From positions 124,001 through 188,000 of the forward strand of contig NZ_CP010975.1 in assembly GCF_000981765.1 (NCBI RefSeq): DNA of 64,000 nt, written 5' to 3'. Position numbers and translations under genes: made by a program. The notes under the pieces were generated by a model. It saw only the letters and a program-made list of their open reading frames with translations, had not been told where the DNA came from and searched no databases. Position 1 is the stretch's first letter; each line of letters opens with the position of its first letter. Below, piece after piece: positions 1 to 64,000 of this stretch. This DNA is from Kangiella geojedonensis. GTDB taxonomy: Bacteria > Pseudomonadota > Gammaproteobacteria > Enterobacterales > Kangiellaceae.

Positions 1-2
1 TG

Positions 3-74
3 CTAAGGCAACTGGTTGAAAATGATGAAAGAATCACTGGCGTTACTGATACGGTGTACTTTCAGCTAAATTAA
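3..74 (+). CDS. C-terminal fragment of an unidentified protein (5' end outside window)
   Basis: One frame is open from the window edge and encodes about 23 residues ending VTDTVYFQLN before a TAA at 72-74. The other two forward frames stop within the first 20 bases. It is followed by a hairpin and then by the convergent serA. The ending resembles the last strand of a small ligand-binding domain, such as the AsnC/Lrp C-terminal domain, but 23 residues are too few to assign a family. Confidence 0.4.
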   Translation, partial: LRQLVENDERITGVTDTVYFQLN

Positions 75-92
75 GGAACGTTAAATAAAGAT

Positions 93-116
93 GCCGCTAC
101 CTGAGCGAGTAGCGGC
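93..116 (-). terminator. Intrinsic terminator of serA
   Basis: A perfect 8-bp inverted repeat (GCCGCTAC / GTAGCGGC) lies just past the serA stop. On the minus strand it is followed by ATCTTTATTT, a moderate U-tract. The plus strand has no U-tract, so it mainly serves serA. Confidence 0.7.
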
Positions 117-124
117 AAAGATAT

Positions 125-1357
125 TTAATACAAGATTCTTGCTCGTATAGTGCCTTCAATTTCACGCATTTTGTCCAGTGCTGTTTGACTTGAACCATCT
201 TCAATATCGGTAACCACGTAACCCAGATCACCCTGAGTCTGTAGATACTGTCCTGAAATATTAACGTTATTCTCAGACAAAATTTGGTTAATTTGGGTAA
301 GGACACCTGGACGGTTATGGTGAATATGGAGAATGCGATGTCGGTTGTCATGTTCGGGTAGTGATACTTGAGGGAAATTGACCGCTGACATAGTCGAGCC
401 GTTATTACTGTACTTAACTAGTTTATCGGCGACTTCAACCGCGATATTTTCTTGGGCTTCTTGTGTGCTTCCGCCAATATGAGGGGTTAAAATCACGTTA
501 TCAAATTGGCGTAACGGCGAGACAAACTCTTCATCATTAGACTTTGGTTCTGTCGGGAATACATCAATGGCGGCTCCAGCTAAGCGTTTGTCTTGCAGCG
601 CTTGAGCTAAAGCATCAATATCAACCACGGTACCACGTGAGGCATTTATGAGGATACTATCTTGCTTCATTTTGGCAATTTGAGCGTTGCCCATCATGCC
701 TTTGGTTTGTGGGGTTTCAGGTACATGCAAGCTAATGACGTCGGATTCCGCTAATAGTTTATTGAGCTCAACAACCTGTTCGGCGTTGCCAAGAGTCAGC
801 TTGTTCTCGATATCAAAGAAACGAACCTTCATGCCGATGCCTTCGGCTAGAATCCCTAATTGCGTACCGATGTGCCCGTAACCGATTATCCCCAGAGTTT
901 TTCCGCGAGCTTCGTTAGATTGTGCAGCGCTTTTGTGCCATTCACCGCGGTGAGCAGCGGCATTTTTTGCTGGAATACCGCGTAGCAGCATGATCATTTC
1001 ACCCAAAACCAGTTCGGCGACGCTTCGAGTATTGGAATAAGGCGCGTTAAATACAGGGATGCCCTTGTTTTGGGCTGCGTCTAGGTTGACCTGGTTGGTA
1101 CCAATACAGAAGCAACCAATACCGACAAGTTTGTTGGCGGCGGCCAGAACCTTTTCACTTAGTTGGCTTCGAGAGCGAATACCGATGAAATGATACTCAC
1201 CAATGGTCTCTAATAATTCCGGTTCAGAAAGAGCCGTTTTGTGGTAGGTCACGTTGTCATAACCGTCACGGCGGAATATCTCTTCCGCAACAGGGTGTAC
1301 TCCTTCGAGTAGCAATACTTTTAAATGTTGTTTGTCATAAGACGTATTTGTAGCCAT
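125..1357 (-). CDS. serA: D-3-phosphoglycerate dehydrogenase
   Basis: Cytosolic enzyme that oxidises 3-phosphoglycerate to 3-phosphohydroxypyruvate with NAD, the first step of serine synthesis. It has an N-terminal 2-hydroxyacid dehydrogenase domain, a Rossmann motif GIIGYGHIGTQLG, the segment NASRGTVVD and the catalytic-His segment HIGGSTQEAQENI. A C-terminal ACT domain (RPGVLTQINQIL onward, ending RARILY) is the usual site of serine feedback inhibition. The frame is open to 1399, but the ATG at 1357 gives MATNTSYDKQHLKVLLLEG, which matches the usual SerA N-terminus in length, so I chose it. No strong ribosome site marks either start. The length of about 410 residues is that of the E. coli type. 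Confidence 0.95.
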   Translation of the reverse strand: MATNTSYDKQHLKVLLLEGVHPVAEEIFRRDGYDNVTYHKTALSEPELLETIGEYHFIGIRSRSQLSEKVLAAANKLVGIGCFCIGTNQVNLDAAQNKGIPVFNAPYSNTRSVAELVLGEMIMLLRGIPAKNAAAHRGEWHKSAAQSNEARGKTLGIIGYGHIGTQLGILAEGIGMKVRFFDIENKLTLGNAEQVVELNKLLAESDVISLHVPETPQTKGMMGNAQIAKMKQDSILINASRGTVVDIDALAQALQDKRLAGAAIDVFPTEPKSNDEEFVSPLRQFDNVILTPHIGGSTQEAQENIAVEVADKLVKYSNNGSTMSAVNFPQVSLPEHDNRHRILHIHHNRPGVLTQINQILSENNVNISGQYLQTQGDLGYVVTDIEDGSSQTALDKMREIEGTIRARILY

Positions 1358-1504
1358 GGCGATTCGCGAGTGCGTTCCTTCTCGGTTGACTGTAGTCATT
1401 GGTCTAATCAGTTTATTTAAGCAAAAGAAAAAAGCGATAGAAAGTGTTTCTGTAAATTATTACGTTTGAATGACAAAAAAGGTGTTTGTAGTGGTTGTTT
1501 TTGC

Positions 1505-1551
1505 TACAATTTGCCGCCACTTAGCCCCTAAAGGCTAAGTTTTGTTGTTTT
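1505..1551 (+). promoter_or_regulatory. Putative promoter -10 and leader hairpin upstream of the acyl carrier protein gene
   Basis: A TACAAT hexamer at 1505-1510 is a good -10 box; no convincing -35 precedes it. A 7-bp hairpin CTTAGCC/GGCTAAG at 1520-1539 with a 6-nt loop follows, then the T-rich run TTTTGTTGTTTT. Transcription from this box would begin almost exactly at the hairpin. The hairpin could be a 5' stabilising element, a weak attenuator, or the end of an upstream minor transcript. The ACP ribosome site GAGGAGAG lies further downstream. Confidence 0.4.
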
Positions 1552-1585
1552 AAGGTTCTATGATTGCCTTGAGGAGAGTTGCCGT

Positions 1586-1849
1586 ATGGCATACGAAGTG
1601 AATATCAATAAAATGATTGAGTTATTAAGCGATACCTTATCGCTGTCTGCTGATGAATTATCCGCAGAGACTCAGCTTATTGGCAATTTGCCTGAGTTTG
1701 ATTCTATGGCGATCGTATCCATTCTGATGCAAATCGAGGAAGATTTCGGTATTGAGATCCCTGATGATGAATTGTCAGGAGATGTTTTCGAAACGGTTCA
1801 ATCCCTTACTGAATTTGTTGAAATACAGCAAGCCGCGACGGCGATATAA
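1586..1849 (+). CDS. Acyl carrier protein, exosortase/PEP-CTERM-associated type
   Basis: An 87-residue acidic helical protein with the phosphopantetheine attachment context EFDSMAIVSIL, where Ser is the 4'-phosphopantetheine site. A hydrophobic helix and the acidic stretch EEDFGIEIPDDEL follow, as in ACP helices II and III. It is not the fatty-acid AcpP, which carries DSLD. The motif and the downstream prsK-prsR pair fit the dedicated ACP of XrtA-type exosortase clusters, where it works with an acyl-CoA ligase in surface polysaccharide synthesis. That ligase and the exosortase are not in this window. A strong GAGGAGAG ribosome site precedes the ATG. The ACP fold is certain; the pathway is inferred. 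Confidence 0.8.
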   Translation: MAYEVNINKMIELLSDTLSLSADELSAETQLIGNLPEFDSMAIVSILMQIEEDFGIEIPDDELSGDVFETVQSLTEFVEIQQAATAI

Positions 1850-1961
1850 CCTTTTCTACCCCTTCATTTAAATACTATATTATTGATTTTTAAGGCTTAA
1901 AGAGTGGATCTTTAAGCTCAATTCTTTTATAACAAAGACTCATTCAAATCAATAGTTTGCC

Positions 1962-3968
1962 ATGGCAGGTTTCATTGCCAGTATCGTTCTGGCTATATAT
2001 CTTTTAGTAATGACGCTGGTGCGCTGGCGGCGTATTGCGCTGTTCTGGCCATTGATTGTGGTGGCGCTCACTTTAGCTGTCTGGAGTGGCGCTAAATTAC
2101 TGGAGGATGCGTACCACTTACCCTTCTGGTTACTCGAATGGTTGCGCTTATTTGGGTTTTTCTGCACGCTTGCCATGTTTATGTGGAAGTTTGCCCGCCC
2201 TAATGTATGGGTTAACAGTGCGGTTCTTTTGGTTCTGGCCTTATGGCTTTTTATTCAATTTCAAGATTTAGGTTCTTTATCCATATTAATTAACCCGGGG
2301 TTTGCCGGGTTAATACTACTGTTATTGTTGCATCTGGTTGAAATCGCGGGCAATCAATTTGCAGAAACCTATCGTCGTGAAATCGCTACTCTGGCTGGTG
2401 CTATCGGTTTTATATTAGTGTGGGATCTATTCTGCATGTTGGTTTTCATGCTAGACGAGTCTGGTACGCCCGAAGTATTAGATATTTCACGCTCAATCGT
2501 GACCTCCTTAGCTATCAGTTTTAGTATTATCCACTTACAAGGTATTGAGCACAGCCGATTCCAACTTAATGAAGCTCTGCCGCGCTATCGGCCAGAGAGT
2601 GGACTGAATATTTTTGCCATCTACTGCTGGATCGCGGTGGTGGGGTATATTCTGATAGAAGTGATGACGCGTAATACCGAGTTAGCGCTGGCCTTTTTGC
2701 TGACATCGGGCGTTGGTTTCATGGTTCTGTCTTACAAAAAACGCTTCTTCGGACAATTAACCATTCTCTATCGGAAACTATTCTCGGCCTATAAGTACGA
2801 CTACCGAGAAAGCTGGATTCGCTTTAACCGTGCTCTGGATGAAGCCAACGTTACAGGTAATTATTATCAGTTATCGATTAAGGCAATAGGGAATATTATT
2901 GATAGTCCAGCTGGAAAATTATGGAGCTTGCGTAACGATAGCTTTGCTTATGTGGATAACTGGGAGTCGCCATTATCCGATGATATGAGCTATCAACTGC
3001 CTCGATCGTTAAGTGACTTCATGGATAAAACAAACTGGGTGATCGATATTCAGGAGTATCAAAAAGACTCGGATATTTACCGCGGTTTGAGCATCGACTT
3101 AAGCGAGGAACTGTTTAGAAATCATCGTATCTTTATACCGCTCCGACGAAATGATGAGTTGATTGGAATCGTAGGCTTGGCTGCGAGTTATAGTAAACCG
3201 ATTCTTAATTGGGAAGATCATGATTTGCTAAAAGCCGCAGGACTCCAGATGGCGAGTTATTTAGCCATGTTTGAGGCAACTACTCAGATTTATGAGCAAC
3301 AACACTTTGATGCGTTTAACCGCTTATCAGCTTTCGTGGTGCATGATATTAAAAATGTTACCGCGCAATTGGAGTTGATTACTCATAATGCTGAGCGTTA
3401 CCGCCAAAACCAAGAGTTTGTTGATGATGCTTTCGAAACAGTAACAAGCGCCACGAATCGACTGAATAAAATGTTAACTCAATTGAAACGAGGGCGTTCG
3501 GCATCTGATTTGAAGAAAGTTTGCGACTTAAAAGTCCTTGTAGAGAAATTTAAGAAGAGTGCAGAAAGGCTGAACTGGACAGGCAAGGTCCCTGAGGTAA
3601 AGGTTATTGCTGAAAAGGATGCCTTGCTTAATGTTATTCAGCATTTACACCAAAATGGTTTAGAAGCAAGTGATAAAAACAGCTCGGTCATGCACCATAT
3701 AGAGCTTAAAGGTGAGCAAGTTCATTGGCATATTTATGACCAAGGAACTGGCATGGATAGCGAATTTATGCGAAAGCAATTGTTTAAACCATTCGCGACA
3801 ACCAAGGGGAATGCGGGTATTGGTATTGGGGTATACCAGTGCCGCTATTTGCTACAAAGCTTTGGTGGTGATTTAATTATTCATAGTGAAGTTAATCAAG
3901 GTACGCATTGTATCGCGATTTTAGCCTCTCCAGAGGGAGAGAGGGATGGGGAATATGGCACAGAATAA
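1962..3968 (+). CDS. prsK: PrsK-like membrane histidine kinase (PEP-CTERM/exosortase system)
   Basis: A 668-residue sensor kinase. Roughly the first 290 residues form a series of hydrophobic segments (eight or so membrane spans). A GAF-like region follows (about 300-440), then a dimerisation helix with phospho-acceptor His at about residue 461 in the H-box FVVHDIKNVTAQ. The C-terminal ATPase domain has N-box HQNGLEASD, G1 box DQGTGMD and G2 box GNAGIGIG. The HDIKN form of the H-box and this architecture match the PrsK family, which controls exosortase-linked exopolysaccharide and PEP-CTERM genes. The gene overlaps prsR by about 20 bases, implying translational coupling. No clear Shine-Dalgarno precedes the ATG. 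Confidence 0.88.
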   Translation: MAGFIASIVLAIYLLVMTLVRWRRIALFWPLIVVALTLAVWSGAKLLEDAYHLPFWLLEWLRLFGFFCTLAMFMWKFARPNVWVNSAVLLVLALWLFIQFQDLGSLSILINPGFAGLILLLLLHLVEIAGNQFAETYRREIATLAGAIGFILVWDLFCMLVFMLDESGTPEVLDISRSIVTSLAISFSIIHLQGIEHSRFQLNEALPRYRPESGLNIFAIYCWIAVVGYILIEVMTRNTELALAFLLTSGVGFMVLSYKKRFFGQLTILYRKLFSAYKYDYRESWIRFNRALDEANVTGNYYQLSIKAIGNIIDSPAGKLWSLRNDSFAYVDNWESPLSDDMSYQLPRSLSDFMDKTNWVIDIQEYQKDSDIYRGLSIDLSEELFRNHRIFIPLRRNDELIGIVGLAASYSKPILNWEDHDLLKAAGLQMASYLAMFEATTQIYEQQHFDAFNRLSAFVVHDIKNVTAQLELITHNAERYRQNQEFVDDAFETVTSATNRLNKMLTQLKRGRSASDLKKVCDLKVLVEKFKKSAERLNWTGKVPEVKVIAEKDALLNVIQHLHQNGLEASDKNSSVMHHIELKGEQVHWHIYDQGTGMDSEFMRKQLFKPFATTKGNAGIGIGVYQCRYLLQSFGGDLIIHSEVNQGTHCIAILASPEGERDGEYGTE

Positions 3969-5307
3969 ACCAGAATTATTAGTCATTGAAGATGACAAAG
4001 GCTTACAGAAACAGCTCAAGTGGTCGCTGGATGAGTACCATGTGGTGCTGGCGGAAGACAAAGAATCATCGTTAGTTGAGTTAAGGCGCTTCCAACCGAA
4101 AGTCGTGACGCTTGATTTAGGTTTACCGCCGGATCCCGCCAATGCTAGCGCCGGACTTGAGCTCATGGAGGAAATTCTGAAGCTTTCACCATCCAGTAAG
4201 ATTATTGTGGTGACAGGGAATGATGAGCGCGAAGTCGCGATGAAAGCTGTGGAGCTTGGTGCTTATGACTATTACCAAAAGCCAATTCAACCAGACGAAT
4301 TAAAGCTGATCATTAATCGTGCTTTCGAACTGGCAAATTTAGAAGAAGAAAGTCGCATCCATCGTCGTAACGAAAATATGCGCTTCCACGGGATTGTCGC
4401 TACAAGCCCTAAAATGTTAGCGGTGTGTCAGAAGATAGAAAAAGTTGCGCCGACCGATCTTAATGTGATGTTGGAAGGCGACAGTGGTACGGGTAAGGAA
4501 GTCCTCGGCCGTGCCGTCCATCACTTGAGTAAAAAAGAATCCAAGCCATTTGCATATCTGAATTGTGCAGCAATCCCTGAAAACCTACTGGAAACGGAGT
4601 TGTTTGGATATGATGCGGCAGGTTTTAATCAGGGGCAATCAAGCAGTTTAGGCAAGATAGAAGAAGCCAATGAAGGAACCTTGTTTTTGGATGAGGTGGG
4701 AATGATGCCCATGTCATTACAGGCAAAGTTTATGCGTGTCTTGACGGATGGAGTGGTTGAGCGTGTTGGAAGTAGGGAGGCAACCTCTGTTACTTTAAGG
4801 GTGATTTGTTCTGCCAATAGCCAACTGGAACAGCAAGTCCAAGAAGGTAAGTTCCGAGAAGATTTATATTACAAGCTGAACGAAATCAATATCAGCATTC
4901 CACCGTTATCCGAGCGCGATGGTGACGTGGTATTAATTGCTCGAACCATGCTGAATAAATTTAACCAGCAGTTTGGGCGCAACATCAAAGGGTTTACTAA
5001 AGCCGCGGTACAAGCCATGGAAGCCTATTCATGGCCAGGTAATGTGCGAGAACTAGAAAACAAAATTAAAAGTGCCGTCGTGATGTCTGAAAATACTCAG
5101 ATTTCACCAGAAGACTTACAAATTGATGAGTCGCAATTGCGTGAGATGCCTTTGAACCTAAGGCAAGTGCGTGAAGCTGCCGAAACTCGAGCTATTCAAC
5201 GTGCGATTGTGTTGGCCGACGGTAATATTTCTCAAGCAGCTAAGTTGCTGGGATTAACCAGACCGACGCTTTATAGCTTGATGGATAAGTATAGTATCCA
5301 TAGTTAG
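3946..5307 (+). CDS. prsR: PrsR-like response regulator with AAA+ and Fis-type DNA-binding domains, lacking GAFTGA
   Basis: NtrC-like regulator of about 450 residues and the likely phosphorylation partner of the overlapping PrsK. The receiver domain has the acidic pair IEDD near residue 15 and phospho-acceptor Asp57 in TLDLGLPP. The AAA+ domain has Walker A GDSGTGKE (about 178) and Walker B TLFLDEVG. The C-terminal helix-turn-helix includes NISQAAKLLGLTRPTLY. Oddity: where sigma-54 activators carry GAFTGA after ELFGY, this protein reads ELFGYDAAGFNQGQSSS, so the sigma-54 contact loop looks lost. A start at 3955 (MAQNKPELLVIEDD) is equally plausible; a purine-rich GAGGGAGAGAGGG serves both. 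Confidence 0.88.
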   Translation: MGNMAQNKPELLVIEDDKGLQKQLKWSLDEYHVVLAEDKESSLVELRRFQPKVVTLDLGLPPDPANASAGLELMEEILKLSPSSKIIVVTGNDEREVAMKAVELGAYDYYQKPIQPDELKLIINRAFELANLEEESRIHRRNENMRFHGIVATSPKMLAVCQKIEKVAPTDLNVMLEGDSGTGKEVLGRAVHHLSKKESKPFAYLNCAAIPENLLETELFGYDAAGFNQGQSSSLGKIEEANEGTLFLDEVGMMPMSLQAKFMRVLTDGVVERVGSREATSVTLRVICSANSQLEQQVQEGKFREDLYYKLNEINISIPPLSERDGDVVLIARTMLNKFNQQFGRNIKGFTKAAVQAMEAYSWPGNVRELENKIKSAVVMSENTQISPEDLQIDESQLREMPLNLRQVREAAETRAIQRAIVLADGNISQAAKLLGLTRPTLYSLMDKYSIHS

Positions 5308-5352
5308 TAAACAGTTAGACGAAACAGTCAGTAGCAAAAGATGAGAACAAAA

Positions 5353-5377
5353 AAGTCCCACTATAGTAGTGGGACTT
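5353..5377 (-). terminator. Intrinsic terminator of the rpiA operon
   Basis: An 11-bp perfect stem (AAGTCCCACTA / TAGTGGGACTT) with a 3-nt loop. On the minus strand the 3' arm runs into TTTTTTG, a proper U-tract, 13 bases past the rpiA stop. On the plus strand it may also slow transcription leaving prsR, but the U-tract there is poor. Confidence 0.85.
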
Positions 5378-5389
5378 GAGTCGTGTATT

Positions 5390-6049
5390 TTATCGTGTCA
5401 GGGTCTCGACCGAGTCTTGCTTGCCAAGCAACAATACATCAGCTGCTCTTTCTGCAAATAAACCATTGGTGACGACGCCGACTATATTGTTAAGAATACG
5501 CTCTAACTTGATCGGTTCATTGATTTCTAAGCCATGGACATCCAAAATGACGTTGCCATTATCCGTTGTGAAGCCTGCTCGGTAGACAGGATCGCCACCA
5601 AGCTTAACAATTTCACGGGCAACATAGCTACGAGCCATAGGTATGACTTCAACAGGTAGCGGGAATTCCCCCAAGCGACGGACTAACTTTGATTCGTCAG
5701 CGATGCAAACGAACTTCTCTGCCACAGCGGCAATAATTTTTTCGCGTGTTAATGCGCCACCACCGCCTTTAATTAACTCTAACAAATGGTTCGACTCATC
5801 AGCGCCATCAACGTAGACGGGGATGCGATCAACATCGTTAAGCTCAAAGACTTCAATACCGTGAGCCTTGAGGCGCTCAGTCGATGCTTCGGAGCTAGAG
5901 ACAGCACCTTCAATTTTATGTTTGATTTTGGCTAATTCGTCGATGAAGTAATTAACAGTTGAGCCTGTTCCTACGCCAACGATACTACCCTCAACCACAT
6001 AGTCGACGGCAGCTTGGCCAACTAACGCCTTTAATTCGTCCTGAGTCAT
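5390..6049 (-). CDS. rpiA: Ribose-5-phosphate isomerase A
   Basis: Interconverts ribose 5-phosphate and ribulose 5-phosphate in the non-oxidative pentose phosphate pathway. At 219 residues it is full length for RpiA. Family signatures are intact: phosphate-binding [16 protein letters not shown] near the N-terminus, DGADESN at about residue 82, and [14 protein letters not shown] with the catalytic acid and lysine. The start codon overlaps the stop of the upstream EVE-domain gene by four bases (ATGA), so the two are co-transcribed and probably translationally coupled. Confidence 0.96.
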
Positions 6050-6516
6050 GCTTTGTCATCCTCAATACTTAAAATAAAGTCCCACTCGTCTTTTTCGACC
6101 GGCATGATGGATAGTCGATTACCTTTTTGCACCAAACGCATATTAGCAAGCTCTGGGTAAGATTTGAGTTCATCCAGTGGGATTTCTCGCTTTAAATCGC
6201 GCACGTGTGTGACATCAACCATGTACCAACGAGGCTTGTCAGGATTGCTTTTAGGATCGTAATACTTTTCATCAGGATCGAAAGCCGTGTGATCCACATA
6301 ACCTTCTTTGGTCACTTCCATAATGCCAACAATCGCTGGTGGCTTACAATTTGAATGGTAAAAAAAGACTTGATCGCCAACCTTCATATCATCACGCATC
6401 ATATTTCTTGCCTGATAATTACGGACGCCGTCCCAATGATCGGTTTTTTTAGGAAGGGCTTTAAGGTGTTCGATGCCGAAAACATCCGGCTCAGATTTCA
6501 TTAACCAATAGGCCAT
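6046..6516 (-). CDS. EVE-domain protein (thymocyte nuclear protein 1-like)
   Basis: A 156-residue single-domain protein. The start [18 protein letters not shown] and the blocks [21 protein letters not shown] and [10 protein letters not shown] are typical of the EVE fold, a PUA-like domain thought to bind modified bases in RNA or DNA. In many proteobacteria this gene sits beside ygfA, zapA or rpiA, as here. The cellular role of the bacterial protein is not settled; a link to modified-nucleotide recognition is inference from family work. Coupled to rpiA by a 4-base overlap. Confidence 0.9.
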
Positions 6517-6605
6517 AATATTTGTGTGTTAGAAAGTTGATGGTGCAAGTATAAAACAAGCTAGGAAAAATTGTTAGGGCGTAAGCTGATGGATTGGAGT
6601 TGGTG

Positions 6606-7202
6606 CTATTCGGTAAAACGGTGGTAGTGGTTAGGTGTGATCACGCCATCCATTTTTAGGTCCCACTTTTCTGCCGGCACTTGAGGCACTTTCTGTAAAT
6701 TATAAGCCAGACCAATAAGTTGGGGACGTTTTTGCGGACTTAAGCTACCAAACACTGTGTCATAATAGCCGCCCCCCATACCGAGGCGGTTGCCGGTATT
6801 GTCAAAGGCCACTAGGGGCATAAAGACTAACTCTAACTCACTGGTGGCAATGGCTCGGCTAGCGCTGGCTGTGGGTTCTAATATGCCAAACCTACCTTTT
6901 TCAACGGATTCACGTCCTTCGTAGGGCAAGAACCACATGGAGCGCTTACGACCGGCACGAATTTTAGGGACAAAACACTTTTTACCTTGGGATAAAGCAT
7001 ACTCAATGATCGGCATACAGCTAATTTCACCTCTAACTGGTAGATAGAAGGCAATATTGTTATGGTTTTCAATCAGTTGAGATTGTGAGACATGACCGAG
7101 TAAGGCAATAGCAGAACGTTGCATAAAAGGCGATGTGAGACTTTGCCGTTCATGCTTGATTCGAGTACGAATATAGTTTTTTTGTGTAACAAATTCGTTC
7201 AT
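6606..7202 (-). CDS. ygfA: 5-formyltetrahydrofolate cyclo-ligase
   Basis: Converts 5-formyl-THF to 5,10-methenyl-THF with ATP, recovering a storage or inhibitory folate. At about 198 residues it has the expected length. The substrate-binding and ATP motifs are visible: FVPKIRAGRKRSMWF in the middle and the C-terminal RLGMGGGYYD. The frame stays open upstream to 7385, but that stretch is the 6S RNA gene, so I start at ATG 7202 (MNEFVTQKNYIRTRIKHERQ). In many gammaproteobacteria ygfA lies directly downstream of 6S RNA and is co-transcribed with it, which is the arrangement here. Confidence 0.93.
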   Translation of the reverse strand: MNEFVTQKNYIRTRIKHERQSLTSPFMQRSAIALLGHVSQSQLIENHNNIAFYLPVRGEISCMPIIEYALSQGKKCFVPKIRAGRKRSMWFLPYEGRESVEKGRFGILEPTASASRAIATSELELVFMPLVAFDNTGNRLGMGGGYYDTVFGSLSPQKRPQLIGLAYNLQKVPQVPAEKWDLKMDGVITPNHYHRFTE

Positions 7203-7203
7203 A

Positions 7204-7380
7204 GAAACCCAGACTGCCGTTGTAGGTGATGCCCTGAAACCCGGAGTTTCAAGGGGGGAGTCCATGTACAGGATCAGGCTTTCCGATCTAAGCGGACTTG
7301 CGCAACACCTGCATTGAGGAATCCCTAAATAACAATTATCGGCTCGAGGACGCTCGCTACTGACGAACAGTCCAGGCAGA
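7204..7380 (-). ncRNA. ssrS: 6S RNA
   Basis: The gap between zapA and ygfA holds a structured RNA on the minus strand at the conserved ssrS position. The ends pair as a long closing stem: CCUGGACUGUU (7376-7366) against the CCCAGACUGCC complement at 7208-7218, with G-U pairs. The conserved GAGCCGAUAAUU block lies on the 5' side, and a terminal hairpin CCUUGAAAC / GUUUCAGGG lies near the 3' side, as in E. coli 6S. 6S RNA mimics an open promoter and sequesters sigma-70 RNA polymerase in stationary phase. Exact ends are estimated from the stem and the promoter; the length is about 175 nt. Confidence 0.9.
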
Positions 7381-7383
7381 GCC

Positions 7384-7413
7384 ATTGTAACAAAATCAGG
7401 GGTTGTCCGTCAG
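7384..7413 (-). promoter_or_regulatory. Promoter of 6S RNA, inside the 3' end of zapA
   Basis: On the minus strand a TACAAT -10 box (7389-7384) is preceded at 18 bases by CTGACG (7413-7408), a 4/6 match to the -35 consensus. Initiation would fall at about 7377, just at the 6S closing stem. The -35 and part of the spacer lie in the last codons of zapA. Confidence 0.65.
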
Positions 7414-7737
7414 CCCTATTTGCTCGCTTTCTTTGAGCGCGTCGTCAATTTTAGTTTGCATGAGCTGGATACGCTGCTCGACTTCAGACGCTTCTTCGGA
7501 GCTGGGAGTAGGAGAGTTGAGAAGTTCGTAGCTGATGTTTAGTGCAGCCATGACAGCAATGCGCTCCAAGCCTAGCACCTTGCCAGAAGAACGTATTTCA
7601 CGCATACGCTGATCTAGAAAGTTCGCTGCTTGAAGCAAAGTTTGGTGCTCGTCCTCTGGACTCGCAACCTGAAATTCTTTCCCCAGTATGGTGATATTCA
7701 CCGGAGTAGCTTTGGATTTAGCCATGGATTCAGCCAT
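7396..7737 (-). CDS. zapA: Cell division protein ZapA
   Basis: A small FtsZ-binding protein that bundles FtsZ filaments at the division ring. It has 113 residues. The N-terminal globular part contains VNITILGKEFQVASPEDE, the usual ZapA opening after a short tail. The C-terminal part is a helical coiled coil (LERIAVMAALNISYELL onward). A second ATG four codons in (MAKSKATPVNI) could be the real start. It lies upstream of 6S RNA and downstream of a ZapB-like gene, the standard gammaproteobacterial order. Confidence 0.93.
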   Translation of the reverse strand: MAESMAKSKATPVNITILGKEFQVASPEDEHQTLLQAANFLDQRMREIRSSGKVLGLERIAVMAALNISYELLNSPTPSSEEASEVEQRIQLMQTKIDDALKESEQIGLTDNP

Positions 7738-7863
7738 CTCTTCTAATTTTCCTGTGGGTTAAACGGTTTACAGGATGTCCCCAATCATTGTGTGTTACTT
7801 GTCGCTATAGCGCTGGCTACTGTCGAGCTTATAACTCGGTTTATTGTTTGAGTTGTAGCGATA

Positions 7864-8088
7864 CTATATTGATTTTAAACGCGAAATCATCAAGTCAATT
7901 TGCTTACGCGCAGATTCATTACGGCTGTGAAGCCGATCTTTTTCTATACGAAGCTCATTGACTTGCTGCCGAAGCTGTTTGTTTTCGGTGTCAATTGTAT
8001 TAAAGCGCGCCAGTAAGGCGTCAATTTTTTCTTCTAACTGTTCAAATTGACTGTTTGTCATAGTACCAGTGTCATAGTCAGCCGACAT
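7864..8088 (-). CDS. ZapB-like small coiled-coil protein (TIGR02449 type)
   Basis: A 74-residue protein that is almost wholly a heptad-rich coiled coil (QLEEKIDALLARFNTIDTEN onward, then RQQVNELRIEKDRLHSRN). Proteins of this kind are regularly encoded just upstream of zapA and are thought to act with ZapA at the division site. The role is inferred from neighbourhood and shape. An internal ATG at 8061 (MTNSQFEQ) is an alternative start. A gap of about 125 bases separates it from zapA. Confidence 0.8.
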   Translation of the reverse strand: MSADYDTGTMTNSQFEQLEEKIDALLARFNTIDTENKQLRQQVNELRIEKDRLHSRNESARKQIDLMISRLKSI

Positions 8089-8271
8089 AGCAAGTTACCC
8101 AATTTTGTTAAAGTATACTATAAAGTTCTGAATGTGGCTGGTCAATCAATAATCAACGCTAAAGCCAACTGTTTCCAAGCAGATCACGGAACTTTACTTG
8201 AGAAACTGGGTTTTAGTGCTTACAAGGGTTACACTAACGCCAAAATGTTATAGATGTATTGCACGATTATT

Positions 8272-8832
8272 ATGAATTACACACAAGCATCAGAGCTGTG
8301 CCAAGATTTTTTCCCTGACTTAACGCCATCGGAGCTTGCTGGCATGATTCATGGCCTTTTTGGGCATGGTTTTGTGATTGAAAGCGGTCGCTGGCAACAG
8401 CACATGAGTGAGTTCCTTGCATCAGGCGAGCCACTTCCTGAGCCTGCTTTAGAAGGTCTTGAGCAGTTGATTGCATTTTGCCAAAAAGATTACCAGGCTG
8501 ACTCTTTCTCAATAGATTTGATGAAGCCCGAAGATGATTTGCCGTTGGAGCAGCGTGCTAAAGCTGTGGGCGAATGGTGCCAAGGGTACCTAACAGGGTA
8601 CGGTTTGGTGCCTCAGAAAGATGATAAAAAGCTTGAGGACGAGTCGAAAGAAGCGCTCGAGGACATTGGCGAGATTGCCAAGATTGACTTCGAGATGTCA
8701 GAGCCTGATGAAGAAATGGAAAAAGCATTTATGACAGTTTGTGAGCATATCAAAATGTCGGCCTTGCTATTATTTCAAGCGAATCAGCCAGAGCCAATGC
8801 CCGATCCTGAACAGCAGCAACAAATACATTAA
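8272..8832 (+). CDS. UPF0149 (YgfB/YecA) family protein
   Basis: An acidic protein of about 186 residues. The family pattern is clear: an early helix with LTPSELAGMIHGLFGHG, a middle block LPLEQRAKAVGEWCQGYLTGYGL, and the helical acidic tail EALEDIGEIAKIDFEMSEPDEE. YgfB proteins lie upstream of pepP-ubiH in gammaproteobacteria, exactly as here. The biochemical function is unknown; in Pseudomonas a homologue affects beta-lactam tolerance. The frame also allows an ATG at 8254; I took the one at 8272, which opens nearer the conserved region. Neither has a clear ribosome site. Confidence 0.85.
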   Translation: MNYTQASELCQDFFPDLTPSELAGMIHGLFGHGFVIESGRWQQHMSEFLASGEPLPEPALEGLEQLIAFCQKDYQADSFSIDLMKPEDDLPLEQRAKAVGEWCQGYLTGYGLVPQKDDKKLEDESKEALEDIGEIAKIDFEMSEPDEEMEKAFMTVCEHIKMSALLLFQANQPEPMPDPEQQQQIH

Positions 8833-8847
8833 CGACACAAGGATTCT

Positions 8848-10170
8848 ATGAGAGCCATTAATTTTGCAGCCCGACGCAAGAAGTTAATGCAATGGATGGG
8901 GCCAAACTCCATCGCTATTTTGCCCGCCGCCGAAGAAAAAGTACGCAGTCATGACGTCAACTTTCCGTTCCGTCAGGACAATAACTTTTGGTATTTGACC
9001 GGTTTTAATGAGCCTGAAGCGGTGATGGTGCTTATTCCAGGGAGAAAGCAGGCCGAATTTATCCTGTTTAATCGTGAGAAAGATATTACTCAAGAGCGTT
9101 GGCATGGCAAACGCTTGGGGCAGGATGGTGCGATTGAGCAGCTGGGAGCAGACGATGCTTTCCCTATTGAGGATATTGATGATATCTTGCCGGGCTTGAT
9201 GGAAGGGCGTGATCGGATCTATTTTGCTTTGGGTGCCAACTCGGAGTTTGATCATAAAGTCATGGAGTGGCGCAGTGAGCTCATGACCTCACCAGCTAAA
9301 CGAACCGGCTCTCCCGGAGAGTTGATTGATATTGGCCACCACCTGCACGATATGCGACTGGTCAAGTCAGCTCCAGAAGTGCAACGCATTCGTCATGCGG
9401 CAAAAGCATCGGCAAAAGCGCATATAGAATTAATGAAGGCTTGTGCTCCAGGTAAAACGGAACGCGACTTAGAAACCGAGCTACACTACCATTTCGCCAA
9501 GGGTGGCTGCCGTTATCCCGCATATCCATCGATTATCGCCTCTGGGGAAAACGCCAACATCCTACATTACATTGAAAATTCGGATGAGCTGAAAGACGGT
9601 GACTTATTATTGGTCGATGCTGGTGGTGAGTTCGAGCATTATGCCTCAGATATTAGCCGAACCATTCCTGTGAATGGCACATACAGTACTGAGCAAGCTG
9701 CCTTATATGATCTGGTTCTAGAAGCTCAGTTGGCTGCTATTGAGATGGTGAAACCGGGCAATCACTGGGATCATATTCATAATAAAGCGGTGGAAGTGCT
9801 GACCAAGGGGTTGGTGGAATTAAAGATTCTTAAAGGTGATCCAGACGATTTAATAAAGCGTGGTGTTTACCGAGAGTTTTACATGCACAAAACCGGACAT
9901 TGGCTTGGCTTAGACGTGCATGATGTCGGCGATTATCATCTGCATGGCGAACCTAGGGTACTGGAACCGGGAATGGTGTTAACGGTTGAACCTGCGCTGT
10001 ATATTCCACAGAACATGACTCGTGTTAATGGCAGTAATATTGCAAAGAAATGGCGCGGTATTGGGATACGAATTGAAGACGATATCCTAGTCACCAGTAA
10101 AGGTTATGACATCCTTTCGAAAGACGTTCCGAAAGCTCGGGATGAGATTGAGCGCCTGATGGCGGGTTAA
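8848..10170 (+). CDS. pepP: Xaa-Pro aminopeptidase P
   Basis: Cytosolic dimanganese peptidase that removes an N-terminal residue preceding proline. It has 440 residues, the usual PepP length. The N-terminal AMP_N domain includes the early motif FRQDNNFWYLTGF. The C-terminal pita-bread domain carries the metal ligands in LLVDAGGEFEHYASDISRT (two Asp), TGHWLGLDVHDVG (His), LTVEPALYIP (Glu) and GIRIEDDILVT (Glu). First of a tight set pepP-ubiH-(unknown)-ubiI, with eight bases before ubiH. Confidence 0.96.
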   Translation: MRAINFAARRKKLMQWMGPNSIAILPAAEEKVRSHDVNFPFRQDNNFWYLTGFNEPEAVMVLIPGRKQAEFILFNREKDITQERWHGKRLGQDGAIEQLGADDAFPIEDIDDILPGLMEGRDRIYFALGANSEFDHKVMEWRSELMTSPAKRTGSPGELIDIGHHLHDMRLVKSAPEVQRIRHAAKASAKAHIELMKACAPGKTERDLETELHYHFAKGGCRYPAYPSIIASGENANILHYIENSDELKDGDLLLVDAGGEFEHYASDISRTIPVNGTYSTEQAALYDLVLEAQLAAIEMVKPGNHWDHIHNKAVEVLTKGLVELKILKGDPDDLIKRGVYREFYMHKTGHWLGLDVHDVGDYHLHGEPRVLEPGMVLTVEPALYIPQNMTRVNGSNIAKKWRGIGIRIEDDILVTSKGYDILSKDVPKARDEIERLMAG

Positions 10171-10178
10171 CACTAGCG

Positions 10179-11402
10179 ATGACGGCAAAACCTAACAATA
10201 CATATCCGGTAGTTATAGTTGGTGGTGGAATGGCCGGCGCTAGCCTGTCTTTGGCATTAGCGCGACAAGGTATTGCTTGTGCGGTGTTTGAAGCTTATGC
10301 CGCTAACATGCCAAGCCAACCCAGCTTTGATGATCGCACCGTCGCTCTTTCAGCCGCGTCATTAAATATTCTGCGTAACCTTGGGGTCGGTGATGACTTT
10401 ATGCGAGTTGCAGAGCCGATCAAACACATCCATGTTTCAGAGCAAAGCCATATAGGCTTTACTCGCCTCAAAGCAAAAGACCATGGTATGGAGCAGCTCG
10501 GTGCTGTCGTTGAAAACTGGCAGCTGGGTAAAGTGTTGCATAAAAACATCGAACAACAGGCGTTGATTGATTGGTTTGCACCGACCAAAGTACTTCAGCT
10601 GGAACAAGATAGCGACAAAGCGCAGTTAACCATTGAGACGTCTGATGGCGAAGTAACTGTCGAAGCATCTTTAGTGGTATTGGCGGATGGCGCACGCTCA
10701 CCCTTACGCAACAGTCTTCACATTGAAAGTGATATTCGTGACTTTGGAACTTCTGCTATTGTTTGTAATGTCGCCACACAGCAAGCGCACCAAGGCTGTG
10801 CCTACGAACGGTTTACTGCCGATGGACCTTTGGCCATGTTGCCTTTGACTCATAATCGGATGGCTTTGGTTTGGTCAAAGCCTAATGATGAAGTGGAGTC
10901 CTATCTCGCTTTATCCGAGCAAGAGTTTGCGACAGCATTAGAAAATGATTTCGGAGCGCGCTTAGGACGCATCACTAAAGTCGGTAAGCGGTTCACTTTC
11001 CCGCTGATTCAACAGCAAGCGGAAACCTTATTTCGAGGGCGCTGTGTGGTGATCGGTAATGCTGCTCAGTCATTGCACCCGATCGCAGGTCAGGGTTTCA
11101 ATCTGGGCTTGCGCGATATCGCTTATTTAAGCCAGTGTTTGGCAGCTGTTGAGGGTGATGATTATGGCGCTTATCAGGTATTAAGAGACTACGAACACAA
11201 GCGACATGCTGATAGAAGTAAAACCGTGTGGATTACGGAATCCCTAGCGCGGTTATTTGCTAATTCGTGGGCTCCGATGTCGATATCAAGAAATTTAATG
11301 CTGAAAGCGCTGGATATTATGCCAGTAGCAAAAGACTTTTTTGCACAGCAAGCCATGGGTTTTAACTTTCAAAACAGTAAGTTGGCAGCCAATGACGAAT
11401 AA
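10179..11402 (+). CDS. ubiH: 2-octaprenyl-6-methoxyphenol hydroxylase UbiH
   Basis: FAD-dependent monooxygenase of aerobic ubiquinone synthesis (ring C1 hydroxylation). It has 407 residues. The FAD dinucleotide fold opens with VVIVGGGMAGASLSLALA, DGARSPLR sits in the middle, and the second FAD motif reads GNAAQSLHPIAGQGFNLGLRD. The Asn in GNAA, instead of Asp, is characteristic of UbiH and separates it from the neighbouring paralogue at 12366. It overlaps the next gene by 11 bases. Confidence 0.93.
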   Translation: MTAKPNNTYPVVIVGGGMAGASLSLALARQGIACAVFEAYAANMPSQPSFDDRTVALSAASLNILRNLGVGDDFMRVAEPIKHIHVSEQSHIGFTRLKAKDHGMEQLGAVVENWQLGKVLHKNIEQQALIDWFAPTKVLQLEQDSDKAQLTIETSDGEVTVEASLVVLADGARSPLRNSLHIESDIRDFGTSAIVCNVATQQAHQGCAYERFTADGPLAMLPLTHNRMALVWSKPNDEVESYLALSEQEFATALENDFGARLGRITKVGKRFTFPLIQQQAETLFRGRCVVIGNAAQSLHPIAGQGFNLGLRDIAYLSQCLAAVEGDDYGAYQVLRDYEHKRHADRSKTVWITESLARLFANSWAPMSISRNLMLKALDIMPVAKDFFAQQAMGFNFQNSKLAANDE

Positions 11403-12357
11403 AATTATCGCTATTTTAGTGGCTGCTGTCATTGCATTATCTATTGTGGCTTATCAGTTGTGGCAGTCCGATGATACAACTGCTTTGCAGCCGGTTGAGC
11501 AGCGACAAAGTGAGCCTGCACGCACGGTTGATGTTACCGATAACCATGAAGAAGAAATACATGATAAGCAGCAAGAGCCACCGGCCGAGGTTGTCATTGA
11601 AGACAGTATGGGCCAAGTGACGGTAAAGACTGGTGACGATGAGCAAAAGCCTGATGAGGAATTGTGCCAATTGATTGATCATTATGACGACTGGTACCCC
11701 AAGGGCGATTCATACGAGTCGGACAAGTTTATGACGGAAGTCAAAACGTGGGCTTTCTCTCGTGGCTATTTTGAGACCGAGTATTCTCAGGGGAGTTTGG
11801 GCATCAAGAAGCAGTCAGATTATGATTACTACGACATTGACGATTTAGAAGAGATGGCTAAAGCTGGCGATTCTATGGCTAATGTTCGGTTAGCCTATCG
11901 TTTATACCTAAAGGGTGATTTAGAGAGTATGGCGCGGGCACAACCTTATTGCGATCGCGCGATCGCCGATGGATACACTGCGCTGGTAATGTGCAAATCG
12001 TCTTATATCACTACTCAGATTTATCAAGAGAAACGAAAGGACGATGATCAAGCGGATCCTGAAAGGCTCAAAGCATTAGAACTGGAATATTCCGCGTGGC
12101 AGAAAGTGTCGGGACGCTTAGGGGATGAGTTAGGCAGTAAGCTCACTGAACATATGTTGCCTGAATTAGAGCATGAGTTCGATCAGGAAACGATAGAGAA
12201 AAATACTGAAGCGTTGATTGATAACATCGAAAGCCAAAGACAGCAGTTAGGAATTAGTGAACGAAAATACCCCCCGATTCCAGAGTTATTGACTTATGTT
12301 TTGGAAAAAGGGGAAGATCCAATGACTGCCTTTAAAGCGTGTTTTGAGGAACAATAA
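11392..12357 (+). CDS. Membrane-anchored hypothetical protein between ubiH and ubiI
   Basis: About 321 residues, family not recognised. The N-terminus MTNKIIAILVAAVIALSIVAY is one membrane segment, probably an uncleaved anchor. A low-complexity acidic linker rich in E, Q and D follows. The rest is a soluble domain containing DLEEMAKAGDSMANVRLAYR and ARAQPYCDRAIADGYTAL, which reads like SEL1/TPR-type helical pairs. The frame is open from 11341, but the ATG at 11392 starts directly at the membrane segment. It overlaps the ubiH stop by 11 bases and ends eight bases before the next hydroxylase, so it belongs to the ubiquinone operon. A periplasmic repeat protein is likely; a role in ubiquinone synthesis is only suggested by position. 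Confidence 0.75.
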   Translation: MTNKIIAILVAAVIALSIVAYQLWQSDDTTALQPVEQRQSEPARTVDVTDNHEEEIHDKQQEPPAEVVIEDSMGQVTVKTGDDEQKPDEELCQLIDHYDDWYPKGDSYESDKFMTEVKTWAFSRGYFETEYSQGSLGIKKQSDYDYYDIDDLEEMAKAGDSMANVRLAYRLYLKGDLESMARAQPYCDRAIADGYTALVMCKSSYITTQIYQEKRKDDDQADPERLKALELEYSAWQKVSGRLGDELGSKLTEHMLPELEHEFDQETIEKNTEALIDNIESQRQQLGISERKYPPIPELLTYVLEKGEDPMTAFKACFEEQ

Positions 12358-12365
12358 GGAAATAA

Positions 12366-13574
12366 ATGACGGTTTCAAGTAATCGACAAGTCACATTAGA
12401 CTATGACGTCATCGTTGTTGGTGGTGGCATGGTGGGCTTGGCGCTAACGGCAAAGTTAGCGCAGCTGGATCTTCGGGTCGCGGTGATTGACCCTAAGCCT
12501 GTGGATCTTGAGTGGGAAAATGGGACGGTTGACTCACGCGTGAGCGCAATTACACGAGCCAGTCAGCGATTATTTCAAAGTATAGAGGCATGGCAGCTGA
12601 TTGATGACCATGACAAGTCCGCTTATCAACGGATGTTTGTGTGGGATGGTGAGTCGTCCAGCGGCAAGATTGAGTTTGATGCGAATTTGATCGCCGAGCC
12701 TAATTTAGGGCATATCATCGAAAACCGTGTGTTAAGGCGTGCGTTATTTCAGTCAATTGAAAGAGAGCGTCATATCGATTGGCTGTGTCCTGAGAAGTGC
12801 CAGGCAGTTGATTACCAAGACAATTATGCAGAACTTACCTTAGCCTCAGGTAAGAGGATGAAGGCCTCGCTATTGGTTGCTGCCGATGGTGCTTTTTCAT
12901 GGTTACGTAAAGCCAGCGACATTGGGCAAGAGCAAAACGCGTATGGACATAAAGCGATTGTATGTACCGTTAAAACAGAAAAGTCGCACCTGCAAACCGC
13001 TTGGCAGCGTTTCGATCACCACGGTCCCTTAGCGTTTTTACCCTTGCGTGATTCATCATTATGCTCGATTGTGTGGTCGGTAGATGAGTCTTTTGCCGAA
13101 GAGTTACTGTCTTTAGAGCGTTCAGCTTTTGCCAAGCGACTCACGCAAACTTTTGAATCAACCTTAGGTCAAGTTGAGGTACAGAGTACACCCGTTGCCT
13201 TTCCATTGTTTGAACGAACGGCGGATAGGATGGCACAGCATAGGCTAGCCTTAATCGGCGATGCTGCACACACGATTCATCCACTTGCAGGTCAAGGTGT
13301 GAATCTGGGTTTTTCAGATGCTTTGGCGTTAGCTAAGGCCATTGACGTGTCGCTGAAGAAGGGTGCTGATATTGGTTTAAAGCATCGATTGAGACCTTTT
13401 GAACGTGCCCGCAAGTCTGAAACTAAGGCAATGCAGTTGGCGATGCAGGGCTTTAAGCGATTGTTTGAGAAAGATATACCAGCGGTACAGATGGCACGAA
13501 GCTATGGTCTGGCCGTAACAGATAAACATCCTGTCCTTAAACAAAAGCTGATTCGCAAGGCGATGGGGCTTTGA
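12366..13574 (+). CDS. ubiI: FAD-dependent ubiquinone hydroxylase (UbiI/VisC type)
   Basis: Paralogue of UbiH with 402 residues. It shows VIVVGGGMVGLALTAKLAQ at the N-terminus, the motif VSAITRASQRLF, DGAFSWLRK, and the C-terminal FAD motif LIGDAAHTIHPLAGQGVNLG with the standard GDAA. UbiI hydroxylates the ubiquinone ring at C5. The position directly downstream of pepP-ubiH is the usual one. Distinction from UbiF-type paralogues rests on context and overall look, so the exact ring position is less certain than the enzyme class. Confidence 0.87.
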   Translation: MTVSSNRQVTLDYDVIVVGGGMVGLALTAKLAQLDLRVAVIDPKPVDLEWENGTVDSRVSAITRASQRLFQSIEAWQLIDDHDKSAYQRMFVWDGESSSGKIEFDANLIAEPNLGHIIENRVLRRALFQSIERERHIDWLCPEKCQAVDYQDNYAELTLASGKRMKASLLVAADGAFSWLRKASDIGQEQNAYGHKAIVCTVKTEKSHLQTAWQRFDHHGPLAFLPLRDSSLCSIVWSVDESFAEELLSLERSAFAKRLTQTFESTLGQVEVQSTPVAFPLFERTADRMAQHRLALIGDAAHTIHPLAGQGVNLGFSDALALAKAIDVSLKKGADIGLKHRLRPFERARKSETKAMQLAMQGFKRLFEKDIPAVQMARSYGLAVTDKHPVLKQKLIRKAMGL

Positions 13575-13614
13575 ACAAAGCACTCTATCTATAGAAATTG
13601 TCATAAAACTCTGC

Positions 13615-13647
13615 TTGAAATGACAAATGATAATAATTATCATTTGT
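13615..13647 (+). promoter_or_regulatory. Fur box overlapping the promoter of the iron transporter
   Basis: A 25-bp palindrome at 13623-13647, with 12-base arms (ACAAATGATAAT and its exact complement) around one central base, fits the Fur consensus of GATAAT repeats. A promoter TTGAAA (13615-13620), 17 bases, TATCAT (13638-13643) runs straight through it, so iron-loaded Fur would block RNA polymerase. The controlled gene is the iron-binding lipoprotein at 13686. Confidence 0.9.
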
Positions 13648-13685
13648 GCATTACAATTCTACGGGAAACTCCCAGGATATTTTAA

Positions 13686-14777
13686 ATGAAAACAATGAAT
13701 AATTGGCTTGTGGCGCTAGCAGTTGGATCGGCATTAACACTGACTGCTTGTGATAACTCTGAGCAGGACAAACAAACTGCTGGTGAAGAGCAAAACGTTG
13801 CTGAGACAAAATCTCCAGCTGCTGAAAAGTCAGCCAATGAGCAAAAAGAGATCGTGGTCTACTCGTCACGCAAAGAACACTTGATCAAACCTTTCTTCGA
13901 GCAGTTTACGCAAGAAACGGGGATTCCAGTGGTTTACATTACCGATGGTGCTGCGCCATTGATCAGTCGGCTGAAAGCTGAGGGCGAGCGTTCACCAGCC
14001 GATATTTTGATGACGGTTGATGCCGGTAACTTATGGCAAGCGACTCAGGAAGACATCTTACAGCCGATTGAGTCTGACGTGCTTGAAAATAATATTCCAG
14101 AGAGTCTGCAAGATCCGAATAATGAGTGGTATGGCTTAACGGTTCGTGCGCGTACGATCGTTTATAGTAAAGATCGTGTAAACCCTGAGGAATTAACCAC
14201 TTACGAAGCGCTGGGTGATGAACAGTGGAAAGGCCGTTTGTGCCTAAGAACTTCTAAGAAAGTTTACAATCAATCGCTGGTAGCCATGCTGATCGCACGT
14301 CATGGTGAAGAAAAAGCTCAGCAAATTGTTGAAGGTTGGGTCGGTAACTTAGCGACGGCTCCATTCTCGAACGATACTAAAGTGATGAATGCTATCGAAG
14401 CGGGTGCTTGTGACGTTGGTATTGTGAACACTTACTACTTCGGTCGTCTAGAAAAAGAGAACCCAGAGATTCCTCTAGCCTTATTCTGGCCTAACCAAGA
14501 TACGTCAGGTGTACACGTGAATATTTCTGGTGCAGGCATTACGAAGCACTCTTCTAATGTCGAAAATGCAACAAAGCTGTTAGAATGGCTTTCAAGCGCT
14601 GAAGCGCAACAAATGTACGCGGGCCATAATATGGAATACCCTGCGAACTCAGAGATTAAACCTGTTCCAGAAGTGGAAGCTTGGGGAAGTTTTAAAGCCG
14701 ACGATATCAACTTATCTAAAGCTGGTGAGCTTCAGCCACAAGCCGTCAAAGTGATGGATAGAGCAGGTTATAAATAA
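13686..14777 (+). CDS. Iron(III) ABC transporter substrate-binding lipoprotein (FbpA/FutA type)
   Basis: A 363-residue periplasmic binding protein. The N-terminal signal MKTMNNWLVALAVGSALTLTAC ends in a lipobox (LTAC), so it is probably lipid-anchored. A charged linker follows, then the extracellular solute-binding domain beginning EIVVYSSRKEHLIKPFFEQF. The segment GIVNTYYFGRL holds the paired Tyr that bind Fe(III) in FutA/FbpA proteins. The Fur box upstream supports ferric iron as substrate. A Shine-Dalgarno AGGA lies nine bases before the ATG. The permease gene follows; no ATPase gene is present nearby. Confidence 0.92.
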   Translation: MKTMNNWLVALAVGSALTLTACDNSEQDKQTAGEEQNVAETKSPAAEKSANEQKEIVVYSSRKEHLIKPFFEQFTQETGIPVVYITDGAAPLISRLKAEGERSPADILMTVDAGNLWQATQEDILQPIESDVLENNIPESLQDPNNEWYGLTVRARTIVYSKDRVNPEELTTYEALGDEQWKGRLCLRTSKKVYNQSLVAMLIARHGEEKAQQIVEGWVGNLATAPFSNDTKVMNAIEAGACDVGIVNTYYFGRLEKENPEIPLALFWPNQDTSGVHVNISGAGITKHSSNVENATKLLEWLSSAEAQQMYAGHNMEYPANSEIKPVPEVEAWGSFKADDINLSKAGELQPQAVKVMDRAGYK

Positions 14778-14804
14778 ACCACGACTCATACAAAAAGTTT
14801 AGAC

Positions 14805-16454
14805 TTGCTAAAAAAAGATACATTGAATTCAAGTACAACTGACGCCAGCGTTTACCGCTGGCGTCAGCGTATGGGCGCTTGGTTGCCGGCTGTATTATTA
14901 TCAGCTGTCTTTGCTATTTGTATTATGCCCTTGATACCGCTGCTTGCGTCTTGGGGGCAGGTCGAGGGGGAGTTATGGTCGCATCTATGGCAAACGGAGT
15001 TACCGGAACTCTTCTCGAATACCTTAATTCTTATCGCTTTGGTCGGTTCGGCCAGTTTTATTCTTGGTGTTAGCCTAGCTTGGCTGGTCGTGATGTATGA
15101 CTTCCCCGGCAGGAGTATTTTACAGTGGGGTTTGATGCTGCCTCTGGCCATTCCACCCTATATTTTAGCCTTTGTATTACTTGGCTTTACCGATTTTGGT
15201 GGTCCATTACAACAGTTTCTATTCTCTATAGGTCTAGGTATTGAATGGCTACCTGATATGCGTAACCCGTTGGGAGTAGGGTTGGTTTTTACCTTGTCGC
15301 TATACCCTTATGTGTACCTTCTGATGCGCAGTGCTTTACAGCGTAAAGGGCGCTCCAGTTATGAAAGTGCGCGAACCTTAGGTTACAGCAAAGCCGCGGC
15401 TTTTTGGCGCTTGGTTATACCGTTAACCCGACCAGCCTGGGTCGCCGGCTTGGCCTTAGTGCTGATGGAAACCTTGGCCGACTTTGGTGCGGTTAGTATC
15501 TTTAATTACAACACCTTCACTACAGCAGTCTATAAATCGTGGTATGGCTTCTACAGCCATGGCACCGCCGCCCAGCTGGCTTGCTTATTGCTATTGTTTG
15601 TCAGCATGGCGGTCATCGCGGAAAAGTGGGGGCGTGGTAAGGGGCGTTATGAACAATCTGGAGCAGCGCTGAAGCAGTATCGCCAACGGCTAACGGGTCT
15701 TTGGGGAGTTTTGGCGCAGGTTGGCGCATGGTCTGTGTTCGTTCTAGGCTTTATTTTACCCGTAACTCAGCTACTGTACTGGGTAGTTAGTAGTTTTGAT
15801 CAGCACACAGAAGGAACCATTGATTTATTGCTCAATACCGTCTTGTTGGCAATATTGGCAGCAACGATTACCTTGCTCGTTGCCAGTATTATGGTGTGGG
15901 CTCAACGCCAAAAGCAAACCAAGTCGAGAAGCTTTATGATTGAATTCTCGCAGTTGGGCTATGCTATGCCCGGTACGGTTTTGGCGGTAGGCATCATGAT
16001 GGCACTAAACGGTATTGATAGCTGGATCGCTGACATCATGGATGATCAAAGTCAGTGGCTGGCGACAGGTTTGTTCGCGCTATTGTTGGCTTACGTCATT
16101 CGCTTCTTAAGAATCGGCTATGGGCCATTAGCCAGTTCCATGGGCCAAATTAAGCCAAGCGTGGTTGAAACAGCCGGTATTCTCGGCGCGGGAAAGCGCG
16201 AGAGATTGTTCAGAGTTTATATACCATTACTACGGCCAGGCGTTTTTACTGCGCTCTTGTTGGTCTTTGTTGAAGTTATGAAAGAAATGCCAGCGACCCT
16301 GATATTGCGTACCTATGGCTGGGACACCTTAGCGGTACGGATCTACGAACTCAGCGCTGAAGGCCAGTGGGAACTGACCTCATTACCTGCGATTATGTTG
16401 GTCGCTGTGGGTGTTATTCCGGTCATTTTACTGATCAAAAAGAGTGATCTTTAG
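14805..16454 (+). CDS. Iron(III) ABC transporter permease (FbpB type)
   Basis: A 549-residue inner-membrane protein made of two fused permease halves. Each half carries an EAA-type coupling loop: ESARTLGYSKAAAFWRLVIP in the first and ETAGILGAGKRERLFRVYIP in the second. About twelve membrane spans are visible. It forms the channel for iron delivered by the preceding lipoprotein. The start is unsettled. The frame opens at a TTG at 14805 without a ribosome site; another TTG is at 14823; the first ATG is at 14871, directly after a strong hairpin (14840-14866) and before the first membrane span. The partner ATPase must be encoded elsewhere. The 3' end overlaps the convergent lipoprotein gene by 20 bases. 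Confidence 0.9.
   Translation: MLKKDTLNSSTTDASVYRWRQRMGAWLPAVLLSAVFAICIMPLIPLLASWGQVEGELWSHLWQTELPELFSNTLILIALVGSASFILGVSLAWLVVMYDFPGRSILQWGLMLPLAIPPYILAFVLLGFTDFGGPLQQFLFSIGLGIEWLPDMRNPLGVGLVFTLSLYPYVYLLMRSALQRKGRSSYESARTLGYSKAAAFWRLVIPLTRPAWVAGLALVLMETLADFGAVSIFNYNTFTTAVYKSWYGFYSHGTAAQLACLLLLFVSMAVIAEKWGRGKGRYEQSGAALKQYRQRLTGLWGVLAQVGAWSVFVLGFILPVTQLLYWVVSSFDQHTEGTIDLLLNTVLLAILAATITLLVASIMVWAQRQKQTKSRSFMIEFSQLGYAMPGTVLAVGIMMALNGIDSWIADIMDDQSQWLATGLFALLLAYVIRFLRIGYGPLASSMGQIKPSVVETAGILGAGKRERLFRVYIPLLRPGVFTALLLVFVEVMKEMPATLILRTYGWDTLAVRIYELSAEGQWELTSLPAIMLVAVGVIPVILLIKKSDL
14840..14866 (+). promoter_or_regulatory. Strong hairpin at the junction of the iron binding-protein and permease genes
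   Basis: A perfect 11-bp stem (TGACGCCAGCG / CGCTGGCGTCA) with a 5-nt loop and no U-tract. It lies 60-90 bases past the lipoprotein stop and ends four bases before ATG 14871. Such hairpins often protect the upstream mRNA and lower permease expression relative to binding protein. It could also mask permease translation. It is coding if the TTG start at 14805 is used. Confidence 0.65.
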
Positions 16455-16914
16455 GAAGGTATTCGGAACAGTTCTCTAAATAGCCTATAGGCGGTTGCTG
16501 GTCTTTGTCATCGGTGTATGAGTAAGTCTTAATTTCTACTACCGCTGCTGATTTGGTTGGGTTGTGCTTAGTTGGCTTCCACTCCAGTGAGCGAAATTTC
16601 TTAGCATTAGCAAATAATTGTTGCTTATCTCCAAAGTGGTGAGGAACGGCCATTTCTTCGGTTTCACCATTCTGGTTGACTCCAATTAACATGGTGAAAC
16701 ATGACGGTGTAAATTTGAAGCCAGATGTAACTACATTCACCTGAACTTTGCCATTTTCTTGGCTAACTTGCTCCCACATAGGCTCCGACTTGGTGAGCTG
16801 ACCATCTTGATAGTTAATGTATTGAATTTCAGAGCTCAGTTGTTTTTTTTCTATGAATGAGCTGCATGAAGCGATTGATACGAGTGCTGCTACTCCTAAA
16901 ACTGTAATTTTCAT
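16435..16914 (-). CDS. Small hypothetical lipoprotein
   Basis: About 159 residues. The signal MKITVLGVAALVSIASC ends in a lipobox, predicting a lipid-anchored periplasmic protein. The mature part has KFRSLEWKPTKHNPTKSAAV, faintly like the final strands of TonB C-terminal domains, but I cannot assign it. The frame is open from 16974, but the start at 16914 has a good AAGGA ribosome site about nine bases upstream and begins the signal peptide. Its last 20 bases overlap the convergent permease gene, so the two transcripts run into each other. Confidence 0.75.
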   Translation of the reverse strand: MKITVLGVAALVSIASCSSFIEKKQLSSEIQYINYQDGQLTKSEPMWEQVSQENGKVQVNVVTSGFKFTPSCFTMLIGVNQNGETEEMAVPHHFGDKQQLFANAKKFRSLEWKPTKHNPTKSAAVVEIKTYSYTDDKDQQPPIGYLENCSEYLPKDHSF

Positions 16915-17066
16915 GATTATTATTCCTTTGAGATTTGGACTGTCGAAACTAAACGCTGACAAAAGAAAAGTCAATCTAGAGGGTTGTTATACAGTTAGGT
17001 AATAAGGGAGGCGCTTTTACTGGTCTGACTCTCGCCTTTTGGGTTCTTTTGTCGCTAGAACCTCTG

Positions 17067-17072
17067 TATAAT
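17067..17072 (+). promoter_or_regulatory. -10 box of the gcvT promoter
   Basis: A perfect TATAAT hexamer lies 46 bases before the gcvT ATG. The -35 region is weak (TTCTTT at a suitable distance), suggesting dependence on an activator. I looked for a glycine riboswitch in the leader and saw none. Confidence 0.6.
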
Positions 17073-17117
17073 CATGCGCCATTATGACCACTCAATTGTT
17101 TAAGGATCGGTGTCGTT

Positions 17118-18206
17118 ATGGGCAATAAAACACCTTTGTATCAGGCGCACGTTGACGCTGAAGCGCGCATTGTTGATTTCGGTGGCTGGGATATGCCGCT
17201 AAACTATGGTTCACAGATTGATGAGCATGCGGCGGTGCGCGAAGCCGCGGGTATGTTTGACGTGTCGCATATGACCATTGTTGAAATCAAAGGTAGCGAC
17301 GCTAAGCCTTATTTGCAGTATTTATTGGCAAATGATGTGGCTAAGCTACAAGAGTCTGGTAAGGCGCTATATACTGGCATGTTAAACGAAGATGGCGGTG
17401 TAATTGACGATCTTATCGTTTATTACTTAAATGATGCCCACTATCGTGTGGTGGTTAATGCGGCGACTCGTGAGAAAGATTTAGCTTGGTTGGAGAATGT
17501 TGCGCAGCAGTTCGATGTGTCAGTTGAAGAACGTTCTGATTTAGCGATTATTGCTGTTCAAGGCCCAGAAGCGATTGAGAAAGCTCAGTCAGTGATGACA
17601 GATGAGCAAAAAGTAGCGGTAGCTAGTCTAAAACCTTTCGTTGCAGCTTATGCTGGCGACTTGTTCGTAGCGCGGACCGGTTACACGGGCGAGGACGGTT
17701 ATGAGATTTTGGTTCCTGATAATAAAGCCATTGAATTGTGGAATGCTCTGTTAGAAGCTGGCGTTAAACCTTGTGGTTTGGCGGCACGAGACACCCTGCG
17801 CCTAGAAGCGGGCATGAACCTCTACGGTCATGATATGGATGAAACGGTTTCACCGCTAGAAGCTAATATGGGTTGGACCATTGCATGGGAACCAGAAGGC
17901 CGAGACTTTGTGGGGCGTAAAGCGCTGACAGAGCAGAAAGCTAACGGTATTCCGCGCAAGTTGATTGGTCTGGTACTTGATGGCAAAGGCATCATGCGCG
18001 AGGGCCAAGAGGTTGTTGTTAATGATCAAGTGGTTGGCGTCGTCACGTCTGGCACTATGTCTCCGACTACAGGCAAAAGCATCGCCATGGCACGTGTGCA
18101 ACGTTCAGTGGATGCTGAAGAAGTCCTAGTACAGGTTCGTAAGAAGCAAATTCCAGCGAAAGTTGTGAAGCCAAGCTTCGTACGTAAAGGTAAGTCATTG
18201 ATTTAG
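17118..18206 (+). CDS. gcvT: Aminomethyltransferase (glycine cleavage T protein)
   Basis: Transfers the aminomethyl carbon of glycine from lipoylated GcvH to tetrahydrofolate, giving methylene-THF and ammonia. It has 362 residues, the normal length. Motifs include the N-terminal [20 protein letters not shown], the folate-binding Asp in GMFDVSHM, and [12 protein letters not shown]. The C-terminal barrel ends with [13 protein letters not shown]. First of three glycine cleavage genes in the order T-H-P, each separated by a long structured spacer rather than tightly packed. Confidence 0.97.
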
Positions 18207-18240
18207 TGTAAGCTAAAGACGAACCCTAAAAGAGCTTAGT

Positions 18241-18286
18241 TGCCCGAGTATAAACGCTTGGGCAGCGTTTAACTTTGATATACAAT
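18241..18286 (+). promoter_or_regulatory. Overlapping alternative hairpins and promoter upstream of gcvH
   Basis: Two mutually exclusive hairpins share bases. One pairs TGCCCGAG (18241-18248) with CTTGGGCA (18257-18264); the other pairs TAAACGC (18251-18257) with GCGTTTA (18265-18271). A promoter-like TTGGGC (18258-18263), 17 bases, TACAAT (18281-18286) overlaps them. The element could end or attenuate readthrough from gcvT and start a separate gcvH transcript. Confidence 0.45.
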
Positions 18287-18343
18287 ACGATTAATTTTTG
18301 AACTGATAGATTACCCTGGCGGGTGGCTATAGAGGAAGAGACA

Positions 18344-18730
18344 ATGAGCCAAATTCCAGCAGAATTAAAATATGTATCAAGCCATGAGTGGATCCGTGAC
18401 GAAGGTGACGGCATCGTAACCGTTGGTATTACTGAGCACGCACAAGAGTTGCTTGGTGATGTGGTGTTTGTAGAAGCGCCAGAAGTGGATAGCGAAGTTG
18501 ATGTAGAAGACGAAATCGCAGTGGTTGAGTCAGTTAAAGCTGCGTCAGACATCTACGCGCCATTAGCGGGCACAATCACTGAAGTGAATGAAGAGCTGGA
18601 AGATTCACCAGAATTGATTAACAGCGACCCTTACGGTGACGGCTGGATGTTTAAGATGAAGATTGATTCAGGTGATTTGGATTCGTTGCTATCGGCAGAA
18701 GAGTACGCTGAAGAAATCGCTGACGAATAA
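18344..18730 (+). CDS. gcvH: Glycine cleavage system H protein
   Basis: Lipoyl carrier that shuttles the methylamine of glycine between the P, T and L proteins. At 128 residues it has the standard size. The lipoyl attachment context is [15 protein letters not shown], with Lys as the modified residue, inside a hammerhead beta domain that opens [16 protein letters not shown] start at ATG 18344, preceded by GAGGAAGAG at the right distance; the in-frame ATG at 18323 lies upstream of this ribosome site. Confidence 0.97.
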
Positions 18731-18752
18731 ATTATTGGCTCATAGCTTCGTT

Positions 18753-18950
18753 AAATGCATCAATAACTCAGCTCGTTTAACCTAAAGTAAACGTCGCCTC
18801 GTTATTAACGCATTTGCCTTGCTCTGAACGCAATAATTGTTGGTGGGTTTTCCTAAATTTTTCAGAGTTGGAGCTAAATGCTTCAATTCTTTTGATTATA
18901 AGATGGGTTATCCGAGAGGTTTAACTCATTGATCACCAAGCGTAGGTGAT
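18753..18950 (+). other. Structured, gene-free spacer between gcvH and gcvP
   Basis: The 310 bases 18731-19040 hold no gene. A long stem pairs 18753-18767 with 18801-18815 (13 of 15 positions) and encloses a perfect 6-bp hairpin CGTTTA (18774-18779) / TAAACG (18788-18793). Further on, ATCACC (18932-18937) pairs with GGTGAT (18945-18950). An intrinsic terminator follows at 18962. Together this looks like a folded 3' region or a small RNA ending at the terminator. No known riboswitch consensus was recognised. Confidence 0.45.
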
Positions 18951-18961
18951 AACTTTTAAGG

Positions 18962-18985
18962 GCCTCGAGTTGTTCGAGGCTTTTT
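18962..18985 (+). terminator. Intrinsic terminator between gcvH and gcvP
   Basis: A perfect 7-bp GC-rich stem (GCCTCGA / TCGAGGC) with loop GTTGT, followed by TTTTT. It ends transcription from gcvTH about 55 bases before gcvP, so gcvP needs its own promoter or antitermination. Confidence 0.88.
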
Positions 18986-19040
18986 CGATTAAACAGTTTA
19001 TGCAGATCGGCATAATTGAAATTGATAGGTCGCGACCAGT

Positions 19041-21905
19041 ATGACTGATAAAACAAGCTTGCAAGATTTACAGCAGTCGGATGATTTTATCCGCCGCCAT
19101 TTAGGTCCTCGTGAAAACGAGATTCAGGAAATGCTCAGCGAGCTGGGCTTGTCGTCTTTGGACGACTTGGTGGAAAAGGCTGTTCCACACAAAATCCAGG
19201 TGAAGGAACCGATTGGCGTTGAGGCGTCGCGTTCTGAACGTGAAACACTGGATTATTTGCAGTCGCTTGCAGATGAAAATATTGTTGCTAAGTCATACAT
19301 TGGCATGGGCTACTACGATACGGTGACGCCAGCAGTCATTCAGCGTAACGTTTTAGAAAACCCTGCGTGGTATACGGCTTATACGCCTTATCAGCCTGAG
19401 ATTGCGCAAGGTCGTTTGGAAGCGATTTTGAACTTCCAGCAAATGACCATGGATTTGACGGGGATGGAACTCGCCAGCGCGTCATTGTTAGACGAAGCGA
19501 CTGCTGCAGCTGAGGCAATGGGTTTAGCCAAGCGCTCTTCAAAGAATAAAAAGTGTAATACCTTCTTTGTTGACGAAAAAACATTCCCACAAACGATTGA
19601 TGTTGTGAAAACTCGTGCAGAGCATTATGGTTGGGATTTAGTGATAGGGCCAATTGAAGAAGCTGCTGATCACGATGTTTTTGGTGCCTTATTGTCATAC
19701 ACCAACGTTCAGGGTGATATTACCGATCTAGAAAACATCATACAAAAACTACACGACAAGAAAGCGATTGCTTGTGTAGCTGCTGACATTATGAGCTTGG
19801 TGCTATTGAAATCACCAGGCGAGATGGGTGCCGATGTAGTGTTCGGATCGGCGCAGCGTTTTGGTGTTCCGATGGGCTTTGGTGGTCCACACGCAGCATT
19901 CTTTGCGACACGCGAATCATTCAAGCGTTCTTTACCGGGACGAATTATCGGTGTCTCAAAAGATACTCGCGGTAATAATGCAATGCGTATGGCGATGCAG
20001 ACTCGTGAGCAGCACATTCGTCGCGAAAAAGCGACTTCCAATATTTGTACGGCACAGGTGTTATTAGCCAATATCGCGAGTTTCTACGCGGTGTATCATG
20101 GCAAAAAAGGCTTGACGACAATTGCTAACCGTATCAACCGTTATGCATCGATTGTCGCTTCAGCGGTGGTTAACTCTGGCATGGAAGTAGTCAATGATCA
20201 TTGGTTCGATACGGTGACTTTCCGCGCTTCTGATGTCGAGGCCATTCAGGACCGTGCGAAAGAAGCACTTGTGAACCTACATTATGATGGTGACTTTATT
20301 AGCTTCTCCATTGATGAAGCAAAAAGCCAAGCCGACATTGAGCAGTTGATTGAAGTTATTACTGGTGCCGAGTCTGATGTGTTTGAATTGGATAGTGAAG
20401 CTACGTCATCAATTCCAGAACAACTAGTTCGAGAGTCGGACTTCTTAACGCACCCAACATTTAACGACTACTATTCTGAAACGGATATGCTGCGTTACAT
20501 CAAGCGTTTGGAAACCAAAGACTTTTCATTAGTACACGGCATGATCCCTCTAGGTTCGTGCACCATGAAATTGAATGCTACTAGCGAAATGATGCCAGTC
20601 ACTTGGCCTAAGTTCGCTTGCATCCACCCGTTTGCGCCTGAAGATCAAACCTACGGTTACCTCAAAATGATCAAGGAGCTCGAAGCGGACTTAGTGGAAA
20701 TTACCGGCTATGACTTTGTATCCATGCAGCCGAACTCCGGTGCACAGGGTGAATACGCAGGTCTAATTGCGATTAAGAAGTATCACGAAAGCCAAGGTGA
20801 AGGCCACCGCAACATTTGTTTGATTCCTAGCTCTGCGCATGGCACCAACCCAGCGTCAGCACAGATGGCCGGTATGAAAGTGGTCATTACTAAGTGCGAT
20901 GAGAACGGCAATGTTGATGTGGACGATCTGAAAGCCAAAGCTGAAGAGATGAAGGACAACTTAGCGGCACTGATGGTGACCTATCCTTCGACACACGGCG
21001 TTTACGAAGAAGAAATTAAAGATATCTGTGACATCATCCATGAAAACGGCGGCCAGGTTTATATGGATGGCGCCAACATGAATGCACAGGTAGGAATTTC
21101 TCGTCCGGGTGACATCGGTTCAGACGTATCACATTTGAATTTACACAAAACCTTCGCCATTCCACATGGTGGTGGTGGTCCTGGTATGGGCCCGATTGGC
21201 GTTAAGTCTCACTTAGCACCGTTTGTGTCTGGTCACTCTGTGCGTAAAGTGCATAGTGTTGAAGCGCGTGACAATGCTGTATCTGCAGCACCTTATGGTA
21301 GCGGCATGATTCTTCCGATTTCTTGGGCCTACATTAAAATGTTAGGCCAAGTTGGCCTGCGTCGTTCGACAGAAGTCGCGTTATTGAATGCTAACTATTT
21401 GAAAAACAAACTGTCAGCTCATTACCCAGTGTTATATGTGGGCCGTAACGACAAGGTGGCGCATGAGTGCATCATTGATCTGCGTGACATCAAAAATGAA
21501 ACAGGTATTAGCGAAGTCGACTTTGCTAAGCGCTTGATGGATTATGGTTTCCACGCGCCGACTATGAGTTTCCCAGTAGCGGGAACCTTCATGATTGAGC
21601 CGACGGAAAGTGAATCTAAGTACGAGTTGGATCGCTTTGTCGATGCAATGATCCGCATCCGTCAGGAAGTGGAAAAGGTGGCAAGTGGTGAGTGGGATAA
21701 AGATAATAACCCACTGGTCAATGCTCCTCACACACAGGCCGACTTGCGTGACTGGGATAAACCTTACTCAATTTCAGAAGCGGTTTATCCATCAGAAGCA
21801 ACCATTCTCAGCAAGTTCTGGCCAACAACAAATCGTATTGATGATGTTTTTGGCGACAGAAATCTGATGTGTAGTTGCCCAGCCACAGAAACTTACGCGG
21901 AATAA
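19041..21905 (+). CDS. gcvP: Glycine dehydrogenase (decarboxylating), P protein
   Basis: PLP enzyme that decarboxylates glycine and loads the methylamine on GcvH. At 954 residues it is the long fused homodimeric form. The N-terminal half begins with [17 protein letters not shown] and is PLP-fold but non-catalytic. The C-terminal half carries the PLP lysine in [19 protein letters not shown], and the motif [13 protein letters not shown] lies at mid-protein. The start follows only a weak ribosome site (AGGTCGCG). It is separated from gcvH by an intrinsic terminator. Confidence 0.97.
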
Positions 21906-21934
21906 AGTTTTTTCGAACTGAGTACTTGACTTGA

Positions 21935-21961
21935 AAAGCCAGCGTTAGCTGGCTTTTTTTA
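21935..21961 (+). terminator. Intrinsic terminator of gcvP
   Basis: A 9-bp stem (AAAGCCAGC / GCTGGCTTT) with a GTTA loop runs into seven or eight T, 30 bases past the gcvP stop. It isolates the glycine genes from the borosin pair. Confidence 0.93.
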
Positions 21962-22029
21962 TAGGGCTGAGGTATAAATGGATCTTTTGGCTTGAAACGC
22001 ATGTATTACGGGGAACTTAGGGAACTAGT

Positions 22030-22251
22030 ATGTCTAAAAAGAAATTTGAAGAATTCGTTATTAAACTGTCAGAAGACCCAAAATTAAACCAATCCTATAT
22101 TGAAAACCCAGAAGCAGTAATGAAGGATTTTGGTTTAGAAGATAATGAAATTAAAGCTGTGATGACCGGGGAAACAAAAGAAATAGAAAAGTTAACGGGC
22201 ACTAAAGCAGTTTGTATTAATATCGTTATGCTAATGAAAGATGACAAATAA
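22030..22251 (+). CDS. Split-borosin RiPP precursor peptide (SonA-like)
   Basis: A 73-residue peptide. Residues 1-57 read as a helical binding domain with the pattern ENPEAVMKDFGLEDNEIKAV then MTGETKEIEKLTG. This is the leader arrangement I recall from SonA of Shewanella oneidensis. After it comes a short hydrophobic tail AVCINIVMLM and the charged end KDDK. In split borosins the enzyme binds the helical domain and N-methylates backbone amides in this tail; I63 and I65 occupy a position comparable to the sites I remember for SonA. The gene overlaps the methyltransferase by 11 bases, so the two are co-translated. AGGGAA precedes the ATG. Residue-level core assignment is inference. Confidence 0.85.
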   Translation: MSKKKFEEFVIKLSEDPKLNQSYIENPEAVMKDFGLEDNEIKAVMTGETKEIEKLTGTKAVCINIVMLMKDDK

Positions 22252-23023
22252 AAAAAAAGGCTCATATATTGCGGTTAGTACCGGGATATTACTTGCAGGC
22301 CACATCTCGGTTCGAGCAAAAAAGGTTATCGAGGAGGCTGATGTAGTGTTATCTCTGATGCCTCACCCTTTAGCTGAAAACTGGTTGGATAGTATTAGCA
22401 GGGAGCATATTAGTCTGCAGTCCTATTATTCGGAAGGAAAGCATAGAAAGCAATCTTACAGCGAGATGTGCGAACGAATACTGGAGGAAGTCCGTAAAGG
22501 TAAGCGTGTTTGCGGAGCATTTTATGGTCATGCTGGTGTTTTTGCTTGTGTCCCCCATGACTCTATCAGACTGGCTCAAGAAGAAGGTTACTCGGCCTAT
22601 ATGGAGCCGGGAATTTCTGCTGAAGCTTGCCTCTATTCAGATTTAGGTATCGACCCAGGAAGTTATGGGGTTCAAAGTTATGAAGCTTCTCAGTTTCTGT
22701 TTTACAGCCACCAACCAAATGTAGTGAGTTACCTTTTATTATGGCAGGTAGCACTGGCTGGAGAATTAACGGCAAAAACATTTAAAACTAACGAACAAAA
22801 TGTAAAAGCTTTGGTGGATTACCTCCTACATTGGTACCCACCAGAACATGAACTTATACTCTATGAAGCAGCGTTTTTGCCACTAGAATCGATTAGAAAA
22901 GAAAGGGTAAAGCTGGTGGATTTGCCAAGCATAGTCTTAAACCTGCATACGACATTAGTTGTGCCTCCAGCTAGAAAAATGAATATTAACAATGAGTTAG
23001 TAGAGAGGTTGAGAGTAGACTGA
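22241..23023 (+). CDS. Split-borosin peptide backbone alpha-N-methyltransferase (SonM-like, tetrapyrrole-methylase fold)
   Basis: A 260-residue SAM enzyme of the tetrapyrrole methylase superfamily. GILLAGHISVRAKKVIEEAD is the N-terminal strand and helix. The segment YYSEGKHRKQSY (62-73) keeps Y63, R69 and Y73 at the spacing of the catalytic Tyr/Arg/Tyr of fungal OphMA. YGHAGVFACVPH and MEPGISAEACLYSDLGIDPG are borosin versions of the usual YGHPGVF and LPGxSAEDC motifs, with Ala replacing Pro and Asp. These features separate it from CobA/RsmI-type methylases. It should methylate the product of the overlapping upstream gene repeatedly on main-chain nitrogens. Codons 4-6 are a run of nine A, prone to slippage. 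Confidence 0.87.
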   Translation: MTNKKKGSYIAVSTGILLAGHISVRAKKVIEEADVVLSLMPHPLAENWLDSISREHISLQSYYSEGKHRKQSYSEMCERILEEVRKGKRVCGAFYGHAGVFACVPHDSIRLAQEEGYSAYMEPGISAEACLYSDLGIDPGSYGVQSYEASQFLFYSHQPNVVSYLLLWQVALAGELTAKTFKTNEQNVKALVDYLLHWYPPEHELILYEAAFLPLESIRKERVKLVDLPSIVLNLHTTLVVPPARKMNINNELVERLRVD

Positions 23024-23087
23024 AAACCTTAAATCGAAAAATAAATACAGGTTTGTAAAAGTATAGTTTTAGAAGGATAATTAAACC

Positions 23088-24176
23088 ATGATAGAACGCC
23101 AGGGATTCTCAATGCTTAAGCTAGTATTAATACTGATGATGTTACTCTGTGTAACTACGGTGAAAGCAGTGGAAAATAGAAATTACACAGCGGAATTAGT
23201 GGAGATAGAAAAAACACTTCTGAATGACTTACCGGCATCGCGTGAGCGCTTGGAGCTAATCGGGCAACACAAAGACAATTTTTCAGTTAAAGAAAAGCAG
23301 CATCATCAATTGCTGAATGCCCACCTGCTTTTCATGATGAATGATGTTGATAACGCTCAGGTTTCTTTAGAGGATCTTGCGAGTAATACATTAAGCCCAG
23401 ATTATGATGCAAGAAAGCAAATGCTGTTATCAGCAATTTATCATCATAGAGGTGAAAGCGTAAAAGCTTTTATGGCTGTTGACCGTTCATTAAATTTAAT
23501 CGAGAAGTTAAATAGTAATCGTTATAAATCAAAGATCTTAATAGGTGCGGTGGGTATATATAAGGATGCCGACTTGATAGAGTTCGCTTTAGAGTATGGG
23601 CGCAGAGCGATAAACCTTGCCAATGAGAGTAAAGATGCGGAAACCATGTGCCTAGCTTCGTATGAAATGGGCACTATTGAGTTATTGACTAAAAATTACA
23701 AGATGGCAGAAAATCGGCTCCTAACCGCAAAAGGCTATTGTGACAAAGAAAAAATTGTCATTGCTTCTTACGCAATTGAGTACAGCCTAATGCAGCTAAA
23801 CATCGAAACAGGTAAGGTTGATAGTGCTGAAACAATAGCAAAAGATTTACACTCTAAAGTGGAAATCTATGGTTGGGATGTCTTAAGGTCTGCGACTAAA
23901 ACACTGTATGGACGATTGCTCCTTAACAAAGGTGAGTTGGAATTAGCTAAAAACTTTGGTGAAGCGGGCTATCAAATTGCAAAAAAAGTGAAAGATAAAA
24001 AAAGGATTGAAAAAGCTGCCGCACTGTTGGCTGAAGTCTATACTGAGCTAAAGGATAATGATAAAGCTGTTAACTATTACAAAGAGTATATGGAGTTGAA
24101 TGTTCAGAATAAAGTACGGATCAGGCAAAGAAAACTAGCATTTGATATTGCACGCAGAAAACAATTTGATGAGTAG
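23088..24176 (+). CDS. Secreted TPR-repeat protein, first of two paralogues
   Basis: About 360 residues, with a signal peptide MLKLVLILMMLLCVTTVKA and then TPR-like helical repeats. Recognisable repeats include FALEYGRRAINLANESKDAE, YKMAENRLLTAKGYC and NDKAVNYYKEYMEL. It ends RIRQRKLAFDIARRKQ. The architecture resembles the periplasmic TPR sensor of TPR-GGDEF proteins, cut where the membrane helix and GGDEF would begin. It lies 64 bases after the borosin methyltransferase with no terminator between, so co-transcription is possible. Two starts are available, 23088 (AAGGA upstream) and 23112 (AGGGA upstream); the latter gives the tidier signal peptide. Confidence 0.8.
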   Translation: MIERQGFSMLKLVLILMMLLCVTTVKAVENRNYTAELVEIEKTLLNDLPASRERLELIGQHKDNFSVKEKQHHQLLNAHLLFMMNDVDNAQVSLEDLASNTLSPDYDARKQMLLSAIYHHRGESVKAFMAVDRSLNLIEKLNSNRYKSKILIGAVGIYKDADLIEFALEYGRRAINLANESKDAETMCLASYEMGTIELLTKNYKMAENRLLTAKGYCDKEKIVIASYAIEYSLMQLNIETGKVDSAETIAKDLHSKVEIYGWDVLRSATKTLYGRLLLNKGELELAKNFGEAGYQIAKKVKDKKRIEKAAALLAEVYTELKDNDKAVNYYKEYMELNVQNKVRIRQRKLAFDIARRKQFDE

Positions 24177-24476
24177 GTGGTGATGATTTAGTTGAAATAG
24201 GAGGGAAGGCATAAGGAGGCTTGTACAGAGTTAGCGGGAAGTAAGTGACTTAAACTGTAGTGTTTCAACGAAATGGGTATTACTCAACCATCTCATACAT
24301 CGATCAAAGCGGTGCCACTGTCGTAGTTATACGTAAAGAATTTATACACCCTACATTAATCACAGTAACAAGATAAAGACAAGCGGTCATAAGATAATAC
24401 AAAGAATGTTGACTTGTTTGCCATCATAAAGGAAGTACTAGCAGTATAGAAAACTAAAGTTTATCAGGAGCGATAT
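24177..24476 (+). other. Gene-free spacer between the two TPR genes
   Basis: Three hundred AT-rich bases with no open frame of interest and no clear terminator. TTGACT near 24410 could be a -35, but no matching -10 lies at 16-18 bases. A ribosome site CAGGAGCG sits before the second TPR gene. Nothing else was recognised. Confidence 0.5.
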
Positions 24477-25538
24477 ATGAAACCAAAAAACATGGTATGT
24501 GCTTTTGTATTGATCATTAGTACTATGGTGGTTAATGCCGAAAGAGGCGATTATTTTGATGCTCTGGTGACACTTGAAAGAAACATGCTGAACGGAAACA
24601 GTTATGTAAAAAAGCGACTACAGGAAATGTCGCAGCATCAAAAGAAATTCACGCGCTTAGAAAAGGATTTTTACCAACTTCTTCAGGCTCATCATGATTA
24701 CTTATCTTCTAACTTAGAAGCCTGTAAAGAACGATTAAAACCTTTAATAAAGAAAACCAACAGTATTGATATTAAAGCGAAAGCAAATATTTTATTAGCA
24801 ACCGCTGATCATGTTCTAGGGAATCATGTTGAAAGTTTTATAGCTTTAGATAAAGCCGTTAAAGCTGTTCCTAACCTAACAAGACAAAGGTACAAGGCCA
24901 GTATTTTACAAACGGCTGTTGGGATATATCAGCAAGCTGAATTATTTGAGTTTGCACTAGAGTTAGCTCGAAACTTGCAAGTTGAAGCTACAAAGTTAAA
25001 GCATGGTGAATACCTCTGTATTGCCAATTATGAATTAGGGGTGATAGAGCAGAGAACCAATCAAATCAAGATGGCTAAGCAACGCTTAATGCTGGCAGTC
25101 GAGCATTGTAAAAATAATAACAGTAAGATTTTTGAGTATGTTTCAACTATAGCGCTTAATGAGATCAAAACTAACTCAGGTGAGTACGAGGCAAGCAACC
25201 AAGAATTAAAGAAAATCTTAGAACCAGTAAATGCAATTGGCTGGAAAAATTTAATGACACAGTTGAATATAGCTATTGCGAAAAACTACGTGGGGATGGA
25301 GGATTATCATCAAGCAGAAAAATATGCACGTGTTGCATACAACCGAGCAACCGAGGGAAAGGATAGGAGAAGATTGCAAATTGCAACAGAAGTTTTAGCC
25401 CACATATACTCTAGCAATGGTAATAAGGAAAAGGCTATTGAGTACTACAAAAAGTTTGCGGAACTCAACTCTGAAAATAAAATAAAAGTTAGGGAAAGGA
25501 AAATAGCTTTTGATATAGCGAGACGGGTAAGTCAATAA
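24477..25538 (+). CDS. Secreted TPR-repeat protein, second of two paralogues
   Basis: A 353-residue paralogue of the protein at 23088. It has a signal peptide (MKPKNMVCAFVLIISTMVVNA), the same opening (YFDALVTLERNML against YTAELVEIEKTLL), the same repeat layout (YHQAEKYARVAYNRA, KEKAIEYYKKFAELN) and the same ending RERKIAFDIARR. A clear duplication with strong divergence. The function is unknown; a periplasmic scaffold or sensor is likely from the TPR fold. CAGGAG lies eight bases before the ATG. It is AT-rich and lysine-rich like the three genes before it. Confidence 0.8.
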   Translation: MKPKNMVCAFVLIISTMVVNAERGDYFDALVTLERNMLNGNSYVKKRLQEMSQHQKKFTRLEKDFYQLLQAHHDYLSSNLEACKERLKPLIKKTNSIDIKAKANILLATADHVLGNHVESFIALDKAVKAVPNLTRQRYKASILQTAVGIYQQAELFEFALELARNLQVEATKLKHGEYLCIANYELGVIEQRTNQIKMAKQRLMLAVEHCKNNNSKIFEYVSTIALNEIKTNSGEYEASNQELKKILEPVNAIGWKNLMTQLNIAIAKNYVGMEDYHQAEKYARVAYNRATEGKDRRRLQIATEVLAHIYSSNGNKEKAIEYYKKFAELNSENKIKVRERKIAFDIARRVSQ

Positions 25539-25563
25539 GGAGAATATGGTTAACGCTATTTGG

Positions 25564-26223
25564 CTAATTGAACTGTTTTTGTAGGCACTGCTTAGTAAAT
25601 TGAGGGCGTAAATAAAAGCCCCTGGGTAGGGTTCTGATGACTGTACCTTCAGGCCCAATAGCATCGGTTAAAGCCTTTGAGTTAGCCGCTTTCGGTCGTA
25701 CTTGGAGAATATCTCCGAATCTTGCATCAACTTGCTCAATGTTGCCCATCGACACTTGATCGAGAACATCTTCAAAATCTTGCTTCAAAGTTTGCTCTTC
25801 TTCAACTGTTGGGTTCCATAGAAAGGGCATACCGATTTGACGATCTTCAATGGTAATGTCTCGACTTGCGACTATCGGAATCCATAATACATGCATGAGT
25901 TTATGGCGTACTACTGAGTTCTCCCAGCGTAAACCATGAATGTTAATTAAAGGAAGAACACTAACGTAGGTAGATTCAAGAGGGCGCCCCAGCTCATCGA
26001 TTGGCAATGTTTTTAGTTCAACACCAATTTCTGGAAAGTCTGGCTGTGCTAATGAACCCGATGTGGCGCCTAAAATCATTTCGAGAAACTGCCCCACCCA
26101 CCCCTTTTTGTGAAGGAGCTGTTGAGGGATTTGCTCCTTATAGCGCTCGCACAACTCGCCTAAAGTAAAGCCAGCAAAGCTCTGAGCGTAATCTAGTAAA
26201 GCGTTTGGGTCGTCGTATCGCAT
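25564..26223 (-). CDS. mutH: DNA mismatch repair endonuclease MutH
   Basis: Methyl-directed nicking endonuclease that cuts the unmethylated strand at hemimethylated GATC sites when activated by MutL. It has 219 residues. The PD-(D/E)xK core is visible as PDFPEIGVELKTL (Asp, Glu, Lys). The N-terminal segment GWVGQFLEMILGATSGS and the C-terminal LPRGFYLRPQFT are family features. Presence of mutH implies Dam methylation in this organism, a trait restricted to some gammaproteobacteria. Divergent from rppH with 69 bases between, the same neighbours as in enteric bacteria. Confidence 0.95.
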   Translation of the reverse strand: MRYDDPNALLDYAQSFAGFTLGELCERYKEQIPQQLLHKKGWVGQFLEMILGATSGSLAQPDFPEIGVELKTLPIDELGRPLESTYVSVLPLINIHGLRWENSVVRHKLMHVLWIPIVASRDITIEDRQIGMPFLWNPTVEEEQTLKQDFEDVLDQVSMGNIEQVDARFGDILQVRPKAANSKALTDAIGPEGTVIRTLPRGFYLRPQFTKQCLQKQFN

Positions 26224-26292
26224 AATTTGTTATTGTCGAAAGCATCGGTATGTGGAACAATGATATCAAAGTTTTATGATTTGGATGAATAG

Positions 26293-26961
26293 ATGATCGA
26301 CGCAGACGGCTTTAGGGCCAACGTCGGCATCATCATTTGTAACAACCAAGGCCAGTTACTCTGGACGCGCCGTTTTGGACAAACATCGTGGCAGTTCCCG
26401 CAAGGGGGCGTGCACCCGGGCGAAAGTGCAGAGCAGACCATGTACCGAGAACTATACGAAGAAGTGGGCCTTGAAAAAGATGATGTCCGTATTCTAGGGA
26501 GTACGCAGCATTGGTACAAGTACCGATTGCCGCAACGACTGATTCGCCAGAACTCCCAACCACTGTGTGTTGGCCAAAAACAAAAGTGGTTTTTGTTACA
26601 GCTGGTGAGTGACGAAAGTAAGATTGACTTCGCAGCGACTGACCATCCTGAATTTGATGGTTTTATTTGGGTAAATTATTGGTACCCAGTAAGGAACGTC
26701 GTTAATTTTAAGCGTGATGTATATCGTTCAGCGCTTTCAGAGTTGATGGGGCCTATGTTTCGTTTCCAGATGCAGGGCAAGACTAGCCATCGCCCTGAAA
26801 AGAAGCATAAGAAGAACGGTGGTTCTCGCCATAATAAGCAAGAGCAAGCTTCTGGCGGACATGACTCTGGTGGCAATCAACAGCGTCAAGGGAATCGTCG
26901 TCGAAGACCACGACATCCTTATAGAGCTAACAACTCAAATAAAGAATCAGAGAGCAGCTAA
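26293..26961 (+). CDS. rppH: RNA pyrophosphohydrolase RppH with a long basic tail
   Basis: Nudix enzyme that removes pyrophosphate from the 5' end of mRNA and starts RNase E-dependent decay. The start [17 protein letters not shown] and the Nudix box [23 protein letters not shown] (as GX5EX7REXXEEXG) are canonical. The enzyme core ends at about residue 160, as in E. coli. Here a further 60 residues follow, rich in K, R, H, N, G and S ([25 protein letters not shown]). This disordered basic tail probably binds RNA. The terminator hairpin begins inside the last codons. Confidence 0.95.
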
Positions 26962-26978
26962 ACAGCTGCTCTTTTTTT
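26951..26978 (+). terminator. Intrinsic terminator overlapping the rppH stop codon
   Basis: A 9-bp stem (AGAGCAGCT / AGCTGCTCT) with loop AAAC, then seven T. The TAA stop lies at the edge of the stem and in the loop, so ribosomes finishing rppH must cover it. Confidence 0.92.
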
Positions 26979-26988
26979 AGAACAAAAA

Positions 26989-27588
26989 TTAAAAGCTAGA
27001 GCTTTTCTGGTAAGCCAACAGCATATTGTTCGCAGGCATTTCATGGCGTTCAACCAGCTGAAACCCGTTGTGGCGGGCGGCTCGATTCATATCATCATAA
27101 TCCCGAATACCGCTCTCAGGATCTTTCTCTTTTAGGAAGGCATCAAACGCTTGGTTGGATTCAGAAGTATAGTGTCCATTGACATTGAAGGGGCCGTATA
27201 TCAAGAGATTACCACCTGGTTTGATAACGCGGCTAGCACCATCGAATAAGTCTTTGACTCGATCCCATGACATGATGTGGCACGTATTGGCGGTAAAAAT
27301 AGCATCAACTTGATTAACCGGCCATACGCGCTGCCCCACATTCAAAGTGCGTGGTTTGCGAATATTAGGAAGTTCGCTCGCTTCGAGCCAAGCTATTATG
27401 GAACCATGGTTTTCTGGAAGATCGCTGGTGTGCCACGTTAAATGTGGCATGGCGCCAGCAAACCAAACGGCGTGTTGGCCGGTTCCAGAGCCCACTTCTA
27501 GTACCTCATTGCTGTGTGTGAGGTATTGCTTGATGACATCTAATATGGGGCCTTGATTGCGTTCACAGGCTTCGCTAAATCTGCGCAT
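26989..27588 (-). CDS. DUF938 family SAM-dependent methyltransferase
   Basis: A 199-residue protein with a class I methyltransferase fold. It begins with FSEACERNQGPILDVIKQY, followed by the SAM-binding LEVGSGTGQHAVWFA, the middle IFTANTCHIMSWDRV and GGNLLIYGPFNVNGHYTS. These are hallmarks of the DUF938 family. The substrate is unknown. It converges on rppH and shares the short gap with its terminator. Confidence 0.9.
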   Translation of the reverse strand: MRRFSEACERNQGPILDVIKQYLTHSNEVLEVGSGTGQHAVWFAGAMPHLTWHTSDLPENHGSIIAWLEASELPNIRKPRTLNVGQRVWPVNQVDAIFTANTCHIMSWDRVKDLFDGASRVIKPGGNLLIYGPFNVNGHYTSESNQAFDAFLKEKDPESGIRDYDDMNRAARHNGFQLVERHEMPANNMLLAYQKSSSF

Positions 27589-27745
27589 AGAGTGTAGTAA
27601 TTCATCAAATAGATAATTTCATCATATCGCAAGCGCGACGAGCGATAAAGCACTGGATAGACGTATAAGAAAGACCTTCAATGCGGAGGGATTTATGCCA
27701 TAATCAAACATCAACTATCCAGACATTATAAAGCTTAGACATATT

Positions 27746-28552
27746 TTGGACGCGCAGATTCTATGGCTTCTGGCCTTTGTAGCATTGGGGTTATTCAATG
27801 GTGTTTTAGCTGGCCTGCTAGGGATCGGTGGTGGCATGGTGATTGTGCCTGCGATGATTTGGCTATCGCCCCAGCTAGGCGTGCCCCCTGAGCACGTGAT
27901 GCATGTGGCTTTAGGAACTTCGATGGCGACGATATGCTTCATAGCCCTATCTTCTGCTCGATCACATTACAAAAGAGGTTCGGTCAGCCTTCCTTTACTG
28001 AAAATATTAATACCGGGTATTGCCATCGGGGGCTTGCTTGGGGCTGTAATTGCAAAATACATGAATACGGAATGGTTAGCGTGGTTATTCAGTATCTTTG
28101 CTATCTTGGTTGGTATAAAACTTTTGTCGGGGGTAAATCCCGAGGCCAAAGGCAGCAAAACAGGTGGTAGACAAAGGTTGCCTGCGGGTATAACCATGGG
28201 GGCTATATCGTCGTTGGTAGGAATTGGTGGCGGTAGTGTCGTGGTGCCTTATTTGCTGTATCATAAGGAAAAATTAGTGGTCGCGATTGGCACTGCAGCG
28301 GCTTGTGGATTGCCCTTGGCGATAATGGCAGCGATTGGTTATATTGTCACGGGCTGGGGTACTGAAGCACTACCCGCGAATCATGTAGGTTATGTGTTCT
28401 GGCCAGCAATGGTGGCAATTGCGTTAGGTTCCATGCTGACAGCACCAGTTGGTGCTTATTTGACCCATAAATTACCCACAAAAGTCATTAAACGTATATT
28501 CGCGGTGCTGTTGATTATCGTTGCCGTGAAAATTATTGTCGATCATATATAA
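27746..28552 (+). CDS. TSUP (TauE/SafE) family membrane transporter
   Basis: A 268-residue inner-membrane protein with about eight spans in two related halves. Each half has a glycine-rich loop: GLLGIGGGMVIVPAM near residue 30 and SSLVGIGGGSVVVPYL near residue 155. These mark the TauE/SafE family of exporters for sulfite, sulfonates or other small anions; the substrate here is unknown. Translation appears to start at TTG 27746, with no clear ribosome site and no upstream in-frame ATG, so the start is uncertain. It lies 51 bases before lgt. Confidence 0.88.
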   Translation: MDAQILWLLAFVALGLFNGVLAGLLGIGGGMVIVPAMIWLSPQLGVPPEHVMHVALGTSMATICFIALSSARSHYKRGSVSLPLLKILIPGIAIGGLLGAVIAKYMNTEWLAWLFSIFAILVGIKLLSGVNPEAKGSKTGGRQRLPAGITMGAISSLVGIGGGSVVVPYLLYHKEKLVVAIGTAAACGLPLAIMAAIGYIVTGWGTEALPANHVGYVFWPAMVAIALGSMLTAPVGAYLTHKLPTKVIKRIFAVLLIIVAVKIIVDHI

Positions 28553-28603
28553 CGTATTGAAAATAAAATAATTAGTTCTAAAAATAGAGAGTAAAAGAGA
28601 GTT

Positions 28604-29404
28604 ATGGATTTCCCTAAAATAGATCCCGTAATGTTCGAAATAGGCCCCATTGCATTGCATTGGTATGGCTTTATGTATTTGCTTGGCTTCCTAGCGGCGT
28701 GGGGCTTAGGCACCTATCGCGCAAAGCAGCCAAATTCAGGTTGGACCGCGGAGCAAGTATCAGACTTCCTGTTTTTTGGCTTTATCGGTGTCATTTTAGG
28801 GGGGCGTATAGGGTATGTATTATTTTACGGTCTTGAGTTCTGGGCAAAAGATGCGCTCTATATCTTTAAAATTTGGGAAGGCGGTATGTCTTTCCATGGT
28901 GGATTGTTAGGTGTCATTGCGGCAGGCTGGTATTTCGCTCGGAAAAATAAGAAGCCGTTCTTTGATGTCGCAGACTTTATGGTGCCTTTGGTACCTTTAG
29001 GATTGATGTTTGGCCGCATTGGCAACTTTATTAATGGAGAGTTATGGGGGCGAGAAGCAAGCGCTGACTTTTTCTTAGCCATCCGTTTCCCACAAGACCC
29101 TGCAGGTTTGTTACGTCACCCGTCGCAGCTTTACCAAGCGATTTTTGAAGGGCTTATACTGTTCCTCATCGTATGGTTTTACTCTGCAAAACCAAGACCA
29201 CGAAAGGCCGTATTCTCAGTGTTCCTAATTGGCTATGGCGTCTTTAGGTTTGGCGTTGAGTTCTTCCGCGAGCCAGACGCTCACTTAGGTAAGGTGATAT
29301 CATGGTTAACCATGGGGCAGGTTCTATGTATTCCAATGATTGCGATTGGTGTGTATTTACTGATGAAAGCGTACCAAGAGCCTAAAGTGCAACCGAATAA
29401 ATAA
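28604..29404 (+). CDS. lgt: Prolipoprotein diacylglyceryl transferase
   Basis: Inner-membrane enzyme that transfers diacylglycerol from phosphatidylglycerol to the lipobox cysteine of prolipoproteins. It has 266 residues and seven spans. The Lgt signature [15 protein letters not shown] and the catalytic-region [14 protein letters not shown] are present, as is [12 protein letters not shown]. It begins the lgt-thyA-folA cluster, the usual order in gammaproteobacteria. Several predicted lipoproteins in this window would be its substrates. Confidence 0.96.
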
Positions 29405-29417
29405 CGAAGTTACTGAT

Positions 29418-30212
29418 ATGAAACAATATTTAGACATGATGCGCCATGTTCTAGACAATGGCGAAGATAAAGGTGATAGAACCGGTACAGGTACCCGAAG
29501 CGTTTTTGGCTATCAAATGCGCTTTGATTTACAAGAAGGTTTTCCGCTAGTAACCACCAAGAAGCTACATTTACGCTCAATCATTTATGAATTGTTATGG
29601 TTTTTAAATGGCGATACTAACATCAAATATTTAAAAGATAATGGCGTTAAGATTTGGGACGAGTGGGCGGATGAGAATGGTGATCTAGGCCCTGTTTATG
29701 GTGAGCAATGGCGTTCGTGGAAGAAACCTGACGGGACTACTATTGACCAAATCACGAATGTTCTAGAGCAAATCAAAAATAATCCAAACAGTCGCCGCTT
29801 AATGGTGGTGGCTTATAACCCTGGCGTGGCTGATGAAATGGCGTTACCGCCATGTCACTCTTTATTCCAGTTCTATGTTGCCAATGGCAAGTTATCGTGC
29901 CAGTTATATCAACGCAGTGCGGATATTTTCCTCGGTGTACCTTTTAACATTGCGTCGTATGCATTGTTAACGCACATGATGGCGGAGCAGGCAGGTTTAG
30001 ACGTTGGCGAGTTTATTTGGACTGGCGGTGATACGCATTTGTACAGCAATCACTTTGAGCAAGCCAAAGAGCAGCTATCGCGTGATCCCTTGCCTTTGCC
30101 TAAGTTGAATATCAAGCGTAAGCCTGATTCATTGTTTGATTACGACTTTGAGGACTTTGAAATCGTGGGTTACGAAAGCCATCCGCACATTAAAGCACCT
30201 GTGGCGGTGTAA
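29418..30212 (+). CDS. thyA: Thymidylate synthase
   Basis: Methylates dUMP to dTMP with methylene-THF, producing dihydrofolate. It has 264 residues, as in E. coli. The catalytic Cys lies in [11 protein letters not shown], with the dUMP-binding [18 protein letters not shown] and the C-terminal [10 protein letters not shown] also present. The stop is one base away from the folA ATG, so the enzyme making dihydrofolate is coupled to the one that recycles it. Confidence 0.97.
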
Positions 30213-30213
30213 T

Positions 30214-30768
30214 ATGGCGACGTCTTTTAATGAAGAGAATAAGCCTATTATTAGTTTGATTGTTGCCATGGCCAATGATCGGGTTATCGGCAAAGACAAT
30301 CAAATGCCATGGCACTTACCTGCCGACTTAAAGCACTTCAAAGCGGTAACCCTAGGCAAGCCAGTCATCATGGGACGCAAAACCCATGAATCAATTGGTA
30401 TGGTGTTACCTGGCCGAAAAAATATCATTATAAGCCGTAATCCAGACTACCGTTCAGACTTCCATAATGAACATTGCGAGGTAGTGACTAGCCTTAAAGC
30501 AGCACTAGAGCTTGCGCACGATCAAGACGAAATCATGATCATTGGTGGCGCCAATATTTATGGTCAAATGATCGATCAAGCCGATAAGCTTTACCTGACC
30601 TTTATTGACCTTGATACCGACGGCGATGCACGCTTCCCCGACTGGACGCATCATGAGTGGAAAGAGGTCTCACGCGAAAAGCATCAGCCTGATGAGAAAA
30701 ACAAATATCATTATCAGTTTGTCGAATTATGTCGATTGGGTAAGTCGGAAGGATTAATGCTCCTCTAA
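30214..30768 (+). CDS. folA: Dihydrofolate reductase
   Basis: Reduces dihydrofolate to tetrahydrofolate with NADPH. It has about 184 residues. The start at ATG 30214 gives MATSFNEENKPIISLIVAMA; the frame is open further upstream inside thyA, but that part is only read-through. The active site is MPWHLPADLKHFK with the acidic residue, and the NADPH site is PVIMGRKTHESIG. The N-terminal tail is about ten residues longer than the E. coli enzyme. Immediately coupled to thyA. Confidence 0.95.
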   Translation: MATSFNEENKPIISLIVAMANDRVIGKDNQMPWHLPADLKHFKAVTLGKPVIMGRKTHESIGMVLPGRKNIIISRNPDYRSDFHNEHCEVVTSLKAALELAHDQDEIMIIGGANIYGQMIDQADKLYLTFIDLDTDGDARFPDWTHHEWKEVSREKHQPDEKNKYHYQFVELCRLGKSEGLMLL

Positions 30769-30794
30769 TCCCGTGATTATGTTGAATCACGGGA
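30769..30794 (+). terminator. Hairpin directly after folA
   Basis: A perfect 10-bp stem (TCCCGTGATT / AATCACGGGA) with a 6-nt loop starts at the base after the folA stop. No T-tract follows, so it is more likely a 3'-end stabiliser or a Rho-linked end than a simple intrinsic terminator. Confidence 0.55.
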
Positions 30795-30961
30795 AACGAC
30801 TCATAGTTGCTAACTCATTAGCCAAAACACAAGCCCTACCAGAATCATTATCAGCTTAAAGCTGACTCAATGACGATATTTCATAATTTCTCTCAAAAGG
30901 AGTTTTTCTGCTAGTATAGATAGAAGTAGATTTTACTACCCTAGGAAACAAGGAGAGTTTT

Positions 30962-31417
30962 ATGAAAATTTTAAAATTGATAGTAACGTTAATCGCGATT
31001 TTTGCAGGGGTAGAGGTAATAGCTGCGCCTCTTCCTTGTAAAGCATTTAATGGGCAACCTGTACCGTATTATGCAAACCCAAATCTGAGCAATGTGGGGG
31101 TTGCTCATATGACACGAAATGGACAGCGCATTATCCAGATTAATCCTAATGTTGTGGGGCCACTACCAGAGTACGTTCGGCAGTTTTGGTATGCTCATGA
31201 GTGTGCGCATCATGCATTACATCCGGCACAGAATTCTGAGGTCGCGGCTGATTGTTACGCAATTAAAAACTTAAGGAATATCGGAGTTATAAGGTTTAGA
31301 AACCAGGTAAGTGGTTTATTAAATTATATTTCTACCTTGCCTGGTAGCGTACAAACAGGGCATTTGCCTGGACCCGCTCGGGCTAACAATCTTTATGCTT
31401 GCTTTAGTGCTCCTTGA
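30962..31417 (+). CDS. Small secreted putative zinc metallopeptidase (HExxH)
   Basis: A 151-residue protein with a cleavable signal peptide (MKILKLIVTLIAIFAGVEVIAA). The mature domain contains HECAHHAL, an HExxH zinc motif with a further His. About ten residues on, NSEVAADCYAIK supplies acidic residues placed like a third ligand in gluzincins. Several cysteines (PCKAF, HECAHH, DCYAIK, YACFS) could form disulfides in the periplasm. I do not recognise a named family. AAGGAGAG precedes the ATG. It stands alone between folA and the thioesterase. Confidence 0.75.
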   Translation: MKILKLIVTLIAIFAGVEVIAAPLPCKAFNGQPVPYYANPNLSNVGVAHMTRNGQRIIQINPNVVGPLPEYVRQFWYAHECAHHALHPAQNSEVAADCYAIKNLRNIGVIRFRNQVSGLLNYISTLPGSVQTGHLPGPARANNLYACFSAP

Positions 31418-31542
31418 TAACTTCTAAGGCGAGGTTAGTAATCACTATTGTTGCTGCAATACATAGGGCAAGCTTCACCTTTTTGTTAACTTCATTAAAA
31501 TAGTAGGGGTGGCGTTATAAATATGAATTACTGGAGCTGATA

Positions 31543-31968
31543 GTGAGTATTTGGTTTAAAGAACCTGATTTAGACGAGGTAAACAGTTGGAGTGAAGGAA
31601 CGCTTCTAGAACATATTGGGATAGAAATAACAAACATTGGTGACGACTATCTTGAAGGCACCATGCCTGCGGATCATCGAACTTTCCAGCCTTACAAGTT
31701 AGTTCACGGTGGCGCGAATATTGTGCTGGCGGAGACGCTAGGTTCAATTGGTGGCATGCTGACAATTGATCCAGACAAATACATTTGTGTCGGTCAGGAA
31801 GTGAATGGTAACCATCTTCGGGGGGTACGCTCAGGTGTTGTTCGAGGCCGAGCACAGCAAGTTCATGGAGGCAGTAAATCACAAGTTTGGGAAATTAAAC
31901 TGTATGACTCAAATGATAAACTTAGCTGTATATCTCGCCTGACATTGGCTGTGGTTGAAAAGCGGTAA
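31543..31968 (+). CDS. Hotdog-fold thioesterase (PaaI/YdiI type)
   Basis: A 141-residue single-domain protein. The signature HGGANIVLAETLGSIGG includes the conserved HGG and the catalytic acid (Glu in AETLG) of the YdiI/MenI branch, followed by VGQEVNGNHLRGVRSGVVRGRA. These hydrolyse acyl-CoA thioesters such as 1,4-dihydroxy-2-naphthoyl-CoA; the true substrate here is unknown. The start is a GTG at 31543 with GGAG nine bases upstream. It ends ten bases from the convergent sortase gene. Confidence 0.9.
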   Translation: MSIWFKEPDLDEVNSWSEGTLLEHIGIEITNIGDDYLEGTMPADHRTFQPYKLVHGGANIVLAETLGSIGGMLTIDPDKYICVGQEVNGNHLRGVRSGVVRGRAQQVHGGSKSQVWEIKLYDSNDKLSCISRLTLAVVEKR

Positions 31969-31977
31969 AAAAAGCCA

Positions 31978-32565
31978 TTAAATTTTACCAGTTTGACTTA
32001 CCTTAATGGCATGCACTAAATATCGCAAGGGGCCACCTGCTTCAAGGGTATTAAACGGATAGCAGGTAATTAAAGTGATTTGATTATCACCACGATCGTA
32101 GAGAATATCTTTTTCAATGTGGTGTACCTCGAAGGCCGTAATTTCGTAATGAATCTTCTCACCTTTTTTATTGGTCAATGTGAGGAGATCGCCAACCTTT
32201 AAGTATTGCAAAAACTCGAAGTGAGTATCGCGATGACCTCCTAGGACAACATGTCCATTTTCCGTCAGCTTGGCGCTTGAAAGGACGTGGCCTGGTCCAA
32301 AAGCCAAGTTACGTCCCGAAGCACCAGCTAAAACAATCTGCTCAATATCTTGACTAGGAACCTCAAGCTTGGCCACCGGATAGGTATCTGCCCATGACCA
32401 AGGTTTATGGGGCTTACCGTCTTGTAAGGTCTGCTCCCAAGCGTTACTCAATAAGTGTTGGGCAAAAATAGCTTTGGCTTTGATGTAACCCGCCTGACCA
32501 AAAGCAACGAGGCTAATGGTCAGAAGGGCACAGATGATGCCGTATTTACGTAAGAAATTCATCAT
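31978..32565 (-). CDS. Class GN (marine proteobacterial) sortase
   Basis: A 195-residue transpeptidase with one N-terminal membrane segment (YGIICALLTISLVAFGQAGY). The sortase fold shows catalytic His in VVLGGHRDTHFEFL, catalytic Cys in ITLITCYPFN, and Arg in GGPLRYLVHA. Sortases are rare in Gram-negatives; this form comes as a pair with a dedicated vWA target protein, which is the upstream gene here, 16 bases away. It should cleave the target at its C-terminal motif and join it to an unknown acceptor in the envelope. Confidence 0.92.
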   Translation of the reverse strand: MMNFLRKYGIICALLTISLVAFGQAGYIKAKAIFAQHLLSNAWEQTLQDGKPHKPWSWADTYPVAKLEVPSQDIEQIVLAGASGRNLAFGPGHVLSSAKLTENGHVVLGGHRDTHFEFLQYLKVGDLLTLTNKKGEKIHYEITAFEVHHIEKDILYDRGDNQITLITCYPFNTLEAGGPLRYLVHAIKVSQTGKI

Positions 32566-32581
32566 TGCGTTATATCCAATA

Positions 32582-34582
32582 CTAGGCGTTATCGTAACGA
32601 GTTGTCCGACGACGATGAAGCATCAGCTGATAAGCCAGAGCTAACAGGAGCGACAGGGCGCCAATCAATAAGGCGATGTTGGCGATGGTGCCACCTTGTG
32701 GATAACCATGTTGTGCTTTAAAGCCTTTTGGCAAAGGGTTCTTTAAGCGCTGTTGCTTTAGCGCTTCTCGGACTCTAGCAGGTGTTTTATCGACAGCCAC
32801 TAAGCTGGTGAAATCACTCACTAACTGAAAGTCGAGAGCTGTATCGATAACTTGCTGGCGCTTGTCATCATAACTTAAATCAAAGTTACTGTTGATGGAG
32901 GCAATTTTATGACGAGCCCATAACTTGGCGATGCCCTTGTCTTTTCCGTTCACGACAACTGGAATATTGCTAGACCAGTCATAAACATCTGACTTACCAG
33001 AAACTTTGAGGCTGACGGCATGATCTTTCGGGGTACGGTAGCTGACGAACAGGGGCTCACCGATATACAAGTCGCGCAAAACTTTAGGTTGAAGATCAAT
33101 GTCGATTGCCTTAGCGCCAGTGAGCTTTAAGTCGGTAAGAGCCGGGTGGCGAAGTTTCATAAAGAGATCCTGAAGCTGTGTACGAACCTCGTTAACGTTA
33201 CCAATATAAGTATAAGTACCACGACCAAAGTTAGCAGCTTTAGTCATAAAGTAGCTATTTGGTGCGGAGCCAATTCCTACAGTAAATAGACGATTATTAC
33301 CAAGCTTATTTTCAATCAGTTTGAATATTTGGGATTCGTTTCCAATGCTACCATCCGTTAAAAATACTATCTGGCGAATGCGATCAGACTGAGGCTTATC
33401 TAGCGCTAGTTGGACAGCGCTAGCAATTTCGGTACCACCGTCTGCTTGTAAGCTATTCACAAATTCAACGGCACTATGACGAGTTTGCTCTGAGTTAGCG
33501 ACGGCGTTTGGAAAGAGCTTGTGAGCTTCATGATCAAAATCAATAATGTTAAATGTGTCTTGCGGTCCTAATTCATTTAATGCAAATAAAAGGCCCGCTT
33601 TTGCTTGCTGCATGGATTCGCCGGACATGGAACCTGAAGAGTCGATGACAAAGATTATTTCTCTAGGCTGAGTATTTTCGCTGACCAATGTATGAGTGGG
33701 TGGCAACATCATTAAAACATGATAATTGTGATTGTCATGTTGCTCGCTAAATAATGCGACTTTAGGTTGTTGGCCAAGCTGTGGTTGCCAGTTTAAGACA
33801 AAGTCACGATTTGCTTGCGCAGGGTTTTCCAGTGAAATTTGATAGTTATCATCGTGTTGCTGTATGTGAGTTTTATGGTAAGGGCTTTCCAATAATGATA
33901 AGTCAAAACCCGGGTTAAGGTTAACAGTTATGGAGACGGGACGATCGGGCTGTTGACCATGATTGAACTGCGAGACCTCGCTCGGTAACGACTGAGCGCT
34001 TGGTTTTCGTTGCTGAGGATTATCACCTTGCTCATAGACTGTACCTGTAGGTTCGTAGCGAGGCGTAATGCCTAAAGGCATACGAACACTGAAGAGGGTC
34101 GAATCTACGCTGACTAAACTTTGAAACTGAATTTCAATCGTAATACTTTCTCCGGGTGCAATATTGGCAACTTTAGTGGTAAATAGGTTGGCACGTGTTT
34201 GGTGCACAATACTGGTACGCTGGCCATTATTTTTTGCTTGTAGATAGGTGCGTTCAGCTTGCTGCTTTTCTTGAACCTCACCTTCAATGATTCGCTGACC
34301 AATATGCATATTCAGCGTGTCTACAGCCGCATCTTCAGGCAGTGGAAACTGATAAACGCCTTCTAACCACTCTGAGGAATTATTTTTAAAAGTTTGTTTA
34401 ACCTTAACTCGAGACACCACACTGTTAACGTGCATCTCAATATCGGTAGAAAGCGGAAGTTGTTCGAACTGTTGGTCACTTTCGAGCGAACTGTATCGAA
34501 TCAGTGATGAGTAGCCGCTAGCATAAGCGCTGGTACTCAGTAGTGTTAATATCGTCATTAAAGCGATTGTAATGTGTTTCAT
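32582..34582 (-). CDS. Sortase target protein with VIT and vWA domains
   Basis: About 666 residues. The signal peptide (MKHITIALMTILTLLSTSAYA) is followed by an N-terminal VIT domain, with IEMHVNSVVSRVKVKQTFKN near its start. The central vWA domain has an intact MIDAS DSSGSMSG and FLTDGSIGN. The C-terminus carries a sorting signal: YPQGGT in place of LPxTG, a hydrophobic helix, then HRRRTTRYD. This matches the partner of class GN sortase. The frame opens at 34660, but the ATG at 34582 has AGGGAGA upstream and starts the signal peptide. The vWA domain suggests adhesion or protein binding at the surface. Confidence 0.92.
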   Translation of the reverse strand: MKHITIALMTILTLLSTSAYASGYSSLIRYSSLESDQQFEQLPLSTDIEMHVNSVVSRVKVKQTFKNNSSEWLEGVYQFPLPEDAAVDTLNMHIGQRIIEGEVQEKQQAERTYLQAKNNGQRTSIVHQTRANLFTTKVANIAPGESITIEIQFQSLVSVDSTLFSVRMPLGITPRYEPTGTVYEQGDNPQQRKPSAQSLPSEVSQFNHGQQPDRPVSITVNLNPGFDLSLLESPYHKTHIQQHDDNYQISLENPAQANRDFVLNWQPQLGQQPKVALFSEQHDNHNYHVLMMLPPTHTLVSENTQPREIIFVIDSSGSMSGESMQQAKAGLLFALNELGPQDTFNIIDFDHEAHKLFPNAVANSEQTRHSAVEFVNSLQADGGTEIASAVQLALDKPQSDRIRQIVFLTDGSIGNESQIFKLIENKLGNNRLFTVGIGSAPNSYFMTKAANFGRGTYTYIGNVNEVRTQLQDLFMKLRHPALTDLKLTGAKAIDIDLQPKVLRDLYIGEPLFVSYRTPKDHAVSLKVSGKSDVYDWSSNIPVVVNGKDKGIAKLWARHKIASINSNFDLSYDDKRQQVIDTALDFQLVSDFTSLVAVDKTPARVREALKQQRLKNPLPKGFKAQHGYPQGGTIANIALLIGALSLLLALAYQLMLHRRRTTRYDNA

Positions 34583-34680
34583 GGTGTCTCCCTGATGTTC
34601 TGCTTGAATGAGACCATTACACGCTAAAGAGCTGGCAAAATTTTTATCAAAAAAAGCCAAGAAGTTATAGATTCTGACAT

Positions 34681-34704
34681 AAAAAAGGCAGCGCTAGGCT
34701 GCCT
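34681..34704 (-). terminator. Intrinsic terminator of yccF
   Basis: On the minus strand AGGCAGC / GCTGCCT (7 bp, loop CTAGC) runs into TTTTTT, 20 bases past the yccF stop. Confidence 0.85.
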
Positions 34705-34724
34705 GTGTGGATAAACGCTATCGT

Positions 34725-35126
34725 TTAGAAAAGGCGTTCGCCATTCTTAAGGCCATATATTTCTCGACCAAAGGGCCAGATGGAAAGTTTGACCATTTTG
34801 AAGTGCTGTATACCAAAAGGAATGCCGATGATGGTGATGCAGAGCACGATGCCCCAGAAAATATGATTAATCATGACCCAAATACCGCCAAAAATCAGCC
34901 AAATGATATTTAGGATAACGTTAATGAGATCCTGAGACGCTGGACGGTCGGCCATGCGTGTATCCTGCCCGAAAGGAAACAGTGCGAAGATGGCGAGCTT
35001 AAAACATTGAACGCCCCAAGGAATACCAATGATGGTGAAACACAGAGCAATACCGCCTGCGATATAGCCCATCGAGACAAAAAAGCCGCCAAAGATAAGC
35101 CATAAAATATTTAACAATATAGACAT
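34725..35126 (-). CDS. yccF: YccF-like inner membrane protein (tandem DUF307)
   Basis: A 133-residue membrane protein made of two copies of the same unit: LNILWLIFGGFFVSMGYIAG and LNIIWLIFGGIWVMINHIFW. Each is followed by a conserved IIGIPWG or IIGIPFG and a FPFG or WPFG turn. This internal duplication defines the YccF family. The function is unknown. Its own terminator lies downstream. Confidence 0.9.
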   Translation of the reverse strand: MSILLNILWLIFGGFFVSMGYIAGGIALCFTIIGIPWGVQCFKLAIFALFPFGQDTRMADRPASQDLINVILNIIWLIFGGIWVMINHIFWGIVLCITIIGIPFGIQHFKMVKLSIWPFGREIYGLKNGERLF

Positions 35127-35258
35127 TAAGAATGTTCCTTTATTAAGTGCTTACCTATATTTAATAATAAAAAGATGGCTAGGCGTTAGTGAAAAGTCGC
35201 AACAAAAGGTCTTCAAGTGTTAATGAATGTGACAGTTAGAAACGTTTTGTCATAATTT

Positions 35259-35765
35259 CTAGCCGATGACTTTACGATAAAGCTTAACGCTTTCGTTACT
35301 ATTCGGAATGATCTGCTTTCCTTCATCAGTAAAGCCTAGCTTCGATAGCAAGCCAATGGAGCTTTTGTTTCCTTCGGAAGTGATAGCGAGTACTTCTGGA
35401 AGCTTAAGTTCAGCTGCGTGCTTTAAAACAGCAACCGCAGACTCATAAGCATAACCTTTTCCCCAGTATCTTTCTGAAATAGCAAATCCAATGTCTGGAA
35501 AGGCTAAATAATCACGTTGCAATAAACCGTTAACGCCTACAGGAATACCGGACTGACTATCGACAACGAGATAAAGCCAAAATCCAACGTTCTTATAATG
35601 CTCTTGGGTGGTGTTGATGAATGCTTTTGCATCTTCGAGGCTATGGATACCCCGGTCACCAATATGTTGTATAAACGCCGGTTGATTATAGAGGTCGAGA
35701 AGGAAAGGGGCATCTTCTTGAGAGAGCTGGCGTAATTGAATGGTATTGCTTGTCTGTATGATCAT
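35259..35765 (-). CDS. GNAT family N-acetyltransferase
   Basis: A 168-residue protein of the RimJ/RimL-like GNAT group. It opens IQLRQLSQEDAPFLLDLYN, has the acetyl-CoA-binding region IGFAISERYWGKGYAYESA, and ends with NKSSIGLLSKLGFTDEG. It probably acetylates a protein N-terminus or a small amine; the substrate is unknown. Ordinary chromosomal context, between yccF and mdh. Confidence 0.9.
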   Translation of the reverse strand: MIIQTSNTIQLRQLSQEDAPFLLDLYNQPAFIQHIGDRGIHSLEDAKAFINTTQEHYKNVGFWLYLVVDSQSGIPVGVNGLLQRDYLAFPDIGFAISERYWGKGYAYESAVAVLKHAAELKLPEVLAITSEGNKSSIGLLSKLGFTDEGKQIIPNSNESVKLYRKVIG

Positions 35766-35841
35766 GGATAGGGCTGTTGTGATTCATATCATCTTTTATA
35801 GCGTTAACTATAAAAAAGTACAATCTGAATATCTAGAAAGC

Positions 35842-35872
35842 AAAAAAAGCCAGCGAAGACGCTGGCTTTTTT
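35842..35872 (-). terminator. Bidirectional terminator after mdh
   Basis: A perfect 7-bp stem (GCCAGCG / CGCTGGC) with an AAGA loop flanked by A-tract and T-tract, so it works on both strands. It lies 15 bases past the mdh stop and also shields the GNAT promoter region. Confidence 0.92.
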
Positions 35873-35886
35873 ATGAAAGAAAATGC

Positions 35887-36864
35887 TTACAGTAGATCAG
35901 ATACTGTGTCGCGTTCTTCTTTTAGCTCAGTTTCTGATTCAACCATTTTGCCTTTGATGAAATCAGATACTTCTAGAGCTTGAACGATTTCATAATCGCC
36001 ATCTTTACATACTACTGGGTATGAGTAGATAAGACCTTTTTCAACGCCGTAGCTGCCGTCTGAAGGAACTGCCATAGAAACCCAGTCGCCAGACTCAGAA
36101 CCTAGGCACCAGTCGCGCATGTGATCCAAAATTGCGTTTGCTGCTGAGGCTGCAGATGAAGCGCCACGAGCTGCGATTACTGCTGCACCACGCTTAGCAA
36201 CGGTCGGGATGAACTCTTCTTTTGCCCAAGTAGCGTCAACTTTATCAGCTGCATTAGCACCGTTGATTTCTGTGAAAGAAATATCCGGTACTTGAGTGAC
36301 CGAGTGGTTACCCCAGATGGTCATTTTCTTAACGTCAGCAATGTCAGAACCTGATTTTTCAGCCAGCTGATAAATCGCGCGGTTGTGGTCAAGACGTGTC
36401 AAGGCTGTGATGTTACGCTGATTAATGCTTGGCGCGTTTGCAGCCAAAATATAAGCGTTAGTGTTTGCTGGGTTACCAACAACACAAATGCGAATGTCTT
36501 TATCTGCAACGTCATCGATGACTTTACCCAGCGAGCTGAAGATTTTACCGTTATCAGCGATAAGGTCCTTACGCTCCATGCCTGGTCCGCGTGGCTTAGC
36601 ACCAACCATCAAACCAATTTTAGCGTCTTTAAATGCAACTGCTGGATCGTCAGTTACAACCACGTCCTTCACTAGTGGGAATGCGCAGTCGTTTAGCTCC
36701 ATAGCTACCGCTTCGCAGACTTTTAATGCTGGCGTGATTTCTAGTAGGTTTAAAATAACTGGCTGGTCTTTACCTAGCATTTCACCGCTGGCAATGCGGA
36801 AAAGTAAAGAGTAACAAATTTGACCGGCTGCTCCGGTTACCGTAACGCGAACAGGCTCTTTCAT
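35887..36864 (-). CDS. mdh: Malate dehydrogenase
   Basis: NAD-dependent TCA-cycle enzyme that interconverts malate and oxaloacetate. At 325 residues it belongs to the cytosolic-like branch, longer than the E. coli 312-residue type. The N-terminal NAD fold reads [20 protein letters not shown], the cofactor region [13 protein letters not shown], and the catalytic His lies in [15 protein letters not shown]. Stands alone with its own terminator. Confidence 0.96.
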
Positions 36865-37007
36865 TCCTGAATCCTCATCGTTAATGGATGTGTCTAAAAT
36901 TTAGGTCGCCAACTTTAACACAAAGTCGCTATAAATCCCACATGCCAGAATGGATAAACAGTAGGGTTTCAGGGGGCTTTGGGCTGGTTGCTTTAGGATA
37001 TTTGGCG

Positions 37008-39110
37008 CTAAACGTCAGCGAAATCTTGACGCGAACCAAGCCAGCGTTGGCTTATTTTTTGCGCAATGTCCGGAGAGTCCGTGGCGAGAAACTTGGCAAC
37101 TTGTTGTAACTCCTCAACTAATTCAGCATCACGGACTAGATCCGCGAAGCGCAATCCCACGTCACCGGTTTGGCGAGTGCCGAGCAATTCGCCAGGACCA
37201 CGTAACTTTAAGTCTTCATCGGCCAAGACGAAGCCATCGTTTGTGTCGCGCATCACTTGCAGCCGGTTTTGAGCGTTGACCGACAGCGGTGGCTTATAAA
37301 GTAAGACGCAATGGCTTTTCTTCGAGCCTCGTCCAACACGACCGCGGAGCTGGTGCAGTTGCGATAAACCAAGGCGCTCAGGGTTTTCAATCACCATCAA
37401 ACTCGCATTCGGCACATCGACGCCAACCTCAATCACTGTTGTGGCGACTAAGATATCCAGCTCGCCTTGTTTAAACTTATCCATAACCAATTGTTTTTGC
37501 TCGCTTTTCAAGCGGCCATGGACAAGGCCAACGCTTAGATTCGGTAGCTGTTCGGCCAACTGATTGGCGGTAGTTTCTGCTGCCTGGCACTGCACTTCTT
37601 CAGACTCGTCAATCAGCGTGCAGACCCAATACACTTGGCGTTGTTCGTCCTGACAAGCGTTTCGTATGCGCTCAATCAGGTGGGGACGACGTTCTTCCGG
37701 AAGTGCCACTGTCATGACGGGTGTGCGTCCTGGTGGTAATTCGTCAATAATCGACAAGTCCATATCGGCATAAACGGTCATGGATAAGGTGCGCGGAATC
37801 GGCGTTGCCGTCATCATGAGCTGGTGAAGTTGTAAGCCATCAGGCGCTTTTTGCTTAAGAGCTAAGCGCTGATTAACACCAAATCGGTGCTGTTCATCAA
37901 TAATGATAAAGCCGAGCTTTTGGTAGAACACTTCTTTCTGGAAAAGCGCATGAGTACCAATAATCAGTTGGGTTTGACCCGAGGCAATGTCATCTAACGC
38001 TAATTTCTTGTCCTTTGCAGGGAGCTTGCTGATGAGAAACGTGGTTTTAACGCCTAGCTTGGTCATCCAGTTATAGAACGACGCATAATGCTGTTCAGCG
38101 AGAATCTCTGTTGGCGCCATAATAGCCACTTGAAAACCCGCCTCGATAGCTTGTAACGCTGCCATAGCTGCGACCAGAGTTTTACCCGCGCCAACATCAC
38201 CTTGTAACAGGCGAAGCATCGGCTTGTCTGATTTTAGGTCTGTGATTATTTCTGCTGAGACACGTTGTTGAGCTTTGGTCAGCTTGAAAGGGAGCTGATT
38301 TAACAATTGTTGTTGTAACGCGCCTTTTGAGTCCATTCTCATAGCTGTTTGCTGCTGGTGCTTGTTGCGCTGCAAAATCATGCTGAGTTGGTGAGCAATC
38401 AATTCTTCACAGATCAATCGCTTCGCAGAAGGGGAGCTGAACTGATGCAATGATTCGGGCTTGGCGTTTTTAGGTGGCGTATGGATCCAGCTTAAGGCGC
38501 TGTTGATGTCCGGTAAGCCAAACTGTTGCTGTATTTTCTCAGGCAACAAGTTATCAATGGGATGCTTTTCTAATAAGTCCACGGCTTGGCGCGTGAGTTG
38601 ACGCAAATTGTTTTGATGCAGGCCGTCTGTGGTTGGATAAACGGGCGTTAAACTATCCAGCAAAGGCGCAGCATTGTTGGAATCTACGGGCGTGAGCTCT
38701 GGATGAACCATGCTGCATTGATAGCCGTACCGGCGGACCTCACCAAAAGCATAAAACTCTGCGCCTTTCTCCAAGCGCGACTGTTGGCTTTTATTAAAGT
38801 AGAAAAAACGGAACTCTATGCTCGCAGTATTATCGGCCGCACGGCAAACCAGCGACCGACGTTTACCGTATTTCACTTGTGTCATCTCGACTTGTACCTT
38901 GAGCATGGCTCGGTCGCCGTCTTGTAAGCTAGCGATCGACTTCACTTGGGTTCTATCTTCGTAGCGGTATGGCAGGTGAAGCAGAAGGTCAAGAACGTTA
39001 TGAATGTGTAGTCGTTCTAACTTTTCAGCAAGCTTCGGGCCAACTCCCTTAAGACTGGTGCAGTCGAGGTTGGCAAGATTAATATCCGAAGCAAGTTTGG
39101 AGATGGCCAT
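37008..39110 (-). CDS. recG: ATP-dependent DNA helicase RecG
   Basis: Branch-migrating helicase that regresses stalled forks and processes recombination intermediates. It has 700 residues. The N-terminal wedge/OB domain includes LLLHLPYRYEDRT. The helicase core shows Walker A GDVGAGKTLVAAMAA, motif II IIDEQHRFG, motif III MTATPIPRTL, and motif VI QLRGRVGRG. The TAA of oxyR overlaps its ATG by one base (TAATG), so the two are translationally coupled. Confidence 0.97.
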   Translation of the reverse strand: MAISKLASDINLANLDCTSLKGVGPKLAEKLERLHIHNVLDLLLHLPYRYEDRTQVKSIASLQDGDRAMLKVQVEMTQVKYGKRRSLVCRAADNTASIEFRFFYFNKSQQSRLEKGAEFYAFGEVRRYGYQCSMVHPELTPVDSNNAAPLLDSLTPVYPTTDGLHQNNLRQLTRQAVDLLEKHPIDNLLPEKIQQQFGLPDINSALSWIHTPPKNAKPESLHQFSSPSAKRLICEELIAHQLSMILQRNKHQQQTAMRMDSKGALQQQLLNQLPFKLTKAQQRVSAEIITDLKSDKPMLRLLQGDVGAGKTLVAAMAALQAIEAGFQVAIMAPTEILAEQHYASFYNWMTKLGVKTTFLISKLPAKDKKLALDDIASGQTQLIIGTHALFQKEVFYQKLGFIIIDEQHRFGVNQRLALKQKAPDGLQLHQLMMTATPIPRTLSMTVYADMDLSIIDELPPGRTPVMTVALPEERRPHLIERIRNACQDEQRQVYWVCTLIDESEEVQCQAAETTANQLAEQLPNLSVGLVHGRLKSEQKQLVMDKFKQGELDILVATTVIEVGVDVPNASLMVIENPERLGLSQLHQLRGRVGRGSKKSHCVLLYKPPLSVNAQNRLQVMRDTNDGFVLADEDLKLRGPGELLGTRQTGDVGLRFADLVRDAELVEELQQVAKFLATDSPDIAQKISQRWLGSRQDFADV

Positions 39111-40027
39111 TAGTCGTTGATGCGTTCACCAGGGAGATCTATAGTTTCAAGAGCCTGCTTAATAAGATCGAGCGCTTTTTTGCGAGGAAAGCTCCTGCGG
39201 TAAGCGAGGGCGACTTGACGGCTTGGCTTCGGCGTATCGAATTCACGAGTGACCAATCCTAACTTTTCGTTGTGGAAGTCGGCTGCCGACTTTGGAATAA
39301 CGCTGATCCCAAGCCCACTAGCGACCATTTGGCGGATGGTTTCAATCGAGCTGCCAGTGATCCAGTCTTTTTGCGGGTTTAAACTGTTGTCGCGACACTG
39401 AGGGCAAGCTTCGAGAACTTGATCGCGGAAGCAATGACCAGCGCCTAACATGATCATGACTTCGTCAGCGATATCCACGAGTTGCAGTGAATCGCGTTTG
39501 ACCCAAGGATGGCGTTCTGGCAATAAAGCGATAAAATCCTCTTGGTATAACGGCACTACATCAACTTCCGGCTCCTCGAAAGGAAGTGCCACAATGATGG
39601 CATCCACATCGCCATTACGTAATTTTGTACGCAGGTTATGGGTATAATCTTCATCAATATGAAGTGGCATTTTGGGAGCCAGTTGACGCAACTGCGGTAT
39701 CAATGATGGTAAAAGATAAGGGCCAATGGTGAAAATGGCGCCAATTTTCAAAGGACCATCAAGCTGATCGGAATTCTGCTTAGCGGTTTGTTTCAGCTGG
39801 CTGACCTGCTCTAAAATTCGTTGAGCCTGTTCAACTACAAGGTCCCCTTGTGGTGTGGTTCGAACATCGGATTTACTGCGTTCGAAAAGGGTAACGCCCA
39901 ACTGCTCTTCCAGTTTTTTTACGCCAACACTTAATGTCGGTTGGCTGACGAAACATGCTTCTGCCGCGCGGCCGAAATGACGCTCGCGGGCAACTGCAAC
40001 AATATACTTAAACTCTGTTAGTGTCAT
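39110..40027 (-). CDS. oxyR: Hydrogen peroxide sensor OxyR
   Basis: A 305-residue LysR-type regulator. The N-terminal winged helix-turn-helix includes HFGRAAEACFVSQPTLSVGV. The effector domain has GHCFRDQVLEACPQ, which holds the two redox cysteines (C199 and C208 of E. coli) that form the disulfide on peroxide. This separates it from ordinary LysR proteins. Coupled to recG downstream, an order also seen in other gammaproteobacteria. Confidence 0.95.
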   Translation of the reverse strand: MTLTEFKYIVAVARERHFGRAAEACFVSQPTLSVGVKKLEEQLGVTLFERSKSDVRTTPQGDLVVEQAQRILEQVSQLKQTAKQNSDQLDGPLKIGAIFTIGPYLLPSLIPQLRQLAPKMPLHIDEDYTHNLRTKLRNGDVDAIIVALPFEEPEVDVVPLYQEDFIALLPERHPWVKRDSLQLVDIADEVMIMLGAGHCFRDQVLEACPQCRDNSLNPQKDWITGSSIETIRQMVASGLGISVIPKSAADFHNEKLGLVTREFDTPKPSRQVALAYRRSFPRKKALDLIKQALETIDLPGERIND

Positions 40028-40087
40028 AATTGATAGCCTCTCTCTATTATGATCCAGTGCTGAGAGAGATAAGTCAATCCATAAGTC

Positions 40088-40216
40088 ATGAAATTTTTTG
40101 CTCTTGGTTCGATCTTATCATTGTTTGCACCAAGCTTAGCTTTGGCATTAAACCGTTACTGTTTTTGTGCAATAAACATGGATAACGGGCGACCATCTTT
40201 TAGATGGTGCACTTGA
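40088..40216 (+). CDS. Short ORF with a signal-peptide-like start, possible gene remnant
   Basis: A 42-residue frame opposite to oxyR starts MKFFALGSILSLFAPSLALA, a near-ideal signal peptide with an Ala-x-Ala cleavage site. It continues only 22 residues (LNRYCFCAINMDNG onward) before TGA. The 3' half overlaps the end of the methyltransferase gene on the other strand, where the reading is unlike a protein domain. No good ribosome site is seen. It may be the 5' stump of a gene once divergent from oxyR, a tiny secreted peptide, or chance. Confidence 0.35.
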   Translation: MKFFALGSILSLFAPSLALALNRYCFCAINMDNGRPSFRWCT

Positions 40217-40962
40217 TCGAGTAAGACTGACCAATCACCAAAGCGTTCAGACAGCTCTTCATTTTTGAGTAAAAAGTCCGGTTTTTTTGGTTTGCCAAAT
40301 TTTGCCGCACCTTCTAAGAAGGTATGGACAACGATTTTGCAACCTTTGGGTAAATATTCTTGGTAAATATCAAACAGAGGACGGTGTAAGAAGCGGCTTT
40401 GCATGATGAGCTGAGGCTGTTCTTCTTGAATCAACTCAATCAATTTCTCTGGGTGTTTGCGGCAATCCATTTGTACCGTAGAAACATTAACATTCCAGCG
40501 CTCAGCTGAGTGCGACACACGTTCTAAGGCTTGATCAAAGTAGTCAACGGCAAAAACATCGTATCCCATCAGGCCAAGTAAAATCACATCGCGTCCAGAA
40601 CCACAACCAACATCTATTGCTGATATGGGCTGTGACGTTGGAGTAATCAACTGCGGGTATTCTTCTACAATTGGGTTGCCAAACCATAAACGATGATGGT
40701 TTGGCCCAGTCTCAACGGAAAGCTGCGATAAACTTTCGCTGGTGTAAACGTGCTCAACGATAAAGTGTCGCTCTTGGAACAACTGCAATGCTTGTTCTTT
40801 ATGAGAAGCTTCAACACAAAGGCTCAGCTCAGTTCCTTTGGGAGGAACTTCGTGCCACAAATCATCAAGTTGCTCAAATGGAATGTGCACAGCTCCCGGT
40901 AAATGACCCTCAAGAAAATGTTCAAGAGGGCGCAAGTCGATAATGGCGTTAGTGGTTTCCAT
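40156..40962 (-). CDS. Rhodanese-like domain fused to a SAM methyltransferase
   Basis: A 268-residue fusion. Residues 1-90 form a compact rhodanese domain (IIDLRPLEHFLEGHLPGAVH) whose expected active loop reads LCVEASHKEQ, keeping Cys but not the usual CxxGxR form. Residues 105-268 are a class I methyltransferase with SAM motif IDVGCGSGRDVILLG and QLIMQSRFLHR, similar to TehB/thiopurine-type enzymes. The substrate is unknown; sulfur or selenium/tellurium species are a reasonable guess from both domains. The ATG overlaps the stop of the upstream DUF418 gene by one base. Confidence 0.87.
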   Translation of the reverse strand: METTNAIIDLRPLEHFLEGHLPGAVHIPFEQLDDLWHEVPPKGTELSLCVEASHKEQALQLFQERHFIVEHVYTSESLSQLSVETGPNHHRLWFGNPIVEEYPQLITPTSQPISAIDVGCGSGRDVILLGLMGYDVFAVDYFDQALERVSHSAERWNVNVSTVQMDCRKHPEKLIELIQEEQPQLIMQSRFLHRPLFDIYQEYLPKGCKIVVHTFLEGAAKFGKPKKPDFLLKNEELSERFGDWSVLLDQVHHLKDGRPLSMFIAQKQ

Positions 40963-42197
40963 TAAGAGCGCTTAAACGGTTGAAGTTTACCGTAGCTTAA
41001 ACTACGCCATAGCCACTCTAAGGGCCCATAGCGGAAACGGGATAGCCACCACGGTGACCAGATCAGCTGGGCGATAAATATAGCAACGACAATCAACATA
41101 AGCTGGTAGCGGTCGAGCTGGGCGAATAAGCCAAAGCCATGGCTATAGAATAGAATCGTACAAATAATACTTTGCGAAATGTAATTACTGAAAGCCATCC
41201 GACCAACGGCCTCAAGGCGCTTTCTGAAACTTTGGAACTTATCGGATTTAACCCACAAGCAGAACAATCCTATGTAGCCAAGGGCAACAAATACAGCAGC
41301 AAAGCTATTCAGCGACATGAATGACAACATGGTTGTGCTCATGCTGAAATTAGACTCAAGCAATAAGAAGCTGTCGTAAGCAAGAATACCGAAACCGACG
41401 ATAAAACAAAGAATCATCATTTTGATATAGAAGCTTCGGCTGCGTTCTGCGGTGAGGATGCCAAGTTGATACAACCCCATACCTAATAGCATTGACCCGC
41501 CAATACGGAATAATCCAAAAAAGAGCGCCATCATCGGCAAGTTGGTGGTGAAAAAATCAATCCGATGCTCGAGTTGGGCAGAATAAGTGCTGGTATAAAC
41601 GGCGGTCTCTTGGGCGATGAAGTCTTGCGACGGCGCGAACATATCGATCATGTCCTTCATGTCTTCCTCTGGAACGTCTCCACCAAACACAGCAAACATG
41701 GTCATTAGGGCAACCATTATGCTGATCAAAATCGCGCCAACAGTAATCTTGGTTGAGGCTTTGGTGTTACGAGCAAACCAGTAGACCCATAAGCCTGTTA
41801 TAGCGTAAGTGACGAGAATGTCACCGTACCAAATAAAGGTGGCGTGCAATACACCGAAGCAAAGTAACCAGAACATTCGTTTATAGTGCAATCCAGTTGG
41901 AGGGGGATTATTTACTGTGGCACGTTCCGCCATCAACATAATGCCTGCACCAAATAAAATAGAGAAGAGTGTGTAGAACTTTTGGTCGGCGAAGATATGA
42001 GTAAAGAACCAAGTGATGAGGTCGATAGTGGACGGCTCGCCTAGCGCTTTAGGATTAACGTAGTAAGCATAGATATTCGCGAATGCATAAATATTCATGA
42101 TGAGAATACCCGCTACAGCGATGCCGCGAATAAGATCGAGAGAGTGGTAACGCGCGGTAGACTCCGTCGGCGTCAGTGGTGTAGAGGCTGTCATCAC
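40962..42197 (-). CDS. DUF418 family membrane protein (YeiB-like)
   Basis: A 411-residue inner-membrane protein with about ten spans. The N-terminal SLDLIRGIAVAGILIMNI and the block FADQKFYTLFSILFGAGI are family marks. The C-terminal half (FSNYISQSIICTILFYSHGF) is the DUF418 domain. Related to acyltransferase-type membrane proteins; the function is unknown. Coupled by a TAATG overlap to the rhodanese-methyltransferase gene. Confidence 0.9.
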   Translation of the reverse strand: MMTASTPLTPTESTARYHSLDLIRGIAVAGILIMNIYAFANIYAYYVNPKALGEPSTIDLITWFFTHIFADQKFYTLFSILFGAGIMLMAERATVNNPPPTGLHYKRMFWLLCFGVLHATFIWYGDILVTYAITGLWVYWFARNTKASTKITVGAILISIMVALMTMFAVFGGDVPEEDMKDMIDMFAPSQDFIAQETAVYTSTYSAQLEHRIDFFTTNLPMMALFFGLFRIGGSMLLGMGLYQLGILTAERSRSFYIKMMILCFIVGFGILAYDSFLLLESNFSMSTTMLSFMSLNSFAAVFVALGYIGLFCLWVKSDKFQSFRKRLEAVGRMAFSNYISQSIICTILFYSHGFGLFAQLDRYQLMLIVVAIFIAQLIWSPWWLSRFRYGPLEWLWRSLSYGKLQPFKRS

Positions 42198-42402
42198 ATT
42201 TCCTTTGTTATGTGTTTTTTAGGCAGTATAGCGATGTTTAAGTTGAATAAACAATACATTTAGCAGTCAGGTATTAAATGCAGAAGGTTTGAATTGAAAC
42301 AAAGTATATATTTTGACGTTTGGCAGAAATGGTTGCCTCAATGTCATTTATGCCTTAGGTGTTTATAATACAATTCATTAGGGCTTACGTAATGAGCAAG
42401 AA

Positions 42403-43368
42403 ATGAAACAAAAGAAAATTGCCTTTTTGGTATATGAAGGTATGGAGCTACTGGACATGGTCGGTTCACAGACAGCTTTTTTTGAAGGCAATCAGTTTGT
42501 GAATGATAGCTATCGTTTAACCGTGGTGGGGTTTAGCGATAGGCCAGTGGTTAGCGAGGCTGGTACACAAATTGTGCCTGACTGTGGGTTAGATTCGCTC
42601 GATGAATGCCATACGTTGGTGATTCCTGGTGGAAAGGGTGCTAGAACTAACGCCTTTCCCGAGGTAGCGTTACAAAAATTAAAGAAACTCATAGTTAGGA
42701 GTGAAAGGATTGTTAGCATCTGCACAGGAGCATTTCTATTAGCTAAGACTGGTCTGCCAGAAGGAACAAAAATGGCGACCCATTGGGCTTTTGTGAAAGA
42801 CCTCAAAAAACAATTTCCAAAGCTAGTCGTGGATGGGGACAGTTTGTACATCCAAGATGGAAAATACTGGTCTTCAGCAGGAGTAACTTCATGCATCGAT
42901 TTGACGCTAAGGCTAATTGAGTTAGACCTCGGTAATATGGCTGCGATGCACGTTGCGAAGCATATGGTGGTGTATTTAAAGAGAATGGGCTCGCAGCAGC
43001 AGTTTTCTGAGCTATTAAGCTTGCAAACACCCAAAGATGAGCGGTTATTAACGTTAATCGAGTGGCTAAAAGAGAACCTCGAAAAAACAATTACTGTGAC
43101 AATGATTGCTGACCAAGCAAACATGAGTGAGCGACAATTATACCGAGTGTTCTTAAAAGAGGTTGGGGTCTCTCCAGCTCATTACCTTGAAGAGTTACGC
43201 ATGGAAGTGGCCAGCACCTTACTCGCTAGTTCGCAACAAGCTATAAAAGCTATTGCGTTCTCAGTAGGGTATCGCTCTCATGATGGCTTTAAAAGAGCTT
43301 TTCAGAGAAGGTATTCCATATCGCCACTTAAATACAGACAAATTTTTTCTTCAAACGAAAACCATTAA
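42403..43368 (+). CDS. GlxA-type transcriptional regulator (DJ-1/PfpI plus AraC domains)
   Basis: A 321-residue regulator. The N-terminal DJ-1/PfpI-like domain (KIAFLVYEGMELLDMVG) has the nucleophile-elbow Cys in IVSICTGAFLLAKTGL and THWAFVKDL. The C-terminal AraC domain has two helix-turn-helix units: MIADQANMSERQLYRVFLKE and IKAIAFSVGYRSHDGFKRAF. These proteins sense small metabolites. It probably controls the secreted hydrolase that starts nine bases downstream and possibly the divergent DUF418 operon. Confidence 0.92.
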   Translation: MKQKKIAFLVYEGMELLDMVGSQTAFFEGNQFVNDSYRLTVVGFSDRPVVSEAGTQIVPDCGLDSLDECHTLVIPGGKGARTNAFPEVALQKLKKLIVRSERIVSICTGAFLLAKTGLPEGTKMATHWAFVKDLKKQFPKLVVDGDSLYIQDGKYWSSAGVTSCIDLTLRLIELDLGNMAAMHVAKHMVVYLKRMGSQQQFSELLSLQTPKDERLLTLIEWLKENLEKTITVTMIADQANMSERQLYRVFLKEVGVSPAHYLEELRMEVASTLLASSQQAIKAIAFSVGYRSHDGFKRAFQRRYSISPLKYRQIFSSNENH

Positions 43369-43377
43369 GAGAGTTAT

Positions 43378-44292
43378 ATGAATTTTTTAAAGATGATGAT
43401 GCTTTTTACAATGACATGCTTGATACCTGTATATGGTGAATGCTTGCCAATAGAAAGTGGCAGTGGCAACTTTGAGATACAAGGCGGTAAGGAGTATCCG
43501 GGAAAGATAATAACAGTTTATTATCATAAGCCGGCATCATTTAGTGCAGATACAAAGGTGTTATTTGTAGTGCCGGGTGCAGGTAGGAATGGCTGGAGCT
43601 ATCGTGATGCGTGGAAGGCCGCGTCAGAAAAGTATGATGTTTTAATACTTTCACCCAGTTATTCGGAAAAGAGTTACCCAAATTTTTGGAGTTATAATTT
43701 GGCTGGGATGATAAAAAATGTAGTCATCAATAAAGAACGCACGGCGATTAAATCTTTTGATGTGGTGAGTGAATCGGAGAAGTGGATATATTCAGACTTC
43801 GATAGAATATTTAATACGGTTATTGATGGATTATCTATGAATGCCAAAGGTTATGACATGTTTGGACACTCGGCTGGTGGGCAAATATTACATCGGTATG
43901 CGCTATTTAATCCTGAGAATAAGGCAAATAGAATACTGGCAAGTAATTCTGGCTGGTACACAGTTGCAGATTATAAGGAGCAATTCCCTTATGGTTTGAA
44001 GGGCGCACCATTAGACAATAAAAGTCTTAAACGGAGTTTTAGTAATAAGTTAACTATTTTTTTAGGAGAGCAAGACAACCAAGATGAGACAAGAGGACAC
44101 TTGGTTCGAAATGCAGTAATCGATAAGCAGGGAACTCATCGATTATCTAGAGGTAAGTACTTTTATAAAAAAGCTCAATGGTTGGCAAATAAACGAAAAA
44201 TCCCATTGAATTGGTCGATGAATGTTGTTCCGGATGTTGGTCACAATTACCGTGCGATGAGCCAAGCTGCGGCGATATTCTTATACGAATAA
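43378..44292 (+). CDS. Secreted alpha/beta hydrolase
   Basis: A 304-residue protein with a signal peptide (MNFLKMMMLFTMTCLIPVYG). The hydrolase fold shows VLFVVPGAGRNGWSYRD (oxyanion strand), nucleophile elbow DMFGHSAGGQILHR with Ser in GHSAGG, and a C-terminal catalytic His in VVPDVGHNYRAM. Similar secreted proteins are esterases or depolymerases; the substrate is unknown. In operon with the GlxA-type regulator, which suggests an inducible catabolic or defence role. Low GC and AAA-rich codons resemble the TPR genes at 23-25 kb. Confidence 0.82.
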   Translation: MNFLKMMMLFTMTCLIPVYGECLPIESGSGNFEIQGGKEYPGKIITVYYHKPASFSADTKVLFVVPGAGRNGWSYRDAWKAASEKYDVLILSPSYSEKSYPNFWSYNLAGMIKNVVINKERTAIKSFDVVSESEKWIYSDFDRIFNTVIDGLSMNAKGYDMFGHSAGGQILHRYALFNPENKANRILASNSGWYTVADYKEQFPYGLKGAPLDNKSLKRSFSNKLTIFLGEQDNQDETRGHLVRNAVIDKQGTHRLSRGKYFYKKAQWLANKRKIPLNWSMNVVPDVGHNYRAMSQAAAIFLYE

Positions 44293-44314
44293 GCTAGGTG
44301 ATATGGTTCTATTG

Positions 44315-44346
44315 ACTGACAGGTGAAGCGTTAAAAGCTTGTCAGT
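44315..44346. terminator. Weak hairpin between convergent genes
   Basis: ACTGACA (44315-44321) pairs with TGTCAGT (44340-44346) and an inner AGC/GCT can extend the fold. Neither strand has a good T-tract. It sits between two convergent stops and may act as a shared 3' end. Confidence 0.35.
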
Positions 44347-44352
44347 GTTAAG

Positions 44353-45039
44353 TTAAATCTGTTGCCGTAACTCGTTCCATTCAGCATCATCGATATTGCC
44401 ACGATCATCAAGCTTTGGATAGCGAATCTTGTGCTTATCACAATACTGCTTAATGGTCGGGTGGAGCGCGTTGAACAAAATATAGTCCACTTCCTCTTGT
44501 GGGACTTTTAACTCTCCATACATATTGGCTTCAGCGCGTTGGCGCTGTGCTTCATACAGTATAAGAGCTGTAGCAACGGAGACGTTTAATGACTGAACCA
44601 TACCAACCATAGGGATAATCACGTGCTCATCAGCGAGATCGGCAGCTTCATCAGAAACGCCGACGAGTTCTGAGCCAACTAAAATACAGGTTGGCTTGGT
44701 GTAGTCAATGCTACGGAAATCAACGGCTTTGTCAGAAAAGTGAGCGGCTAATACTTGCATCCCTTGTTTCTTAACTTCCGTAATACCCGTTTTAAGATCG
44801 GGATGCTTATGTGTCGTTACCCAGCGTTTGCTACCGCTTGCAGTGTGATGGCCTGAAAATTTAACGTCTGGCGGAAACACTGCATGAACGTGACCGATGC
44901 CAATGGCATCAGAGGTGCGAACAATCGCTGCAAGGTTATGAGGTTTATGAACTTCATCCATGAAAACCGTCAGGTCTGGCTGACGGTTGGACAGTAGCGC
45001 TATGATTTTGTCATAGCGCGTTGGACTAGGGTGCTGCAA
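44353..45039 (-). CDS. trmH: tRNA (guanosine(18)-2'-O)-methyltransferase
   Basis: A 228-residue SPOUT enzyme that 2'-O-methylates G18 in the tRNA D-loop. It contains the SpoU motif 1 EVHKPHNLAAIVRTSDAIG, motif 2 ILVGSELVGVSDEA, and motif 3 IIPMVGMVQSLNVSVATAL, which form the knotted SAM site. It lies at the 3' end of the rpoZ-spoT-ridA-trmH set, as trmH does after spoT in E. coli. Confidence 0.95.
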   Translation of the reverse strand: MQHPSPTRYDKIIALLSNRQPDLTVFMDEVHKPHNLAAIVRTSDAIGIGHVHAVFPPDVKFSGHHTASGSKRWVTTHKHPDLKTGITEVKKQGMQVLAAHFSDKAVDFRSIDYTKPTCILVGSELVGVSDEAADLADEHVIIPMVGMVQSLNVSVATALILYEAQRQRAEANMYGELKVPQEEVDYILFNALHPTIKQYCDKHKIRYPKLDDRGNIDDAEWNELRQQI

Positions 45040-45042
45040 TGG

Positions 45043-45426
45043 TTAGTCCTCAAGCGTCATGATAGCGTCCATCTCGATCTGAGCGCCTTTAGGTAATTCT
45101 TTAACACCAATAGCCGCTCTAGCTGGGTATGGTTCGGTAAAGTATTGCGACATAATATCATTCACTGTGGCGAAGTGAGCGAGATCGAGCATAAAAATAT
45201 TTAACTTAGAAATCTGGTCTAAAGTACCACCCGAAGCTTCGCATACGGCACTCAGGTTTTTGAAAACTTGGTGGACTTGTTGGTCAAAATTCTCAACTAA
45301 CTCCATAGTCTCTGGGACCAACGGAATTTGACCAGATAAATAGACCGTATTTCCTGCTTTTACCGCTTGAGAATAAGTACCGATAGCGGCAGGTGCTTTT
45401 TCTGTATTGATAACTTCTTTAGCCAC
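45043..45426 (-). CDS. ridA: RidA family reactive imine deaminase
   Basis: A 127-residue trimeric protein that hydrolyses enamine/imine intermediates such as 2-aminoacrylate released by PLP enzymes. Motifs: [20 protein letters not shown] at the start, [14 protein letters not shown], and the C-terminal [20 protein letters not shown] with the carboxylate-binding Arg. It overlaps spoT by eight bases and ends three bases before trmH. Confidence 0.95.
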
Positions 45427-47563
45427 GCTTATGTCCTTTCGATTGAATATCGGGGTAGCGATACACTTTATTAACGAAAGGTATCACTCGTAACTTTTTA
45501 ATAATTGACGCTAGGTGAACACGACTTTGTACACCTACTTGGAAAGTAATGATGTTGACGTCACCATCCAGCTCATTAATGTCGACGTTGATAATGTTGC
45601 CTTCATGATTGGCAATAATGTTCGTGATTTGGGCTAGAACGCCACGCTGGTTAAAAACTTCCAGTCGTAACTCAGTATCAAAATCACCTTCTAAGTCAGG
45701 CGACCATTCGACTGGAACATAGTGATCATTTTGCTTGTGTGCACGTTGGATATTGGGGCAGTTTTCGCGGTGGATATTAAAACCGCGACCTGGGCTAACA
45801 TAGGCCATGATCGGGTCGCCAGGAATCGGTCGACAACAACGTGCATATTTAATCACAAGACCTTCAGTACCCTTAATCGCGAGAGGCGGACGGTCTTCAT
45901 CAACTTCTGTCTTTTCACTGACGGTTTCAAGTTTTTCTGCATCACTACTCAAACGGTGCGCAACTAAAGCGCTGGCAATTTTACCCAATCCAATACCTGC
46001 TAAGAGGTCATCAAAGTTTTGATAACGGGTGACCTCAGTAATTTGCATCAGTTTATCGTCAGAAAATTCATCCAAAGACTTTTTAAGAGATTGCTCTAGT
46101 AGTCGACGCCCAAGATGAACCGCTTCATCATGACGCATATTCTTCACAAAATTACGGATGTTGGTGCGAGCCTTGCCCGTAACAGCATAACTAAGCCATG
46201 CTGGGTTGGGACGAGAGCCTGGCGCAGTGATAATTTCAACCGTTCGGCCATTAACCAGAGGTGTGCTCAAGGGCGAAAATTGCTTATCAATCTTACAGGC
46301 GATACAGGTGTTACCGACGTCAGTGTGGATCGCGTAAGCAAAATCTACCGGCGTAGCACCTTTTGGTAACTCAATAATTTTGCCTTTGGGAGTGAACAGG
46401 TAAACTTCATCCGGATACAGATCGATCTTAACGTTTTCAATAAACTCAATGGAGTCACCAACGTTCTGCTGCATCTCAATCAGGCTTTGCAACCACTCAC
46501 GTGCTTTAGTCTCAGCGGGGTGGTGGGAGGTTCCAGTTTTGTATAACCAATGCGCAGCAACGCCATGCTCTGCCATCTGGTCCATCAGTTCGGTACGAAT
46601 TTGTACTTCGACGTGTAAACCAGACTTACTTCTCAGCACTGTGTGAAGCGATTGATAGCCGTTGGTTTTCGGAATGGCGATATAATCTTTGAAACGCCCG
46701 GGTATGGGTTTAAAAAGATTATGAATTTGACCTAACACACGGTAACTGGAATCTTCACTATCGGTAATGACACGAAAAGCATAAATATCCATCACTTCGT
46801 TAAAAGTGCCGACTTTATCGCGCATCTTTTTATAAATGCTGTAAAGACTTTTTTCGCGACCAATAACCTGACACTTTAAACCGGTATCCTTTAATCGATC
46901 GCGTAACTGCTTGGTGATGCGTTCAACGACTTCTTTTCGATGTCCTCGAACTTTTTTGACAGATTGCTGTAATACGCGATATCGCATTGGATACATGTTG
47001 GCGAAACCAAGCAGTTCCAACTGTTCTTTAATTCGGTGAATACCAAGGCGATTGGCGATTGGCGCATAAATCTCGAGGGTTTCTCGAGCAATGCGGCGAC
47101 GTTTATCGGGACGAAGCGCACCAAGAGTCTGCATGTTGTGCAGGCGATCTGCCAGTTTGATCAGGATAACGCGGATATCTTGCGTCATTGCCATCATCAT
47201 CTTGCGGAAGTTTTCAGCTTGGGCTTCCTCTTTCGACTGGAAGTCGATCTGAGTTAGCTTGCTGACGCCTTCTACTAAGTCGGCAACGGTCTCACCAAAT
47301 TGCTCGGAAAGATCCTGTTTGGTAACGTCACAATCCTCAATCACATCATGCATTAACGCAGCCATGATGGTTTGATGATCAAGCCTTAGTTCAGCCAGAA
47401 TATTGGCAGCGGCTACAGGATGGGTAATATAAGGATCGCCACTAGAGCGCATTTGCCCGTCATGGGCGCACTCAGCAACTTGATACGCACGCTCCGCATC
47501 TGAGACCTGTTGAGGTTCTAGATAATCTTCAAGAACATTTTTAAGATCTGCAAAATAGGCCAT
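45419..47563 (-). CDS. spoT: Bifunctional (p)ppGpp synthetase/hydrolase SpoT
   Basis: A 714-residue stringent-response enzyme. The N-terminal HD hydrolase domain has [13 protein letters not shown] and the metal-binding RLHNMQTL, so hydrolysis looks active. The synthetase domain includes [13 protein letters not shown] and [16 protein letters not shown] ([19 protein letters not shown]) and C-terminal ACT ([19 protein letters not shown]) regulatory domains follow. The position downstream of rpoZ separates it from RelA. Confidence 0.96.
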
Positions 47564-47597
47564 GCGTATCAGTGATTCGATGCTGGTTGAATAGGGA

Positions 47598-47846
47598 CTA
47601 GAACAATACCGGACGTGATTCCTGCTCTTGTTCCGCTGCGCGCTCGTCAGCAGCTACCGTCTCAGCTGTCGTCAAACCTTCTTCGATTTCACGTAACGCT
47701 ACCACTGTTGGTTTGTCATTATCCCACTCAACTTTAGGGTCGTGAGTTCCGTCAGCAATCTGGCGTGCTCGCTTTGCTGCTAACATAATTAAATCAAAAC
47801 GGTTACCAACAACTTCAACCGCGTCTTGTACTGTTACTCGTGCCAT
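47598..47846 (-). CDS. rpoZ: RNA polymerase omega subunit
   Basis: An 82-residue polymerase assembly factor. The opening [20 protein letters not shown] and [11 protein letters not shown] are diagnostic and include the MARVTV start that takes part in the ppGpp site in E. coli. It lies between gmk and spoT, the conserved order. The 118-base spacer upstream holds two small hairpins (47865-47879, 47896-47914) without T-tracts. Confidence 0.96.
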
Positions 47847-47964
47847 AACTTACCTCTACTACCTTGCGGAGAATCCGCATTAACAACCTTCTACAACACT
47901 ATTGGAAATAGTGTATCCAAAAAAGTGGACAGACAACAACGTCTAATTCCGTAAACTGTGTAAA

Positions 47965-49502
<1,538 letters not shown>

Positions 49503-49699
49503 ACGAGATTAATCTCCGATCCGAGCATTTACTATAAATGCCTTGATTTATAAGGGCTGCGCTAAGAGCTAAACCAAAAGATTGCCCAGAAGCTGAAAAT
49601 CGACACAGAAAGCCTACAATTGTACCGATATTTGTGGAGATTGGCGATAGTTTAATCAAAGATTGTTGATTCGCAGCATGGCTCGGCAAAAAAAGCTGC

Positions 49700-50521
49700 T
49701 TAGGACCATTTTCTTAGGGCTTTAACATGAAAGCGCTTGTGATCTTCAAGACGTAAAGCGGTGAGTCGATTGCCCCAGACGCACCCGGTATCAATGGCGT
49801 AGATATTTTTTGCTTTGGCTTGACCTTCGAGAGCGGCCCAGTGACCAAACACGACCTGAGTTTCATGTGCGATATCGCTGAGTTCATACCAAGGGCTTAA
49901 GCCTTTGGTTTGTTTGCCAGGCGTCGATTTACTTTTAAAATCGAGACTACCGTCTTGATGACAAAATCTCATCCGTGTGAAGGCGTTAGTGATAAATCGA
50001 AGGCGATCGATACCTGTTAAGTTCTTTTGCCAGTGGTTGGGTTTATTTCCATACATGTGTTGGAAAAAGTCGATGGCAGAATCTTTGTCGGCAAGAACCT
50101 GCTCCAGCTCATAGGCGCAAGCAAGAGTCTGATTAAGATCCCAGCCGGGAGGAACGCCGGCGTGGGTCATCAGGAAGTCCAGGTGTTTGTCATACACGGC
50201 AATCGATTGATGACGAAGAAACTTCATTAAAGGTTTGACGTTATCGGCGACTAAAATGCGGTTAAGATCGTCGTTCTTCGGCAATTTGGCGCCAGTGTAA
50301 TAAACTGCTAGCAGGTGTAAGTCGTGATTACCAAGGACAATATCAAAGTGATCCTGGTGCTCATAGATATAATTGAGCACCTCCAATGATTTTGGCCCGC
50401 GACTGATTAAATCGCCTGCCAGCCATAGACGATCTTGGGATGGGTTAAATGCTATGGTCTTTAGCAGCAGACGAAACTCATCATAACACCCCTGAATATC
50501 GCCAATCGCGTAGGTAGCCAT
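49700..50521 (-). CDS. apaH: Diadenosine tetraphosphatase
   Basis: A 273-residue calcineurin-like phosphoesterase that splits Ap4A to two ADP and removes Np4 caps from RNA. Metal-site motifs: AIGDIQGCYDEF, WLAGDLISRGPKS, VLGNHDLHLLAV, and the C-terminal AIDTGCVWGNRLTALRL. Preceded by apaG with three bases between. Confidence 0.96.
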   Translation of the reverse strand: MATYAIGDIQGCYDEFRLLLKTIAFNPSQDRLWLAGDLISRGPKSLEVLNYIYEHQDHFDIVLGNHDLHLLAVYYTGAKLPKNDDLNRILVADNVKPLMKFLRHQSIAVYDKHLDFLMTHAGVPPGWDLNQTLACAYELEQVLADKDSAIDFFQHMYGNKPNHWQKNLTGIDRLRFITNAFTRMRFCHQDGSLDFKSKSTPGKQTKGLSPWYELSDIAHETQVVFGHWAALEGQAKAKNIYAIDTGCVWGNRLTALRLEDHKRFHVKALRKWS

Positions 50522-50524
50522 CGA

Positions 50525-50902
50525 CTAATGCAGTATGCCTGGAGTAGCGAGGCTGAATACTGGAATTGGCGCTTTAAATTCGGCACCGTTTTGACCAATC
50601 ATTTTATAATCGCCTTCCATGGTGCCAATTGGTGTGGCGATGACAGCGCCACTGGAATACTGGTAGCTTTTACCTGGCTCGATATACGGCTGTTCTCCAA
50701 TAACCCCTTGGCCTTGGACTTCAGTTACTTCGCCGTTGGCGTCAGTGATAACCCAATGACGCGAGTCGAGTTTAGCACCTAAGTCACCCGTGTTTTCGAT
50801 GGTGATGGTGTAGGCGAACACAAAACGTTCGTTGTCAGGCTCTGACTGTTCTTCGATGTATTGAGTATTAACGCTAATTTGAAATTGATATTGCTGAGAC
50901 AT
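50525..50902 (-). CDS. apaG: ApaG protein
   Basis: A 125-residue beta-sandwich protein of the ApaG/DUF525 family. It shows FVFAYTITIENTGDLGAKL, SRHWVITDANGEV, QGQGVIGEQPYIEPG and GTMEGDYKM, all family motifs. A nucleotide- or cation-binding role is proposed for the family but not settled. Forms an operon with apaH. Confidence 0.95.
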   Translation of the reverse strand: MSQQYQFQISVNTQYIEEQSEPDNERFVFAYTITIENTGDLGAKLDSRHWVITDANGEVTEVQGQGVIGEQPYIEPGKSYQYSSGAVIATPIGTMEGDYKMIGQNGAEFKAPIPVFSLATPGILH

Positions 50903-51021
50903 CTGTGTAAAGAATTAACCTAAGTCTTACGATTTTAAGGCCATTCTCTAATGTAACTGTGCTAGGCGCAAGCCTATGGTACTATTTAGCTACTTTTTTG
51001 AAAATAACGGTGATTTTTCTC

Positions 51022-51816
51022 ATGACAACAACAAGCATGTCCAAAAAAGTTAAAACGGTAATGGTTACAGGGGCGAGCTCTGGTTTTGGTCTTGCAACCG
51101 CCAGACGCTTTGCGGAAAAAGGCCATCGAGTGATTGTCGCGGCTCGTCGCAAAGAGCGACTGGAGTCATTAAAGCAGGAGCTTGATGATGAGTTTGGTGC
51201 CGATACCGTTTTTGTTATGCCGCTGGATGTGACCTCTGAAACGCAAATAGAAGAGATGCTGGGCTCATTGCCAGAAGAGTTCGCTGAAGTGGATGTGCTG
51301 GTGAATAATGCGGGTTTAGCCTTAGGACTTGAGCCTGCTCATGAGGCAAATCTGGATGATTGGCATCGTATGGTTGATACCAATATTAAAGGTTTGTATT
51401 TGATGACCCGAAAAATTCTACCGGGTATGGTTGAACGACGTCATGGCCATATTATCAATATCGGCTCTATCGCTGGCAATTATGCTTACCCAGGCGGAAA
51501 TGCTTACGGCGCGACCAAAGCTTTCGTCAAACAGTTTACACGCAACTTAAGAGCCGACCTGCTTGGGACGCAAATTCGCGTGACCAATATTGAGCCGGGT
51601 TTAGCTGAAACTGAATTTTCATTAGTGCGTTTTAATGGCGATCAGGGGAAAGCTGACGATGTTTATAAGGGCACCGATCCATTAACTGCTGGAGATATCG
51701 CCGAGGCGGTAATCTGGGCTGCAGAGCAACCACAGCATGTTAATATCAACTCAATAGAGTTAATGCCAACGTCACAAGCATGGGCTGCATTGGCGATTGA
51801 TAAAATCCAAGGGTAA
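51022..51816 (+). CDS. Short-chain dehydrogenase (YdfG-like)
   Basis: About 264 residues. NADP site TGASSGFGLATARRFA, core NNAGLALGLEP, catalytic Ser in NIGSIAG and Tyr/Lys in YGATKAFVKQF are present, then EPGLAETEFSLVRF as in the 3-hydroxy acid/serine dehydrogenase YdfG. The frame is open from 50959, but that upstream part lies in the apaG promoter region. The ATG at 51022 has GGTGA upstream; 51037 (MSKKVKT) is also possible. Confidence 0.9.
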   Translation: MTTTSMSKKVKTVMVTGASSGFGLATARRFAEKGHRVIVAARRKERLESLKQELDDEFGADTVFVMPLDVTSETQIEEMLGSLPEEFAEVDVLVNNAGLALGLEPAHEANLDDWHRMVDTNIKGLYLMTRKILPGMVERRHGHIINIGSIAGNYAYPGGNAYGATKAFVKQFTRNLRADLLGTQIRVTNIEPGLAETEFSLVRFNGDQGKADDVYKGTDPLTAGDIAEAVIWAAEQPQHVNINSIELMPTSQAWAALAIDKIQG

Positions 51817-51833
51817 TCATAAGGAGAAGACTG

Positions 51834-52256
51834 ATGTCGTTCCAACCTATTCTAATTCCTGTATTTGTGATGGTTTTACTGACCTTCGCCGTGGCTGTGG
51901 TCATGGCCAGAAGGCGCTTTCGTTTTTATCGCACTCAACGATTACATCCTCAAAAGACCGCGACCCGTAAGGGAATGAGTGAGCATATGGAGGATGAGCG
52001 AGCTGCCGATCATTTCAAAAACCTGTTTGAGATGCCGGTGTTGTTTTACTTGGCAGTGCTTATTTCAATGATGACAAGTACATCATCGTATTGGCTGTTG
52101 GGGTTGGCCTGGTTATACGTAATTTGCAGAATAGCGCATGCGTATATTCATTGTTCGTATAATAATGTCTTTCATCGGTTTAAGGCCTTTATTTCGAGTT
52201 ATTTTGTGTTGTTAGCGTTATGGGTCGTATTAATACTTGATATCGTTTTATTTTAG
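51834..52256 (+). CDS. MAPEG family membrane protein
   Basis: A 140-residue protein with four membrane spans. It contains EDERAADHFKNLFEMPVLFY, the MAPEG signature of a charged segment followed by N-L-F-E-x-P, and WLYVICRIAHAYIHCSYNN. MAPEG proteins are glutathione- or lipid-linked in eukaryotes; the bacterial role is unknown. Seventeen bases after the dehydrogenase and fifteen before slyD, so probably one operon. Confidence 0.88.
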   Translation: MSFQPILIPVFVMVLLTFAVAVVMARRRFRFYRTQRLHPQKTATRKGMSEHMEDERAADHFKNLFEMPVLFYLAVLISMMTSTSSYWLLGLAWLYVICRIAHAYIHCSYNNVFHRFKAFISSYFVLLALWVVLILDIVLF

Positions 52257-52271
52257 TAGAGAAAGAGTTTC

Positions 52272-52754
52272 ATGAAGATCGAAAAAAATAGTGTTGTTGA
52301 ATTGGATTATAAGCTCATGGATTTAGAGGGTAATGTCTGGGAAAGCTCAAAAGAAGGCGGCCCATGGCTGTATTTGCATGGGCATGGCGAAGTGATGCCT
52401 GGTCTAGAGGCTAAGTTAACTGGAGCCGCCATCGGACAGAAGGTCAAAGTTGAGTTAGGGCCTGAAGAAGCTTATGGTCCTTATGAAGATGATCTAAAGA
52501 CTGAGGTGCCGCGTGAAGCGTTTGCTGATGTTGAAAACCTGAACGAGGGGATGCGTTTAGCGGCGGAAAGCAGCGATGGCGTTCATGCCGTCATGGTTCG
52601 TGAAGTGCGTGACGATGTGGTCATTATTGATGCCAATCATCCTTTGGCGGGTAAAGCCGTTAAAGTCGAAGTGAAAGTGCTATCGGTTCGCTCCGCCACT
52701 GAGGAAGAGGTTGCTCATGGGCATGTGCATAAAGACGGCGCCTGCGGTCACTAG
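52272..52754 (+). CDS. slyD: FKBP-type peptidyl-prolyl isomerase SlyD
   Basis: A 160-residue FKBP chaperone. The split FKBP domain (VVELDYKLMDLEGNVWESS, PGLEAKLTGAAIGQKVKVEL) contains the inserted chaperone flap (LGPEEAYGPYEDDLKTEVP). The metal-binding tail is short, HGHVHKDGACGH, much less histidine-rich than in E. coli SlyD. Nickel handling may be reduced. Its last four bases overlap the convergent hydrolase gene. Confidence 0.92.
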   Translation: MKIEKNSVVELDYKLMDLEGNVWESSKEGGPWLYLHGHGEVMPGLEAKLTGAAIGQKVKVELGPEEAYGPYEDDLKTEVPREAFADVENLNEGMRLAAESSDGVHAVMVREVRDDVVIIDANHPLAGKAVKVEVKVLSVRSATEEEVAHGHVHKDGACGH

Positions 52755-53431
52755 TGAGTCATTTTATTTATAATAGTGTCGACTAAAGCCGCTGATTGTT
52801 TAGGTTTGGTATAAAGCAAGAAGTGGCTTCCTTCCATTGAGTACTTCCGAGCGCCAGGATAAACTTTGGCGATGCTATCTTTAGCACGCTGATTGAGTAC
52901 TTTATCGTGAGTCGCTTCGACGAAAGCGACTGTCGTTTCAGGTTGTTTGGGAAAGCTCCCTAAGTGTTTTAATGCTTCGGCGCGCTCTTGCAATATGGAG
53001 TGCGGAATATTTTCTACGACTTTCCTGACATGTTTTACTTGCTCGGGAGTCGCATCATTGTTGAGGTATTTTGACTTTAGCTGCTGTTCAGCAAAAGGAA
53101 GTTTCATCAGAGTTTCGGCTCGGATTAACTTAGGAAGTTCTAACAACGCTTTGCTGGGCGTCGCCAAAAGGCTGACAAAGAAGATAATACCTTTCAATGG
53201 TATGTCTGGCATGACATTAAGATAAGGCGCTATTGAGCCAGCATAAGATTCGACGAGCAGTATAAAGGATTCATCGGGTAACTGCGGAGCGATATTTGCC
53301 GCGAGTGTCTGGTGGTCTTGAGCGCAGTTTTCAGGGAGCGGAATAAATAGAACATCAATGTTTAACGACGCCAAAAAGTCTTGGCATAGCTGGTCATTGC
53401 CATTGAGCCCTGGAATTACGACCAACTTCAT
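52751..53431 (-). CDS. Alpha/beta hydrolase with an atypical nucleophile elbow
   Basis: A 226-residue cytosolic hydrolase-fold protein. It opens KLVVIPGLNGNDQLCQDFLA and has an elbow LVESYAGSIA, where Glu replaces the first Gly of GxSxG. A late Asp (EATHDKVL) and His (MEGSHFLLYTKP) complete a possible triad. The substrate is unknown. Convergent with slyD by a 4-base overlap and tandem to rph. Confidence 0.8.
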   Translation of the reverse strand: MKLVVIPGLNGNDQLCQDFLASLNIDVLFIPLPENCAQDHQTLAANIAPQLPDESFILLVESYAGSIAPYLNVMPDIPLKGIIFFVSLLATPSKALLELPKLIRAETLMKLPFAEQQLKSKYLNNDATPEQVKHVRKVVENIPHSILQERAEALKHLGSFPKQPETTVAFVEATHDKVLNQRAKDSIAKVYPGARKYSMEGSHFLLYTKPKQSAALVDTIINKMTH

Positions 53432-53517
53432 GCTGACTTCCTGCGCTTAAGATTCATAGTGAATACTATAATTACCGCTGATGACATAATGATGACACCA
53501 GCGGTAATACACCGAAC

Positions 53518-54234
53518 CTAACTAGCGATTGCTTGTTTTTGGATATCGAAAATTTCGCGGATACCCTGCTTACCGAGTTCCAGCATTTGCATCAGTTCAT
53601 CACCACTAAAGGTTTCACCTTCTGCAGTCCCTTGAATTTCAATAAAACCGCCGTGCTCGTCCATGACCAAGTTCATGTCGGTTTCAGCACTTGAGTCTTC
53701 TGGGTAGTCCAAATCTAAGATAGGCGTTCCCTCGTAAATTCCAACCGACACTGAACCAATCATGTGCTTCAAAGGGTTTGTTTTTATCATGCCTTTCTGA
53801 CGCATGCTGAACAAGGCGTCATGCAACGCGACGCAAGCACCGCTAATAGAAGCCGTTCGCGTACCACCGTCAGCCTGTAACACATCACAGTCAAGGTAAA
53901 TGGTGTGCTCGCCGAGTTGCTTTAGATCTACCGCGGCGCGCAGTGAACGGCCGATGAGACGTTGAATTTCGAGGGTTCGACCGCCTTGCTTACCACGCGA
54001 TGCTTCACGATCCATACGGCTGTGCGTTGAACGTGGCAACATGCCGTATTCAGCCGTAAGCCAACCTTGGCCTTTGCCTTTTAAAAATCGTGGGACGCTT
54101 TCTACGACACTGGCGTTACACAATACTTTGGTTTCGCCAAACTCAATCAACACTGAGCCTTCAGCATGCTTGGTGTAGTTTCGGGTAATGGTGATGGGTC
54201 TTAATTGGTTGGTACTTCGTCCACTAGGGCGCAT
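53518..54234 (-). CDS. rph: Ribonuclease PH
   Basis: Phosphate-dependent 3'-5' exoribonuclease that trims tRNA 3' ends. It has 238 residues. [20 protein letters not shown] at the start, [18 protein letters not shown] in the middle with [19 protein letters not shown] (phosphate-binding Arg), and [19 protein letters not shown] are intact. Unlike the frameshifted rph of E. coli K-12, the reading frame is whole. Confidence 0.97.
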
Positions 54235-54502
54235 AAAGACTCCTCTCTTTATGGTAATTCAAATCTTTGGTTGATTATACGGAAACTATAGAGCCATTCC
54301 TATGGTAGCCGTCATTTGTGAGTAAAAGATAGGGATGATAATTGTAAAGACATGTTAAATCTGAATGAAAAGTGATTAAGTTCTATATTTGCAGACTCAA
54401 AGTAAAAGCAGTTCATGTTTTGATGCGGTCTAAATTATAAGTGAGCGACCTTATGGTAGCCTTTGTAACAGTTTGTAGAGAATTATAGATAGGAGCCTAA
54501 CA

Positions 54503-55375
54503 ATGAAACATGTATTAAAGGTCAGTGCCTTAGTAACCGGTGTCGCGCTGGGTCTAGTAGCGTGTAAATCTGATGATCCTGATAAAGGTAAGTTGGCTGT
54601 GGCGGTTACGGATGCCCCAGTAGATGGCGCTGAAGCTGTCGTGGTGCAATTCACGGGAGTTGAGATTCAAGGTCCTGATGGCCGTCAAACCTTTGACTTT
54701 GCATCACCAAAAACAATTGACCTACTAGAACTGACGGGCGATGAGTCGCTAGAGCTCTTACCAGAAACTGATTTGACCGCTGGTGAATATCAGTGGATGC
54801 GCTTAATGGTCAATGCTGAACGCGGTGTAACGGACTCCTATATTGATATTGATTCTGCACGCTATTCGTTATTTGTGCCGAGTGGCAGTCAGTCAGGATT
54901 AAAACTAAACCGTCCCTTCGTGATCGCTGCGGGTGGCTTAACAGATTTCACCATTGATTTTGACTTACGTAAGTCGGTACATGAGCCGCAAAATGACGCT
55001 GAAGATTACTACTTACGTCCTACACTGAGAATCGTCGATAATGCTGAAGTGGGTCATATCAACGGTATGATCGACCCTAATCTTATTAATGCAGAAGGCT
55101 GTACTGACTCTAGTGCGGTGTACCTTTTTGCTGGAGCCGATGCCGAAGTGGATGATGTTGACGCTAATGAACCAGAGCCGGTCACAACAGGTCTTGTGGA
55201 AGTGAATAATGACGGTGACTATGTCTATGAAATAGGCTTTGTTTTAGCGGGCGATTACACATTAGGGTTTACGTGTGAAGCTGCTAATGATGATCCAGAA
55301 ACAGATGACGTCATTAACTTCACCACACAAAACGTCACGGTAACAGCGAATGGGACGGTAACTGTAGACTTTTAA
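54503..55375 (+). CDS. DUF4382 domain lipoprotein
   Basis: A 290-residue exported lipoprotein. The signal MKHVLKVSALVTGVALGLVAC ends in a lipobox. The DUF4382 domain follows: KLAVAVTDAPVDGAEAVVVQ, FTGVEIQGPDG, TIDLLELTG and GEYQWMRLMVNAE. An acidic C-terminal beta-rich part (GLVEVNNDGDYVYEIGF) resembles a carboxypeptidase-regulatory-like fold. The protein is very acidic and probably sits on the outer membrane. The function is unknown. The 268-base region upstream has no recognised feature except two copies of ATGGTAGCC. Confidence 0.88.
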   Translation: MKHVLKVSALVTGVALGLVACKSDDPDKGKLAVAVTDAPVDGAEAVVVQFTGVEIQGPDGRQTFDFASPKTIDLLELTGDESLELLPETDLTAGEYQWMRLMVNAERGVTDSYIDIDSARYSLFVPSGSQSGLKLNRPFVIAAGGLTDFTIDFDLRKSVHEPQNDAEDYYLRPTLRIVDNAEVGHINGMIDPNLINAEGCTDSSAVYLFAGADAEVDDVDANEPEPVTTGLVEVNNDGDYVYEIGFVLAGDYTLGFTCEAANDDPETDDVINFTTQNVTVTANGTVTVDF

Positions 55376-55399
55376 TTGATATAGTTTATGTTTAGCAGC

Positions 55400-55430
55400 A
55401 AAGGCATCCTATATAGGGTGCCTTTTGTTT
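55400..55430 (+). terminator. Intrinsic terminator of the DUF4382 gene
   Basis: A 10-bp stem (AAAGGCATCC / GGGTGCCTTT, one G-T pair) with loop TATATA, then TTTTGTTT. It overlaps the last codons of the convergent membrane-protein gene. Confidence 0.85.
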
Positions 55431-56245
55431 ATCAGGCTTTTACCCAGTTTAATAAAGAGGACAATAAACAGTAGCGGGAAAAGAATGTTCTGCACGATAA
55501 AAATGGTGATGAGTTTTATCACGCTTTGACTCGCCTGGTCAGCAGCTGCTTGATAAGCAGCGATTTGTTTCTTTACGTCAAATTGTTCGGCGGCATCGGC
55601 AAACCAGCGCTTCGTTTTCTCTAAAGTCCCCAGCTCTTCTTGCAATAACTCTTCTTCAGGTGTGTTTTGGCGAATTTGGTTTTCAGTTTGCTCAAGTCCC
55701 GCACTGGCTACTTGGTAATCATCTGCTAGGAAGCCTTGATACAGAGCTTCTGAACCGAGCGCCATCAACGGCGCTGCAAAACGGACCAAGACTAAGAACA
55801 GGGCAATTTTTAATACCAACGGATGGGCCGTTTTCTTCTTATGGTGTTTAAGCAGCAAGTAACCTGCGGTAAAAATCCAGAAAGCAATAATAAACACATT
55901 GAAAAAAGACCAAGCCCCCATGGTGAGTAACAGTTTTTGCACTCCAATGGCGCTGGCTGTCACTAGCATGACGACCGAAAAGCGCTCGATCAGGTCATTA
56001 ATGGGGTCAAGGATTTCACCGGGCGATAAGGTCAACCCGACGCCTGCTGGTTGCATTGCTATTTCAGCTTCTTGAGCCACCGAGATTAAACCATTCAGGC
56101 CACGCGCCACGGCAAAAGCTACCAAGCTACGCTTTAGCGCTTGGTCGGTATACTGTTCTCCATGATAGTCTAGCGCTTTGCTGCCCGCGAGCAGGCTAGC
56201 AATTGCTAAACTGATAATGATGAGCCATAAATTGATAATTTTCAT
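55409..56245 (-). CDS. Hypothetical membrane protein
   Basis: A 278-residue protein, family not recognised. An N-terminal signal-like segment (INLWLIIISLAIASLLAGS) is followed by three or four further hydrophobic stretches (SFFNVFIIAFWIFTAGYLLL, ALFLVLVRFAAPLM, LITIFIVQNILFPLLFIVLF). A charged helical region in between (EQTENQIRQNTPEEELLQEE onward) is probably a periplasmic coiled coil. The stop lies inside the terminator of the convergent lipoprotein gene. It shares strand with the surface protein upstream (56315) but a hairpin separates them. Confidence 0.75.
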   Translation of the reverse strand: MKIINLWLIIISLAIASLLAGSKALDYHGEQYTDQALKRSLVAFAVARGLNGLISVAQEAEIAMQPAGVGLTLSPGEILDPINDLIERFSVVMLVTASAIGVQKLLLTMGAWSFFNVFIIAFWIFTAGYLLLKHHKKKTAHPLVLKIALFLVLVRFAAPLMALGSEALYQGFLADDYQVASAGLEQTENQIRQNTPEEELLQEELGTLEKTKRWFADAAEQFDVKKQIAAYQAAADQASQSVIKLITIFIVQNILFPLLFIVLFIKLGKSLINKRHPI

Positions 56246-56259
56246 AAGTAGTCTTTCAG

Positions 56260-56288
56260 TGCCCTAAGGGGGGATTTAGCTTAGGGCA
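56260..56288 (-). terminator. Hairpin between the surface-protein gene and the membrane-protein gene
   Basis: A perfect 9-bp stem (TGCCCTAAG / CTTAGGGCA) with an 11-nt loop, 27 bases past the surface-protein stop. No T-tract follows on either strand, so it may be a partial terminator or mRNA 3' protector. Confidence 0.45.
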
Positions 56289-56314
56289 TAGTGAGTCAAT
56301 GGGCTGTGAAACGG

Positions 56315-58132
56315 CTAGCGTTGTTTACGGGCAATACGACGACGGCCTAATAAACCACCTAAAAGGAGTAGCGTCAGTAACTGAACCGGACCTCCGCCGC
56401 CACCTGAGCCCGTGTCTTCTTCTGGCGGAGTCGTGGGCGTGTCGGGTTGAGATGAGCCTGGGCCATCGTCACCGATATTACTGTTATCCTTTAGAACGAA
56501 TAAGCCATTCGATATGTCACTGACGAGGATATTTCCGCTGGGTAAATAAGGGAAGGTTCCCCAAGCACCATCGAACTGTGGGTCATTCGCTTGTGGAATA
56601 GGGTAAGTGTCGAAAAAGCCGATTTCTTTAGGTTGAGTCGGGTCAGCAACATCGAGAACCGTTAAGCCTCGCTTGTAGTTGGACATGTAATATTTGTCAC
56701 CAAGCGTGAAACCATTGTGGTCAATCGCACGAGTTTGGCCTTCGTAACGGCCCACAATTTGCGGCGAGGTTAGATCGCTGATATCCATCACGTATAAGCG
56801 GGTGTTAACGTTTAAGTTTCGTTCATCGAGCTCATCTTGGATGAACACATAGTTCTTATCCTTGGAGTACCATCCTGAGTGAGTATAGCTTGCTCCATTG
56901 TATGGCGTGCTGCTGATGCGTAATGGTGACGATTTGTCGGTGGTGTCCCAAATATCCACGGTATTTTCGTTAAAGTCGATAAATAGCTCACAAGGGTTAT
57001 GGCCTGCGGCACATTGGCTAGTGCGACTGTCGTCAATAATCATATTGGTGGCATCGTGAACATAACCTGTGGAACTCGGCGTTGTGACCAGTGCAGGGTT
57101 TTCAGGATCGACTAAGTCAAACACGCGATAAGAGCCATTGCCAAGATTTGAGCCTGCGATATAAAGGTAGGGCTCATGACCATCAAGCGCAGTACCATTA
57201 GTGTAGTCAATATTACCTAAGTACACATTATGTGCGGTTTGGAACACATCAATGGTATTGACCAAACTGATACTATTCGGCGCATCGCTGAGATCAATCA
57301 CTTGTAAGCCACCTTGACCTTCAGTAGTGACATAAGCGTAGGCTTTGTAATTGCCGCTGGCGTTATCTAGGTACTGGTAAACCTTAACATCACGCCAGGT
57401 ACTGTTAACGCCGCTGACCGTTCCCACTTCTGAAGGATTTTCTGCATCGGTGACATCGATCAGCGTGGTGCCATTCACGACGGCTAATAAAGCATATTCT
57501 CGATTGTTATTGAGATCGACATAGCCCCAGATATCACTGGCGCTGGATGGGCTGGTGCTGAGTGAAGCCAATGACAACTGCGAAACGAGATCAATTTGAT
57601 AACAAGGAAATTCGTCAGCACTACCGTTGTCGCAGGTGATTTGCTTTTTGTTGGTGCTGTTAACTTTTTGATACCGATCAAGCATATCGAGGTATTCAGG
57701 TTTTACTCGGAATTCTTGATTACCTTTAGTATCTTGTAGTAAGCGGAAGCCTTTTTCGGTTAACTTATCGCGATATTCAGCAGGTAAACCGACGATGGTG
57801 GTGATGTGTTTTTCCGGAGCCTGTTTCTTATAACCGTTATCACGCGAAAAGCCACCTTTGACAGCTACCATATCGTTGAGTAAATAGAAAATATCCATCG
57901 CTTCGGCGAAATACTTACCAGAGGCCACATAAATTTTATCGCCTTTGCTTGATTCATTAACGGCGTAGCTGATAGAGGCGCAAGGTTCGCTTGGTGACGA
58001 GCAGTTGCCTTGATCAACACCATCAACAGCAACATAGCGAACTGGATGAGCGCCGCTATGTGCAGAAGCAGGTTCGGTGGAAACCATGGTGGTGGATAAT
58101 GCCAATAATCCTAACGATAATGCTTTCTTCAT
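56315..58132 (-). CDS. Choice-of-anchor B family surface protein with a GlyGly-CTERM-like tail
   Basis: A 605-residue exported protein. The signal peptide ends near STEPASA. An early segment (VAVDGVDQGNCSSPSEPCAS) resembles Pbp1-type repeats. The main body is a beta-propeller-like repeat domain in which each blade ends in phrases such as TLIDVTDAENPSEVG, LQVIDLSDAPNSISLV and LTVLDVADPTQPKEIG. This is the choice-of-anchor B domain, found with different C-terminal anchors. Here the end is a Pro/Asp/Gly linker, GSGGGGGPVQLLTLLLLGGL then GRRRIARKQR, a form matching the GlyGly-CTERM rhombosortase signal. It is expected to be cleaved and surface-displayed or released. Confidence 0.88.
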   Translation of the reverse strand: MKKALSLGLLALSTTMVSTEPASAHSGAHPVRYVAVDGVDQGNCSSPSEPCASISYAVNESSKGDKIYVASGKYFAEAMDIFYLLNDMVAVKGGFSRDNGYKKQAPEKHITTIVGLPAEYRDKLTEKGFRLLQDTKGNQEFRVKPEYLDMLDRYQKVNSTNKKQITCDNGSADEFPCYQIDLVSQLSLASLSTSPSSASDIWGYVDLNNNREYALLAVVNGTTLIDVTDAENPSEVGTVSGVNSTWRDVKVYQYLDNASGNYKAYAYVTTEGQGGLQVIDLSDAPNSISLVNTIDVFQTAHNVYLGNIDYTNGTALDGHEPYLYIAGSNLGNGSYRVFDLVDPENPALVTTPSSTGYVHDATNMIIDDSRTSQCAAGHNPCELFIDFNENTVDIWDTTDKSSPLRISSTPYNGASYTHSGWYSKDKNYVFIQDELDERNLNVNTRLYVMDISDLTSPQIVGRYEGQTRAIDHNGFTLGDKYYMSNYKRGLTVLDVADPTQPKEIGFFDTYPIPQANDPQFDGAWGTFPYLPSGNILVSDISNGLFVLKDNSNIGDDGPGSSQPDTPTTPPEEDTGSGGGGGPVQLLTLLLLGGLLGRRRIARKQR

Positions 58133-58262
58133 TCTTTACTCCAGAAATTGTCTATTTTCCAGCCTATACCAACAAATTGGCTTTTTCCATGAAAAAAGTC
58201 TGTTAAAACTCAGTGAAAGTGATTATTTTGTAAACAAAGACTCTTTGTGAATAGGTTGATTA

Positions 58263-59318
58263 ATGGTTGGATTTATTAAGCGTTGCTTGGGATATACATT
58301 AGTAACATTCCTGTTGATGCTCCCTTTGAGTGCAGTTATGGCTAATGCTGAGTTGCCTGCCATTCCGCTGCAGAGTCATTTGGTGGAGGTGAATGATCAC
58401 CGCATTCATATCCATCAACAAGGTACCAATAAACAGCAACCATTACTGATATTGCTTTCGGGCCCGACGGATAACTGGCATAGCGATAGTGCCTGGTGGA
58501 TAGTGGCACAAAACATCTTGTCGCAACATTACCAAACCTTAGCCATTGATCGCGCAGGCCAAGGCTGGTCACAACCGATTGAACAACCCTCATACCAGCA
58601 GTTTGCTGACGATCTGAAAGGTTTACTGTCGAATGATGAGGTAGTCGATTTAGATCGAGAGTTGCTGTTTGTGGCTTTTGCGAGTTCAAACTTATCACTA
58701 AACCTGCTGTTGGATGACGATGTACTTGTGGCGCGTACTCGCGGAGTCATACTGATCGATCCTGATGTGTTAACGCAGCACTCGTTACAGCATTACACTG
58801 GGGAAACGGAAGGCTATAAAAAGGGTTGGCAAGGTCTTGAAGAGTATATTCGCTCGGGCAAATACGATGAACGAGTCCAGCAGAAAATCAACGCGGAGCG
58901 TGAACATTTAGAAAGCATCATTCCCTTTAAGTACATGTCGCATATGGATTGGGATTATTATGGCGCGATTGAGATGATTCGTCAGACGCGTGATTACCAG
59001 ATCCACAAGTTTTTGGAGGCCAGCGTTTACAAGGAGGATTTGGAAGCGGCAAAGGCACAAGGTTTAACCGATTCATTGCCACTAGTTATTTTAGATACGG
59101 ATTTTGAAGCGGCTTATTTAGAACAACTTGAGGATGAAAAAGTGAAGGCTTCGATTGCTCAGTGGAGACAAGAGGGTATCGAGTGGTATTTCTCTTTAGC
59201 GCAGAACAGCCCATGCGGGGCTTACTGGCCTGTGGATACAAGAGAACATTTATTAATGATGACGCAACCAGAGTTGATCGAGCAGGCCATCAACAAGGTG
59301 CTGGCCTGCTCTCAATAA
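58263..59318 (+). CDS. Secreted alpha/beta-hydrolase-like protein
   Basis: A 351-residue protein with a signal peptide (GYTLVTFLLMLPLSAVMANA). The hydrolase fold is suggested by HLVEVNDHRIHIHQQG, LLILLSGPTDNWHSDSAWW, IDRAGQGWSQP, and an elbow FVAFASSNLSLNLLL in which the GxSxG pattern is degraded. A late Asp (VILDTDFEAAYLE) and His (DTREHLLMMTQPE) could serve as other triad members. Catalytic activity is doubtful from the elbow. Divergent from the surface-protein gene. Confidence 0.75.
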   Translation: MVGFIKRCLGYTLVTFLLMLPLSAVMANAELPAIPLQSHLVEVNDHRIHIHQQGTNKQQPLLILLSGPTDNWHSDSAWWIVAQNILSQHYQTLAIDRAGQGWSQPIEQPSYQQFADDLKGLLSNDEVVDLDRELLFVAFASSNLSLNLLLDDDVLVARTRGVILIDPDVLTQHSLQHYTGETEGYKKGWQGLEEYIRSGKYDERVQQKINAEREHLESIIPFKYMSHMDWDYYGAIEMIRQTRDYQIHKFLEASVYKEDLEAAKAQGLTDSLPLVILDTDFEAAYLEQLEDEKVKASIAQWRQEGIEWYFSLAQNSPCGAYWPVDTREHLLMMTQPELIEQAINKVLACSQ

Positions 59319-59327
59319 CGACAATTC

Positions 59328-60521
59328 TTAAAGTGGACGTTGAACGTTATCCTTAATGGCTTGTTCACGAACCGCTTCCGCAACTTTTTGCGCAACGTTA
59401 CGGTTTAATGGATCGGGCAGTACGTGATCGGCAGATATGTGGTTCACCGCATTTGCCAGAGCATGAGCTGCTGCAATTTTCATCGCTTCGGTAATGCGAG
59501 TCGCACGGGCTTCTAATGCACCACGGAAAATTCCCGGAAAGGCCAAAACGTTGTTCACCTGATTGGGGAAGTCGCTTCGACCGGTACCAACCACTGACGC
59601 ACCAGCAGCTTTTGCTTCGTCAGGCATAATCTCAGGAATTGGATTGGCCATGGCAAGGATAATCGGTTCGTCATTCATCAGCTTGATATCGTCGCCATTC
59701 AGCAAATTGCCCTTCGATACGCCAATAAACACGTCAGCGTCGCGTAATGCATCACGTAGGTCGCCATTGCGATTGTGGCGGTTGGTATAAGCTAAAATTT
59801 TCTTCTTCTCATGATTCAAGTTATCACGGTCAGGAGAAATAATGCCTTTTGAATCACAGACCAAGACATCTTCTACCGGGATACAGGCAGCTTCATCGTG
59901 ACCCACGCAACGCAATAATTTTGCAATCGCCGTACCAGCAGCGCCAGCACCATTGATCACAACTTTAAGCTCTTCGATATTTTTACCTGTCACTTTACAG
60001 GCGTTAATCAAAGCCGCCAGCAATACGATGGCTGTGCCGTGTTGGTCATCGTGGAAAACAGGGATGCCGATGTCTTGTAACGCTTCTTCAATTTCAAAGC
60101 ACTTAGGTGCCGCGATGTCTTCAAGGTTAATGCCACCGAAGGTTGGAGCGATGGTTTTAACCGTGGTAACGATTTCTTCAACAGACTCGGCATCGATCAC
60201 CAAAGGCACGCCATCGATATCAGCGAATTCTTTGAATAAGATGGCTTTACCTTCCATCACAGGAAGTGCCGCCTCTGGGCCAATATCACCAAGACCTAAC
60301 ACCGCAGAGCCATCGGAAACGATAGCGACAGAGTTACCTTTCATGGTGTAGAGGTAACTGGAATTTTTGTCTTTAGCGATATGGTTCGAAACCGCAGCAA
60401 CGCCAGGGGTGTAAGCGACAGAAAGGTCGTCTCGATTTTGCAAAGGAACTTTACTTTTAATTCCCCACTTTCCGCGCAAGTATTTATGGATATCTAATGA
60501 TTTCTTGAAAAATTCACTCAT
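59328..60521 (-). CDS. Malic enzyme, short form without phosphotransacetylase domain
   Basis: Oxidative decarboxylation of malate to pyruvate. It has 397 residues, against about 760 in E. coli MaeB, which carries a C-terminal PTA-like domain missing here. Motifs: VAYTPGVAAVSNHIAKD, malate-site PVFHDDQHGTAIVLLAAL, NAD(P) fold VVINGAGAAGTAIAKLL, and ILAMANPIPEIMPDEAKAAG. The coenzyme cannot be decided by eye. It ends nine bases from the convergent hydrolase stop. Confidence 0.93.
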   Translation of the reverse strand: MSEFFKKSLDIHKYLRGKWGIKSKVPLQNRDDLSVAYTPGVAAVSNHIAKDKNSSYLYTMKGNSVAIVSDGSAVLGLGDIGPEAALPVMEGKAILFKEFADIDGVPLVIDAESVEEIVTTVKTIAPTFGGINLEDIAAPKCFEIEEALQDIGIPVFHDDQHGTAIVLLAALINACKVTGKNIEELKVVINGAGAAGTAIAKLLRCVGHDEAACIPVEDVLVCDSKGIISPDRDNLNHEKKKILAYTNRHNRNGDLRDALRDADVFIGVSKGNLLNGDDIKLMNDEPIILAMANPIPEIMPDEAKAAGASVVGTGRSDFPNQVNNVLAFPGIFRGALEARATRITEAMKIAAAHALANAVNHISADHVLPDPLNRNVAQKVAEAVREQAIKDNVQRPL

Positions 60522-60631
60522 GATTTTTTGATTTAGCTAAAAAGCTACTTTTGAAACGTTTATGGGCACTAATGATACGCTCATTGTACGGTAATTGTGG
60601 TCGGATTAGCACCGTTATACGGGACTTATTC

Positions 60632-60657
60632 AAAAAAAAGCCAGTTTTCACTGGCTT
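60632..60657 (-). terminator. Intrinsic terminator of the DoxX gene
   Basis: On the minus strand an 8-bp stem (AAGCCAGT / ACTGGCTT) with a 4-nt loop runs into eight T, 26 bases past the DoxX stop. Confidence 0.88.
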
Positions 60658-60683
60658 ATTCGATGTTTTAAACACGGTTTTGA

Positions 60684-61262
60684 TTATTCGCCTTTAGGGA
60701 ATGCTTTCCCGAGCCAGTAATCAACCGAGAAATAACGACCACCGCCAGTAAAGAATAAAGACGCCAGCATGATAAAGTAGGTCGCTGCGAATTCAATACC
60801 ATTCTGCAAAATGGCGTAACTGCCTTTAGCGGTTAACCAGTTATAATTGCCGTACTCTTTTAATATGCTACGAGCCATGTCTAAGCGATTACTCACTTCA
60901 GGATCTGATGACTGGGCAATAGCATACCAACCGTTATCCCAGTGGACCGCAAAAGCGGCTACCAGCATGGTAATCATCAATGGTATAGCTGCCCATCGAG
61001 TGGCAAATCCGATCAGAATAAAAATACCGCCGATCATTTCAGCGCTTGCTGCTAGAAAGGTCATAACGTCCGGCATCGGCATGCCTAAACTAGCGAACCA
61101 GTCTGAGGTGCTTGAGAAATTAGCAAACTTTCGTGAGCCGGCTTCATACAACGGAAAGAATAATAGTATGCGGAATAGTAAAGGTGGAATACCATCTAAA
61201 TGTTTAAGGTATTGGCAAACCGAACCTTGAAACTGATGGTATTTGGTGACGATGGTATTCAT
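60684..61262 (-). CDS. DoxX family membrane protein
   Basis: A 192-residue protein with four or five membrane spans. LLFRILLFFPLYEAGSRKFA, the middle MTFLAASAEMIGGIFILIGF, TRWAAIPLMITMLVAAFAVH, and LASLFFTGGGRYFSVDYWLG follow the DoxX pattern. Members are linked to redox or sulfur handling but rarely characterised. It lies 48 bases downstream of the FMN-binding glutamate-synthase-like gene on the same strand and is probably co-transcribed. Confidence 0.9.
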   Translation of the reverse strand: MNTIVTKYHQFQGSVCQYLKHLDGIPPLLFRILLFFPLYEAGSRKFANFSSTSDWFASLGMPMPDVMTFLAASAEMIGGIFILIGFATRWAAIPLMITMLVAAFAVHWDNGWYAIAQSSDPEVSNRLDMARSILKEYGNYNWLTAKGSYAILQNGIEFAATYFIMLASLFFTGGGRYFSVDYWLGKAFPKGE

Positions 61263-61310
61263 AAAAACTCCTGCTGTAGTGGTATTCCGCTTGCTCTTAT
61301 GAGGAGTTCA

Positions 61311-62828
61311 TCAGAGCTTTCTCGTCGGAATACTATTTTCTTGATAAGGGTGTATCTTATTTAAAGGAGTCGATAACCCTGTTTCTGTTACAACTCTTAC
61401 GTGATGTCTTTTCAGACCCCGCGGTTCGGCGACGCCGCAAGAATGTGCGATCATACCCACGGCTTTGACGAGATTCTTATGGTAATGGTACACACGTTCC
61501 GCCTTGTCTGGCACCACTAATCCTTTTTGCAAATCGGGATCATGGGTGGTGACGCCGGTAGGGCAGGTGTTCTTATTGCATTGTAATGCTTGAATACAAC
61601 CTAGTGCGAACATAAAGCCACGGGCAGACAAAGTAAAGTCAGCGCCCATCGCCAGCGCCCAAGCAACCCCTGAGGGGTTAATCATCTTGCCAGAGCAAAT
61701 AACTTTGATTCGATCACGAAGCCCCTGTTTCTGCAAAACGTTCAGCACTATAGGTAAGCTTTCTTTAATGGTGAGACCAACATAATCAAACAAGGGTTGT
61801 GGTGCTGCGCCAGACCCCCCATCAGCACTATCAATGGTGATAAAGTCCGGTGCTGACTCAGGCCCACGGCGGTGGATTTCCTCGCACAAATCAAACAAAA
61901 AAGCATCGGTGCCAATCACGGTTTTAAAGCCAACAGGTTTGCCGCTAATGTCGCGGATATGATTGATCATATCCAGTAAATCGCTGACGTTATCAATCTC
62001 GGGGTGGCCATTCGGGCTTATTGAGTCTTCACCCGCTGGAATATGGCGGATCTGGGCGATTTCTTCGGTGACTTTACGTCCCGGCAAAATACCACCTTTA
62101 CCTGGCTTAGCTCCTTGCGCTAATTTAAGCTCAATCATTTTAACCTGTGGGTGAGAGCTGACTTCTTTGAGCCGGTCATCGTCTAAGCCTCCATCACCAT
62201 TACGCACGCCATATTTAGCCGTACCAATCTGGAAGACCACATCACCACCGCCAGATAGATGGTGTGGGGACAGTCCGCCCTCGCCAGTGTTGATCCAGCA
62301 GCCCGCTTTAGCCGCACCCTTGGCCAACGCCTGCACGGCCACTTTGGATAAGGAGCCATAACTCATACCTGAAATATTGAAGAAGCTTTTGGCTAAGTAA
62401 GGAGTTCGGCAGTATGGGCCGATTAATACTGGCTGAGATTCCACTGCGTTCTTTTCCAGAGTAGGAAACTGGTCATTTAAAAACATCACAGTGCCAGTGG
62501 AGGTGAGGTTACGGGTTGAGCCGAAAGCCAAGGTTCGGCTGACATCTTTAGCAGCGCGGTAAGCCCAGTTTCGCTCGGCACGATTGAATGGCATCTCTTC
62601 ACGATCCATGGCAAAGAAATATTGACGAAAGAATTCACCCAAGTGTTCAAACCAATAACGGAAATGACCAATAACTGGGAAGTTTCGGCGAATAGCCTGC
62701 TTTTTTTGTGTTTTATCAATGATATAGACGACTGCGATGATCACAATCAAAATGCTTAGACCCAATACAAAGAAAAGCCCAATCCAGTTAAGCACTGTTT
62801 TAGCAAAGGCCATAAACCCCGATTCCAT
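61311..62828 (-). CDS. FMN-binding glutamate synthase family protein, membrane-anchored
   Basis: A 505-residue protein. An N-terminal hydrophobic segment (VLNWIGLFFVLGLSILIVII) anchors it. The rest is a glutamate-synthase-type FMN barrel: NISGMSYGSLSKVAVQALAKG, GEGGLSPHH, KPGKGGILPGRKVTEEIAQI, and GGSGAAPQPLFDYVGL. CIQALQCNKNTCPTGVTTHD gives a cysteine cluster for a 3Fe-4S centre. It lacks the glutaminase domain, so it is not a full GOGAT; the function in this family is unproven. GAGGTGA precedes the ATG at 62828. Confidence 0.92.
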   Translation of the reverse strand: MESGFMAFAKTVLNWIGLFFVLGLSILIVIIAVVYIIDKTQKKQAIRRNFPVIGHFRYWFEHLGEFFRQYFFAMDREEMPFNRAERNWAYRAAKDVSRTLAFGSTRNLTSTGTVMFLNDQFPTLEKNAVESQPVLIGPYCRTPYLAKSFFNISGMSYGSLSKVAVQALAKGAAKAGCWINTGEGGLSPHHLSGGGDVVFQIGTAKYGVRNGDGGLDDDRLKEVSSHPQVKMIELKLAQGAKPGKGGILPGRKVTEEIAQIRHIPAGEDSISPNGHPEIDNVSDLLDMINHIRDISGKPVGFKTVIGTDAFLFDLCEEIHRRGPESAPDFITIDSADGGSGAAPQPLFDYVGLTIKESLPIVLNVLQKQGLRDRIKVICSGKMINPSGVAWALAMGADFTLSARGFMFALGCIQALQCNKNTCPTGVTTHDPDLQKGLVVPDKAERVYHYHKNLVKAVGMIAHSCGVAEPRGLKRHHVRVVTETGLSTPLNKIHPYQENSIPTRKL

Positions 62829-62987
62829 GAACGCTCACCTCATTTACATTTCTATACAGATTTTTCTGTTATATTAACGCTAAAATAGTCATTAACACTA
62901 TTAATTAGAAGCGCTTACTGAATATCAGAGTAATGGAGAGTTAGCAGGGAAGTCAAAGGTAAGCTTATATTACTGCCGGGGAAGATT

Positions 62988-63602
62988 GTGACCAAAGAAT
63001 CATTACCATCCGAAGATGAGTTGGTTGAGCGATTAAAAAACAATGATGTTGCGTTGTTTGAGCAGGTTGTTAAAGAGTATCACTCGTCGATGTTTGCTGT
63101 GGCTTATTCGATTGCAGGACCTGCCATTGCTGATGAAGTGGTGCAGGAAGCGTGGGTTTCAGCGATTAATGCAATTCATAAGTTTGAAGGCCGTTCGGCA
63201 CTGAAATCTTGGCTTATTCGTATCACTGCTAACGAAGCGAAAACGCGTTTGCGCAAAGAATCGCGCTCAGTCTCGCTAGAGGCAGTCGATGAAAACTGGG
63301 CGACGGATACGCGGTTTACAGAAAAAGGGCATTGGGCTGGCGGTAACCCTGAGTGGGATATTTCTTCCCCTGACGACTTGTTGGCAGCGGATGAACTTCA
63401 GGATTGTGTCAAGAAACACATGGTCAAACTCCCCGATAATCAACAACAAATCATTAATTTAAGGGATGTTGGCGGATTGGATATGGACACAATTTGTAAC
63501 ATCCTAGAGATTACTGCATCTAATGCCCGAGTATTATTACACCGTGCGCGCGATAAGATGCAGCAGGTGGTCGCGAGATTTCAGAGGACTGGAGAATGTT
63601 AA
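62988..63602 (+). CDS. ECF-type RNA polymerase sigma factor
   Basis: A 204-residue sigma-70 family factor of group 4. Region 2 reads FEQVVKEYHSSMFAVAYSIA then IADEVVQEAWVSAINAIHKF. Region 4 reads LPDNQQQIINLRDVGGLDMD then ITASNARVLLHRARDKM. It starts at GTG 62988 with GGGGAAG upstream. It overlaps the zinc-finger anti-sigma gene by seven bases, so the two products are made together, the usual switch for a stress-controlled regulon. Confidence 0.93.
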   Translation: MTKESLPSEDELVERLKNNDVALFEQVVKEYHSSMFAVAYSIAGPAIADEVVQEAWVSAINAIHKFEGRSALKSWLIRITANEAKTRLRKESRSVSLEAVDENWATDTRFTEKGHWAGGNPEWDISSPDDLLAADELQDCVKKHMVKLPDNQQQIINLRDVGGLDMDTICNILEITASNARVLLHRARDKMQQVVARFQRTGEC

Positions 63603-63832
63603 GTTGTAAGCACACGATAGCCCAAGGGACGGATTATCTGGACAAAGAGCTGGGCTTTTGGCGTAAAGTTGAGATGAAGATGCATCTCATGATTTGTGTC
63701 AACTGTCGACGTTACGTAAAACAGCTAAAGCAAACCGTTGTGATGTTGTCGAAGGGGCAGTTTAAACAGCCAAGTGAGCAGCAGGTGGAGGAACTAAAAC
63801 AAGAATACCAAGACGTCGTTTCGAAGCAGTAA
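63596..63832 (+). CDS. Zinc-finger anti-sigma factor (ZAS/zf-HC2)
   Basis: A 78-residue cytosolic protein with an early Cys/His (LSCKHTIAQ) and the motif HLMICVNCRRYVKQL, which together give the HxxxCxxC zinc site of ZAS-type anti-sigma factors. No membrane segment follows, so this is a soluble sensor, perhaps redox-sensitive through the zinc cysteines. Overlap with the sigma gene supports partnership. Confidence 0.88.
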   Translation: MLSCKHTIAQGTDYLDKELGFWRKVEMKMHLMICVNCRRYVKQLKQTVVMLSKGQFKQPSEQQVEELKQEYQDVVSKQ

Positions 63833-63873
63833 CCTTAAACAACGTTTACAGCGAGTATATAATGAGGCATAAA

Positions 63874-63904
63874 AAAGGCTCAACCACGATAGTTGAGCCT
63901 TTTT
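63874..63904. terminator. Bidirectional intrinsic terminator
   Basis: An 8-bp stem (GGCTCAAC / GTTGAGCC) with a 7-nt loop, an A-tract before and TTTTT after. It ends the sigma/anti-sigma operon and also the convergent gene entering from the right edge. Confidence 0.92.
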
Positions 63905-63933
63905 GATCCGGGATGTGCTATTTAGCGCGAAAG

Positions 63934-63999
63934 TTATTCTTTTTCAGGCTTAATCGTACCTTCCATACGCTCTAATTTATCGCCAACAAAATGCAATAT
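63934..63999 (-). CDS. C-terminal fragment of an unidentified protein (5' end outside window)
   Basis: The minus strand is open from the window edge for 21 residues ending DKLERMEGTIKPEKE, followed by TAA, just before a bidirectional terminator. Too short to assign. Confidence 0.5.
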   Translation of the reverse strand: MLHFVGDKLERMEGTIKPEKE

Positions 64000-64000
64000 A

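What the first reader, a model, noticed from the sequence alone, without database searches (positions are those of the whole stretch)
22030..23023. Split borosin RiPP pair: precursor peptide and backbone N-methyltransferase
A 73-residue peptide with a helical binding domain and a hydrophobic tail (AVCINIVMLM) overlaps by 11 bases a 260-residue tetrapyrrole-fold methylase. The enzyme keeps Y63, R69 and Y73 at the spacing of the OphMA catalytic residues and borosin forms of the SAM loops. Established: borosins N-methylate peptide main-chain amides, and split forms such as SonM/SonA exist in Shewanella. New here: a distinct core sequence, Ala in place of conserved Pro (YGHAGVF) and Asp (SAEAC), and a different neighbourhood. 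The end product and biological role are unknown.
Basis: partly seen in the sequence, partly recalled or inferred. Interest (0 to 1): 0.9.

Follow-up and report, generated by a model that had tools for sequence, protein, structure and literature searches.

The report
Borosin peptide genes with TPR partners
The window holds a gene pair that very probably makes a backbone-methylated peptide (a split borosin), and beside it lie genes for receptor-like TPR proteins whose relatives accompany most of the related gene pairs examined, so these little-understood peptides may be signals sensed by TPR receptors.

Summary
Window 22030-22251 encodes a 73-aa precursor whose leader matches the SonA borosin-binding domain in sequence and predicted fold. 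Window 22241-23023 encodes a SonM-type methyltransferase (E 2.9e-77 to SonM; cobalamin methylases at best 0.023) with all four SonM active-site residues tested. It is a type IV split borosin by sequence; activity is untested.

Two genes downstream (23088-24176, 24477-25538) encode TPR proteins with signal-peptide-like starts. A gene of this family lies within 3 kb of 137 of 148 related methyltransferases examined, including a locus whose enzyme is 98.8% identical to SonM. In 115 of the 137 the TPR domain is joined to a diguanylate cyclase (GGDEF) or histidine kinase domain; in the window it is not. TPR genes are rare beyond 3 kb in the same stretches, co-vary with their own methyltransferase, and in the genus 55 of the 60 strongest TPR places lie beside one.

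Most likely reading: the peptide is the ligand of a co-encoded extracytoplasmic TPR receptor. Binding, export and cleavage are inferred. A figure legend in print already names a GGDEF domain among borosin architectures, and key papers could not be read, so part of the link may be known.

The parts
21933..21958 (+). Intrinsic-terminator-like hairpin after gcvP, which probably separates the glycine-cleavage operon from the borosin operon
   Evidence: Stretch 21925-21965 folds at -17.3 kcal/mol, z -4.8, 0 of 200 shuffles as good. The terminator scan did not list it, perhaps because the stem pairs into its own T tail.
22030..22251 (+). Borosin precursor peptide, 73 aa (SonA-like)
   Evidence: phmmer vs SonA E 8.4e-10; AF2 model, pLDDT 73, superposes on SonA; dN/dS 0.023-0.025 in window comparisons
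22030..22200 (+). Leader: borosin-binding domain, residues 1-57 (helical bundle)
   Evidence: Residues 7-60 align to SonA 5-58; helices H3-15 to H49-56 in the model
22207..22236 (+). Predicted core AVCINIVMLM, residues 60-69. By offset from the Gly near the end of the leader, the positions matching SonA's methylated Leu63 and Ile65 are Ile65 and Met67 (inference)
   Evidence: Alignment; SonA sites as stated in PMC11285071 (passages); core conserved in close relatives
22241..23023 (+). Split borosin alpha-N-methyltransferase, 260 aa (SonM-like), overlaps the precursor by 11 bases
   Evidence: PF00590 TP_methylase E 1.7e-15
22427..22459 (+). Active-site residues Y63, R69, Y73 (SonM Y58, R67, Y71)
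   Evidence: Alignment of 148 relatives plus SonM
22523..22546 (+). SAM-loop motif YGHAGVFA with Y95 (SonM Y93)
23088..24176 (+). TPR1: 362-aa TPR protein predicted to be extracytoplasmic; N-terminal signal-peptide-like stretch; no GGDEF or kinase domain; Cys188/Cys218 pair
   Evidence: Pfam TPR_12 E 5.1e-10; AF2 pLDDT 88.8, pTM 0.82; hydrophobic start and Cys pair; 64 bases after the methyltransferase
24477..25538 (+). TPR2: 353-aa paralogue of TPR1 (32% identity); its hydrophobic start is weaker
   Evidence: best 19-residue hydropathy 1.52, just under the 1.6 threshold; no structure was predicted

Best explanation
This is a type IV split borosin operon: precursor, methyltransferase, TPR1, TPR2. 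Shown by sequence and structure comparison: the methyltransferase is a SonM-type enzyme and the precursor carries a SonA-type binding domain. Inferred: the enzyme N-methylates backbone amides in the hydrophobic C-terminal core (first guess Ile65 and Met67), the core is released by a cellular protease, and the N-methylated peptide crosses the inner membrane, perhaps without a dedicated exporter. It then binds in the groove of the co-encoded periplasmic TPR proteins. In most relatives examined the TPR domain is joined to a GGDEF or histidine kinase domain, so binding would alter c-di-GMP or a phosphorelay. In the window the TPR proteins are output-less; they may act as soluble peptide receptors or buffers that work through another TPR sensor, for example the TPR-GGDEF protein of the second borosin locus in the same genome.
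For: Family. TPR link: 137 of 148 methyltransferase ORFs in 142 loci have a TPR-sensor gene within 3 kb (nearest one: GGDEF 90, histidine kinase 25, no output 22), 136 of the 137 on the same strand. TPR genes per kb fall from 0.348 (0-1.5 kb) to 0.032 (1.5-3 kb), 0.0025, 0.0026 and 0 further out. Several different syntenic sites are used. Reverse direction: of 76 TPR places found in the 20 genus genomes, the 60 with E <= 1e-30 were tested and 55 lie within 5 kb of a methyltransferase. Co-variation: r = 0.77 over 129 pairs, 0 of 2000 within-genome shuffles reach it, and the cognate TPR is closer in 79 of 82 comparisons. The closest bacterial folds to TPR1 in the 50 rows shown are mostly peptide-pheromone receptors: RapI, Rap with its peptide, phage Rap, NprR. 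Both Cys of a pair are present in 97 of 98 GGDEF-type and 35 of 39 output-less TPR proteins, and 144 of 162 have a hydrophobic N-terminal stretch, which fits an extracytoplasmic location. A locus with a 98.8% SonM enzyme has a TPR-GGDEF gene.
Against: No binding, methylation or c-di-GMP result exists. I saw no conserved protease or exporter gene in the loci tabulated, which were labelled by cluster and not all annotated. The window's TPR proteins lack an output domain. Four Kangiella genomes keep an output-less TPR gene at the gcv-mutH site without a borosin pair there, so TPR and pair are not strictly bound. TPR-GGDEF relatives with no enzyme or precursor found in the fetched stretch exist (L206-L209, L212-L214; L207 and L208 are short contigs). 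The Cys pair is in only 3 of 25 kinase-type TPR proteins. The Rap similarity is a generic TPR-superhelix match at 10-16% identity, and eukaryotic LGN ranks higher by E-value. Co-variation shows inheritance as a unit, not contact. Of nine enzymes found outside the own genome in the class-wide sample, the six most distant (27-36% identity, L108-L113) lack the TPR gene. Many relatives (43 of 148) have an acidic-tailed precursor for which passive membrane crossing is implausible unless the tail is removed.
Confidence: 0.5

Rival explanations
1. The pair is a type IV split borosin, but the TPR proteins are handling factors: they bind the modified peptide to carry, protect, export or detoxify it, and the GGDEF or kinase domain of relatives only adjusts supply to need.
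For: TPR domains are general protein and peptide holders (general knowledge); in the window they have no output domain and occur in tandem; the peptide core is very hydrophobic.
Against: The nearest TPR protein carries a signalling output on the same polypeptide for 115 of 148 methyltransferases, which suits sensing better than carrying.
Confidence: 0.2
2. The pair is a conventional natural product (antibacterial or metal-related) and the TPR sensor is only a regulator that responds to some other cue and sits in the same operon.
For: Many biosynthetic clusters carry regulators (general knowledge); the labelled neighbours of the window locus (gcv, mutH, nudix) are housekeeping genes.
Against: The precursor is highly conserved among close relatives (dN/dS 0.023-0.025 in window comparisons), unlike a fast-changing weapon; the partner is the same TPR family at different sites.
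Confidence: 0.2
3. TPR and borosin genes are neighbours by shared ancestry of one cassette and have no functional link.
For: Co-inheritance would also give the co-variation seen; four genomes keep the TPR gene without the pair at that site.
Against: The cassette keeps its make-up across different syntenic sites, gene orders (TPR before or after the enzyme) and output domains. Genome-wide presence also agrees: 31 of 34 TPR-positive genomes in an order-wide sample of 119 are methyltransferase-positive (lists compared by hand).
Confidence: 0.07
4. The enzyme is not a borosin enzyme but another tetrapyrrole-fold methylase, and the small ORF is unrelated.
For: The Pfam family is the broad TP_methylase; YGHAGVF departs from the usual Pro.
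Against: SonM E 2.9e-77 against 0.023 for the best cobalamin enzyme; active-site residues kept; precursor matches SonA in sequence and fold.
Confidence: 0.02

Closest known systems
SonM/SonA, type IV split borosin of Shewanella oneidensis (PMC8429565, abstract, one section and passages seen; PDB 7LTC and others)
   Same: Separate enzyme and adjacent precursor of about 70-75 aa, 49% identity of the enzyme, same active-site residues, same binding-domain fold. A locus with 98.8% SonM identity also has a TPR gene next door.
   Different: Core AVCINIVMLM with a Cys instead of the SonA core; precursor before the enzyme and overlapping it; YGHAGVF; TPR proteins without GGDEF, in tandem; located between gcvP and mutH.
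Borosin architecture classes in PMC11395268 (introduction, Figure 1 legend and passages seen; the figure is not held)
   Same: Class 3 of the legend (binding domain and core in one protein, methyltransferase separate) fits the pair. The legend also explains the abbreviation GGDEF, so a GGDEF domain is drawn in at least one architecture: a GGDEF link is at least partly in print.
   Different: The text does not say where the GGDEF domain sits; tetratricopeptide, TPR, diguanylate and histidine kinase do not occur in that text. In the window there is no GGDEF domain.
RRNPP peptide quorum-sensing pairs (Rap/Phr, NprR)
   Same: Small peptide gene beside a TPR superhelix protein; Rap, phage Rap and NprR are among the best bacterial structural matches to TPR1.
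   Different: Here the precursor has no signal peptide and carries a methyltransferase-binding leader, the peptide is presumably backbone-methylated, the organism is Gram-negative and the TPR protein is predicted to be extracytoplasmic. RRNPP features are recalled, apart from the abstract start of PMC10075063 in the listing.
RcbA/RcbB of Vibrio vulnificus (PMC12282931, abstract and passages seen)
   Same: A TPR protein without GGDEF works with a TPR-GGDEF diguanylate cyclase through TPR contacts, a precedent for output-less TPR proteins steering a cyclase.
   Different: No peptide gene or methyltransferase appears in the abstract or passages I saw; relation to the present TPR family was not tested.
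Fungal fused borosins (OphMA)
   Same: Homologous methyltransferase domain (E about 5e-41).
   Different: In fungi the core is fused to the enzyme; here enzyme and precursor are separate.

Membership tests
Type IV split borosin | Methyltransferase and precursor encoded as separate, adjacent genes | tested here: met
   73-aa and 260-aa ORFs overlapping by 11 bases
Type IV split borosin | Enzyme groups with SonM/OphMA rather than cobalamin or other tetrapyrrole methylases | tested here: met
   SonM 263 bits, OphMA 144 bits, best precorrin methylase 17.6 bits; best NCBIfam match YabN 33 bits against a cut-off of 525. No tree was built
Type IV split borosin | Active-site residues SonM Y58, R67, Y71, Y93 | tested here: met
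   Y63, R69, Y73, Y95
Type IV split borosin | Precursor with SonA-type borosin-binding domain and C-terminal core | tested here: met
Type IV split borosin | Backbone alpha-N-methylation of the precursor by the enzyme | not testable with these tools
   Needs co-expression and mass spectrometry
RRNPP quorum-sensing pair | Peptide-receptor TPR protein encoded beside a peptide gene | tested here: inconclusive
   TPR genes adjacent and Rap-like fold; peptide binding untested
RRNPP quorum-sensing pair | Propeptide secreted through an N-terminal signal peptide (feature recalled) | tested here: not met
   The precursor starts with the charged helix of the binding domain; best 12-residue hydropathy starting in residues 1-30 is -0.13
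RRNPP quorum-sensing pair | Cytoplasmic receptor | tested here: not met
   TPR1 begins with a hydrophobic signal-like stretch and has a conserved Cys pair; location is predicted, not shown
TPR-GGDEF or TPR-histidine kinase sensor | Transmembrane helix plus GGDEF or kinase output domain | tested here: not met
   TPR1 and TPR2 end after the TPR region; the second locus of the same genome does have GGDEF

The most novel reading that the evidence does not exclude
Type IV split borosins are a Gram-negative peptide signalling system: a backbone-N-methylated ribosomal peptide is the ligand of a co-encoded extracytoplasmic TPR receptor that controls c-di-GMP or a phosphorelay, and the window shows a derived form in which the receptor has become a set of soluble, output-less TPR proteins.
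Probability: 0.4. Interest if true: 0.88.

Novelty: new variant of a known kind. Interest (0 to 1): 0.62.

Why it matters
No role for bacterial borosins was given in the passages I could read. A frequent TPR sensor partner, also beside an enzyme 98.8% identical to the founding SonM, turns 'what are bacterial borosins for?' into a direct test: does the methylated peptide bind the TPR domain and switch the cyclase or kinase? If so, it would add a class of modified peptide signals, hint that backbone methylation may serve stability or membrane passage of a signal, and provide a chemical handle on c-di-GMP control.

Tried and rejected
Considered and rejected: a cobalamin or siroheme-type methylase; anti-phage defence (PADLOC gives only a generic TPR model for TPR1 at E 1.5e-6); simple read-through from the gcv operon (a hairpin follows gcvP; no convincing promoter: 10 promoter-like sites against 10.6 expected). 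The 300-base gap between TPR1 and TPR2 was tested as a repeated element: no second copy in the genome. The TAL-effector repeat hits of a SonA-like precursor are taken as a summed-repeat artefact because no single stretch passes the threshold.

Limits: gene calls in relatives are mechanical ORFs. The TPR profile was seeded with 74 proteins from the same loci. Nine methyltransferase places listed were not fetched (hand count). A precursor was found by profile for 120 of 148 enzymes; the looser classing leaves 15 of 148 without one, 8 of them also without a TPR gene. dS was saturated for most pairs with the farthest relative, L055; the relatives L004 and L002 compared with each other give 0.059, 0.120 and 0.099 for precursor, enzyme and TPR1. 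The 2x2 table assumes that no unlisted genome carries a methyltransferase.

Literature: papers I tried to open and could not: Imani 2022, Lee 2024, Crone 2023; Cho 2022 was seen only as a citation. Searches listed only 20 of 3481 and 15 of 883 papers, so they do not prove absence. One search listed 30 of 32 papers since 2019 that hold 'borosin'; I looked inside seven of them, and searched three for GGDEF and TPR words: PMC8429565 and PMC11285071 have none, PMC11395268 has GGDEF in a figure legend. Borosin with Kangiella: no paper.

Full report
WHAT IS THERE. The window is G000:C1:124001-188000 of a 2.495 Mb genome. The three named loci found with the methyltransferase are all Kangiella (87-91% identity), so the genome is taken to be a Kangiella. 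Between gcvP and a gene labelled mutH-like from its cluster (label recalled, no family search) lie four genes on the plus strand: a 73-aa precursor (22030-22251), a 260-aa methyltransferase (22241-23023), and two TPR proteins of 362 and 353 aa (23088-24176, 24477-25538). The gene names gcvT, gcvH, gcvP and mutH are likewise recalled from sequence. A strong hairpin follows gcvP at 21933-21958 (z -4.8), so the group is probably its own transcription unit (inference).

THE PAIR IS A TYPE IV SPLIT BOROSIN BY SEQUENCE. The enzyme matches SonM at E 2.9e-77 and OphMA at about 5e-41; the best precorrin methylase reaches only 0.023. SonM Y58, R67, Y71 and Y93 correspond to Y63, R69, Y73 and Y95 here, kept in 146, 146, 147 and 146 of 148 relatives. 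The kinetic importance of these residues in SonM is reported in PMC8429565 (passages seen). The precursor matches SonA over residues 7-60 at E 8.4e-10. A predicted model from four sequences (pLDDT 73) finds SonA chains as the 30 best of 44 fold matches; target TM is 0.89 and 0.91 and rmsd 1.4 and 0.8 A for the two best, and TM 0.60-0.91 over the 30; the best Foldseek E-value is only 0.016. In window comparisons the precursor has the lowest dN/dS of the operon, 0.023-0.025 against three relatives, compared with 0.06-0.09 for the enzyme and 0.08-0.18 for TPR1. PMC11285071 (passages seen) places the two methyl groups of SonA on Leu63 and Ile65; the same offset from the leader's last Gly gives Ile65 and Met67 here (inference).

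SAEAC is also the SonM sequence; Ala stands there in 63 of 148 and Asp in 79. YGHAGVF is real but Ala is shared by 20 of 148, 17 of them from the Kangiella gcv-site loci.

DISTRIBUTION. Of 61 genomes in the relatives set, 42 have a match, including all 20 of the genus and 15 of 17 others of the family; one of the 42 is a weak match (E 6e-4). In a class-wide sample 10 of 369 genomes have one, the own genome included; in an order-wide sample 95 of 394. The own genome has a second locus at C1:924559-925311: precursor, TPR-GGDEF, methyltransferase.

THE TPR PARTNER. I examined 142 loci with 148 methyltransferase ORFs (nine further places were not fetched). A TPR-sensor gene lies within 3 kb of 137 of the 148; for the nearest one the output is GGDEF in 90 (86 within 1.5 kb on the same strand, 3 farther, 1 on the opposite strand), histidine kinase in 25 and none in 22; 11 enzymes have no TPR gene. 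Of the 11, L052 and L114 are near contig ends, L108-L113 are the six most distant enzymes of the class-wide search (27-36% identity; the other three found there, at 42-47%, have the TPR gene), and L152 (first enzyme), L191 and L194 are unexplained. Pfam confirms GGDEF in three and a histidine kinase in one of the examples tested. Two of the distant, TPR-less enzymes have an MFS transporter next door instead. A precursor was found by profile for 120 of 148 enzymes and by looser rules for 133 of 148.

CONTROLS. In the same stretches the density of TPR-sensor genes falls from 0.348 per kb at 0-1.5 kb to 0.032, 0.0025, 0.0026 and 0 in the outer bins (148, 13, 1, 1 and 0 genes). Pairwise distances of 129 enzyme-TPR pairs from 91 genomes correlate at r = 0.77; reassigning TPR proteins among loci of the same genome (35 genomes have two or more) gives a mean of 0.47 and a maximum of 0.61, 0 of 2000 reaching the observed value; the cognate TPR is the closer one in 79 of 82 comparisons. 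This shows that the two are inherited as a unit, not that they touch. In the genus, one search lists 76 TPR places; I tested the 60 with E <= 1e-30, and 55 lie within 5 kb of a methyltransferase. Of the 16 rows left out, one (G003:C168) is a cut TPR gene beside an enzyme and the rest are weaker matches in longer frames. The five exceptions, in four genomes, sit at the same gcv-mutH site where the borosin pair is absent; those genomes carry pairs elsewhere. Of 42 enzymes in the genus, 41 have a TPR gene within 5 kb; the other is on a short contig. Order-wide, 34 of 119 genomes have a TPR match at E <= 1e-15; hand comparison gives 31 with both, 3 with TPR only (G476, G492, G506) and 1 with enzyme only (G049), Fisher p 5e-24 if no unlisted genome has an enzyme. 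TPR-GGDEF relatives with no enzyme or precursor in the fetched stretch exist (L206-L209, L212-L214).

THE FOUNDING SYSTEM. Locus L196 carries an enzyme 98.8% identical to SonM over 254 residues and a precursor matching SonA over its whole length (E 1.8e-38), with a TPR-GGDEF gene right after it (GGDEF E 7e-39). I could not open the S. oneidensis MR-1 record itself. In the main text of PMC8429565 the words GGDEF, sensor, tetratricopeptide, TPR, diguanylate and histidine kinase do not occur.

WHAT THE TPR PROTEIN LOOKS LIKE. TPR1 is predicted as a helical TPR superhelix with high confidence (pLDDT 88.8, pTM 0.82); residues 1-27 have low confidence, as for a signal peptide. TPR2 was not modelled, and its N-terminal hydropathy is just under the transmembrane threshold (1.52 against 1.6). 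The best matches of TPR1 in the PDB are LGN/Pins, many in complex with partners; the best bacterial ones are RapI, Rap with its peptide factor (TM 0.65), phage Rap with pheromone, and NprR. This is a generic fold match at 10-16% identity and only suggestive. Cys188 and Cys218 are both kept in 97 of 98 GGDEF-type and 35 of 39 output-less TPR proteins but in only 3 of 25 of the kinase type. With the N-terminal hydrophobic stretch (144 of 162) and the transmembrane helix before the output domain in the loci, this fits a periplasmic TPR domain.

MECHANISM, AND WHAT IS INFERRED. Supported: family, fold, gene order, partner. Inferred: methylation of the core, release, export, binding, signalling. 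I saw no conserved exporter or protease in the table. Backbone methylation is described in PMC8429565 (abstract start) as favouring membrane permeability, which would suit a hydrophobic core such as this one but not the acidic-tailed precursors of 43 of 148 relatives unless the tail is removed. RcbA/RcbB (PMC12282931, abstract and passages) shows that a TPR protein without GGDEF can steer a TPR-GGDEF cyclase, so the output-less TPR proteins of the window could act through the second locus. This is speculation.

NOVELTY. The pair is a new member of a known kind. The TPR partnership, and its output-less form here, is what I would call a new variant. A GGDEF domain is named in the legend of Figure 1 of PMC11395268 on borosin architectures (the figure is not held), so a GGDEF link is at least partly in print; the TPR words are absent from that text. 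The most relevant papers are not held or were seen only as citations, so fuller prior description is possible.

Noticed in passing
L035:6576-9345 (G000:C1, second locus of the same genome): Second split borosin locus of the host genome: SonA-like precursor ending YPVVVHNVKEHNL, TPR-GGDEF protein of 572 aa, then the methyltransferase.
   Followed up: partly
L152:7840-8274 (- strand): A 144-aa ORF overlapping a SonM-type methyltransferase carries seven tandem KALII units (mostly ASHKALIITPKAQ): a multi-core borosin precursor candidate. L037-L039 precursors have two related cores (LLLLEP...LLLLTP).
   Followed up: no
e.g. L043:8765-9073, L045, L051, L076: 43 of 148 methyltransferases lie beside a precursor with a core like ICxLVPAEDD and a long acidic tail, 41 with a TPR-GGDEF gene and 2 with a TPR-kinase gene. 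A GNAT-type acetyltransferase family is present in 23 of 63 loci (Pfam check of one).
   Followed up: partly
L179, L188, L116, L119, L121: Five loci with Asn-rich precursor tails (such as NNNTDNNV) all have a TPR-histidine kinase; two further such loci (L108, L114) have no TPR gene in reach. Core type may go with receptor type.
   Followed up: no
L109:9428-10315, L110:4535-5767: Distant methyltransferases without a TPR gene have an MFS transporter directly downstream, perhaps an export route.
   Followed up: no
L202-L205: Four Kangiella genomes keep one or two output-less TPR genes between gcvP and mutH with no borosin pair at that site.
   Followed up: partly
window 24177-24476: About 300 bases without a listed gene lie between TPR1 and TPR2, where L004 has a 2-base gap; no second copy in the genome.
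   Followed up: partly
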